Shown: in pieces, positions 1-38,341 of the stretch
How the letters are laid out: each line of letters begins with the position of its first letter
How positions within the stretch are numbered: position 1 is the first letter of the stretch
Source: Nitrospiraceae bacterium
Lineage (GTDB): Bacteria > Nitrospirota > Nitrospiria > Nitrospirales > Nitrospiraceae
Length of the DNA: 38,341 nt
Reading direction: 5' to 3'
Assembly (NCBI GenBank): GCA_013140715.1
Contig: JABFSG010000043.1
Coordinates: forward strand, 1 to 38,341
Notes under the pieces: generated by a model
What the model saw: the letters and a program-made list of their open reading frames with translations, nothing else
What the model was told of the DNA's origin: nothing
The model's database searches: none
Position numbers and translations under genes: made by a program

Positions 1-60
1 GTGGGGGGAGGGAAAGTGCTCGTTCGACGGGCGCAGTGGGGGAACCATTCAGCCCATGAC
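1..60 (+). repeat. Partial family B element (right half)
   Basis: Positions 17-36 carry the right-hand half of the family B core (TGCTCGTTCGACGGGCGCAG), closely matching the right half at 34010-34030. The left half is missing, perhaps because the window begins here. A further weak echo of the sequence after this core (GGGGGAACCATTCAGCCC, 36-53) lies near 210-235, where CATTCAATGGGCACA is followed by a G-run and AGCCATTT. No gene is visible in 1-318. Confidence 0.5.
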
Positions 61-94
61 CTTGGGAGAGCAAGAGGGAAGGGAAAAGCGGTGA

Positions 95-183
95 TGAGGG
101 AGTGGGGTGCCTCCGCGCTCGCGCAACGCGCAGCCTCAGAAGGCCTTCGTTGAATGCGCGCAGTGGAGAGCAGAACTGCCTCA
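95..183 (+). repeat. Family B structured hairpin element, copy B1
   Basis: The left core (GCTCGCGCAACGCGC, 117-131) and right core (CTTCGTTGAATGCGCGCAG, 145-163) flank an apical hairpin GCCT-CAGA-AGGC (133-144). The outer arms are TGAGG(G)AGT...TGCCTCC (95-114) and GGAG(A)GCA..ACT(G)CCTCA (164-183), which pair with small bulges. The cores match the other B copies but the stems do not, so the stems are conserved only as base pairs. It lies upstream of the GFA-family gene. Confidence 0.7.
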
Positions 184-318
184 GCCCATTTTAAGGGGTG
201 GGGGAAAGAAAGGATCATTCAATGGGCACAAAGGGGGAGCCATTTGGTCCATAGTCTCGTCTTCGCGTTGATCATCGGCTAGCACAATCGTGAGCTCGAC
301 GCAGTAAGGAGATGTGAA

Positions 319-753
319 ATGGAAAAGGGAAAGAGCTATAGCGGGTCGTGTTTTTGCGGGGCAGTGCAGCTCACTGTGAGTGGTGAGCCGGTTGCAATGG
401 GTTATTGCCATTGTGATACCTGTCGACACTGGTCTGCTGGGCCGGTGAATGCGTTCACGCTCTGGAAGTCCGATGCGGTGGGGATCACTCAAGGGGCAGA
501 CAATATTGGTACGTACAACAGTAACCCGCGCAGCTATCGCAAATGGTGTAAATACTGTGGCGGACACATCTTTACCGAGCATCCGGAGTGGGGCCTGACC
601 GACGTGTACGCGGCAGTCATTCCCGAGTTGCCGTTCAAAGCGGGGGTGCACGTGAATTATCAGGAGACCGTGTTACCGATTAAGGATGGTGTGATGAAGC
701 TGAAAGATCTTCCGAAGGAAATGGGTGGTTCGGGCATCAGCGTCTCCGAATGA
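319..753 (+). CDS. GFA/CENP-V domain family protein (glutathione-dependent formaldehyde-activating enzyme-like)
   Basis: A 144-aa cytosolic protein of the GFA (Mss4-like zinc fold) family. The N-terminus has GSCFCGAVQLTVSG, the family's CxCG-type zinc ligand motif. It is followed by GYCHCDTCRHWSAG (CxxC ligands, about residues 29-42) and by WCKYCGGHIFTEHPE (about residues 76-90), which supplies the third cysteine pair. The start is clear: AAGGAG lies 8 bases upstream of the ATG. Members can bind zinc and some add glutathione to formaldehyde, but most are uncharacterised, so the substrate cannot be named from sequence. It seems to stand alone, with a B-type repeat upstream and a convergent small gene downstream. 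Confidence 0.85.
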   Translation: MEKGKSYSGSCFCGAVQLTVSGEPVAMGYCHCDTCRHWSAGPVNAFTLWKSDAVGITQGADNIGTYNSNPRSYRKWCKYCGGHIFTEHPEWGLTDVYAAVIPELPFKAGVHVNYQETVLPIKDGVMKLKDLPKEMGGSGISVSE

Positions 754-799
754 TCGGAGGCCAAGCTCGCTCATGGTCTCGGCTGAGTGACGTGGGGCG

Positions 800-1042
800 T
801 CAAGCTTTGGGAGCTGACGCAGCGGTGGGGACTTCTTCGATGCGGATGGTGTTGGCCCATTCGGCGACGAAGGGGTCTCGTTCTTCCATGGTCATCCCGG
901 CATACCTGAGAAACATCTGCGGGCCTTTGCGGCGACGCCAGGTGAGAAAGTTAAGAAAGTGCTCTCGGCAGATGCTGTGGGTACCGGCTGGGGCATAGAT
1001 TCTTGCTTGGCAGCCTTTGATGAGACAGGTCAGGTCGTGCAT
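800..1042 (-). CDS. Conserved-looking small Cys/His protein, function unknown
   Basis: An 80-aa protein that I do not recognise. It has Cys6, Cys11, Cys25 and His28 in a C-x4-C-x13-C-x2-H arrangement that could bind a metal, followed by a basic stretch (TWRRRKGPQMF) and an acidic, alanine-rich tail. The ATG is preceded at normal spacing by AAAGGGAG, which favours this minus-strand frame over the plus-strand frame that overlaps it. It is convergent with the GFA gene. The zinc-binding idea is inference from the residue pattern only. Confidence 0.6.
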   Translation of the reverse strand: MHDLTCLIKGCQARIYAPAGTHSICREHFLNFLTWRRRKGPQMFLRYAGMTMEERDPFVAEWANTIRIEEVPTAASAPKA

Positions 1043-1081
1043 CTGGTACTCCCTTTATTAAGGGCAGTATGAGGGACAGAG

Positions 1082-1098
1082 GGTTGAATTTTCAACCA
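1082..1098. promoter_or_regulatory. Short palindrome between divergent genes
   Basis: GGTTGAA-TT-TTCAACC is a perfect 7-bp inverted repeat in the gap between the divergent 80-aa gene and the PhoD-like gene. It could be an operator or chance. There is no T-tract, so it is not a terminator. Confidence 0.25.
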
Positions 1099-1145
1099 GC
1101 CTAACCTTGACGTGTCGACCCTGTTCCGGTAAGCCATCCCACATC

Positions 1146-2633
1146 ATGCGTCAGTTTCGTCTACTTGTCCTTTTTGCCTTTCTACCAGCTCTGTTCAGCT
1201 GCGTATCAGCCTCCCGCGAAGGGCTTCCCCCTGGGAGTCCCTTTGCTGAGATGGTTCCTGTTGCGGCTGATCTGCTGCCTCAAGGGATTGCGGTGGGGGA
1301 TGTGACGAGCCAGTCGGCCCTGCTCTGGTTGCGGACCGATGGGCCGATGGTGGCGCAATTTGAGTGGGCACCGGTTGCGGCGTGGGATTGGGCATCGAAG
1401 ATGGGGTCAGCCGTCGATTCTCCGGCTCGGTCGTCGCCGTTCACGACCAGTCCGGACACGGATTTCACCCTGGCGATTCCTATTGAGGGGCTCAAGCCGG
1501 CTACACGATACCGATTTCATGTTGTTGTCGGCGCGAAGGATCGTGAAGGTTCACCGACGGAAGCACAGGTAGCGGCACGGGGGGAATTCACCACGCTTCC
1601 CGATGCAAAGAGTCAGGCTTCCGTGACGTTTGCTTGGAGCGGCGATCTGGGTGGACAACAGCGCTGCAGACGCGGGGTTGCCGGATATCCCATCTTCAAC
1701 GCGATGCTTGCCCAGCATCCAGATTTCTTCTTGTTTCTCGGCGATTCGATTTATGCCGACGATGTATGTCCGTCGCCTCCGAACGAACCTGGCGCCGATT
1801 TTCGGGCGACGACGCTAGCCGAGTACCGTGCGCGTCATCGCGACCAACGGGGTGCGGAGGCTCTGCGGCGGCTTCTCGACAATGTTCCGGTCACCGTCAT
1901 CTGGGACGACCACGAAGTGCGGAACGACTTTGCCGGACCTTTTGACAGCCAGATGCCGTCCGGGCGTCAGGCTTTGCGAGAGTATTGGCCGATCCGAGTT
2001 GCGTCGGACAATCCCCATCGGCTCTATCGGACGGTGCGTGCCGGGGCAGATCTTGAAGTATTCATCCTCGATACGAGGCAGTATCGGAGCCGTAATGCCG
2101 ATCAAGACGGTTCGGCGAAGACGATGTTGGGAGAGAAACAGCTTCAATGGTTGCTGACCGGGCTCACCGAATCAACTGCGACATGGAAAGTGATTGTGAC
2201 CAGCGTGCCGCTGTCCATTCCGAAGGGGGGAGGTGCAAGTATTTCAGGGAACGATGGCTGGGCCGGGGGGGCAGGCGCTCCAGGATTTGAACGGGAGCGG
2301 CAGGTGCTGGTGGACCACATACTCGGTCAGAAACTGAAGAATGTCGTGTTCCTGGCGGGCGATGTCCATTATGTGCAGGCCAATGAATACGATCCGAACG
2401 GCGATGGAATTCCCGACTTCTATGAGTTTATTGCCGGCCCGTTGTCCGCCGCGCCAGGTCGATTGACGATGCCCAATGCAGACTTACGCCCGACCACATT
2501 GATCAATGAAAGCGGGTATTACAATTTTGGCCTGATTCGAGTCACCGGATCCTCCTTCGACGTCACGATCCTCGACGAGACCGGTGTCAGGCGGTTTTTC
2601 CATCGTCTGTCCGCGAGGAGCCTATCCGAGTAG
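1146..2633 (+). CDS. phoD: PhoD-like alkaline phosphatase/phosphodiesterase lipoprotein
   Basis: A 495-aa exported phosphoesterase of the PhoD family (metallophosphatase fold, N-terminal Ig-like domain). The start is placed at the ATG giving MRQFRLLVLF, because a typical lipoprotein signal follows at once and ends in the lipobox ALFSC; upstream codons would add a non-signal extension. Metal-ligand motifs appear in the family order: WSGDLGGQ, FLFLGDSIYADD, WDDHEVRNDF, a conserved LDTRQYR and late GDVHY. Family members hydrolyse phosphomonoesters or diesters with Fe/Ca centres; the real substrate here is unknown. There is no strong ribosome site. No pho regulon genes are adjacent. Confidence 0.85.
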   Translation: MRQFRLLVLFAFLPALFSCVSASREGLPPGSPFAEMVPVAADLLPQGIAVGDVTSQSALLWLRTDGPMVAQFEWAPVAAWDWASKMGSAVDSPARSSPFTTSPDTDFTLAIPIEGLKPATRYRFHVVVGAKDREGSPTEAQVAARGEFTTLPDAKSQASVTFAWSGDLGGQQRCRRGVAGYPIFNAMLAQHPDFFLFLGDSIYADDVCPSPPNEPGADFRATTLAEYRARHRDQRGAEALRRLLDNVPVTVIWDDHEVRNDFAGPFDSQMPSGRQALREYWPIRVASDNPHRLYRTVRAGADLEVFILDTRQYRSRNADQDGSAKTMLGEKQLQWLLTGLTESTATWKVIVTSVPLSIPKGGGASISGNDGWAGGAGAPGFERERQVLVDHILGQKLKNVVFLAGDVHYVQANEYDPNGDGIPDFYEFIAGPLSAAPGRLTMPNADLRPTTLINESGYYNFGLIRVTGSSFDVTILDETGVRRFFHRLSARSLSE

Positions 2634-2717
2634 CTCTTCGTTGTGAGGCGAAGGATGTGCTGGTAGATGCGCGGCTGCAGGCTCGACAAAACCGGAGGGG
2701 TATTTGCTGGAATACGC

Positions 2718-2746
2718 CGAGGATTTTTTTGAGCCGAGAACGATGC
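2718..2746 (+). repeat. Fragment of a family A palindromic element
   Basis: GAGGATTTTTTTGAGCCGAG followed by AACGATGC matches the internal part of the long family A copies (for example the reverse strand of 13860-13890). The surrounding 2634-2855 shows no gene, so this is probably the relic of a decayed element. Confidence 0.4.
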
Positions 2747-2855
2747 AGATCCCTGTGAATCATTTCCACAGTAGAGAATCCTCTTGAAGTGGGGATAGAT
2801 GCCCAGTTACGGTACCCCTTCCTTGCGCGAGTGTGAGGTCGAGACGAGGTGCGGG

Positions 2856-3104
2856 ATGCTGTTGCAAGTAATTTCTGTGCTGGGTGCACTGATGGTCCTG
2901 TCGGCCTATGGCCTGCTGCAGGGCGGGATCTGGCGTGAATTGAATGCGGGATACCTTGCATTCAACATTGTCGGGTCGTTGTTGCTGGGGGTTGTGGCCA
3001 TTGCAGATCAGAGAGTCGGGTTCATTTTCTTGGAGTTTGCGTGGGCCGGCCTTGGATTGGTTGGGGTCGCCAGGGCCGTGAAGGCCAGACGTACTATGAG
3101 TTAA
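2856..3104 (+). CDS. Small membrane protein, CBU_0592-like family
   Basis: An 82-aa protein with about three hydrophobic segments (LLQVISVLGALMVLSAYGLL, then a segment around FNIVGSLLLGVVAIA, then LEFAWAGLGLVGVARAV). The pattern AYGLLQ...LNAGYLAFNIVGSLLL resembles the small CBU_0592 domain family, whose function is unknown. I chose the ATG at 2856 because GAGG lies about 8 bases upstream; an upstream in-frame ATG (2799) would add 19 hydrophilic residues with no ribosome site. The stop is 27 bases before the next gene, so the two may be co-transcribed. Confidence 0.6.
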   Translation: MLLQVISVLGALMVLSAYGLLQGGIWRELNAGYLAFNIVGSLLLGVVAIADQRVGFIFLEFAWAGLGLVGVARAVKARRTMS

Positions 3105-3131
3105 CAGGGTTTCAATGAAAGGATGACGGAT

Positions 3132-3614
3132 ATGGCAGGGTTGATGCCGGCGGATGAAGTTTTTGACAGGGTGCACAATGCCGCTGCTGCGGCGACGGGG
3201 CTGGATGAAAAGCCCATGCAGATCGACTACCCAGCATTGAAGGAGAAGATCCGGGCAGCCTTAGGCGATCGCAAAGTTGTGCTGTGTCATATCAATAAGT
3301 TTTTGCCGGAGGGGTACGAAGATCAGGGGCGTTTTAATCTCGTACTGCTCACGCCCGGTAATGTGCTGTTCGACATGGTCATCGGCGATTCGTACTTTCG
3401 TTACGACGTCGTGTCGATCGGGCAATTGGACAAGGTCCAGGTCATCGATGCGATGTGGGACAACAAAGAGAAGCGGCGGGAAGAACCGTTCCTGAGCCTG
3501 CGCCTCATGCACGGAGAGGAAGCACATCTCTTGCTGGCGCTGGATGATGAAGAGCGCACCAGCTTGCTCGCGTTCGCGCGGGCGGTCTCTGCAGCAAGAA
3601 ACCCGGAAAAATAG
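3132..3614 (+). CDS. Hypothetical soluble protein
   Basis: A 160-aa predicted cytosolic protein with no family that I recognise. It is mixed alpha/beta in character and has no signal peptide or membrane segment. The mid-section (LVLLTPGNVLFDMVIGDSYF and VVSIGQLDKVQVIDAMWD) looks like consecutive beta strands, perhaps a PH-like or roadblock-like fold, but that is a guess. GAAAGG touches the ATG at 3123 with no spacing and sits 9 bases before the ATG at 3132, so the second is the better start. It follows the small membrane protein closely. Confidence 0.65.
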   Translation: MAGLMPADEVFDRVHNAAAAATGLDEKPMQIDYPALKEKIRAALGDRKVVLCHINKFLPEGYEDQGRFNLVLLTPGNVLFDMVIGDSYFRYDVVSIGQLDKVQVIDAMWDNKEKRREEPFLSLRLMHGEEAHLLLALDDEERTSLLAFARAVSAARNPEK

Positions 3615-3714
3615 CCTGATTCGTGAGGCGTCAGGGGGTGAGGGGTAAGGGACGAAAGACGAACGACCTGTCAGAGGGATGAGTCACGACCGAGAGTAGA
3701 AGCAATGCGGTTTG

Positions 3715-4047
3715 TTATGCATTTCTCGGCGCAAACATGATGATAGCCATGCCGACGAGCGCTATCGCTGACCCAACCAAATCCCACGCAGTTGGCTTTA
3801 TGCCATCGACTCCCCACAGCCACAGAACTGCGACGAATATATACACGCCACCATAGGCGGCATAGACACGACCGGCTGCAGTTGGGTGGAGCGACAGGAG
3901 CCAGGCAAACAATGCCAGGCTGAGCGCCGCTGGAACCAAGAGCCAGGCACTTTTCCCCTGCTTCAGCCAGAGATACGGCAGATAGCAACCGACGATCTCG
4001 GCAATCGCGGTAATCAGAAAGAGTCCGATGGTTTTCAGCTCGAACAT
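3715..4047 (-). CDS. ynfA: YnfA/UPF0060 family membrane protein
   Basis: A 110-aa integral membrane protein with four predicted helices. The whole length carries the UPF0060 signature: [56 protein letters not shown] and [17 protein letters not shown]. YnfA relatives belong near the small multidrug resistance superfamily, and some have been linked to efflux, but the physiological substrate is unsettled. The ribosome site is weak. Eight bases separate the start from the stop of a 35-codon open frame upstream that looks like a gene remnant. Confidence 0.9.
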
Positions 4048-4055
4048 GGTTTGGT

Positions 4056-4163
4056 TCAGCGTTGAGAGAAATGCACGAGGATGTCTAGGTAAGCCTTCAT
4101 AAGAGCCGGATCAACCAATTCCTGTTCGTATAACACGTCATTGATTTTCTGAAGAGTACGCCG
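4056..4163 (-). pseudogene. Possible C-terminal gene remnant upstream of ynfA
   Basis: An open frame of 35 codons between two stops reads [20 protein letters not shown] and ends HFSQR. The composition is protein-like (amphipathic, no rare-residue bias), but there is no upstream ATG or ribosome site in frame. It ends just before ynfA. It may be the tail of a decayed gene or a very short coupled leader peptide. The rest of 4164-4322 holds nothing that I can name. Confidence 0.3.
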
Positions 4164-4322
4164 TCAGCGTTTTCATTTCAAACCATTTGCGACCACGAGC
4201 CTATTATTTCTTAGTTCTTAATGGGATCGCGCTCACAATCCTCAAGCAGTTATGGAAAAGGTCTGTGGGACGCTGGAATTTCATTGTCATGCGTGTTTGG
4301 GGTGACAGAAATTTTCCATGGA

Positions 4323-4512
4323 AGGATGCTCAAAAAGGCCGTCCAGTAAGGCCGCAGGCAATTCGAGCCCGGAGGCGTACCCTCTGGGGCGCACGGTGCG
4401 ACGAATAAGGAGCAGCAGGTCTGTGCGCGCCGATGAGTGGTGAGGCGGCCGGGCCCACGTTGAGGATTTCGATGAGCTGAGAACGATGCTGGCGGACTTT
4501 TTCAGCATCCTG
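4323..4512 (+). repeat. Family A palindromic element, long form (A1)
   Basis: The left end AAGGATGCTCAAAAAGGC and right end GGACTTTTTCAGCATCCT are imperfect terminal inverted repeats. Inside, GCGTACCCTCTGGGG is followed by about 67 bp not present in the short copies (GCGCACGGTGCGACGAATAA and GATGAGTGGTGAGGCGGC) before returning to ACGTTGAGG. It lies downstream of the truncated haemoglobin gene. Confidence 0.8.
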
Positions 4513-4515
4513 CTG

Positions 4516-4932
4516 TTAGATTTCTCCCGCATTCACTTGTCTGACCCTTTCTGCCGGCACGCTGAGTGCCGCCAATAGGTATTCTTTAAATCGGTCGTCG
4601 AACGGCTGTATCGCAATCGCTCGTTGCATGCAAAACAGCCAGGCATCGCGTTCATCGTGACCGATCGGAAACTGTTTGTGAAAACCCGGAATGCTGATTG
4701 GACCATAGTGTTCGGAAAACAGCTTAGGGCCTCCCAGCCAGCCGCAGAGGAAATAGGTCAATTTTTTTCGCGATTCAGCTAAATCTTGCGGGTGCATTTT
4801 TCTGATCGTTTCGGCTTCAGGCAACGTATCCATATTGACGTAAAAGTCATCAACCAATTTTGTAATTCCGACCAGCTCACCGGCTGCATGATATGGGGTG
4901 AGCTTGCGGGATTCTTGTTCATCGAGTGGCAT
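4516..4932 (-). CDS. Group II-type truncated haemoglobin
   Basis: A 138-aa single-domain globin. The B-helix has FYVNMDTLPEA (Tyr at the B10 position typical of haem-ligand stabilisation). LTYFLCGWLGGP and HYGPISIPGFHKQFPIG follow, giving the proximal His in FHKQF, and then ERDAWLFCM carries the conserved G8 Trp. This is the pattern of group II (O-type) truncated haemoglobins, which bind O2, NO or peroxide. The ATG has AGGGA about 7 bases upstream. The upstream gap holds a B element and part of an A element; the downstream flank is the A1 repeat, which could act as its terminator. Confidence 0.88.
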   Translation of the reverse strand: MPLDEQESRKLTPYHAAGELVGITKLVDDFYVNMDTLPEAETIRKMHPQDLAESRKKLTYFLCGWLGGPKLFSEHYGPISIPGFHKQFPIGHDERDAWLFCMQRAIAIQPFDDRFKEYLLAALSVPAERVRQVNAGEI

Positions 4933-5024
4933 ATGAATTCCCTATGATCTTTGTGGAGAAATCGAACGAGGCCGCAGCGAGTGGCTATAACGGACTCTAA
5001 ATATTGCTTGAGTGTGTTGTTTTC

Positions 5025-5117
5025 TGATGACCCGGATGAGTCTCTCGCTGCGCGCGTCCAACGAGGGTCTTTGGAGACCGCGCGTTGTGCGAGCACAGGG
5101 GACTCACCGGGTCATCA
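5025..5117 (-). repeat. Family B structured hairpin element, copy B2
   Basis: Read on the minus strand, the core is GTGCTCGCACAACGCGC, apical hairpin GGTCT-CCAA-AGACC, then CTCGTTGGACGCGCGCAG. The outer arms are TGATGACCCGG(A)TGAGTC (5025-5042) and GACTCACCGGGTCATCA (5101-5117), 17 pairs with one bulged base. Neither stem resembles those of the other copies. It lies between the haemoglobin start and the end of the first ankyrin gene. Confidence 0.8.
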
Positions 5118-5122
5118 CCCTC

Positions 5123-5148
5123 CTGCTGGCGGACTTTTTCAGCATCCT
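5123..5148 (+). repeat. Family A right-end fragment (A2)
   Basis: GCTGGCGGACTTTTTCAGCA plus TCCT is the right terminal repeat of family A without the rest of the element. It begins five bases after copy B2, so the two families form a composite here. The fragment ends 9 bases before the ankyrin stop codon. Confidence 0.7.
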
Positions 5149-5156
5149 ATTAGTGT

Positions 5157-5894
5157 TTATGGCTCCAGCAACGGAATCAGTTCTGCATGGCCCTGCTGGC
5201 GCGCACGATCGACCGGGCGTTGGTCTTTGGCATCCTTCGCCGACTTGTCGGCCCCTCGCATGAGCAGCATCACGATGATTTCCTGATGCCCTTGTGCTGC
5301 GGCAACATGCAGGGCGGTCCACCCGTTCGTGGTCGCCGGCCTCACATCTGCGCCCTTGTCTAACAGCAGCGCCACAATCTCCCGATGGCCTTTCGCGGCT
5401 GCGATGAGGAGCGGAGTCGCGCCGTTGCTCGTCTTCGTTTGCTTCATGTCTGCGTCGTGATTCAACAGCAGTGTTACGACATCCAGATATCCTCCCTGGG
5501 CTGCGATAAAAAGCGGGGGTTCACCGTCGTCCTCCCGCACCTGCTTTACGTCCGCGCCTTTGCCCAAGAGCAGGGCCACGATGTCTCGATGCCCCATTTC
5601 GGCTGCGATGTGGAGCGCAGTCGCGCCGTCCGCTGTTGCCCGTTTGAAATCTGCGCCTTTGCCTAAGAGTAGCGCCACGGCCTCTCCATGCCCCTTTTCG
5701 GCTGCACGGTAGAGAGGGGTTACCCCGTCCTTGTCTGCGGCGTTGACATCGGCTCCTTTTTCGATGACCCTGGTGATCTCACCCAGGTCTCCTTTGTACG
5801 CCCCTGTCAGCAGCGCTTCATCCAGCGGCTTCATGGCCAGGAGGATCGGCATGAGACCGAGCATTGCGATAAGCATGATCCAACGTTGGGTCAC
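5157..5894 (-). CDS. Exported ankyrin-repeat protein 1
   Basis: A 245-aa protein with an N-terminal hydrophobic signal segment (TQRWIMLIAMLGLMPILLA) followed by about seven ankyrin repeats of the form DGxTPLxxAAxxGHxxIVxLLLxxGADV. The start is a GTG at 5894: AAAGAG lies about 6 bases upstream, and the encoded start lines up exactly with the MTQRWI start of its neighbour. An ATG at 5915 would add an unmatched extension. Ankyrin arrays bind proteins; the partner is unknown. The signal suggests a periplasmic or membrane-anchored location. It is 60 bases downstream of a paralogue, so the two are probably co-transcribed. Confidence 0.8.
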   Translation of the reverse strand: MTQRWIMLIAMLGLMPILLAMKPLDEALLTGAYKGDLGEITRVIEKGADVNAADKDGVTPLYRAAEKGHGEAVALLLGKGADFKRATADGATALHIAAEMGHRDIVALLLGKGADVKQVREDDGEPPLFIAAQGGYLDVVTLLLNHDADMKQTKTSNGATPLLIAAAKGHREIVALLLDKGADVRPATTNGWTALHVAAAQGHQEIIVMLLMRGADKSAKDAKDQRPVDRARQQGHAELIPLLEP

Positions 5895-5954
5895 GTGACA
5901 CTCTTTAGTTGGCATGATGCGTACCAATCGAATATCTGTTTGACAACATCCTTG

Positions 5955-6902
5955 TCACGGCTTCAGGACCGGCAGTTCCAGCATCGGCACCAGCGCTTTG
6001 TGACCTTGCTGGCGCGCAAGGTCCACCGGTCTGTCTCCTGTTGTCGTCTTGACCGATTTGTCCGCTCCCTGCTTGAGCAGCAGGGCCACGATTTCTTGGT
6101 AGCCGCGTAATGCAGCGACATGCAAGGCGGTCGTGCCATTGTCCGTTGTCGCATGCTTCACATCCGCCCCGTTGTTCAACAACAGCTCCACGATGCTTTG
6201 ATGCCCCTGCTCTGCCGCCATGATGAGCGGGGTTGTGCCGTCTGCTCTGGCTTGCTTCACGTCGGCGCCGCTGTCCAACAATAGTGTCACGGTGTTTCGA
6301 TGTCCGTTCTGGGCTGCGATGAAGAGCGGGGTTGCGCCGTCCGTTCTTGCTCGCTCCACATCTGCATTGTGGGCCAGCAGCAGCGCGGCAATGTCCCGAT
6401 GTCCCTGTTGGGCTGCCATGAACAGCGAGGTTGCACCGTTCGTCCGTACTTGCTCTACGTCGGCGCCGTGGGCCAACAGCAGCTCGACAATGTCCCGATG
6501 TCCTTTTTCAGCTGCGGCGATGAGCGGGGTCATCCCGTCTGCAGCCGCCTGCTTTACGATCGCGCCGTGGACCACCAGCAGTGCCACGATCTTTCGATGG
6601 CCTTTTTCAGCTGCGGCGATGAGCGCGGTTGTCCCGTCCGTCGTCGTCTGCTTCGCGTCTGCACCGCGGGTCAACAGCAGCGAAACGATCTTTTGATGTC
6701 CTTTTTCGGCTGCGACGATGAGCGGGGTGAAGCCGCCCGTATTAGCCGCGTTGACGTCGGCTTCTTTCTTGAGCAGCGCGTTCACCTCGCTCAAGTCCCC
6801 TTTGAAGGTTGCGTTGAGCAGCGCTCTATCCACCGGCCGCATGGCCAGGAGCATCGGCATGAGTCCGAGCACCGCTGTGAGCGCTATCCACCGTTGGGTC
6901 AT
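5955..6902 (-). CDS. Exported ankyrin-repeat protein 2
   Basis: A 315-aa paralogue of the neighbouring ankyrin protein, with the signal-like start MTQRWIALTAVLGLMPMLLA and about nine ankyrin units including both caps. The C-terminal cap GDRPVDLARQQGHKALVPML is shared by all three local paralogues. AAGGAG lies 7 bases before the ATG at 6902, which decides against a longer start at 6923. The gain of roughly two extra internal repeats compared with paralogue 1 suggests expansion by recombination between nearly identical repeat units. The function is unknown. Confidence 0.82.
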   Translation of the reverse strand: MTQRWIALTAVLGLMPMLLAMRPVDRALLNATFKGDLSEVNALLKKEADVNAANTGGFTPLIVAAEKGHQKIVSLLLTRGADAKQTTTDGTTALIAAAEKGHRKIVALLVVHGAIVKQAAADGMTPLIAAAEKGHRDIVELLLAHGADVEQVRTNGATSLFMAAQQGHRDIAALLLAHNADVERARTDGATPLFIAAQNGHRNTVTLLLDSGADVKQARADGTTPLIMAAEQGHQSIVELLLNNGADVKHATTDNGTTALHVAALRGYQEIVALLLKQGADKSVKTTTGDRPVDLARQQGHKALVPMLELPVLKP

Positions 6903-6924
6903 GTGGTTCTCCTTACTTAGCAAG

Positions 6925-7110
6925 CCGTTGAGAAAGTCCGCCAGCGGTGTTCTCGCATCGTTCAGGCCCTCAACGGGGACCCGGCCGCCTCACCACTAGG
7001 CGGCGTGCACAGACTTGGTGCTCCTTATTCGTCGCACCGTGCGCCCCAGAGGGTACGTTTGGGACCTTCTTTCGCTGCGGCCTTGCTGGATGGCCTTTCT
7101 GAACAGCCTG
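6925..7110 (-). repeat. Family A palindromic element, long form (A3)
   Basis: A reverse-oriented copy running from GAGAAAGTCCGCCAGC through CGGCCGCCTCACCACTAGGC and TTATTCGTCGCACCGTGCGC to GGCCTTTCTGAACAGCCTGC. The terminal repeats are more degraded than in A1, but the long-form insert is intact. It separates ankyrin gene 3 from ankyrin gene 2. Confidence 0.75.
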
Positions 7111-7253
7111 CGATGGCTTCTGAATGAGTCTGTGAGGATCCAGACCTTGCGTTTTTATCATGCTTTAGTAGTTTGTCAACACTCTGTTAGTCAGATGCGT
7201 ACCAGCTGAAGGTCTGTCGAACGACATTGGAGGAAACGAACCCTGAACCATGG

Positions 7254-7943
7254 TTACGGTCCCAGCAAGGGCACCAGCGCGCTATGGCCCTGCTGGCGCG
7301 CTAGATCCACCGGACGTTGTCCTGTTGTCATCCTAGCCGACTTGTCCGCTCCATGTTTGAGCAGTAAGGCCACGATCTCCCGATGTCCGTAATAGGCAGC
7401 GATATGCAAGGCGGTCCTACCGTTCGTCGTTTTCTGCTTCGCATCTGCGCTGTGGCTCAACAACAGCGCCACGATCTCCCGATGCCCGCCTTGGGTTGCC
7501 ATGAAGAGCGGGGTCGTTCCATCGTTTCTCCTCGCCGGCCTCGCGTCTGCGCCGTGCTCCAATAACAGCGTGACGATTTCCCGATGCCCCTGCTGGGCTG
7601 CGAGGTAGAGCGGGGTCACGCCGTCATTTGTCATTCCTTGGTTCGCATCCGCGCCGCGCTCCAACAGCAGCGCGACGATCTCTCGATGTCCATCCTGGGC
7701 TGCCAGGAGGAGCGGGGTCGCACCCTCCTTACTCGCTGCATTGATGTTGGTTTCTTCCTTGAGGAGCGCTTGCACCTCACCGAGATTACCTTTGAACACC
7801 GCTGTCCGCAGTGCAGCCTCTTTGCCGGACATGACGGGAAGATCGGATTGCGTCGCACAGCTCGCAAGTAAACCTACTGCGCATGTTGTTGTAAGTAAGA
7901 GGAGCGTCAGCCGCTTCATAGCAAACGTTGAGTTTTTCTTCAC
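7254..7943 (-). CDS. Ankyrin-repeat lipoprotein (ankyrin protein 3)
   Basis: A 229-aa protein with a lipoprotein signal (RLTLLLLTTTCAVGLLASC, lipobox LLASC) and about six ankyrin units ending in the shared cap GQRPVDLARQQGHSALVPLL. The start is a GTG at 7943 with GGAGAGGA about 9 bases upstream; the internal ATG at 7919 has no ribosome site. It is probably the first gene of the three-paralogue minus-strand group, although a repeat (A3) lies between it and the next. It is predicted to be membrane anchored, facing the periplasm. Confidence 0.82.
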   Translation of the reverse strand: MKKNSTFAMKRLTLLLLTTTCAVGLLASCATQSDLPVMSGKEAALRTAVFKGNLGEVQALLKEETNINAASKEGATPLLLAAQDGHREIVALLLERGADANQGMTNDGVTPLYLAAQQGHREIVTLLLEHGADARPARRNDGTTPLFMATQGGHREIVALLLSHSADAKQKTTNGRTALHIAAYYGHREIVALLLKHGADKSARMTTGQRPVDLARQQGHSALVPLLGP

Positions 7944-8320
7944 CTACGATGGTCCTCTCCGGTTGGCTTCGAGGTATTCTCAGGCCCTGTCGATCGCGCC
8001 GGATGGTACTGAGCCCCATGGCTTCCTGTGGCCTTCGGCATAAACTGTCAGCGCAGCCAGGGTACTGTTTGCGCAGGGTGAATGATCCTGCCGCCGACAC
8101 CCCGTTTGACAGGGCTTCTTGTGCAACAGAAATGCATTTCACATGTTGCCAGTCTACGTGGATGCCTAACAGGGATGCAATATTTTGCCCTATTATCGCC
8201 TCGTGGTAATAATAGACTGCGATGTGTGCAGCCTCTCCCGCAAAGGATGCGAGATGCCGAAAAGGTAGTGTGCTGAATCTATACAAAGCGCTCACCGCAA
8301 ACGGATGACGGGAATGCGAT
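7944..8320. other. Intergenic gap with no recognisable gene
   Basis: About 380 bases between the ankyrin lipoprotein start and the stop of the YgfZ-type gene. Open frames on both strands here give composition typical of non-coding DNA, with no ribosome sites. It must contain the ankyrin promoter, but I could not pick out convincing -35/-10 boxes. None of the A, B or C repeat families is evident. Confidence 0.4.
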
Positions 8321-9412
8321 TTAGCTCTTGGTGTAGAAGGGCAAGGTGTGGACGGTAGTCGGAAGCTTTCGATTGTCGAACTCCACGGTCAGTTCCGTGC
8401 CCGGTTCACTGAAATCCCGCAGCGGAAAGCCGAATGCGATCACCGCATTCAGGTGCGGCGAACGCGTCGCACTGCTGATCCAGCCCACTTCGCGGTCTCC
8501 GCTGAAGAGTTTGGCGCCATGGGGTGGTATGGTTGCGTCTTTCAGCACGAATCCCACCAATTTTCGGCGTACATTGCCGTAGGTATCCATCCGTGCGACG
8601 ACCTCTTGGCCTGGGTAACAGCCCTTGTTGAGGCTGAAGGCTTTCCCTTCGAGGTTCGCTTCCGGTGGGACGATCTCTTCGTTCAGGTCCGGCCCAGCCT
8701 TTGGCAGGCCAGCCTCGATGCGAAGGGCCTCACGAGCATGATTGCCAACTGCCTTGATGTGGTATGTCGAACCTGCCTCCATGAGGCGTTCCCAAGCTGT
8801 GTTGAGGACCTCAGCAGGCAGTAATATTTCCAGGTCGCTCTCTCCGGTTTCTTCCGTACGCAGGACGTACGAGGTATGGCCGCCGATCTTGGCTGAGATG
8901 GCGGTCACTGGCCCGAGGTCGCTCATCTCGACGCCGAAGGCGGCGCTGACAGTCGAGCAGGCCTTGGGCCCACTGACGAGCAGGAGCCCCCAGGATTCCG
9001 CACAGTTCTCCATCTTGGCCTTGACGCCGTAGAGCAAAAACTTTTTGAGCGCCAGAAATGTGGCGTCGCCGACTTCTCCGACATCTTCCACCCAGAGGCT
9101 GTCGGATAGGGCATAGACCCGAAAGTAGCCGAGCATCTTGCCCTTATGTGTGAGGAAGCTCGAATAGCGGCCCTGACCAGGCTGGAGAGGGAGAATGTCG
9201 TTACTGATGAGCCCCTGTAGCCATTTGACTCGATCGTCGCCGATCACGCGGATCCTGCCGCGATGCGAGAGGTCGGAGAGTCCGACCGACTGGCGCACGG
9301 CTTGATATTCCTCGACCCACTTTCCATAGTGAGCGGGCATGTTCCATCCGGAGACCTCTTCAAAGATTGCGCCGAGTTTCAGGTGCTGTTCGTGGAGGCG
9401 TGATTGTTTCAT
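8321..9412 (-). CDS. ygfZ: YgfZ/GcvT-type folate-binding protein
   Basis: A 363-aa protein of the GcvT/YgfZ superfamily. The diagnostic YgfZ motif KGCYPGQE is at residues 263-270 and is followed by a C-terminal barrel region (RRKLVGFVLKD). The N-terminal half has the GcvT-like SGWNMPAHYGKW and LSDLSHRGRIRVIG. YgfZ-type proteins bind tetrahydrofolate and support Fe-S cluster enzymes such as MiaB; the annotation aminomethyltransferase would be misleading because no other glycine-cleavage gene is nearby. The start at 9412 gives a standard N-terminus. A longer frame to 9508 would overlap the neighbouring receiver gene. It is last in a TPR, receiver, ygfZ minus-strand run. Confidence 0.85.
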   Translation of the reverse strand: MKQSRLHEQHLKLGAIFEEVSGWNMPAHYGKWVEEYQAVRQSVGLSDLSHRGRIRVIGDDRVKWLQGLISNDILPLQPGQGRYSSFLTHKGKMLGYFRVYALSDSLWVEDVGEVGDATFLALKKFLLYGVKAKMENCAESWGLLLVSGPKACSTVSAAFGVEMSDLGPVTAISAKIGGHTSYVLRTEETGESDLEILLPAEVLNTAWERLMEAGSTYHIKAVGNHAREALRIEAGLPKAGPDLNEEIVPPEANLEGKAFSLNKGCYPGQEVVARMDTYGNVRRKLVGFVLKDATIPPHGAKLFSGDREVGWISSATRSPHLNAVIAFGFPLRDFSEPGTELTVEFDNRKLPTTVHTLPFYTKS

Positions 9413-9476
9413 TCTAGATCCGTGAGGCGTGAAACCTAAGGCGTGAAACGAAAACCAGTGTTTTCCCCCATACCCC

Positions 9477-9884
9477 TCACTCCTTGCCCTGTACCCCTGT
9501 CGCGACAACTTCCTCGATCAAATCTTTCAGCCGGGAGGAAAACTCGTTGCGGGAAACGATCTTGGTCACCCCCAGCGATTTGGCACGATGAAATGTATCG
9601 ATTTCTTCATGGTTGGCGAAAGCCAGGATGGGAATAGTCTTCATGCGCTCATCGGCTTTGAGGGTTTCCAGGGCTTGAAAGGCGTCGAGCCTATCGTCGT
9701 TCATGTTCACAATAAACGCGGATGGGATCGCTGCCGAGGCCTTCTCAGCGATGTCCTCTTGTGCGCGGACCCGTTCGATCTGGTAGTCCTTCGACATCAG
9801 GGCGTCGCGGACTTTGGTATAGAAAAAGATATCGGTGACGCCGACGAGGATGGTTTTTTTGTCTGTCTGGTTTATTTGGTTCAT
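9477..9884 (-). CDS. Degenerate response-regulator receiver protein
   Basis: A 135-aa stand-alone receiver-like domain: beta1 KTILVGVTDIFFY, a beta3 segment SAFIVNMNDDRLDAF, beta4 TIPILAFANHEEI, beta5 LGVTKIVSRNEF. The phosphoacceptor Asp expected at the end of beta3 appears to be replaced by Asn, the acidic pair after beta1 is missing, and the conserved Lys after beta5 appears replaced. It is therefore probably a pseudo-receiver that works by binding rather than phosphorylation. The first residues (MNQINQTDKK) are encoded by one arm of a C-family hairpin, and there is no clear ribosome site, so the start is less certain than the domain. Confidence 0.7.
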   Translation of the reverse strand: MNQINQTDKKTILVGVTDIFFYTKVRDALMSKDYQIERVRAQEDIAEKASAAIPSAFIVNMNDDRLDAFQALETLKADERMKTIPILAFANHEEIDTFHRAKSLGVTKIVSRNEFSSRLKDLIEEVVATGVQGKE

Positions 9885-9974
9885 TTCGTCTGTCTAGTTG
9901 GCGTCGAGCTTCTGTGTGCGGCAATCATTTTCCTTACAAAAGAAACGAAATGAACCAAACAAACCAAAGAAACC
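9868..9974. repeat. Family C long inverted repeat (C1)
   Basis: The left arm GGTTTATTTGGTTCATTTCG(T) (9868-9888) and the right arm ACGAAATGAACCAAACAAAC(C) (9945-9965) pair over 21 bases with one mismatch around a 56-base loop. The left arm contains the start codon of the receiver gene. The right arm ends just before the stop of the TPR gene. A transcript crossing this gap could sequester the receiver start codon. Confidence 0.75.
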
Positions 9975-9977
9975 GCT

Positions 9978-10493
9978 TTAGTTGAGTGAACTGATCAGCC
10001 GTCCCAGCGCTTTTTTAGCCAAGGTGTAATCGGGATTGAGCGCCAGTGCCTTCTTATAAGAGTCGATGGCTTCGGTCCATTGTCCCTTGCGTTCGTAGAC
10101 CCGTCCGAGATTGAGATGGGGGAAGGCCGGGCTTTCATAGCGTCTCGCCTGCATGGCTTTCTGAAACCAAATAATCGCTTCATCCAACTCACCCTTCTCG
10201 ATCAGATAGGCCCCGATGTCATTGTAGGGGTTGCCGAAGTCAGGGTCCTGCTCGATGGCCTTGTGACATTCCTCGATTGCGTCATCGAGCCGTCCCATGA
10301 AACTGTAGGTCCATCCGAGGAAGGTATAGGCCTCGGCGGTGGGATGTGTCTCAATCGATTTTTTGTAGAGCGTGACGGCTTCTTCCAACTCGCCCCTCAT
10401 CTGGCGCTCATAGGCCTGCTGGAAGAGTTGCCAGGCTTCTCGCTTGTCTTCTTCGCGGCCTTCGCCTTGAACTAAAAAATCTTGTACGTCCAT
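9978..10493 (-). CDS. Tetratricopeptide-repeat (TPR) protein
   Basis: A 171-aa soluble protein made of about four TPR units. Visible repeats are YERQMRGELEEAVTLYKKSI, YTFLGWTYSFMGRLDDAIEE, YNDIGAYLIEKGELDEAIIW and LNLGRVYERKGQWTEAIDSY, with the usual small/large residue spacing and Pro at repeat ends (HPTA, DPDF, NPDY). It has no signal peptide. TPR arrays are protein-binding scaffolds. It sits upstream of the pseudo-receiver, hinting at a joint role, but there is no direct evidence. The start codon lies only five bases from the A4 repeat, and no ribosome site is visible. Confidence 0.85.
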   Translation of the reverse strand: MDVQDFLVQGEGREEDKREAWQLFQQAYERQMRGELEEAVTLYKKSIETHPTAEAYTFLGWTYSFMGRLDDAIEECHKAIEQDPDFGNPYNDIGAYLIEKGELDEAIIWFQKAMQARRYESPAFPHLNLGRVYERKGQWTEAIDSYKKALALNPDYTLAKKALGRLISSLN

Positions 10494-10497
10494 AATC

Positions 10498-10620
10498 AGG
10501 CTGATGAAAAAGATCCCCAGCGTCGTTCTCAGTCGTGCGAACTCCTCAACGTACCCCAGAGGGTACGCCTCCGGGTTCGCACTCCCTGCGGCCTTGCTGG
10601 ATGACCTTTTTGATCAGCCT
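10498..10620 (-). repeat. Family A palindromic element, short form (A4)
   Basis: The reverse-oriented ends AGGCTGATGAAAAAGATCC and ATGACCTTTTTGATCAGCCT remain paired although both have drifted from AGGATGCT to AGGCTGAT, with matching changes on each side (a compensatory pattern). The centre hairpin CGTACCCCAGAGGGTACG is intact. It lies between the thi4 stop and the TPR start. Confidence 0.8.
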
Positions 10621-10654
10621 GTAGGCCGCCCGTTGATTCCGATCAGAATTATAC

Positions 10655-11455
10655 CTATTCCTGTTTCAACTTCTTCTTAATCAATTCGGCACCATAACGT
10701 CCGGAGAGCAACATCGAGCCGAAGGCCGGGCCCATGCGCGGCGTACCATGTACAGCGGCTACGGCCAACCCAATCACGAAACAGTTGGGATAGACTTCGC
10801 CGGTATGATTCATCACATCTTCCTCCGAACGCGAGACCCACATGGCGCCGTTCCCCGGAACGGCTGTGTAGAGATTGCGCTTGTGCAACAGATTGACCAC
10901 GACCGCATCGTGGCCGGTGGCATCGACGACGATCTTGCTTTCGAGCCCGATCGGATCGACGTGAATGAAATCGTGGCCGGCCATTTCGGCGGTCGTGTTG
11001 TTCACGACGACACCTTCCAGCACGCCGTCCCGTCGGAGAATGAGATCGACGACGCGCGTGAGGTTCAGCACCTTGGCGCCGCCGCGATAGGCCGCGGCCA
11101 CGAGGGCGCCGGTGGCATGCGGGGGATCGACCATATACATCCCGTCACAGTCCTTGATCTTCTTGCAAGGGACCCCGATCTCTTCGAGGATCTTGTGCGC
11201 GGGGGCGCAGATCGTCGCTTTGTTCATCAGATACCCGCCGTGCCAGAACCCTCCGCCGAGCGCGAGGCTCTGTTCGACGATGACGGTACGAAAGCCCATC
11301 TCCGCCAGATCATGGGCACAGATGAGGCCGGAAGGCCCGGCTCCTACGATAATGACATCGCTCTCGATGAGCTGGTCGAATTCTTTGTAGTATTCGCGCG
11401 CGATGTGTCTCGTGATGTCCCGTTCGCGTAGTGGGGCTGGTTTTGGCTTGCTCAT
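10655..11455 (-). CDS. thi4: Sulfide-dependent adenosine diphosphate thiazole synthase (Thi4, His-type)
   Basis: A 266-aa FAD/NAD-fold enzyme making the thiazole half of thiamin from NAD and glycine. The dinucleotide-binding loop is DVIIVGAGPSGL near residue 40, followed by IVEQSLALGGGFWHGGYLM. The region equivalent to the sacrificial-Cys site of yeast Thi4 (CMDPN) reads FIHVDPIG, so the sulfur-donating Cys is replaced by His. This is the hallmark of catalytic enzymes that take sulfide as the sulfur source. GGAG lies 9 bases before the ATG at 11455, which is preferred to 11473. It is downstream of thiC, separated by repeat A5, so both may answer to the TPP riboswitch. Confidence 0.9.
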   Translation of the reverse strand: MSKPKPAPLRERDITRHIAREYYKEFDQLIESDVIIVGAGPSGLICAHDLAEMGFRTVIVEQSLALGGGFWHGGYLMNKATICAPAHKILEEIGVPCKKIKDCDGMYMVDPPHATGALVAAAYRGGAKVLNLTRVVDLILRRDGVLEGVVVNNTTAEMAGHDFIHVDPIGLESKIVVDATGHDAVVVNLLHKRNLYTAVPGNGAMWVSRSEEDVMNHTGEVYPNCFVIGLAVAAVHGTPRMGPAFGSMLLSGRYGAELIKKKLKQE

Positions 11456-11474
11456 ACTGTATTCTCCGTTCAAC

Positions 11475-11596
11475 GGATGCTGAAAACGGTCTCCAACTTC
11501 GTTCTCGGCTCGTCGAAATCCTCAACGTACCCCAGAGGGCACGCCTCCGGTTTCGACTCCCCTCGGGCCTTGTCGGATGATCGTTTTGAGCATCCT
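11475..11596 (-). repeat. Family A palindromic element, short form (A5)
   Basis: The ends CGGATGCTGAAAACGGTC and GATCGTTTTGAGCATCC show paired changes compared with the consensus (AAAACGGTC against GATCGTTTT). The central CGTACCCCAGAGGGCACG hairpin is present. It lies inside the probable thiC-thi4 transcription unit. Confidence 0.8.
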
Positions 11597-11604
11597 CGCT
11601 TGCA

Positions 11605-13545
<1,941 letters not shown>

Positions 13546-13561
13546 CTACATCGGCGAACAT

Positions 13562-13595
13562 AAAAAAACCGCACCTGAATACGCAGGGGTGCGGT
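13562..13595 (-). terminator. Riboswitch-controlled intrinsic terminator in the thiC leader
   Basis: On the minus strand, ACCGCACC-(12-base loop)-GGTGCGGT is followed by a run of seven T. It lies between the TPP aptamer and thiC, so it is the expected expression platform for transcriptional attenuation. Confidence 0.85.
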
Positions 13596-13625
13596 AGAGA
13601 GATCAACAGTATCCGGTTGTTCTCG

Positions 13626-13705
13626 CTTCCCTACGCTGGTATTACCCAGGTCAGGTTCTGAGGGTCGTCCGGTTTGGGCGGACTCTCAGCCGTATGGCCC
13701 CCCTA
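13626..13705 (-). ncRNA. TPP riboswitch (THI element) aptamer
   Basis: The minus strand carries the conserved THI-box segments in order: GGCTGAGAG, then ACCCTCAGAACCTGACCTGG and GTAATACCAGCGTAGGGAAG. These form the pyrimidine-sensing and pyrophosphate-sensing arms. The variable P3 arm is TCCGCCCAAACCGGACG. The aptamer begins just downstream of a consensus promoter and is followed by an intrinsic terminator and thiC, consistent with ligand-induced termination. Confidence 0.95.
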
Positions 13706-13718
13706 GCTTCGACGAAAG

Positions 13719-13747
13719 ATCGTATCGCCGGGTTCCGGCGTTGTCAA
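13719..13747 (-). promoter_or_regulatory. Sigma70-type promoter of the thiC leader
   Basis: On the minus strand, TTGACA, a 17-base spacer and TACGAT lie immediately upstream of the TPP aptamer. The spacer contains the palindrome CGCCGG-AAC-CCGGCG. Transcription should start near 13712. Confidence 0.75.
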
Positions 13748-13788
13748 CGGGGTATTAGGCCTACCGTAACCGAACCGAGTGGCCTAGC

Positions 13789-14022
13789 AGGATGCTGAAA
13801 AAGCCGGTTTCTTCACCCGCCCAGCCCCTGCGCGCCAAGACGCGCTTTTCCCCGAGCATCGTTCTCGGCTCATCGAAATCCTCAACGGAGACCCGGACGC
13901 TCCACCACCCGGCGGCGCGCACAGACATGGTGCTCCTTATTCGTCGCACCGTGCGTCCCTGAGGGTACGCCTCCGGTTTCGACTCGCCTGCGGCCTCGCT
14001 GAACAGTCTTTTTGAGCATCCT
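13789..14022 (-). repeat. Family A palindromic element, long form with B-like insertion (A6)
   Basis: A reverse-oriented 234-bp copy with ends AGGATGCTGAAAAAGCCGG and AGTCTTTTTGAGCATCCT. It contains the long-form segment (TTATTCGTCGCACCGTGCG) and an additional segment at about 13820-13862 that on the minus strand reads TGCTCGGGGAAAAGCGCG then TTGGCGCGCAGGGGC, resembling a shrunken family B core. It lies between the divergent thiC and nadA units. Confidence 0.75.
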
Positions 14023-14126
14023 GCACGGGCGTCTCCCGTTGTCCCACTTCTGCGGCCCTGTAGAATTCTGGCACACCCACATGGTTTTTCAAAGCCTGCT
14101 CGAACTTTCCCGTAGCCGCCACATCA

Positions 14127-14155
14127 TTGATTGTCGGGGAGGCCTAACGTAGAAT
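14127..14155 (+). promoter_or_regulatory. Probable nadA promoter
   Basis: TTGATT, a 17-base spacer and TAGAAT. The predicted start near 14162 leaves about 23 bases of leader before the ATG at 14185 and excludes the in-frame GTG at 14161. Confidence 0.6.
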
Positions 14156-14184
14156 GACGCGTGCATCATTTTTCCAAGGACACC

Positions 14185-15288
14185 ATGCCGACTGTCTCGA
14201 CGCTTCCGAAACCGATCACGGATTATCAACAGCTATCTGTCGAGGAACTGTTCCGCCGGACGGCTGAGGCCAAACGTGTGCTGGGTGATCGGGTCATGAT
14301 CTTGGGCCATAACTATCAACGGGATGAAGTCATCGAACATGCGGACTTTCGCGGGGATTCTCTCCTACTCTCGAAGCTGGCAGCCGAGCGGTCGGAGCGG
14401 CCCCATATCGTTTTTTGTGGCGTGCACTTCATGGCCGAGACCGCTGATATCCTGAGCCGTTCCAAACAAACGGTGATCCTCCCGGACATGGCAGCTGGCT
14501 GCTCTATGGCGGATATGGCGGCTATCGAGCAGGTGGATCAATGTTGGGAGACCTTAGGACGAATCCTTCCTGTGGAAGAGACTGTGATGCCGGCGGTTTA
14601 TGTAAACTCTGCTGCGGTGCTCAAAGCCTTTTGCGGTGAACATGGCGGGATTACCTGTACGTCATCCAATGCCAAGGCGGTGATTGACTGGTCTTGGGCA
14701 AGGAGAGAGAAGATCCTCTTTTTCCCGGACGAGCATCTGGGCCGCAATACGGCCAACAAGATGGGACTTCCGAAAGAAAAGATGATCGTCTGGGACCCCT
14801 ATCAACCCAACGGAGGCAATACACGCGAAGCGATCCAGCGTGCGAAGCTCATTCTCTGGAAAGGCCATTGCAGTGTGCATCAGATGTTCCAGCCGGTGCA
14901 TGTGGACAATTTCCGCAAACAGTATCCGGAGGGGAAGGTGATCGTCCATCCGGAATGTCATGAGGATGTCGTTAACAAGGCGGACCTCTCCGGTTCAACC
15001 GAATTTATTATTAAGACGGTGACGGCGGCGCCAGCCGGGACGGCCTGGGCGGTGGGAACGGAATTGAATTTGGTCAATCGATTGAAGCGTGATCTCACTG
15101 ATAAGAAAGTGTTTTTTCTCTCCTCCACGGTCTGCCAGTGCGCGACGATGTTTCGGATCGACGGAGCCCATCTCTGCTGGGCAATGGAAAATCTTGCCGA
15201 CGGCCACGTGGTGAACCATATCGTCGTCCCGGACGATGAGAAACATTGGGCGAAGATTGCATTAGATAGGATGATGGCGATTAGTTGA
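14185..15288 (+). CDS. nadA: Quinolinate synthase A
   Basis: A 367-aa [4Fe-4S] enzyme that condenses iminoaspartate with dihydroxyacetone phosphate to quinolinate in NAD synthesis. Family motifs are MILGHNYQRDEVIEHADFRG, VFCGVHFMAETADILS, DMAAGCSMADMA, ITCTSSNAKAVIDW, FFPDEHLGRNTA and VIVHPECHEDV, with further cysteines in STVCQCATM and HLCWAMENL. Three of these cysteines should hold the cluster. The ATG at 14185 has AAGGA five bases upstream. nadB and nadC are not in the window. A GC-rich hairpin follows the stop. Confidence 0.96.
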   Translation: MPTVSTLPKPITDYQQLSVEELFRRTAEAKRVLGDRVMILGHNYQRDEVIEHADFRGDSLLLSKLAAERSERPHIVFCGVHFMAETADILSRSKQTVILPDMAAGCSMADMAAIEQVDQCWETLGRILPVEETVMPAVYVNSAAVLKAFCGEHGGITCTSSNAKAVIDWSWARREKILFFPDEHLGRNTANKMGLPKEKMIVWDPYQPNGGNTREAIQRAKLILWKGHCSVHQMFQPVHVDNFRKQYPEGKVIVHPECHEDVVNKADLSGSTEFIIKTVTAAPAGTAWAVGTELNLVNRLKRDLTDKKVFFLSSTVCQCATMFRIDGAHLCWAMENLADGHVVNHIVVPDDEKHWAKIALDRMMAIS

Positions 15289-15320
15289 AGTCTCTGGCCA
15301 GTGGCCAGGGGAGACTTCGA
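15287..15320 (+). terminator. Hairpin after nadA, possible terminator
   Basis: AAGTCTCTGGCC-AGT-GGCCA followed by GGGGAGACTT forms a stem of about 12 pairs with a small bulge at the nadA stop codon. No T-tract follows, so it may be Rho-dependent or only stabilise the 3' end. Confidence 0.4.
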
Positions 15321-15418
15321 ACGACGACGTAATAGGATTGCTACCGGGTTCTATCCTCCTGTAAATTCCCCTCACCCCTTGTCTCCAGCTTCTGGTCAAG
15401 TGTAGATGATTGAGAACA

Positions 15419-18238
15419 ATGGACTATAAGGCGACGCTTAATCTCCCCAAGACCGACTTCCCGATGAAGGCGAACCTGCCGCAGCGGGAGCCGGAGCTCC
15501 TTGCCTCGTGGCAGAAGGAACAACTGTACGAGCAGATTCAACAGAGGGGAAAGGGGCGGCCACGTTACGTGCTCCATGACGGTCCTCCCTATGCCAACGG
15601 ATGTATTCACATCGGCCACGCGCTGAACAAGATCCTCAAAGACATCATCGTCAAATCGAAGACGATGGCTGGCTATCAGGTGCCCTATGTGCCGGGATGG
15701 GATTGCCATGGTTTGCCGATCGAGCACCAAGTGTTGAAAGATCTCGGGGAGAAGAAGAGAACGCTCGACGCGATGGCCATTCGTGGGCTCTGTCGCGAGT
15801 ATGCGGAGAAGTTTTACACCATTCAGCGGGAGGAGTTTCAGCGGCTCGGTGTCTTGGGCGACTGGCAGCATCCCTATCTGACGATGAATCCCGGCTATGA
15901 AGCTACGATCATTCGTGAGTTCGGCAAATTCGTGGAGCAGGGAGGTGTCTATAAGGGATTGAAGCCGGTGCTCTGGTGTACGGTGGATCAAACCGCCCTT
16001 GCCGAGGCGGAAGTAGAGTATGAAGACCATGCCTCTCCCTCGATCTATGTGAAGTTTCCACTGGTCACATCTCCCGAAGTCCTCAGCAAGATCTTCCCCG
16101 GCATCTCATTTCCCCTTGGCATCAAGTTGGTCTCTGTCGTCATCTGGACGACTACTCCATGGACGCTCCCGGCCAATCAAGCGGTCTGTCTGCATGGCGA
16201 TATCGACTATGCCTTTGTTCAGGTTGGTGACGAGATACTGATCGTCGCGGAGAAGCTGCTGGAGAATGTAGTGAAGGCCTGCAAGCTGGAAGGGGCTAGG
16301 GTGTTCGGGGTAAAGAAGGGGAAGGAAGGATTCGAAGAGCTTGAGACACAACGTCCATTGACCACCGGCTTATCGCCGATTCTGCTTGGCGACTTCGTGA
16401 CTCTCGATCAGGGAACCGGCTGTGTCCACATTGCCCCTGGTCACGGCATGGAAGACTACATTCTCGTCCTTGAGCACAATGCCAAGGCCACGCCAGGGGA
16501 ACGGTTAGAAATCCTTGCGCCGGTCGATAACAGCGGACGGTTTACCGACGCAGTGAAGGAGTTTGCCGGCCAACATGTGTTAAAGGCGAACCCGAAGATT
16601 ATGGAGTTCCTGCAGGCCAACGGGCGGTTGTTGGGCCAGGGGTCGTTGAACCATTCCTATCCGCACTGTTGGCGTTGCAAGAGTCCCGTCATCTTTCGCG
16701 CTACAGAGCAGTGGTTTGTGTCCATGGACACAAACGAGCTTCGGAAAGAGGCGTTGGCAGAAATCGAGCGGGTCCAATGGATTCCAACCTATGGCCGCGA
16801 TCGGATCAATGGGATGATCGAGAACCGCCCCGATTGGTGTCTGTCGCGCCAGCGTGTCTGGGGCGTGCCGATTCCCGGTTTCACCTGTATCGGGTGCCGG
16901 TCTATTCTGGCCAATCCGGCTGTAATCGAACATGTAGCAACATTGATGGAGTCCAAAGGGGCCGATGTTTGGTTTGAGCAATCGGCTGCCGATCTCCTGC
17001 CCAAGAGCACAGCCTGTTCCAATTGTGGTGGAACGTCATTTGAAAAGGAGCGAGACATTCTCGACGTCTGGTTCGAGTCGGGAGTCAGCTACGCTGCGGT
17101 ATTAAAAGAGCGGAAGTGGTGGCCGGCCGATCTCTATCTCGAAGGATCGGATCAACATCGGGGCTGGTTCCACAGCGCTTTGTTGGCTGGCGTTGTGACG
17201 GATCATCGAGCGCCGTATAAGGCGGTCCTGACCCACGGTTTTGTTCTCGATGGACAGGGCAAGAAGATGTCCAAGTCGGCGGGGAATGTGGTCGCGCCGC
17301 AAGACGTGATCAAACAATCTGGTGCGGAAATCCTGCGTCTCTGGGTTTCGGCTCAGGACTATCGTGACGATCTTCGGATTTCTCCAGAAATTCTGACCCA
17401 TCTCATCGAGGCCTATCGAAAGATTCGGAATACCTGCCGCTTCCTGCTGAGCAATCTCTATGACTTCGATCCAGGGAAGGATAAGGTTCCGTATGAACAG
17501 TTGCCAGAGTTGGATCGCTGGGCATTACATCGGCTCAGCGAGCTGATTCCACGGATTCTGAAATCCTATGACGATTTTGAATTTCACACCATTTTTCATG
17601 CACTCAATAACTTCTGCTCGGTGGATCTGAGCGCGGTCTACCTCGATATTCTGAAGGACCGTCTCTATACATTCCGAGCAGACTCACCTTTGCGTCGTGG
17701 GTCGCAGACGGTGCTCTTCGAGATCGTCGTCGCCATGACGAAGCTAATGGCCCCGGTGCTGAGCTTTACGGCCGAAGAGATATGGCGGACCCTGGCCGCA
17801 CAGCCTGGAGGGCAGCTCGGAGTAGGCAGCGTCCATCTGAGTGTATTTCCGGAGGGCCAACCCCAATGGCAGGATGCCGCACTGGCCCAGCGATGGGAGC
17901 AGCTGTTGGAAGTGAGAGTCGCGGTGCAAGCAGCCTTAGAGAATCAGCGTCGCGACAAAGTCATTGGCTCCTCACTTGAGGGAGATGTGCAGATACAGGC
18001 AAATCCCGATCGATATAAGCTTCTTGAGGGGTATATCAAAGACTTACCCGCTATTTTTATTGTGTCACGAGTCGAGCTGAAGCAAGTCAGTCACCTCCCG
18101 CAAAAGCCAGATTTTGTGGCCATAGTTTCTAAGGCCACAAGCAAAAAGTGTGAGCGCTGTTGGAACTATCGTGAGGCGGTTGGGAAAGACTCTACACATC
18201 CGACGCTCTGTGACCGTTGCGTGGAGGCGGTGCGGTGA
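15419..18238 (+). CDS. ileS: Isoleucyl-tRNA synthetase
   Basis: A 939-aa class I aminoacyl-tRNA synthetase charging tRNA-Ile. The N-terminus MDYKATLNLPKTDFPMK is typical of bacterial IleS and fixes the start at the ATG at 15419. HIGH-type motif HIGH in GCIHIGHALNK is at about residues 64-67 and KMSKS at 616-620. The editing (CP1) domain lies between, including VVIWTTTPWTLPANQAV and TGCVHIAPGHG. The C-terminal zinc site is CERCWNYR ... CDRC, which marks the bacterial-type enzyme. Length is normal. Its stop overlaps the lspA start, so the two genes are translationally coupled. Confidence 0.97.
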   Translation: MDYKATLNLPKTDFPMKANLPQREPELLASWQKEQLYEQIQQRGKGRPRYVLHDGPPYANGCIHIGHALNKILKDIIVKSKTMAGYQVPYVPGWDCHGLPIEHQVLKDLGEKKRTLDAMAIRGLCREYAEKFYTIQREEFQRLGVLGDWQHPYLTMNPGYEATIIREFGKFVEQGGVYKGLKPVLWCTVDQTALAEAEVEYEDHASPSIYVKFPLVTSPEVLSKIFPGISFPLGIKLVSVVIWTTTPWTLPANQAVCLHGDIDYAFVQVGDEILIVAEKLLENVVKACKLEGARVFGVKKGKEGFEELETQRPLTTGLSPILLGDFVTLDQGTGCVHIAPGHGMEDYILVLEHNAKATPGERLEILAPVDNSGRFTDAVKEFAGQHVLKANPKIMEFLQANGRLLGQGSLNHSYPHCWRCKSPVIFRATEQWFVSMDTNELRKEALAEIERVQWIPTYGRDRINGMIENRPDWCLSRQRVWGVPIPGFTCIGCRSILANPAVIEHVATLMESKGADVWFEQSAADLLPKSTACSNCGGTSFEKERDILDVWFESGVSYAAVLKERKWWPADLYLEGSDQHRGWFHSALLAGVVTDHRAPYKAVLTHGFVLDGQGKKMSKSAGNVVAPQDVIKQSGAEILRLWVSAQDYRDDLRISPEILTHLIEAYRKIRNTCRFLLSNLYDFDPGKDKVPYEQLPELDRWALHRLSELIPRILKSYDDFEFHTIFHALNNFCSVDLSAVYLDILKDRLYTFRADSPLRRGSQTVLFEIVVAMTKLMAPVLSFTAEEIWRTLAAQPGGQLGVGSVHLSVFPEGQPQWQDAALAQRWEQLLEVRVAVQAALENQRRDKVIGSSLEGDVQIQANPDRYKLLEGYIKDLPAIFIVSRVELKQVSHLPQKPDFVAIVSKATSKKCERCWNYREAVGKDSTHPTLCDRCVEAVR

Positions 18239-18759
18239 TGGGAAGGCCCCTTCGCTATCTACTCCTGGCGTTGCTGAGCGGTGCAATTGTGGCGATCGAT
18301 CAGGCGACGAAATTGTCTATCGTGCAGTCGATGCACCTAAATGAATCCATTCCGATTGTTCCCAATCTCTTCAGCCTCACCTATATTCGAAATCCTGGCG
18401 CGGCTTTTGGGTTGCTGGCTGGTAGCAGCGACGCATTTCGTATGGTGTTTTTCGGAATTACGTCCCTATTTGCTTTGGCCCTATTGGGAACGATTCTGTA
18501 CCGGATGCCGGAGAAAGATTGGAAGGGACAGCTCAGTATCGCCGGAGTTCTTGGAGGGGCGATCGGGAATCTGATCGATCGATTACGCTATGGCGAGGTG
18601 ATCGATTTTCTTGATGTCTATGTGAATACGTACCATTGGCCTGCCTTCAATGTCGCCGACTCGGCGATCAGTGTGGGGGTTGTCTTCTTGATCATCCATT
18701 TCGCCTTCGAGAAAAAAGACGCACCCCTCGTACCTCAACAGCTCCCGCCTGCGTCATAG
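18238..18759 (+). CDS. lspA: Lipoprotein signal peptidase (signal peptidase II)
   Basis: A 173-aa inner-membrane aspartyl protease cleaving lipoprotein signal peptides at the lipobox Cys. It has four hydrophobic helices. Conserved boxes are IDQATKLSI, RNPGAAFGLLAG, GNLIDRLRYGEVIDFLDV and FNVADSAI; the two catalytic aspartates lie in NLIDR and NVADS. The ATG overlaps the ileS stop in TGATG, which fixes the start and gives the ileS-lspA pairing common in bacteria. Several predicted lipoproteins in this window (PhoD-like, ankyrin protein 3, the HhH lipoprotein) would be its substrates. Confidence 0.96.
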   Translation: MGRPLRYLLLALLSGAIVAIDQATKLSIVQSMHLNESIPIVPNLFSLTYIRNPGAAFGLLAGSSDAFRMVFFGITSLFALALLGTILYRMPEKDWKGQLSIAGVLGGAIGNLIDRLRYGEVIDFLDVYVNTYHWPAFNVADSAISVGVVFLIIHFAFEKKDAPLVPQQLPPAS

Positions 18760-18780
18760 CAGAATGCTGTAAGAAGACCG

Positions 18781-18845
18781 TTATTTGGTTTATTTGTTTG
18801 TTTGGTTGAGCTAGACCAACCAAATGAACAAAACAAACCAGATAA
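18781..18845. repeat. Family C long hairpin (C2), possible bidirectional terminator
   Basis: TTATTTGGTTTATTTGTTTG continuing to TTTGGTTG pairs with CAACCAAATGAACAAAACAA continuing to ACCAGATAA around a very short loop (near AGCTAGA). It lies exactly between convergent lspA and the DUF2024 gene, the position expected of a shared terminator, though its stem is AT-rich. Confidence 0.7.
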
Positions 18846-18853
18846 CCCGCGCG

Positions 18854-19123
18854 TTAGGTCGAGAGGGTAATGATGAACCCGCCTTGCTCACGGAACTGGC
18901 GCTGTTGTTCGGGCGAAAACAGCACGAGCGGTTCGGTGTGGCAGAACTGACATTCTTTCACCGTCACCGGCACGCTGCTTTCCCCCAGACTGGCTAAATG
19001 CTGTTTGGCGAGCGTCAGCGCTGTTGTTTCATCGGTCGTCATCACATCGAAATGCAGGAGTCCCTTCTTGCCCTTCACCCACGTATCGAAGACATGTACC
19101 GTATCGGACTGAGATTGTGCCAT
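18854..19123 (-). CDS. DUF2024 family protein
   Basis: An 89-aa small soluble protein of the DUF2024 family. Visible family features are VHVFDTWVKGKKGLLHFDVM at the N-terminus and VKECQFCHTEPLVLF in the second half (CxxCH-type potential metal ligands). The function is not known. AGGAGG lies about 10 bases before the ATG. It is convergent with lspA across the C2 hairpin. Confidence 0.8.
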   Translation of the reverse strand: MAQSQSDTVHVFDTWVKGKKGLLHFDVMTTDETTALTLAKQHLASLGESSVPVTVKECQFCHTEPLVLFSPEQQRQFREQGGFIITLST

Positions 19124-19219
19124 CGTGAAAAATCCTCCTATGCAGGTTGCGGAAAAACTGTTGTGGGATGCAGGAAATCTAAAGGCCTAGTTGTTATAGA
19201 CAACAGACGGATATCCCAT

Positions 19220-19341
19220 AGGATGCTCAAAAAGGCTGTCCAGCAAGGCCACAGCGAGTGAAGGCCCGAGGCGTACCCTTTGGGGTACGTTGAGGGTCTG
19301 AGCGATGCGAGAACGAAGCTGGCAGACTTTTTCAGCATCCT
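19220..19341 (+). repeat. Family A palindromic element, short form (A7)
   Basis: This is the best-preserved short copy: AGGATGCTCAAAAAGGCTGT at the left, AGACTTTTTCAGCATCCT at the right, and a central CGTACCC-TTTG-GGGTACG hairpin. The whole element can fold on itself. It abuts the uppP stop codon (19343) and may terminate uppP transcription. Confidence 0.85.
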
Positions 19342-19342
19342 G

Positions 19343-20221
19343 CTAGAAGCCAAAGATGTAGAATACGGCGACGCCCATCAGGATGCGGTAATAGGCAAAG
19401 GGCCTGAGCGTATGTTGTTTCACAAACGAGAGAAAGGCTGCGATGACAATCCAGGCGACGACAAACGATACCAACATTCCGACCCCGAGGGCCAGATAGT
19501 CGTCCGGCTGGAAGACATCCCGCGACTTCCACATTTGATAGCACGTCGCCGTGATCAAGGTCGGAAGCGCGAGGAAAAAAGAGTACTCCGTTGCGACTTT
19601 CCGGTCAAGCCCTACGAAGAGCCCTCCGATGATCGTCGAGCCGGACCGGGACATGCCTGGTAGGAGCGAGGCGCACTGGGCCACCCCGATCCAGAATGCC
19701 GAGGCCAGACTCACCTGTTCGAGTTGGTGGATCCGTGCCTGGTCGCGGCGCGCTTCGGCAGCCAGTATGATCAGTCCTCCGACGATTGAGGAGGCGGCTA
19801 CGGTTTGAGGTGTAAAGAGATGGCCTTTGATCCAGTTGTGTGTGAGGAACCCGATCGCGGCGGCCGGTAAAAACGCGAGTCCGAGACCGATGAGAAACCA
19901 GAGGTTCCGATGAGTCGCCCAGGAGGTGCGTAGAATGGTCGACCATGGGGACGTTCCATGTGTTCGGAGCATAGGAGAGATGTTCTGGAGTTCTCGGCCA
20001 GCCAGCCCGATCATGGACAGGAGCTTGTGCCTCTCATAGGCAATGACGGCCAGAATGGCGCCAAGTTGGATAGAGATCTCGGCGCTGGCCGCAAGGTCTC
20101 CCTCGAACCCAAGGAAGTGGCCGACAAGAATCAAGTGGCCGGTCGAGGAGACTGGTAGAAACTCTGTCAGTCCTTCCACGACCCCCAAGATCGTGGCGAG
20201 ACCGGGACCCCATTCGTTCAT
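19343..20221 (-). CDS. uppP: Undecaprenyl-diphosphatase (BacA/UppP)
   Basis: A 292-aa polytopic inner-membrane enzyme recycling the undecaprenyl carrier lipid for peptidoglycan synthesis. The two signature motifs are EGLTEFLPVSSTGHLIL (residues 16-32) and SLLPGMSRSGSTIIGGL (about residues 183-199), with the catalytic Glu, His and Arg residues of the family in them. About seven or eight hydrophobic helices follow the expected pattern. The N-terminus MNEWGPGLATILGVVEG is standard; the ribosome site is weak. Its 3' end touches repeat A7. Confidence 0.95.
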   Translation of the reverse strand: MNEWGPGLATILGVVEGLTEFLPVSSTGHLILVGHFLGFEGDLAASAEISIQLGAILAVIAYERHKLLSMIGLAGRELQNISPMLRTHGTSPWSTILRTSWATHRNLWFLIGLGLAFLPAAAIGFLTHNWIKGHLFTPQTVAASSIVGGLIILAAEARRDQARIHQLEQVSLASAFWIGVAQCASLLPGMSRSGSTIIGGLFVGLDRKVATEYSFFLALPTLITATCYQMWKSRDVFQPDDYLALGVGMLVSFVVAWIVIAAFLSFVKQHTLRPFAYYRILMGVAVFYIFGF

Positions 20222-20360
20222 ACGATGTCTTTCTGAGACAATTTGCGTCTAGCCGGCGAGTCTCGGGCATATTCACAAAGTGGAGACGGTCCGTCAAGCC
20301 GGCTGACGATTTACGCAGGCCCTGACGACGATCGGCGATGGAGAAGGACCTGCAATTCTA

Positions 20361-20389
20361 TTGACAAAACGGTAGGCATGGCATACACC
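20361..20389 (+). promoter_or_regulatory. Candidate promoter for the HhH lipoprotein gene
   Basis: A perfect TTGACA at 20361-20366 is followed after 16 bases by ATACAC, a poor -10 match. It would give a leader of about 110 bases before the ATG at 20504. Confidence 0.35.
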
Positions 20390-20503
20390 CAACATTATAC
20401 GTATGGGTGTCGTATCGCCCTCTTATGCCGGCAGACATGCCGAGTGAAGAGCAGTGATCAATCTCTGTCGCAGATACCACGCTCAGTGGGATGGGAGGTT
20501 TGT

Positions 20504-21208
20504 ATGAAGTCACGGTGGATGGTGGGGATGGCGCTGATCGGCGTCGTTTCGATGGTCGGTTGTGTCAGTCAAAAGAAATATGAAGAGGCGATGATCGACG
20601 TCGATTCGGCGAAGTTCGAGTTGGAAAGGACACGCACGCAGAAGAATGCCTTGGAACAGCAAGTCAAGACGCTCAAGGAACTCAACGTAAAATTCGGGAA
20701 CGAAGCCCAGGTCTCCCACGACGAGCTGGAGCGTATTCAGCATGGCCGCGATAAGGAGCGCGGCAGTGTTGAGGGTCGGACCAAGGAACTCGAAGAGCGT
20801 GTGAAGCAGCTTTCCTTTCAGAATCGGGCCGTGCGTAATGAGTACGAGGATGTGAAGCGGCATAACGAGACGCTCAAGTCCCTGGTGGCTCGCTATCAGA
20901 AGGAGTTGAAAGATCAGTCCCGTTCCGTACCGGGGGCCCCGGCGCCTGCGGTGTCGTCGGTGAATCCTCCTCCTGTAGGCGAGGGTGCACCACAGGCGAC
21001 GAAGGCAGCTCCGCCTATGTCTTCCTCCATGAATGTCAATAAGGCGTCTGCGGCTGATTTGGTGCTGGTGCTCGGTCTTCCCAAAGATATGGCTGACCGT
21101 ATTGTGACGAATCGCCCGTACCGGCTGAAGGGCGAATTGGTGGCCAAGAAAGTGGTGCCGAAGGACACCTTCGACACGATCAAGGAGCGTATCAGCGTCG
21201 GTCCCTAA
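20504..21208 (+). CDS. Coiled-coil lipoprotein with C-terminal helix-hairpin-helix domain
   Basis: A 234-aa protein with a lipoprotein signal (MVGMALIGVVSMVGC, lipobox VGC) and a long charged coiled coil (about residues 25-135, rich in Glu, Lys and Arg). A Pro/Ala linker (about residues 140-175) follows, and the C-terminal domain VNKASAADLVLVLGLPKDMA ... YRLKGELVAKKVVPKDTFDT resembles the ComEA-type HhH fold. GGGAGG lies about 6 bases upstream of the ATG, which decides the start. HhH domains often bind DNA, but in envelope lipoproteins they may be structural. An intrinsic terminator follows. Confidence 0.75.
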   Translation: MKSRWMVGMALIGVVSMVGCVSQKKYEEAMIDVDSAKFELERTRTQKNALEQQVKTLKELNVKFGNEAQVSHDELERIQHGRDKERGSVEGRTKELEERVKQLSFQNRAVRNEYEDVKRHNETLKSLVARYQKELKDQSRSVPGAPAPAVSSVNPPPVGEGAPQATKAAPPMSSSMNVNKASAADLVLVLGLPKDMADRIVTNRPYRLKGELVAKKVVPKDTFDTIKERISVGP

Positions 21209-21233
21209 TCGGAACCGTAGTCTGGCGAGCCTG

Positions 21234-21275
21234 ACAGGCCGTCTGCCGATCGGCGGACGGCCTGTTTGTTTTTGC
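21234..21275 (+). terminator. Intrinsic terminator after the HhH lipoprotein gene
   Basis: ACAGGCCGTCTGCCGAT pairs with the following CGGCGGACGGCCTGT to form a stem of about 15 pairs, with one G-T pair, followed by TTGTTTTT. Confidence 0.85.
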
Positions 21276-21369
21276 CGAAGAGGATGCAGGATGTTTCAAT
21301 CAGGTGATTCCCTCCAACCTAGTTGATACAATGTATCCCGGTTGGCGAAGGAAATCGGAGAACGAGTCG

Positions 21370-22635
21370 ATGCGTCGCGCCGTCATGATCATCAGTGTCT
21401 TAGCCATTGGATTAGCCATCGGCGGCTACGTGTTCTTCAACGGAGAGCGCAAGGCCCCGGTTCGATATCGAAACGCTGCGGTTGAACGGGGTCCTGTCAT
21501 TTCGCTCGTGACGGCGACCGGTACGATCAATCCTGTCGTGTCAGTGCAGGTTGGGACTCAGGTGTCCGGTATGATCAAGAGCTTGCATGCCGATTTCAAT
21601 TCGGTGGTGAAGGCCGGCGATATCGTGGCGACCATTGATCCCGAGCCGTTCAAGGCCCGCCGAGATCAAGCTGCCAGCAATCTTGAAATGTCGAAGGCGA
21701 ATGTTGCAAGGACCAAAACCGATCGGGCGCAACGCAAGCGCGAGCTGGATCGGGTGACATCCCTGTTGGCGCAGCAGTTCGTCTCACAGAACGATGTCGA
21801 CGTCTCAGCGACAAATCTCCAGGCGGCTGAGGCGCAGATGAACGTCGCAAGAGCGCAAGTAAAACAAGCCGAGGCGGTTCTGAGTGCCGCAGAGTTGGAC
21901 TTGAAGTACACGGTCATTCGCTCGCCGGTGAACGGGATTGTGGTTGCCAGAAACGTGGAGGTCGGTCAAACGATCGCTGCCAGCTTTGCGACACCGAACC
22001 TCTTTTTGATCGCGCTCGATCTGACGAAGATGCAAGTCGATACCAACGTGAGCGAGTCGGATATTGGGGGGATCGCCGAAGGGAAAGAGGCGACCTTCAC
22101 GGTCGATGCGTACCCTGGTTATCAATTTGCCGGCACGATCCGGCAGGTCCGCCTGGCGCCGATCAACGTGCAAAATGTCGTGACCTATAATGTGGTGGTC
22201 AGCGTCGACAATCAGGATCTCAGACTGAAGCCTGGGATGACCGCAAATGTTTCCATCGTGGTGGCTCAAAGAGACGATGTGCTCAAAGTGCCGAACGCTG
22301 CGTTGCGATTCACTCCCCCAATGGCGGGCCAGGCAGATCGTTCTACCTCTGGTGGTAAGCCAGCTAAAGAGAAGGCAGCTGGATCCGGTAGAGAGAATAT
22401 GACGCCAAGTCGCACGATTTGGAAGCAAGGATCCTCCGGGGAACTTGAGCCTATCCACGTCCAAACGGGGATTTCGGATGGATTGGCAACGGAGATCCTA
22501 TCGCAGGAACTGGCCGAAGGGACGCAGGTGGTCGTCGGGCTCGATCGGCCTAAAGGCGATCGGAGCGGAGGCGATTTGCCTCCAGGATTTGGGAGCGGCG
22601 GCCAGCGGGGCTCCTCGCGCAATCGAGGAATGTAG
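21370..22635 (+). CDS. macA: MacA-like periplasmic adaptor subunit (HlyD/RND family)
   Basis: A 421-aa membrane-fusion protein linking an inner-membrane ABC pump to an outer-membrane channel. It has an N-terminal membrane anchor (AVMIISVLAIGLAIGGYVFF). The split lipoyl domain is seen in VSVQVGTQVSGMIKSL and YTVIRSPVNGIVVARNVEVG, with a long helical hairpin between them (about residues 95-180). The beta-barrel and membrane-proximal regions follow, with a Gly/Ser-rich tail. The ATG at 21370 has GGAG 9 bases upstream. A large B-family hairpin with a T-run follows the stop, before the ATPase gene. It should act with the next two genes. Confidence 0.88.
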   Translation: MRRAVMIISVLAIGLAIGGYVFFNGERKAPVRYRNAAVERGPVISLVTATGTINPVVSVQVGTQVSGMIKSLHADFNSVVKAGDIVATIDPEPFKARRDQAASNLEMSKANVARTKTDRAQRKRELDRVTSLLAQQFVSQNDVDVSATNLQAAEAQMNVARAQVKQAEAVLSAAELDLKYTVIRSPVNGIVVARNVEVGQTIAASFATPNLFLIALDLTKMQVDTNVSESDIGGIAEGKEATFTVDAYPGYQFAGTIRQVRLAPINVQNVVTYNVVVSVDNQDLRLKPGMTANVSIVVAQRDDVLKVPNAALRFTPPMAGQADRSTSGGKPAKEKAAGSGRENMTPSRTIWKQGSSGELEPIHVQTGISDGLATEILSQELAEGTQVVVGLDRPKGDRSGGDLPPGFGSGGQRGSSRNRGM

Positions 22636-22637
22636 GA

Positions 22638-22745
22638 AATCTGGGCAGGGTGCGGGCACTTTCTGTGCTCGCGCAACGCGCGGCCTGAGAAGGCCCTCGT
22701 TGGACGCGCGCAGGAGAAAGCACCCAGACCCTGCCCAGATTTTTG
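22638..22745 (+). repeat. Family B structured hairpin element, copy B3, terminator-like
   Basis: The outer arms AAATCTGGGCAGGGT (22638-22652) and ACCCTGCCCAGATTT pair perfectly over 15 bases and continue inward with four mismatches (CTTTCT/AGAAAG). Inside, GTGCTCGCGCAACGCGC and CTCGTTGGACGCGCGCAG flank the apical hairpin GGCCT-GAGA-AGGCC. The right arm runs into TTTTT, so in RNA it resembles a strong intrinsic terminator. It lies three bases after the macA stop. Confidence 0.85.
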
Positions 22746-22785
22746 AGATGACGAAGAAGAGAGTAGGTCAGATCGAGGTATATCG

Positions 22786-23505
22786 ATGGCCGCACTGATC
22801 GAATGCGAGGACGTGTGGAAGATCTATCGGGTCGGTGACGTAGAAGTCCAAGCCTTGCGCGGCCTGAGCCTCACGATCGCACAGGGTGAGTTCGTCGCTA
22901 TCATGGGATCTTCCGGTTCCGGCAAGTCCACCCTGATGAATATTCTTGGCTGCCTCGACCAACCGACGAAAGGACACTATCGGTTGAACGGGATAGAAGT
23001 GGACAATTTGAAGCCAGATCGTTTGGCCGGTATCCGCAATCAGCAGATCGGGTTCGTCTTCCAGAGCTTCAATCTGATTCCCCGAACCAGCGCGCTGGAA
23101 AATGCGCAGCTTCCGCTGTTCTATCGAGGGCTCTCGCTTAAAGAGCAACGGGCACAGGCTGAAGCGGCGTTACGGCGGGTGGGGCTGCAGGGTAGAGAAC
23201 AGCATTATCCAACCCAGTTATCCGGTGGGCAGCAACAGCGTGTAGCGATCGCGCGGGCGCTGGTCACGTCGCCCTCGTTGCTCCTTGCCGATGAGCCGAC
23301 CGGCAACCTCGATACCCAGTCGAGCCAGGAAATTATGAAAATCCTGGAGACGCTCAACCGGGATGAAGGGATTACGATTATTTTGGTGACGCACGAAGTG
23401 GATGTTGCGGCTTCTGCCGCGCGCGAGATTGTGATCAAAGACGGGCAGGTGTTAAGCGACCGTGTGACCAAAGCGAAGCCAACGTTCAGCACAGTTGAGG
23501 CCTAA
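22786..23505 (+). CDS. ABC transporter ATP-binding protein (MacB/LolD type)
   Basis: A 239-aa ATPase. The Walker A motif is GSSGSGKST (about residues 43-51), the signature [15 protein letters not shown], Walker [13 protein letters not shown] and the switch His in VTHEVD. This is the LolD/MacB-type clade with the Q-loop [11 protein letters not shown]. The start ATG has GAGG upstream. It is placed between the macA-like adaptor and a MacB-like permease, so the ATPase and permease are separate polypeptides rather than the fused MacB of enterobacteria. It probably powers export of a peptide, lipid or small molecule. Confidence 0.93.
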
Positions 23506-23671
23506 CCCGCATTGATCATGAACGCTTCTACCACAATCGCTAATCCGCTGCTACGACGAGCCTTCGACCGGCGGGCTCGCCCCTCGGCCCCTCCCCGTAC
23601 TACACGAGTACGCATCGGGTCCTCACGGCTCCGCGATTTCGCGACGAACCGTCATGATGAATGAGGGCTAA

Positions 23672-24907
23672 ATGTCGGCGTTTGTGTGGCTCACGATTCT
23701 TACTGCGTTGCGGATTTTGGCTCGAAATCGGCTGCGCGCCGGTCTCACGATGCTCGGGATTGTGATCGGTGTGGGGTCGGTCATTGCGATGGTGAGTATC
23801 GGCGAGGGCGCCAAGCGGGCTGTGCAGGCGCAGATTGCGACCATGGGCACGAACGTCATCGTCATCTTTCCCGGGGTGACCTCTGCGAGCGGTGTGAGAG
23901 GAAGTCAGGGAAGCGCCATGACACTCACCGTGTCCGATGCTTTGGATCTGAAGAAGCGCATACCGTTGCTGGCCGATACAGCCTGGGCCAAGCGCGATGT
24001 CATGCAAATCGTCTATGGGAACCGAAACTGGAACGGGACAATCAATGGCGTCTCACCGAGTTATCTCACCATTCGGGACTGGGCCTTTACCAGTGGCGGC
24101 TCCTTCACTCAGACCGACTTGGATAGCGCTGCACGAGTGGCGCTCATCGGCCAGACGGTCGTGGAGAATCTGTTTGAGTCAGGCGAAGAGCCAGTGGGGG
24201 CGATGATTCGTATCAAAAACGTGCCGTTCCGTGTGATTGGCGTTCTTGTGCCGAAGGGCCAGTCTGCGCAGGGGGCCGACCAAGACGACGTGGTATTCAT
24301 CCCCTTCAGCACGGCGGAGCGAAAGGTGTTCGGGACGTCGTTTATCGGGTCCGTCGGAGCGATGTTCGGCTCGACCGATCAGGTTGAGGATCTGCCCATG
24401 GCTGCTGAGCAGATTCGAGAGGTATTACGGGCGCGGCATCGGCTTCAGGCGGAACAGAGCGACGATTTCACGATCCGGACCCAGGTCGATATCGGAAAGG
24501 TGCAGGAGGGCGCCAGTGAGACTTTGACAATGATGCTCTTTGCCGTTGCCTCCGTGTCCCTGTTGGTCGGTGGAATCGGGATCATGAATATCTTGCTTGT
24601 GTCCGTAACCGAACGGACGAGAGAGATCGGAGTACGCATGGCGGTCGGAGCGAAGCGGCGGCACATCCTCATGCAGTTTCTGATCGAGGCCATAACTTTG
24701 AGCCTTGTGGGGGGTGTGTTGGGCATCATCCTGGGGATCGCCGGGACGAAGTTGACGACTCTGATCGCCGGTTGGCCAACCATCATTTCCGGCAATGTCA
24801 TCGGAATCGCGTTCCTCTTCTCACTCGTGGTCGGTCTGTTCTTCGGACTGTATCCTGCCAACAAGGCCTCTCGCCTCAATCCTATCGAAGCCCTGCGGTA
24901 TGAATAG
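23672..24907 (+). CDS. MacB-like ABC transporter permease
   Basis: A 411-aa permease with the MacB core fold: one N-terminal membrane helix (GLTMLGIVIGVGSVIAMVSI), a large periplasmic domain (about residues 45-270), then three helices in the FtsX domain (TMMLFAVASVSLLVGGIGIM, ITLSLVGGVLGIILGIAG and IAFLFSLVVGLFFGLYPA). The family motifs GIMNILLVSVTERTREIGVR and RLNPIEALRYE at the C-terminus are clear. GAGG precedes the ATG. It completes a macA-ATPase-permease export unit; the outer-membrane channel is not encoded here. Confidence 0.93.
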   Translation: MSAFVWLTILTALRILARNRLRAGLTMLGIVIGVGSVIAMVSIGEGAKRAVQAQIATMGTNVIVIFPGVTSASGVRGSQGSAMTLTVSDALDLKKRIPLLADTAWAKRDVMQIVYGNRNWNGTINGVSPSYLTIRDWAFTSGGSFTQTDLDSAARVALIGQTVVENLFESGEEPVGAMIRIKNVPFRVIGVLVPKGQSAQGADQDDVVFIPFSTAERKVFGTSFIGSVGAMFGSTDQVEDLPMAAEQIREVLRARHRLQAEQSDDFTIRTQVDIGKVQEGASETLTMMLFAVASVSLLVGGIGIMNILLVSVTERTREIGVRMAVGAKRRHILMQFLIEAITLSLVGGVLGIILGIAGTKLTTLIAGWPTIISGNVIGIAFLFSLVVGLFFGLYPANKASRLNPIEALRYE

Positions 24908-24959
24908 AATCGGAGCGTAGTTTCGGCAGGATAGCGGCGACTTCTTCCCTGTACGGGCA

Positions 24960-26177
24960 TTAGGCGGCGCGACTTGCGTCTCCTAGTTCCGAAGTGACCA
25001 CACGTGTAATGGACCGTGAGGGGCTCTCGCTCTGGTTGGAGAGATCGACGGTGAGAGGATTTCGGTAGGGGCTGCCTGTTTCATCATAGGTCAACGCGAC
25101 GATCGGTTGATGGAGTGTAGCGGGATTGATCGTAGTGATCATCCCTCGTTCGCTCGTATTGAGCTCCACGAAACTGTAGATGGGGTAGATGCCGATCAGT
25201 TTGATGAATCGGGATACGAGGCCCAGGTCGAGACGTCCAAATTCTCCCTCTTGAAACAGTTGTTGAATCGCCGCATGGGAAGACAGAGGTTGCAGCCCCC
25301 CGAATCCGGTCACGAGCTCATCGTATCGATCCGCGATCATCACGATACGGCTTTCTTCCGCCGTGGAACTTGCCGATGTTTCCGGCGGATAGCCCTGTCC
25401 GTCGGGTGTGACATGGTGTTCAGCTGCGATGCGGCGAACGGTCTGGGGAAATTCGCGTTGTGCTTCAATGGCAATGGCGCCGAGGCGTGGGTGGTGGTGA
25501 AAAGTCGCCCGGTCTTCTCCGGAGAGAGGAGTCGAGGTTCGAAACAGATGTGGCGGGAGCTGTAACAGACCGATGTCATGGAGTAACGCACCGGTCGCCA
25601 GTTCGCGGAGTTTTATCAGATCATAGCCGAGCGCTTGGCCGATAATCATCGCCATGGTGCAGACAGCAAGGCTATGGTTGTTGAGGGAGGCATCGAGTTC
25701 TCTTCCATAGCCCATTGCCATGAATGTGGCATGGGTGCTGAGGGTTCGTGTGACAATGGTGATTTCCTGTACGGCTTCGTCGACCGGTTCCGGTCTTGTG
25801 GCGCCCGTCTTGCTGATTTCGTTGAACACGGCCTTGATCGACTGCGCGAGTTTCTCGCGCGCATTTCGCGCGACGGTCAACTCTTGTGCCAGCACTTCGA
25901 GTGAGCGAGAGGCCTCTTGTGCAGGAGGTGCCTGGGTGGAGGTGAAGAGACCGATCCTGTGGAGAGTCTCTTCCTCGATCGGTAAAGATGTGGTGTCGAG
26001 CCCTTTGGAGGGGTCGATGTCTACGATGTGGATATTGGATCGCCGCAAACGGTCGATCTGCTCTTCAGTCGTCACCAGGAATCGGTGTTTGAGAAAAGGG
26101 GAACGAAACCACGAGCAGTCGATACCGGCGACATACATCCCAATCCGGAGTTGGCGCAGAGGGATAGGCTTTTGCAT
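24960..26177 (-). CDS. HD-GYP domain protein with N-terminal DUF3391
   Basis: A 405-aa probable cyclic-di-GMP phosphodiesterase. The N-terminal DUF3391 segment (PIPLRQLRIGMYVAGIDCSW ... HIVDID, residues 4-55) is followed by a helical linker and an HD-GYP domain. HD is at residues 200-201 (LLHDIGLLQLP), HHHPRLG near 227 and the GYP motif in EHHVTPDGQGYP (about 254-264). The usual HDxGK lysine is Leu (HDIGL), so catalysis is not certain. The C-terminal part matches the PixZ/YcgR-free extension of family members. The start at 26177 is chosen because the DUF3391 begins there. It is convergent with the MacB-like gene. Confidence 0.85.
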   Translation of the reverse strand: MQKPIPLRQLRIGMYVAGIDCSWFRSPFLKHRFLVTTEEQIDRLRRSNIHIVDIDPSKGLDTTSLPIEEETLHRIGLFTSTQAPPAQEASRSLEVLAQELTVARNAREKLAQSIKAVFNEISKTGATRPEPVDEAVQEITIVTRTLSTHATFMAMGYGRELDASLNNHSLAVCTMAMIIGQALGYDLIKLRELATGALLHDIGLLQLPPHLFRTSTPLSGEDRATFHHHPRLGAIAIEAQREFPQTVRRIAAEHHVTPDGQGYPPETSASSTAEESRIVMIADRYDELVTGFGGLQPLSSHAAIQQLFQEGEFGRLDLGLVSRFIKLIGIYPIYSFVELNTSERGMITTINPATLHQPIVALTYDETGSPYRNPLTVDLSNQSESPSRSITRVVTSELGDASRAA

Positions 26178-26316
26178 TTCGATTGATCGATCACTAAGTG
26201 GATACTGGGCAAGAACCGACAAGCCGTTATCGGTTCACTCTGCCAGGATCTTGAATCCGAGCCACGGTCATTCTTTGTGACGAATCAGTAGAAAAAAGCC
26301 GCACGGCCCCGCAAGT

Positions 26317-26868
26317 CTAGAAACTGGAAGTCGGCGTCAAATGCACTTCGATGCGGGGGTTATCTTTATCGATGTACTTATAGAGGTGGGTTTCGACAAT
26401 GCGGTTGTCGTTGATGCCGAGCCCTTCACAGAGGGCATCCTGTGCGATCTTGAGCCCGCCATCGACATCGCGTCGGAGGGCCGAGGTAAAATAGAATCGG
26501 ATGGACAGAGTGAGCCATTCGGACTGGAGCCTTGTAAGAAGGGTAGTCCGGTGAGTGGACTGTGCCAGTTTCAACCACACGAGTTGTCCTACGTGAATCT
26601 TATAGGCACGCCCGGCCGATGAGATCAATCGTCGACCGTTCACTGTGGCATATTGATGGTTGACGCTGGGAGGCACAGGGAGGGTCAAGGTTATCGAGTG
26701 ACTCTCGGTCGGTGGGTGGGGTAATGGGGAGACGGGTATACGGGTGATCGGAGCCGTTCTGATGGGGATACGCGCCACCGTAGCGCTCTTGCCGGGGCTT
26801 CGGTAGGAAGCCATGCGAACGGCCCGTGGAGAGGAAGGAAATCGGGTCGGGCGCCGGAACGTAGGCAT
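26317..26868 (-). CDS. RusA-family Holliday-junction endonuclease-like protein
   Basis: A 183-aa protein, third in the HTH-mraZ operon. The RusA fold is clear from about residue 55: ITLTLPVPPSVNHQYATVNG, YKIHVGQLVWLK, then the acidic active-site region RRDVDGGLKIAQDALCEGLG and INDNRIVETHLYKYIDKDNP. The Asp pair in RRDVD and the Asp in NDN correspond to the RusA triad, although the usual Asn after DxD is Gly. The N-terminal 55 residues are Pro/Arg-rich and unlike the family; the start is uncertain (ATG at 26868, 11 bases after the mraZ stop, or 26814). RusA usually belongs to prophages and resolves recombination junctions. Confidence 0.75.
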   Translation of the reverse strand: MPTFRRPTRFPSSPRAVRMASYRSPGKSATVARIPIRTAPITRIPVSPLPHPPTESHSITLTLPVPPSVNHQYATVNGRRLISSAGRAYKIHVGQLVWLKLAQSTHRTTLLTRLQSEWLTLSIRFYFTSALRRDVDGGLKIAQDALCEGLGINDNRIVETHLYKYIDKDNPRIEVHLTPTSSF

Positions 26869-26878
26869 GGGTTTGAAC

Positions 26879-27319
26879 TTACAGGAGATTGAGGATCTTG
26901 GACATGTTCTGCTCGTACCGCTCTTCGGATTGAGAGATATAGCGACGCCAGGTGCTTGGATTCCAGATCTCCATGCGGTGGTACAAGCCAACCAGAATGA
27001 TTTCCTGGTCTTCATCTAACGGGATAATTTTTCTCAGCCTGCTTGGGATCAGGATGCGTCCGGCCTTGTCTATTTCCGAGGTGCCGGCCTCTGAGACGAC
27101 GAAGTGCATGAACAGTCGATTCTGGTCTTCGTCGAGCGTGGCTTTCGTCCGTTCCAGGACCTTCTCCCACTCTTTCATGGAATAGATGAGCGTCGATTCT
27201 TCCGGACCTTTCAGGAAGACAACAGCCTGTCCCTCCGATTCGATCTGCTCACGGATCGGCGACGGAACGATGAACCGTCCTTTTTCATCCACTTTGCAGA
27301 GATATTCGCCGGCGAACAT
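26879..27319 (-). CDS. mraZ: MraZ transcriptional regulator
   Basis: A 146-aa protein made of two AbrB-like SpoVT/MraZ domains: MFAGEYLCKVDEKGRFIVPS (residues 1-20) and SEIDKAGRILIPSRLRKI in the second half, each with the DxKGR-type motif. MraZ binds the promoter of the division/cell-wall cluster and normally is its first gene. Here it is followed not by rsmH/ftsL but by a RusA-like gene and is preceded by an HTH gene, so it is detached from that cluster. AAAGGA lies upstream; a TTG at 27322 is an alternative start. Confidence 0.9.
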   Translation of the reverse strand: MFAGEYLCKVDEKGRFIVPSPIREQIESEGQAVVFLKGPEESTLIYSMKEWEKVLERTKATLDEDQNRLFMHFVVSEAGTSEIDKAGRILIPSRLRKIIPLDEDQEIILVGLYHRMEIWNPSTWRRYISQSEERYEQNMSKILNLL

Positions 27320-27335
27320 CAATGTATTGTATCCT

Positions 27336-27533
27336 TTACGAAACCAGAGTGGTTCTGGTGCGGTCGCGAATCCACTGTTCCAGATCCGAACGTACGAAGC
27401 GCCATTCTTTTCCCAGCTTGAAAGCGGGAATCTGACGACTCCGCAGGTAACGATAGAGCGTACGCTGCGTGATCTTGAGATAGAGGCAGGTTTCCTCTGC
27501 CGTCATCAGCTCGCTCTTGGGCTCTCTGACCAT
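27336..27533 (-). CDS. Excisionase-type helix-turn-helix protein
   Basis: A 65-aa DNA-binding protein of the MerR/excisionase (HTH_17) type. The core is LMTAEETCLYLKITQRTLYR then YLRSRQIPAFKLGKEWRFVR and DLEQWIRD. Many small proteins of this kind regulate mobile elements or act as local transcription factors. CAGG lies 7 bases before the ATG at 27533; a GTG at 27548 has no ribosome site. It is first in a three-gene operon with mraZ (13-16 bases downstream) and the RusA-like gene, behind a clear promoter. Confidence 0.85.
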   Translation of the reverse strand: MVREPKSELMTAEETCLYLKITQRTLYRYLRSRQIPAFKLGKEWRFVRSDLEQWIRDRTRTTLVS

Positions 27534-27591
27534 TAAAAAACCTGGCACGATAGGGGTTCATATGCCTCACGAGGCTTCAGATACTGTCGCC

Positions 27592-27620
27592 AGAGTAGGG
27601 AAACTAGAAGGATCTGTCAA
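27592..27620 (-). promoter_or_regulatory. Promoter of the HTH-mraZ-RusA operon
   Basis: On the minus strand, a perfect TTGACA, a 17-base spacer and TACTCT. Transcription would start near 27585, about 50 bases before the HTH start codon. The leader contains the short palindrome GCCTC-AC-GAGGC. Confidence 0.6.
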
Positions 27621-27643
27621 GTGAAAATATAAGACAATGCCTG

Positions 27644-27988
27644 TCACAGGCTGTCAGTACCGTCTGTTTCTAGACTGTCTGTTTCGCCTGACTCCATCGC
27701 CTCTGCGATGTCGTCGCCGAGGTCTTCACCCATCTCTTCGCCCATTGTTTTCATGAATCGCGCCATGCTGTCGGGATCATTCTCATCGAGTCCGGCCAGA
27801 TTGCTGGGATCTGCTAAGGCCTCAAGCCGAGCCTCTTCGGATTTCGGCGACGCGAATCGAGACAGAATTCGTTCAACATGGGCGCTGGTACAATGGGCGC
27901 AAGCTGCCGGCGCCTGATTCGCCAAGTTCAATACAAGGACCGTGCTGCGTTTTTTACAGTCGAGGCAGCGATATTCGTAGAGCGGCAT
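27644..27988 (-). CDS. FmdB-type zinc ribbon protein
   Basis: A 114-aa protein with the FmdB/CxxC_CxxC zinc-ribbon motif at the N-terminus: MPLYEYRCLDCKKR ... CAHCTSAHVERILSRF. A long acidic tail rich in Glu, Asp, Ser and Thr follows (about residues 50-114), longer than in the shortest members. The function is unknown; FmdB was first noted as a putative regulator. AGGA lies about 9 bases before the ATG, and the comF stop is only three bases away, so both belong to one operon. Confidence 0.85.
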   Translation of the reverse strand: MPLYEYRCLDCKKRSTVLVLNLANQAPAACAHCTSAHVERILSRFASPKSEEARLEALADPSNLAGLDENDPDSMARFMKTMGEEMGEDLGDDIAEAMESGETDSLETDGTDSL

Positions 27989-27991
27989 GGA

Positions 27992-28813
27992 TTATATTCC
28001 TATGGTCGTCAAGGGTCGGGCCACTTGCTTGGCAAAGAGGCGATCCGGTACCAGGCTGGTATCGATAGTTCTGGCAAGTGTCAGAGCAAAGACAGGGCCG
28101 CTGCCGGCTTTACGCAGGGCCTTCGCACATTCGTTCAGTGTCGTACCGGTGGTGAAGACGTCGTCCACGAGGAGGATGCGTTTTCCCGCGAGACTCTGTG
28201 GACTGCGGACTTCGAACGCTTTCCGTAAATTTTGCAACCGTGCTTGCCTCGTTAATGTGGTTTGGGGATCGGTGGCCGTGCTTCTCACGAGGTTGGTGGC
28301 CGAAACTGGGAGGGCCAGATGGCGGCTGAGCTGATCGGCCAGCAGCAGAGATTGATTGAATTCACGCGCTCGTAAACGGGATGGGTGTAGGGGCACAGGG
28401 ATGATTACGTCGACGTCGATCCCACCTGGTAGGGCATTGATCATCAAGCGAGCGAGTGGCCGTGCCAGCGTATGTTTTCCTCGATACTTAAACGAGCAAA
28501 TGGCTTCTTGCAGTGGCGGAAGATAGGGAAAGAGCGTCCAAGCCCGTTGAAAATCCGGTGGCCGTTCCTGGCACGGTTGGCATTGATGATTTGGCGTATA
28601 GCTCGTAGCGGCCAGCGAGACAAACGGCTGATCGCAGCGGGCACAAGTCGGTTGCTGAAGCGGGCGGATGGTGTGCCAGCATGCGGTACAGAAGAAGGGG
28701 ACAGGGTCGGCGCTGAGAGATCGTCCGCAGGCAAGGCATTCCACCGGCAATACAAACCGGAGGGCTTGACGGCACCATCCGGCGAATAGATCTTTTCCGT
28801 TGTTACCGAACAT
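27992..28813 (-). CDS. comF: ComF family phosphoribosyltransferase-like protein
   Basis: A 273-aa protein. An N-terminal zinc finger (CLACGRSL ... FFCTACWHTI ... CARCDQPF, with further CxxC at HQCQPCQ) precedes a type I phosphoribosyltransferase domain. The PRPP loop is ILLVDDVFTTGTTLNECAKA. ComF relatives take part in natural transformation and in DNA processing of incoming strands. The ATG is used because it gives a normal ComF N-terminus; the ribosome site is weak. A promoter lies 36 bases upstream and the FmdB gene follows. Confidence 0.88.
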   Translation of the reverse strand: MFGNNGKDLFAGWCRQALRFVLPVECLACGRSLSADPVPFFCTACWHTIRPLQQPTCARCDQPFVSLAATSYTPNHQCQPCQERPPDFQRAWTLFPYLPPLQEAICSFKYRGKHTLARPLARLMINALPGGIDVDVIIPVPLHPSRLRAREFNQSLLLADQLSRHLALPVSATNLVRSTATDPQTTLTRQARLQNLRKAFEVRSPQSLAGKRILLVDDVFTTGTTLNECAKALRKAGSGPVFALTLARTIDTSLVPDRLFAKQVARPLTTIGI

Positions 28814-28848
28814 CGCAGGGCAGCGCTCCGATCAACGTGCCTGTGTTT

Positions 28849-28877
28849 CTTCTAAGAGAATGGGTTGCCCCTGTCAA
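28849..28877 (-). promoter_or_regulatory. Probable comF-fmdB promoter
   Basis: On the minus strand, TTGACA, a 17-base spacer and TAGAAG. Transcription would start near 28842, about 28 bases before the comF ATG. It is back to back with a candidate plus-strand promoter. Confidence 0.55.
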
Positions 28878-28879
28878 GG

Positions 28880-28909
28880 TTGTTCGTCTGTAAATAGTTA
28901 TGATATAGG
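28880..28909 (+). promoter_or_regulatory. Candidate promoter for the ABC ATPase-pyrD operon
   Basis: TTGTTC, an 18-base spacer and TATAGG, preceded by TG as in an extended -10. The C3 hairpin then lies in the long leader before the ATPase gene. Confidence 0.35.
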
Positions 28910-28950
28910 TGACGCGTAGGACCTGTGCAAGGAGCGAGAAAGGCGGGACG

Positions 28951-29050
28951 GGAGCGAATGGGTGGTTTGTCTTGTTTGTTTGGTCTGTATGGTTGAATTC
29001 GACCGACAGACGGACAAAAAAGCCAGATGAACCAGATCAACCAGTCCCGC
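28951..29050. repeat. Family C inverted repeat (C3)
   Basis: GGCGGGAC near 28942-28950 pairs with GTCCCGCC at 29044-29051. Inside, TGGTTTGTCTTGTTTGTTTG and further T/G-rich sequence face an A/C-rich arm (GCCAGATGAACCAGATCAAC), with several mismatches. It resembles C1 and C2 in composition and design and forms a long leader hairpin before the ATPase gene. Confidence 0.6.
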
Positions 29051-29091
29051 CCGTCTATTTTTGGATCAGGGTTACGGAGAAGCAGATCGTG

Positions 29092-29790
29092 ATGGTGAGA
29101 TTCGAGCAGGTGTCGAAAATCTATGAGCGGGGTGGCGAGACCATCACTGGGCTGGATCGGGTCACGATCGAAGTGGCGAAGGGAGACTTCTGCGCGTTTA
29201 TCGGTCCCAGTGGCTGTGGAAAGAGCACGTTACTCAACCTGGTTGCCGGACTGGATATGCCGACCTCTGGGTCGATCTTCCTCGGGGGGCGGTCAACCGG
29301 TCAATTTGCGAGTGACGACTGGACGAGGGTGAGACGGGAAACTGTCGGGATTATTTTTCAAGCGTTCCATCTGATTCCCGGGTTGACAGCAGCGGAAAAT
29401 GTCGCCTTCCCCCTGTTACTGCGCGGGGAGCGAGGGGCGTCGGTTCAGACCCGTGTCGAGAAGGTGCTCGAGTTGGTCTCGATGACGGCACGACGACACC
29501 ATCGTCCCAGTGAGCTTTCAGGTGGGGAGCAGCAGCGTGTGGCGATTGCACGAGCGATTGTGCATCAGCCGGAGATCATTCTCGCCGACGAGCCGACCGG
29601 CAATTTGGACTCCCAGCATGGGGCTGAGATCATCGTCCTCCTTCGGTCGCTCGTCGAACGGTTTAACCAAACCCTCCTATTGGTCACTCACAGCACTGCG
29701 GCTGCAGAAGCGGCCGACTATGTCTGGGCCATGAAAGATGGGCAGCTCGTCTCGATGACGCAGTATGAGCATGTCACGGTGGTGGCGTGA
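29092..29790 (+). CDS. ABC transporter ATP-binding protein (LolD/FtsE-like)
   Basis: A 232-aa ATPase. Walker A is GPSGCGKST (about residues 40-48), the signature [15 protein letters not shown], Walker [13 protein letters not shown], and the switch His in VTHSTAAAE. The start is ATG 29092 or the adjacent GTG 29089, which is better spaced from GGAG. Its likely partner is the 872-aa permease at 31287 (2,620 bp frame of FtsX type), separated by pyrD and a regulator gene. The stop overlaps the pyrD start (TGATG), so the two are translationally coupled despite unrelated roles. Confidence 0.9.
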   Translation: MVRFEQVSKIYERGGETITGLDRVTIEVAKGDFCAFIGPSGCGKSTLLNLVAGLDMPTSGSIFLGGRSTGQFASDDWTRVRRETVGIIFQAFHLIPGLTAAENVAFPLLLRGERGASVQTRVEKVLELVSMTARRHHRPSELSGGEQQRVAIARAIVHQPEIILADEPTGNLDSQHGAEIIVLLRSLVERFNQTLLLVTHSTAAAEAADYVWAMKDGQLVSMTQYEHVTVVA

Positions 29791-30716
29791 TGGACCTTTC
29801 GACCACCATTGCCGGCGTGCGGTTTCCCAGCTGTTTCATGAATGCTTCAGGGGCTCTCTGTGTCACGCGTGAAGAACTGCTGGCTCTCGGCCGGTCTTGC
29901 GCCGGGGCTATCGTGACCAAATCCATGACGGTGGAGCCTCGCGACGGCAATTCGACACCCCGGTACTATGGATTTTCCGGCGGATCCATCAATTCCATGG
30001 GTTTGCCGAATCTCGGATACAGGGCCTACGCAGAGCTCATTCCTGAATTGAAAAGGCTCGGCAAGCCGGTCATTGCCAGTGTGGCTGGTCTTTGCGAGGA
30101 CGATTTCCCGACGATTGCCGCCATGATCGATGCGGCGAAGCCCGACTTGATCGAAGTCAATCTCTCCTGTCCCAACATTCCCGGAAAACCTCAGATCGGC
30201 TATGACGCCGAAGCCTCCGAACGGCTGCTGAAGAGGGTTCGCAAGGTGATCACGGTTCCAATGGGGGTCAAGCTGCCTCCCTATTTCGATCCGGCCCATC
30301 ACTCGGCGATGGGAGCAGTCATCAGCCGTTGCGGCGTCGACTTTCTCAATCTGATTAACTCGGTGGGCAACGGGCTTGTCGTCGATCCTGAGCGCGAGGT
30401 GGTCGTCATCAAGCCGAAGGGCGGGTTCGGCGGATTAGGTGGTTCGATTATTAAGCCGGTCGCACTGGCCAACGTGCGGGCCTTTTGGAAGATTTTCGAA
30501 GGGCGGATGCCGATTATCGGAACCGGCGGCGTGGTCAACGGCGTCGATGCGTTTGAACATCTGCTCTGTGGCGCGTCGGCCGTGCAGATCGGAACCGTAT
30601 TGGTCGAGGAGGGGCTCGGCGTATTCCGTCGATTGGAAACGGAGCTGACGGAGCAGCTCGACAAGAAGGGCTACAAGAAGCTGGAAGATTGCCGGGGAAA
30701 ACTGAAGGAATTGTAG
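29790..30716 (+). CDS. pyrD: Dihydroorotate dehydrogenase, class 1A type
   Basis: A 308-aa FMN enzyme of pyrimidine synthesis. The active-site segment VNLSCPNIPGKPQIGYDAEA carries the catalytic Cys typical of class 1 enzymes (class 2 uses Ser). The N-terminus with SINSMGLPNLGY and the later IGTGGVVNGVDAFEHLLCGA and VQIGTVLVEEG match class 1A, the soluble fumarate-linked form. There is no pyrK-type partner beside it, in line with class 1A rather than 1B. The start ATG overlaps the ATPase stop in TGATG. It is convergent with the LuxR-type gene, the two stops being only two bases apart. Confidence 0.9.
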   Translation: MDLSTTIAGVRFPSCFMNASGALCVTREELLALGRSCAGAIVTKSMTVEPRDGNSTPRYYGFSGGSINSMGLPNLGYRAYAELIPELKRLGKPVIASVAGLCEDDFPTIAAMIDAAKPDLIEVNLSCPNIPGKPQIGYDAEASERLLKRVRKVITVPMGVKLPPYFDPAHHSAMGAVISRCGVDFLNLINSVGNGLVVDPEREVVVIKPKGGFGGLGGSIIKPVALANVRAFWKIFEGRMPIIGTGGVVNGVDAFEHLLCGASAVQIGTVLVEEGLGVFRRLETELTEQLDKKGYKKLEDCRGKLKEL

Positions 30717-30718
30717 GT

Positions 30719-30991
30719 CTACTTGGCCCCGAACGTCTTAGCAAGGAGGCCCAGCTGCAGGGCTCGTCTGAGCAGCTGTGCCACATTTCTTACATTCAAC
30801 CGTCGCATCAAGTTGAACCGGTGTACTTCGACCGTACGCACACTGATCTCCAGCACCTCCGCAATCTCGCGGTTCGTGTGTCCGATCGACACTAGGCGGA
30901 GAATATCGCTCTGCCGAGGCGTGAGGAGATCCGCGTCGATCTCTTCATGGAGCGGCTGGACTTTTCGGCTCAAAGCAGTTCTGGCGCCCAT
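30719..30991 (-). CDS. LuxR-type helix-turn-helix regulator lacking a receiver
   Basis: A 90-aa protein consisting almost only of a LuxR-family HTH: DLLTPRQSDILRLVSIGHTN then REIAEVLEISVRTVEVHRFN and LMRRLNVRNVAQLLRRAL. It has no receiver or ligand domain, so it resembles the GerE group of stand-alone regulators. GAGAGG lies 6 bases before the ATG. Its promoter is good (see entry at 31020). The likely target is unknown; the neighbouring operons are candidates. Confidence 0.88.
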   Translation of the reverse strand: MGARTALSRKVQPLHEEIDADLLTPRQSDILRLVSIGHTNREIAEVLEISVRTVEVHRFNLMRRLNVRNVAQLLRRALQLGLLAKTFGAK

Positions 30992-31019
30992 CAATTACCT
31001 CTCATTATCGACTCACGCG

Positions 31020-31048
31020 AGTCTAGCAAAGGTGTCTATTGCTGTAAA
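31020..31048 (-). promoter_or_regulatory. Promoter of the LuxR-type gene
   Basis: On the minus strand, TTTACA, a 17-base spacer and TAGACT, followed by a short CGCGTGAGTCG segment. The leader is about 20 bases. Confidence 0.6.
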
Positions 31049-31153
31049 CGAAACTACCGATTTGTGCAGGACTTCGTTACTGCCAAAATGATTCGTTTCG
31101 TCCTGCTCCCTTGTCCATGATCCATTACGATTCCCCTGAGCTTTGTACCACGC

Positions 31154-31276
31154 AGGATGGTCAAAAAGGCTGTCCGGCAAGGCCGCAGCGAGTGAAGGGC
31201 CGAAGCGTACCCTCGGGGTACGTTGAGGGCCTGAACGATGCGAGAACGAAGCTGGCGGACTTTTTCAACATCATGT
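31154..31276 (+). repeat. Family A palindromic element, short form (A8)
   Basis: AGGATGGTCAAAAAGGCTGT at the left and GGCGGACTTTTTCAACATCA at the right are paired ends, with the central GCGTACCCTCGGGGTACG hairpin. Its right end lies ten bases upstream of the permease start codon, so the gene's ribosome site directly abuts the repeat. Confidence 0.8.
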
Positions 31277-31286
31277 TAGGCCCTAG

Positions 31287-33905
31287 ATGACTATACCACT
31301 TAGGCTCCATCTCGCCCTGATTCGCGCCCATGCCCTCCAGAGGCCATTCCGGGCGCTTCTTAGTATCGCCGGAGTAGCGCTGGGTGTTCTGGCATCTGTC
31401 GGTATCGGGACGGCGAACGTTCAAGTATTGCGGTCCTTCGAACAAGCCGTAACGACAGTCGCAGGTTCCGCCACATTGGAAATCGCGGGCCACGAACTGG
31501 GAGTGGATGAATCGGTCATGACGGCGGTCCGTGAGGTCGAGGGGGTGGTGAGTGCTGCGCCGGTGATTGAAGAATCGGTGGTGGTTTCTCAGGGGGAATT
31601 GAGCGGTCAGACGCTTCAGATATTGGGACTCGATCTACTTGCAGAGGTCGGGACGAGGGGGTTTCGGATCGCGCAGGCTGACGCGGATATGGCGCTGGAG
31701 TCGCTCTTGGCTCCGGACGCTCTGTACCTCGGTCGTCAGATTGCTGCCGACTGGAACGTGGGAGTCGGGAATGTCGTCGAGGTTGTGGCGGGGGGGCGTC
31801 TCGTCCGGCTGCGAATCGCAGGGCTCATCGATACCGAGGAGAAGAGTTCGAGTCTCTGGGACCGGCTTGCCGTCATGGATATTGCTGCGGCACAACTCTT
31901 GTTCCAATCGTTCGGGCGGTTGGACCGGATCGAGCTGGTGACGGCGCCAGTTCGCTCCCTCGACGATATTGTGGCTTCTGTGCGAAGGGTTCTCCCTCCC
32001 CATCTTGTCGTACAACGACCGGCGCAACGGACGAAGCAGCTCGAAAACATGGTGTGGGCATTCCAGCTCAACCTATCGGTTATGAGTTGGGTCGGGCTGC
32101 TCGTCGGGGTATTCTTGATCTACAACACGATAGCCTTTGCTGTGGCGCAGCGGAGGCGGGAGGTCGGCATCTACCGCGCACTCGGCATGACAGAGCGGCG
32201 GGTGGCCGGCCAGTTTCTTGCGGAAGCAGGTCTGCTCGGTCTTCTTGGCGGCCTGGTGGGAGGTCTTGGCGGCGTTTGGCTTTCCAGGAGCCTGGTCTCG
32301 CTCGTGAGCCGGACGATCTCAGACCTCTATGCGCCGGTCATGTCCGGTGGGTTGATTCTCTCGATGGATATGGTGACGCTCGCGGCAGTGGGGAAGGGAA
32401 TTCTGCTCGGGACAGTCGTGTCGATGGTGGGGGCCTTGGGCCCCAGCCTGGAAGCCGGCAGGACTGCAACAGCCCGTGCCTTGGCACCAGGAGATTATGA
32501 GTCAACGAGTCAATTGAGAGCGGGCCTGTTTGGATGGATCAGCCTCTTATTATTGGTGCTGGCGGGCCTCTGTTCGTTGATGGGCCCGGTCGGAGAGCTG
32601 CCACTCTTCGGCTATCTCGCGACCATGTGCCTCCTCGGGGCTCTCTCCTGTCTTGCGCCACTCTGTATCCAAGCCTTAGGCATGCGACGATCTCGCCAAG
32701 AGAGCAAAACGATCATGCTCGGAGGGAGTATTCGGCACATCGCGGCAGACCAGGCGGCGCGTCATCCTGGCCGGAATGCGGTCACGGTGTCGGCGTTGAT
32801 GGTGGGATTGTCGGTCATGATCGGTGTGGCCGTCATGGTTCGCAGTTTTCGGGACACGGTCGAGGTTTGGGTCGATGAGACCGTCATGGCCGATCTTGTT
32901 GTGGCCCCATCATCGTGGCTCCAGGGGAAACAGGTCGGGCAAGCGTCACGCGCTTTGCCAGGGACCTGGCGTGCGGCCCTGTCGTCGATCGAGGGCATTG
33001 CCGCGGTCGATGCCCTGAGGGAAGTGTCTGTGGGCGTGGATGGTCAGCCAGTCTCCTTGGTGTCGCGAGATCTCCGGCTTCATGCGCAACGCAGCCGTTA
33101 TCGGATGGTTCATGGAGATTCGACCGCAGCTCTGCAGCGAGCCGCTGAGACTGGCGGCATCCTCCTGTCGGAAGTGTTGGCGACTCGATTACGGCTTCAC
33201 GAGGGGAGCAAAGTCTCAATTACGACACCGGCCGGACCAGTTGCTGTATCCGTCGAAGGCGTTTTTTACGACTATGCAACCGACGGTGGGAAAATGGTGA
33301 TCGATCGAATGCGGTATCAGCGAGAATGGCACGACAACCGAGTGAATGTGTTTTCCATTTACCTGACTGCAGGGGCCGATGCAGAGCAAGTAAGGCGCTC
33401 GATTGTCGCATATGTGGCCGGGTTGGATGGAGTGATGATTCCACCGTTGGTCATCCGAAACCATGAGTTGCGGCGAGAGATTCTTAAGATCTTCGACCGC
33501 TCCTTTGCGTTGACCTATGTGCTTGAAGCCATTGCCGTATTGGTGGCCGTGCTCGGTATCGTCAATACCTTGGTAACTGCCGTGTTGGAGCGACGACGTG
33601 AATTTGCCTCGCTGCGGGCTATCGGTGCCAGCACCAATCAGGTGGAGCGATTGGTTTTGTGGGAAGCGGCCTATCTCGGATTGATCGGGACTGCGTTGGG
33701 CGTCGTGGGCGGCCTGTTGCTCGCCATGGTGCTCATCTATGTGGTCAATAAACAATCTTTCGGCTGGACGATTCAGATGTCGGTTCCAGGTGGAGTGATC
33801 CTGCAAGCCATAGGACTCGCGCTGGCGGCAGCTCTGGTGGCCGGATACTTCCCTGCCCGCTGGGCGGCAAGGCAGCCGGTGGTGGAGGGTCTGAGAGAAG
33901 AATAG
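31287..33905 (+). CDS. Large FtsX-family ABC transporter permease
   Basis: An 872-aa permease with two FtsX (MacB-type) domains, consistent with a duplicated four-helix module. An N-terminal helix (LLSIAGVALGVLASVGIGTA) precedes a periplasmic domain. The first FtsX domain has SWVGLLVGVFLIYNTIAFAV and RRREVGIYRALGMTERRV. A helical middle region follows, then a second periplasmic domain, and the last FtsX domain has LEAIAVLVAVLGIVNTLVTA and ERRREFASLRAIGAST. AGG lies about 7 bases before the ATG. The C-terminal AARQPVVEGLREE resembles the family ending. The likely ATPase partner is at 29092. Such permeases extract lipoproteins or export lipids and peptides; the substrate is unknown. Confidence 0.88.
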   Translation: MTIPLRLHLALIRAHALQRPFRALLSIAGVALGVLASVGIGTANVQVLRSFEQAVTTVAGSATLEIAGHELGVDESVMTAVREVEGVVSAAPVIEESVVVSQGELSGQTLQILGLDLLAEVGTRGFRIAQADADMALESLLAPDALYLGRQIAADWNVGVGNVVEVVAGGRLVRLRIAGLIDTEEKSSSLWDRLAVMDIAAAQLLFQSFGRLDRIELVTAPVRSLDDIVASVRRVLPPHLVVQRPAQRTKQLENMVWAFQLNLSVMSWVGLLVGVFLIYNTIAFAVAQRRREVGIYRALGMTERRVAGQFLAEAGLLGLLGGLVGGLGGVWLSRSLVSLVSRTISDLYAPVMSGGLILSMDMVTLAAVGKGILLGTVVSMVGALGPSLEAGRTATARALAPGDYESTSQLRAGLFGWISLLLLVLAGLCSLMGPVGELPLFGYLATMCLLGALSCLAPLCIQALGMRRSRQESKTIMLGGSIRHIAADQAARHPGRNAVTVSALMVGLSVMIGVAVMVRSFRDTVEVWVDETVMADLVVAPSSWLQGKQVGQASRALPGTWRAALSSIEGIAAVDALREVSVGVDGQPVSLVSRDLRLHAQRSRYRMVHGDSTAALQRAAETGGILLSEVLATRLRLHEGSKVSITTPAGPVAVSVEGVFYDYATDGGKMVIDRMRYQREWHDNRVNVFSIYLTAGADAEQVRRSIVAYVAGLDGVMIPPLVIRNHELRREILKIFDRSFALTYVLEAIAVLVAVLGIVNTLVTAVLERRREFASLRAIGASTNQVERLVLWEAAYLGLIGTALGVVGGLLLAMVLIYVVNKQSFGWTIQMSVPGGVILQAIGLALAAALVAGYFPARWAARQPVVEGLREE

Positions 33906-33921
33906 ACAACCTAGTTCATTC

Positions 33922-33951
33922 CCGTGCTCGCGCAACGCGCGGCTTCCGAAG
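33922..33951 (+). repeat. Partial family B element (left half)
   Basis: CCGTGCTCGCGCAACGCGCG followed by GCTTCCGAAGGG repeats the left core and part of the apical hairpin of family B without the right core. It lies just upstream of full copy B4. Confidence 0.6.
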
Positions 33952-33958
33952 GGTGGAG

Positions 33959-34055
33959 AGGGAGCGGCCAGCTGCCCTTCTTGCTCGCAGAACGCGCACG
34001 GTGAAACTGTGCTCGTTCGATGCGCACAATTAAGGGCAGCCTTGGCCGCTTCCCT
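33959..34055 (+). repeat. Family B structured hairpin element, copy B4
   Basis: The outer arms AGGGAGCGGCCAGCTGCCCT(T) and AAGGGCAGCCTTGGCCGCTT(CCCT) pair along their length with two small bulges. Inside, TTGCTCGCAGAACGCG and GCTCGTTCGATGCGCACA flank a different apical hairpin, CACGG-TGAAA-CTGTG. Neither stem resembles B1, B2, B3 or B5. It lies in the gap after the 872-aa permease. Confidence 0.8.
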
Positions 34056-34291
34056 AAATAGGGGTACAGAGAATCAGAAGGTCCTCGCTCGGGCTAGTGG
34101 CACGTCCCGGCGTGCCAGTGGGCGGGCGGGTGAGAAAGTTGCGCGCAGTTGGAATGAACATAGGTTGCTATTCTTACGATGGGGGTGTCGAGTCGAATTC
34201 GAACAAGTAGTGGCTCGATGTGACAGTAAGGGGAAGCGTTGGACGATCCCTTTAAAAAAGAAGGGACGGTGGTTGCCCTAGGATTACGTGT
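34056..34291. other. Intergenic gap without a clear gene
   Basis: It holds short hairpins, notably TGGCACG-TCCCGG-CGTGCCA near 34098 and TCCCTT...AAAGGGA near 34241-34264, the latter possibly ending lemA transcription on the minus strand. Open frames here lack ribosome sites and protein-like composition. Confidence 0.35.
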
Positions 34292-34879
34292 CTACGCTGC
34301 GGTGCGCAGACGATTGGCAAACGCGAGTCGCATATCCTTGCGATCGGATGGTGCAACAGTCAGCAATGGTCGCGCTGCGTACCCAACCTGTTGCGCCACC
34401 CAGAGCGTGGGAATTTGCTCAATGGCGATGTTATAGAGATTGACCGAATCATTAAAGAACTCGCGTCGATCGGCAATGGTGTCTTCCAGAGCTGATATGC
34501 GTTTCTGAACGGCTAAGAATTCTTGATTGGCTTTCAGGTCCGGATACTGTTCGGCCACGGCAAAGAGTTTTCCTAAAGCGCCGACGATCTGATTTTCCGC
34601 CTGTGCCTTATCGTTGATATTCTGGCCTGCTCCGTATGCAGTACGGGCTTTGGTTACGGCTTCCAGGGTTTCTCTCTCGTGCGTCATGTAGCTGTTGCAC
34701 ACTTCGACGAGCTTGGGGAGTTCGTCATGCCGCTGTTTCAGGATGACGTCGATATTCGACCAGGCCTTGTCGATGTTGTTGGCAAGTCTGACCAGCATGT
34801 TGTAGACACCGACGACATAGGCGATCACGGTCACCAGCCCCATCACCAGCAGGGTTCCGATCAGTAGGGTGCCATTCAT
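34292..34879 (-). CDS. LemA family protein
   Basis: A 195-aa protein with one N-terminal membrane helix (LLIGTLLVMGLVTVIAYVVG) and a helical cytosolic or periplasmic domain typical of LemA: YNMLVRLANNIDKAWSNIDV, LKQRHDELPKLVEVCNSYMT, then ANQEFLAVQKRISALEDTIA and RREFFNDSVNLYNIAIEQIP. AAGGAG lies 8 bases before the ATG. LemA function is unclear. It is directly downstream of a zinc-ribbon/GIDE protein on the same strand (gap 25 bases), a pairing that suggests a common envelope role. Confidence 0.9.
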   Translation of the reverse strand: MNGTLLIGTLLVMGLVTVIAYVVGVYNMLVRLANNIDKAWSNIDVILKQRHDELPKLVEVCNSYMTHERETLEAVTKARTAYGAGQNINDKAQAENQIVGALGKLFAVAEQYPDLKANQEFLAVQKRISALEDTIADRREFFNDSVNLYNIAIEQIPTLWVAQQVGYAARPLLTVAPSDRKDMRLAFANRLRTAA

Positions 34880-34904
34880 GGACGTGCTCCTTTTCGGTCC
34901 GCCA

Positions 34905-36215
34905 TTAGGATACGGTTGTCACGTAGTAGGTGAAGATGAGGGTCAGACAGGTTGTCGCAAGTGTCAGCCCTCCGACCCCCAAGGCCGCCACCTGCCACTG
35001 TAAGAGGGACAAGAGCTCCTTTTCGCTCCGGTCCGAGATGATGAACGCATGGTCTTGGCTGCTTCCGATGTATAGGCCGGAGGAGTTTTCGGCAGGTTTC
35101 TTTGTATCATGTTGTTCATGGGCGGTTCCGAGAACATAGACCTGCTCATCCGGCAGGATGAACGATTCTCGGCAACGTAAGGTATGGTTCCCCATCCATT
35201 GTTCGGTCGAAATCCCCAGTCGATTCAGGCCTGCAATGGTGGTGGGAGGTAAGTCTCCAAGCCAATTGCTTCGAGAGGTATGTTCGTCCGGCAAGATAAG
35301 CTCAGCACCTTGGGGCATGACGGGTACTCGGCCTGTTGCATCGCTCACAAAGAATGACTGTTCGGAGGTGCCCGTAGCAAGGGTTTCCCACCGTGCCGGC
35401 TGCTCTGAGCCTAACCGTTCTTCAACTGTATAGGAGTAGAAGACACAGAGAAGTCCGCTGAAGGGTGCGGAGAGGAGACCTTCCTCTGGTTGTGCTCGCC
35501 CACTGATCTCGACCAGCCCAAGAGCGAGCGAACGAATGGTCGAGGTCGGAATGTTTTCGATCCAGCGTTTCCGTCGGTGAATGGTCCATCCATAGATGAG
35601 GAGTCCAAGGCCTCCCATGCTACCGGCAGTCAGGTACAGCAGGGCTTGATCAGGCGGACGGATCCATTGAGCGCTGCTCGTTGTCTTACCGATCCCTGCG
35701 ACGAAAATGAGCCCGCCGATCACAAGGGCCAATCCGAAGAACAGGGTCCAGAACCACAGGCTCTGTCGGTTGGCTCCTGCCTTGTTCAACTGGGGCTGCT
35801 TGCGATGCGTGTCTCTGCTTGCGCTATGTCTCATTGCAGCTTGAGTGTAGAGCTCGGTCTCTTGGAGCTGGATAGGAACTGCAGCGCCTCGGTAGGTCTC
35901 ATTCAGACGAGTGAGGCTTCCGTGAGGCAGCCACCACCCGTGACAGGAATCGCAGCTGAGGAAGGACGTGTGAGATACAGTCTCAGACTCCATGTGATTC
36001 CCGCATCGAGGACAGAGTGTCTCTGTTCTGACCGCGACGCCTCCCGCGTCACCACTCGCCCGCGTCAGCGAGAGGTAATCTTCCACGAAAAAATTCACCT
36101 CTCCCACATCGAGCCAAAGTCCGTGTCCCGAGATACAGACATCGAGCCCCGGACCCTGGTTTGTCGGAACCTCAATCAGGTCCTCTTGGCAATCGAGACA
36201 TTTCATGGTGAGCAT
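34905..36215 (-). CDS. Zinc-ribbon and GIDE-domain membrane protein
   Basis: A 436-aa protein. The N-terminus has two TFIIB-type zinc ribbons (CLDCQEDL ... GHGLWLD and CPRCGNHM ... CDSCHGWWLPHG, about residues 5-100). A membrane helix follows (WTLFFGLALVIGGLIFVAGI), then another (TAGSMGGLGLLIYGWTI). A GIDE domain comes next: LSAPFSGLLCVFYSYTVEE, WETLATG, FFVSDATGRVPVMPQGAELI, the family pattern also found in the outer domain of eukaryotic mitochondrial MULAN. A C-terminal membrane helix ends it. GIDE may bind or modify lipid or protein partners; no RING domain is present. It is first in the operon with lemA. The start may be 36206 if the leader is as short as it looks. Confidence 0.8.
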   Translation of the reverse strand: MLTMKCLDCQEDLIEVPTNQGPGLDVCISGHGLWLDVGEVNFFVEDYLSLTRASGDAGGVAVRTETLCPRCGNHMESETVSHTSFLSCDSCHGWWLPHGSLTRLNETYRGAAVPIQLQETELYTQAAMRHSASRDTHRKQPQLNKAGANRQSLWFWTLFFGLALVIGGLIFVAGIGKTTSSAQWIRPPDQALLYLTAGSMGGLGLLIYGWTIHRRKRWIENIPTSTIRSLALGLVEISGRAQPEEGLLSAPFSGLLCVFYSYTVEERLGSEQPARWETLATGTSEQSFFVSDATGRVPVMPQGAELILPDEHTSRSNWLGDLPPTTIAGLNRLGISTEQWMGNHTLRCRESFILPDEQVYVLGTAHEQHDTKKPAENSSGLYIGSSQDHAFIISDRSEKELLSLLQWQVAALGVGGLTLATTCLTLIFTYYVTTVS

Positions 36216-36224
36216 GGTCTTCAA

Positions 36225-36252
36225 ACTGTAGCAAGAATCGGGCAGGTGTCAA
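36225..36252 (-). promoter_or_regulatory. Promoter of the GIDE-lemA operon
   Basis: On the minus strand, TTGACA, a 16-base spacer and TACAGT. Transcription would start near 36218, leaving only a few bases before the ATG at 36215 or about 12 before the ATG at 36206. Confidence 0.55.
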
Positions 36253-36379
36253 CGAAAGTCACGTGTAACTACATTGAAAGAAAGAGTTTTTTGCAAGGTC
36301 ATCAGCGAGCGAGGAGTGAGAGTAGCGGCCTGGTTGGTTCTCTATGCTCACGGAACCCCCACGATGAAAAGAACGGGAA

Positions 36380-36464
36380 GGACACCCACGTTGGTCCTAT
36401 GCTCCCGGAACGCGCGCTCTGAGAAGGGCCTGTTCGACGGCCGCAGGTAGACCAACATGGTGCC
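36380..36464 (+). repeat. Family B structured hairpin element, copy B5
   Basis: The outer arms GGACACCCACGTTGGTCCTA and TAGACCAACATGGTGCC pair with small bulges. Inside, ATGCTCCCGGAACGCGCG and CCTGTTCGACGGCCGCAG flank the apical hairpin CTCT-GAGA-AGGG. A weaker echo of the core (TATGCTCACGGAACC) lies at 36342-36357. No gene is visible in 36253-36680 apart from these repeats. Confidence 0.75.
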
Positions 36465-36680
36465 ATTTAAAAAGAGGGCAAACAAATGAGCTTGGAAGAA
36501 TCAATTGTGGTTGCTCCATGGGCGCAGTGGGGCCAGCAAGAGTGGTCTCACTCGGAGAGGGTTACTGATAAAAATAAACCTCTCCATCATGACCATTTCG
36601 CTTTCCAAGTTCGGGTGCTTTCTATGAGGAAAAGGGGTATTCTTCTTCGCCACTTGTGAGACTGAGGACTTCAACCGACA

Positions 36681-38341
36681 ATGAGCCAACCTGAAGCCTT
36701 CTCCCGCATTCTCATCGACAAAGCTTTAGAATTCAGCGGGTGGGATTTACTGAACCACCAGCAAATCCAATTCGAGCTGCATACGGGGAACGGGCGAGCG
36801 GACTACCTGCTCAAAGACAGCCTCGGCAGGGTGCTCTGTGTGCTTGAAGCGAAGCGCGAAGGCTTCGACCCCTACGATGCCAAGGAGCAGGCCCGTGGCT
36901 ATGCCGAAAATCTCAAAGCCCCGTTCATCATTCTCTCCAACGGTCGAGAACATTGGTTTTGGAACTACGAGCGGGCCGACCAGCGTGATGCCTACCGCAT
37001 CGAGCGTCTGCCCTCGCGGGAAGACCTCGAACGGGTCCGGTTAAAGAATCTTCAACCGCCTCGTCCCCTCGAAAGCGAGATTGTCACCCCCGAATACCTC
37101 CGTCACCTCAAGCATGACCTTACGCTGAGGCGCTACCAGATTCGGGCGATGGACGAGATTGCCCGGCTCTTCGATGCTAAAGGTCTCCGCAAGTTCCTCC
37201 TCGAAATGGCCACCGGAACGGGTAAGACGTTACTCTGCGCCGCGCTTATCCGTCGCTTTCTAGTGAGCCGCAATGCTGAGCGCGTCCTATTCATAGTGGA
37301 CCGCATCGAACTTGCGAAGCAGACCATCGAAGACTTCGCCGTTGTGCTACCGGAGTTCAAGCCGGTGATTTATAAGACAGCCCGCCGTACGGGCGAACTC
37401 CTCGGCGCCTCAGTGGTCGTGGCCACTATTCAATCGCTCATGACCGATCGCCGTTACCGCGAAGAGTTCACGCCGTTTTATTTCGACCTCGTCATCAACG
37501 ATGAAGCCCACCGTTCCATCTATGGCGACGCCCGCGAAGTCGTCCAATTCTTCCAAGCTACGCGCATCGGTCTTACGGCTACGCCCAAGGCTTATCTCAA
37601 GAACATCAACATGGAGCAATTAGCGGAAGAGAACCCCCAGGCGCTGGAAGCTCGTCAGTTGCGCGACACCTATCACTACTTCGGCTGCAAGCCGGGCTTC
37701 CCGACGTATCGCTACGACATTATTGATGCCGTCAAAGATCCCGAAGGCCCGTTCCTCTGCCTGCCGAAGATTTTCGACCTTCGCTCCGACATCACGACGA
37801 AGGCGCTCGCCGAATCCGGCTGGGCAGTCGTCGTCAGCGAGCAGGAGGAGAGCTTCAAAATCCAGGATTTAGAAAAGAAGATTTTCACGCCCACTCGTAA
37901 CCGTCTCATGTGCGAAGCTTTTCTCAAGGAAGCGCAGAAAGATCCCGCTGGAGCGATTGGCAAATCCATCGTTTTCGCTGTGAACCAGACGCATGCGACC
38001 AACCTCACAAAGATTTTCAACGAGTTGCAGCCTGGCATCGCGCTAACCATCACGTCACGCATTCCTGACGCCTCTTCGTTCGCCAAAGAATTCCGCGACG
38101 GCAAACGCGCCGAGCGCATTGCGGTGTCCGTGGACATGCTCTCCACCGGCTACAACTGCCGCGACCTGCTCAACATTGGCCTCTTTCGCCCGGTCTTCTC
38201 GCCGACGGAATACATTCAGATCAAAGGACGAGGCACTCGCCTCTTTACCTTTACCATCGGCCACACTGCCTATGAAAAGTCCTGCTTCTTTCTTTTAGAC
38301 TTCTGCGCCGTCGCGGAATACTTTGAGGAGCAATACGATTA
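36681..38341 (+). CDS. hsdR: Type I restriction enzyme R subunit, EcoEI-like (partial, C-terminus beyond window)
   Basis: The first 553 residues of a restriction helicase-nuclease; the frame is still open at the window edge. The nuclease site is GRADYLL ... VLEAKR, with Asp41, Glu56 and Lys58 in the PD-(D/E)xK pattern. The SF2 helicase motor has Walker A MATGTGKT (176-183), DEAH (274-277), TATP (299-302) and later motifs STGYNCRDLLNIGLFRP and QIKGRGTR. This matches the HsdR/EcoEI R group, which cleaves DNA after translocation when the site is unmethylated. The start ATG has only a distant GAGG. Methylase and specificity genes would be expected beyond the edge. Confidence 0.9.
   Translation, partial: MSQPEAFSRILIDKALEFSGWDLLNHQQIQFELHTGNGRADYLLKDSLGRVLCVLEAKREGFDPYDAKEQARGYAENLKAPFIILSNGREHWFWNYERADQRDAYRIERLPSREDLERVRLKNLQPPRPLESEIVTPEYLRHLKHDLTLRRYQIRAMDEIARLFDAKGLRKFLLEMATGTGKTLLCAALIRRFLVSRNAERVLFIVDRIELAKQTIEDFAVVLPEFKPVIYKTARRTGELLGASVVVATIQSLMTDRRYREEFTPFYFDLVINDEAHRSIYGDAREVVQFFQATRIGLTATPKAYLKNINMEQLAEENPQALEARQLRDTYHYFGCKPGFPTYRYDIIDAVKDPEGPFLCLPKIFDLRSDITTKALAESGWAVVVSEQEESFKIQDLEKKIFTPTRNRLMCEAFLKEAQKDPAGAIGKSIVFAVNQTHATNLTKIFNELQPGIALTITSRIPDASSFAKEFRDGKRAERIAVSVDMLSTGYNCRDLLNIGLFRPVFSPTEYIQIKGRGTRLFTFTIGHTAYEKSCFFLLDFCAVAEYFEEQYD

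Follow-up and report, generated by a model that had tools for sequence, protein, structure and literature searches.

The minus strand of a 38,341-nucleotide stretch of DNA from a Nitrospiraceae bacterium (the whole stretch is referred to here as the window) carries at positions 26317-27620 a genuine operon of three genes, which encode a small winged-HTH protein (HTH), the regulator MraZ and a RusA-family Holliday junction resolvase. Taken as a whole, the explanation that we favor, in which this operon is a chromosomal regulatory and repair unit ancestral to the order Nitrospirales, is probable. MraZ is among the most conserved bacterial regulators yet among the least understood, and its gene usually comes first in the operon that it regulates. 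In the Nitrospirales the gene would have moved away from the front of the division cluster, MraZ would still control that cluster in trans, and the rusA product would be the general resolvase of the lineage, having taken over upon the loss of ruvC with RuvA and RuvB kept.

The gene order along the minus strand, on which all of the features of the operon lie, is comF, fmdB, HTH, mraZ, rusA and then an HD-GYP gene. The first gene of the operon (27336-27533) encodes a 65 amino acid HTH_17/BldC-like regulator (PF12728, 61.7 bits; TIGR01764) that consists of a single HTH_17/MerR-like winged HTH without an effector domain. The second, mraZ (26879-27319), encodes a protein of 146 amino acids with two MraZ/AbrB-like domains carrying DxxGR motifs; it matches PF02381 twice, with 97 bits in all, and scores 98.5 bits against TIGR00242, just over the cut-off of 98.35. 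The closest named MraZ record, from Nitrospira sp. CG24E, is 99% identical. The upstream neighbors were assigned by profile matches and neighborhood comparison as a gene for an FmdB-type zinc-ribbon protein (27644-27988), which is the usual upstream neighbor, and a gene for a ComF-family phosphoribosyltransferase (27992-28813), which is conserved in this position.

A preliminary description of this DNA had the operon begin with the HTH gene behind one clear promoter, which is roughly right but needs two qualifications. The promoter, TTGACA-17-TACTCT at 27592-27620, is kept in position across orthologues, with TAGAAT as the -10 element in many relatives, but is too weak for a consensus promoter scanner, where it fell below threshold. 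Because the genes immediately upstream, comF and fmdB, have the same orientation, it is also possible that transcription from them runs through into HTH-mraZ-rusA.

The third gene, rusA (26317-26868), most likely starts at the ATG at 26868, about 10 nucleotides past the mraZ stop codon, giving a predicted protein of 183 amino acids; a start 8-10 nucleotides after mraZ is common to most of the relatives. An alternative start at 27015, inside mraZ, was rejected since the relatives share the ATG at 26868. The protein scores 30.3 bits against PF05866 (cut-off 22.8), and the catalytic residues D84, D86, K90 and D104 (alignment numbering), which we take to be D70, D72, K76 and D91 in E. coli RusA numbering, are invariant in 19 aligned sequences. 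The AlphaFold model aligns with the E. coli RusA structures 2h8c and 1q8r with a TMt of 0.77-0.82, and a Foldseek search gave an E value of 2e-9 for 2h8c and no other strong structural match. The Nitrospirales and E. coli proteins are alike in fold and in the DxD...K...D catalytic residues, but they share only about 27% identity, and the E. coli protein has no equivalent of the first 50 or so residues, which are basic, rich in Arg, Pro and Ser, nearly devoid of acidic residues and predicted with low confidence. This basic extension is present in most of the Nitrospirales, and a stretch like SPRAVR-SYRNPDK within it is conserved in the genus.

The pairing of mraZ with rusA is a fixed trait of the order Nitrospirales: rusA follows mraZ in all of the loci examined that lie on a long enough contig. 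An apparent loss was ruled out for four genomes of the genus and family (G002, G024, G034 and G035), though not for G040, as contig ends or scaffold N runs fall at the site in these four. The arrangement thus occurs in many genomes besides this one, RusA is conserved along with it, and the suggestion that the two genes form a conserved unit is borne out. The other members of the neighborhood are more variable, with the HTH gene found in two of four families (seen in f1 and f2, not in f3 and f4) and fmdB patchy across the order. Distances computed over 49 genomes from MraZ, from RusA and from the unlinked RsmH agree with one another (r of 0.92-0.96), far above permutations, which is the pattern that vertical inheritance gives and from which we conclude that mraZ-rusA is vertically inherited.

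The partners of mraZ had been taken to point to a mobile element, in which an HTH excisionase and a phage RusA were recently inserted together with a captured mraZ. Both RusA and the HTH protein do match phage PHROG families, and the structural model of the HTH protein also matches the excisionase RdfS. An integrase, transposase or tRNA was not found among the neighbors scanned, no partner integrase for an excisionase (Xis/RDF) was present in the open reading frames scanned over about 20-36 kb of the window, and a pattern scan gave no viral relative of the operon. With flanks that are conserved across the family, and with order-wide conservation and congruent distances that contradict a recent insertion, a mobile element or prophage remnant is very improbable. 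Of the related proposal of a domesticated recombination module, the domestication of a phage-type RusA is plausible; its best PHROG family is a phage RusA, although identity to the proteins of phages is only about 33%. MraZ matches also exist in phage records, mostly unannotated.

The HTH protein resembles a BldC-like regulator no less than an excisionase, as judged from its structural model, which gave weak matches (E of about 0.02) to both BldC (6ama) and RdfS (8dgl). A search of PDB sequences with the protein returned no match. The MAD1 model of the MADS anti-phage defense system scored 66.7 bits, below the NCBIfam cut-off of 80, and PADLOC gave a weak mad1 match for the HTH protein and none for mraZ or rusA. 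BldC of Streptomyces binds direct repeats in a head-to-tail manner (PMC5859096), and the protein studied here is like BldC in being a lone winged-HTH domain, about 65-70 residues long. Directly upstream of the -35 element lies a triplet, TGRCA-N5-TGRCA-N5-TGNCA, that scores 13-14 of 14 in 84 of the 114 loci with an HTH gene (some of them from the same genomes); in 25 loci that lack the HTH gene it reaches at most 10 of 14, and in shuffled sequences at most 12. In the window the putative operator, assigned by motif score, is TGACA-N5-TGACA-N5-TGTCT at 27632-27656, overlapping the 3' end of fmdB. The 10-bp spacing of these repeats differs from the 9-bp sites of BldC, as does their sequence, and the third unit is inverted in Nitrospira. 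The triplet is a reasonable candidate for the operator of the HTH protein, and the regulator, where present, would probably set the expression of the operon through these repeats. The co-occurrence of gene and motif is confounded with phylogeny, because both follow the same families, and is not an independent sign of binding.

The detachment of mraZ from the division and cell wall (dcw) cluster, noted in the preliminary description, is confirmed by the rest of the genome. The copy in the operon is the only mraZ, so that there is no second one in the dcw cluster, and rsmH lies with ftsL and ftsI on a separate contig with no mraZ ahead of it. The usual arrangement elsewhere in the phylum, seen in 43 of 44 loci and among them in three class relatives, has mraZ directly upstream of rsmH, so that on this comparison of loci the detached gene is a derived state in the Nitrospirales. 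The relatives with mraZ before rsmH also have a triplet resembling an MraZ box upstream of mraZ. An mraZ gene at the head of the dcw cluster with its own box was not found in the Nitrospirales; this is a trait of gene context and not of the protein family.

The consensus for the MraZ box was presumed from E. coli work to be TGGGN repeats with a 10-bp period. Upstream of rsmH, three TGGG-like repeats at 10-bp steps match at least 10 of 12 positions in 50 of 56 Nitrospirales genomes, 41 of these 50 reaching 11 of 12, and the remaining six of the 56 have a weak box or none. Dinucleotide shuffles scored at least 10 in 1.5% of cases and at least 11 in 0%. In ten genomes inspected, the first repeat begins 10-12 nucleotides after the -10 element of a near-perfect rsmH promoter, TTGACA-16-TATACT; the upstream DNA of rsmH with its box reads TGGGAGAAAGTGGGTGTATCTGG. 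Upstream of the Nitrospirales mraZ operons, MraZ box scores are at chance level. A wider regulon is not claimed, as a search of the whole genome of the window gave four matches (two of them overlapping) against one in the control.

Since the box is kept at rsmH and missing at the mraZ operon, the most likely reading is that MraZ works on the division cluster in trans and has ceased to regulate itself; the usual autoregulation would have been lost, because its own operon has no MraZ box. MraZ would bind the three-repeat box just downstream of the rsmH promoter and, most likely, repress the dcw cluster by occlusion or as a road-block. Repression is preferred from the position of the box, which extends over the first bases to be transcribed, a place from which a repressor would block. 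That an mraZ at a distance is able to act is known from Neisseria elongata, where an ectopic mraZ works in trans; there it is an activator and not a repressor (PMC9395523), so the sign of the regulation is uncertain. Against action in trans, an mraZ mutant of Mycoplasma genitalium was complemented in cis only (PMC8475190). The Nitrospirales resemble the E. coli type of MraZ-controlled dcw cluster (mraZ-rsmH-ftsL-ftsI...) in the two AbrB-like domains of the protein and in having TGGG repeats, one every 10 bp, ahead of the dcw genes, but differ in that mraZ sits elsewhere, its own promoter is boxless and rusA follows it. With mraZ apart, its own box gone and the dcw box kept, the order offers a natural experiment on MraZ without feedback.

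RusA is likely to be the housekeeping Holliday junction resolvase of the Nitrospirales, apparently instead of RuvC, judging from the distribution of the two families. A search for RuvC (PF02075) was negative in all 61 Nitrospirales genomes searched and positive in 8 of 14 control genomes, and RuvC is present in 102 of the 111 genomes sampled from the rest of the phylum (71 of 73 of those of good quality). RusA shows the mirror image, with profile matches at E≤1e-55 in each of the 37 Nitrospirales genomes in that sample and two weak matches in the 111 others. RuvA occurs in every one of the 41 good Nitrospirales genomes. In the genome of the window yebC is followed directly by ruvA, with ruvC missing between them and ruvB two genes on; the class relatives G173, G183 and G188 have the order yebC-ruvC-ruvA. 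The gene between ruvA and ruvB (L284:3874-4362) encodes a short, Cys-rich, secreted-looking protein.

Earlier surveys identified organisms with RuvAB but without RuvC or RecU, and suggested RusA or YqgF in their place (PMC3403352, PMC1193525). RusA could be a minor or specialized nuclease, with another enzyme such as YqgF as the main junction resolvase; YqgF has been proposed for genomes in which RuvC and RecU are missing (PMC1193525) and is discussed as a putative Deinococcus resolvase (PMC9601230). YqgF coexists with RuvC or RecU in most genomes, however, so is no simple substitute (PMC1193525), and the reciprocal distribution of RusA and RuvC within the phylum also makes a minor role for RusA unlikely. 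The preferred role of RusA as general resolvase has a parallel in the RecU-type replacement of RuvC in the Firmicutes, where RuvAB is likewise kept and an unrelated nuclease from a distant locus stands in for RuvC, but the candidate substitute here is RusA, whose cleavage activity we infer from its sequence. The RusA family has been described as seldom present in the genomes of bacteria and as linked to prophages (PMC1193525), whereas in the Nitrospirales, and unlike in E. coli, it is order-wide, with one chromosomal copy in almost every genome. A candidate lineage-wide swap of RuvC for a phage-type RusA bears on DNA repair in nitrite-oxidizing and comammox bacteria. The move of mraZ, the gain of rusA and the loss of ruvC all map to one branch, and for this reason their order and any causal link between them are inseparable.

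Why mraZ and rusA stay together is a separate question. There is close to an even chance that the neighborhood is a historical accident, in which MraZ would control the dcw genes from a distance and RusA would resolve junctions, but their co-transcription would mean nothing more than a shared promoter kept by drift; this is compatible with our explanation except for the coupling of the two genes. Plain retention of synteny does explain part of the linkage, since comF, fmdB and other unrelated neighbors are also kept over part of the order, but mraZ and rusA remain paired where fmdB, HTH and, in some loci, comF are gone, over four families and MraZ identities of 50-100%, with a gap of 8-10 nucleotides in most loci. 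Shared control of division and junction resolution by one signal would be an attractive reason for the coupling, with simple retention of synteny a serious alternative. A link between junction resolution and division, as the preliminary description envisaged, is possible, the best direct hint being the shared operon; our literature search found no paper linking MraZ with RusA. One rather doubtful version of such a link resembles a checkpoint, in which one signal (through the HTH protein where present) would raise both MraZ, which would restrain the division genes in trans, and RusA, which alone would resolve the junctions of the chromosome, and division would be held until they are resolved.

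Two further features were observed elsewhere in the window. Three adjoining ankyrin-repeat genes at 5157-7943 have similar, signal-peptide-like starts and are apparently paralogues, and a GIDE (E3 ubiquitin ligase-like) domain occurs in the product of the gene at 34905-36224, which adjoins a LemA gene.
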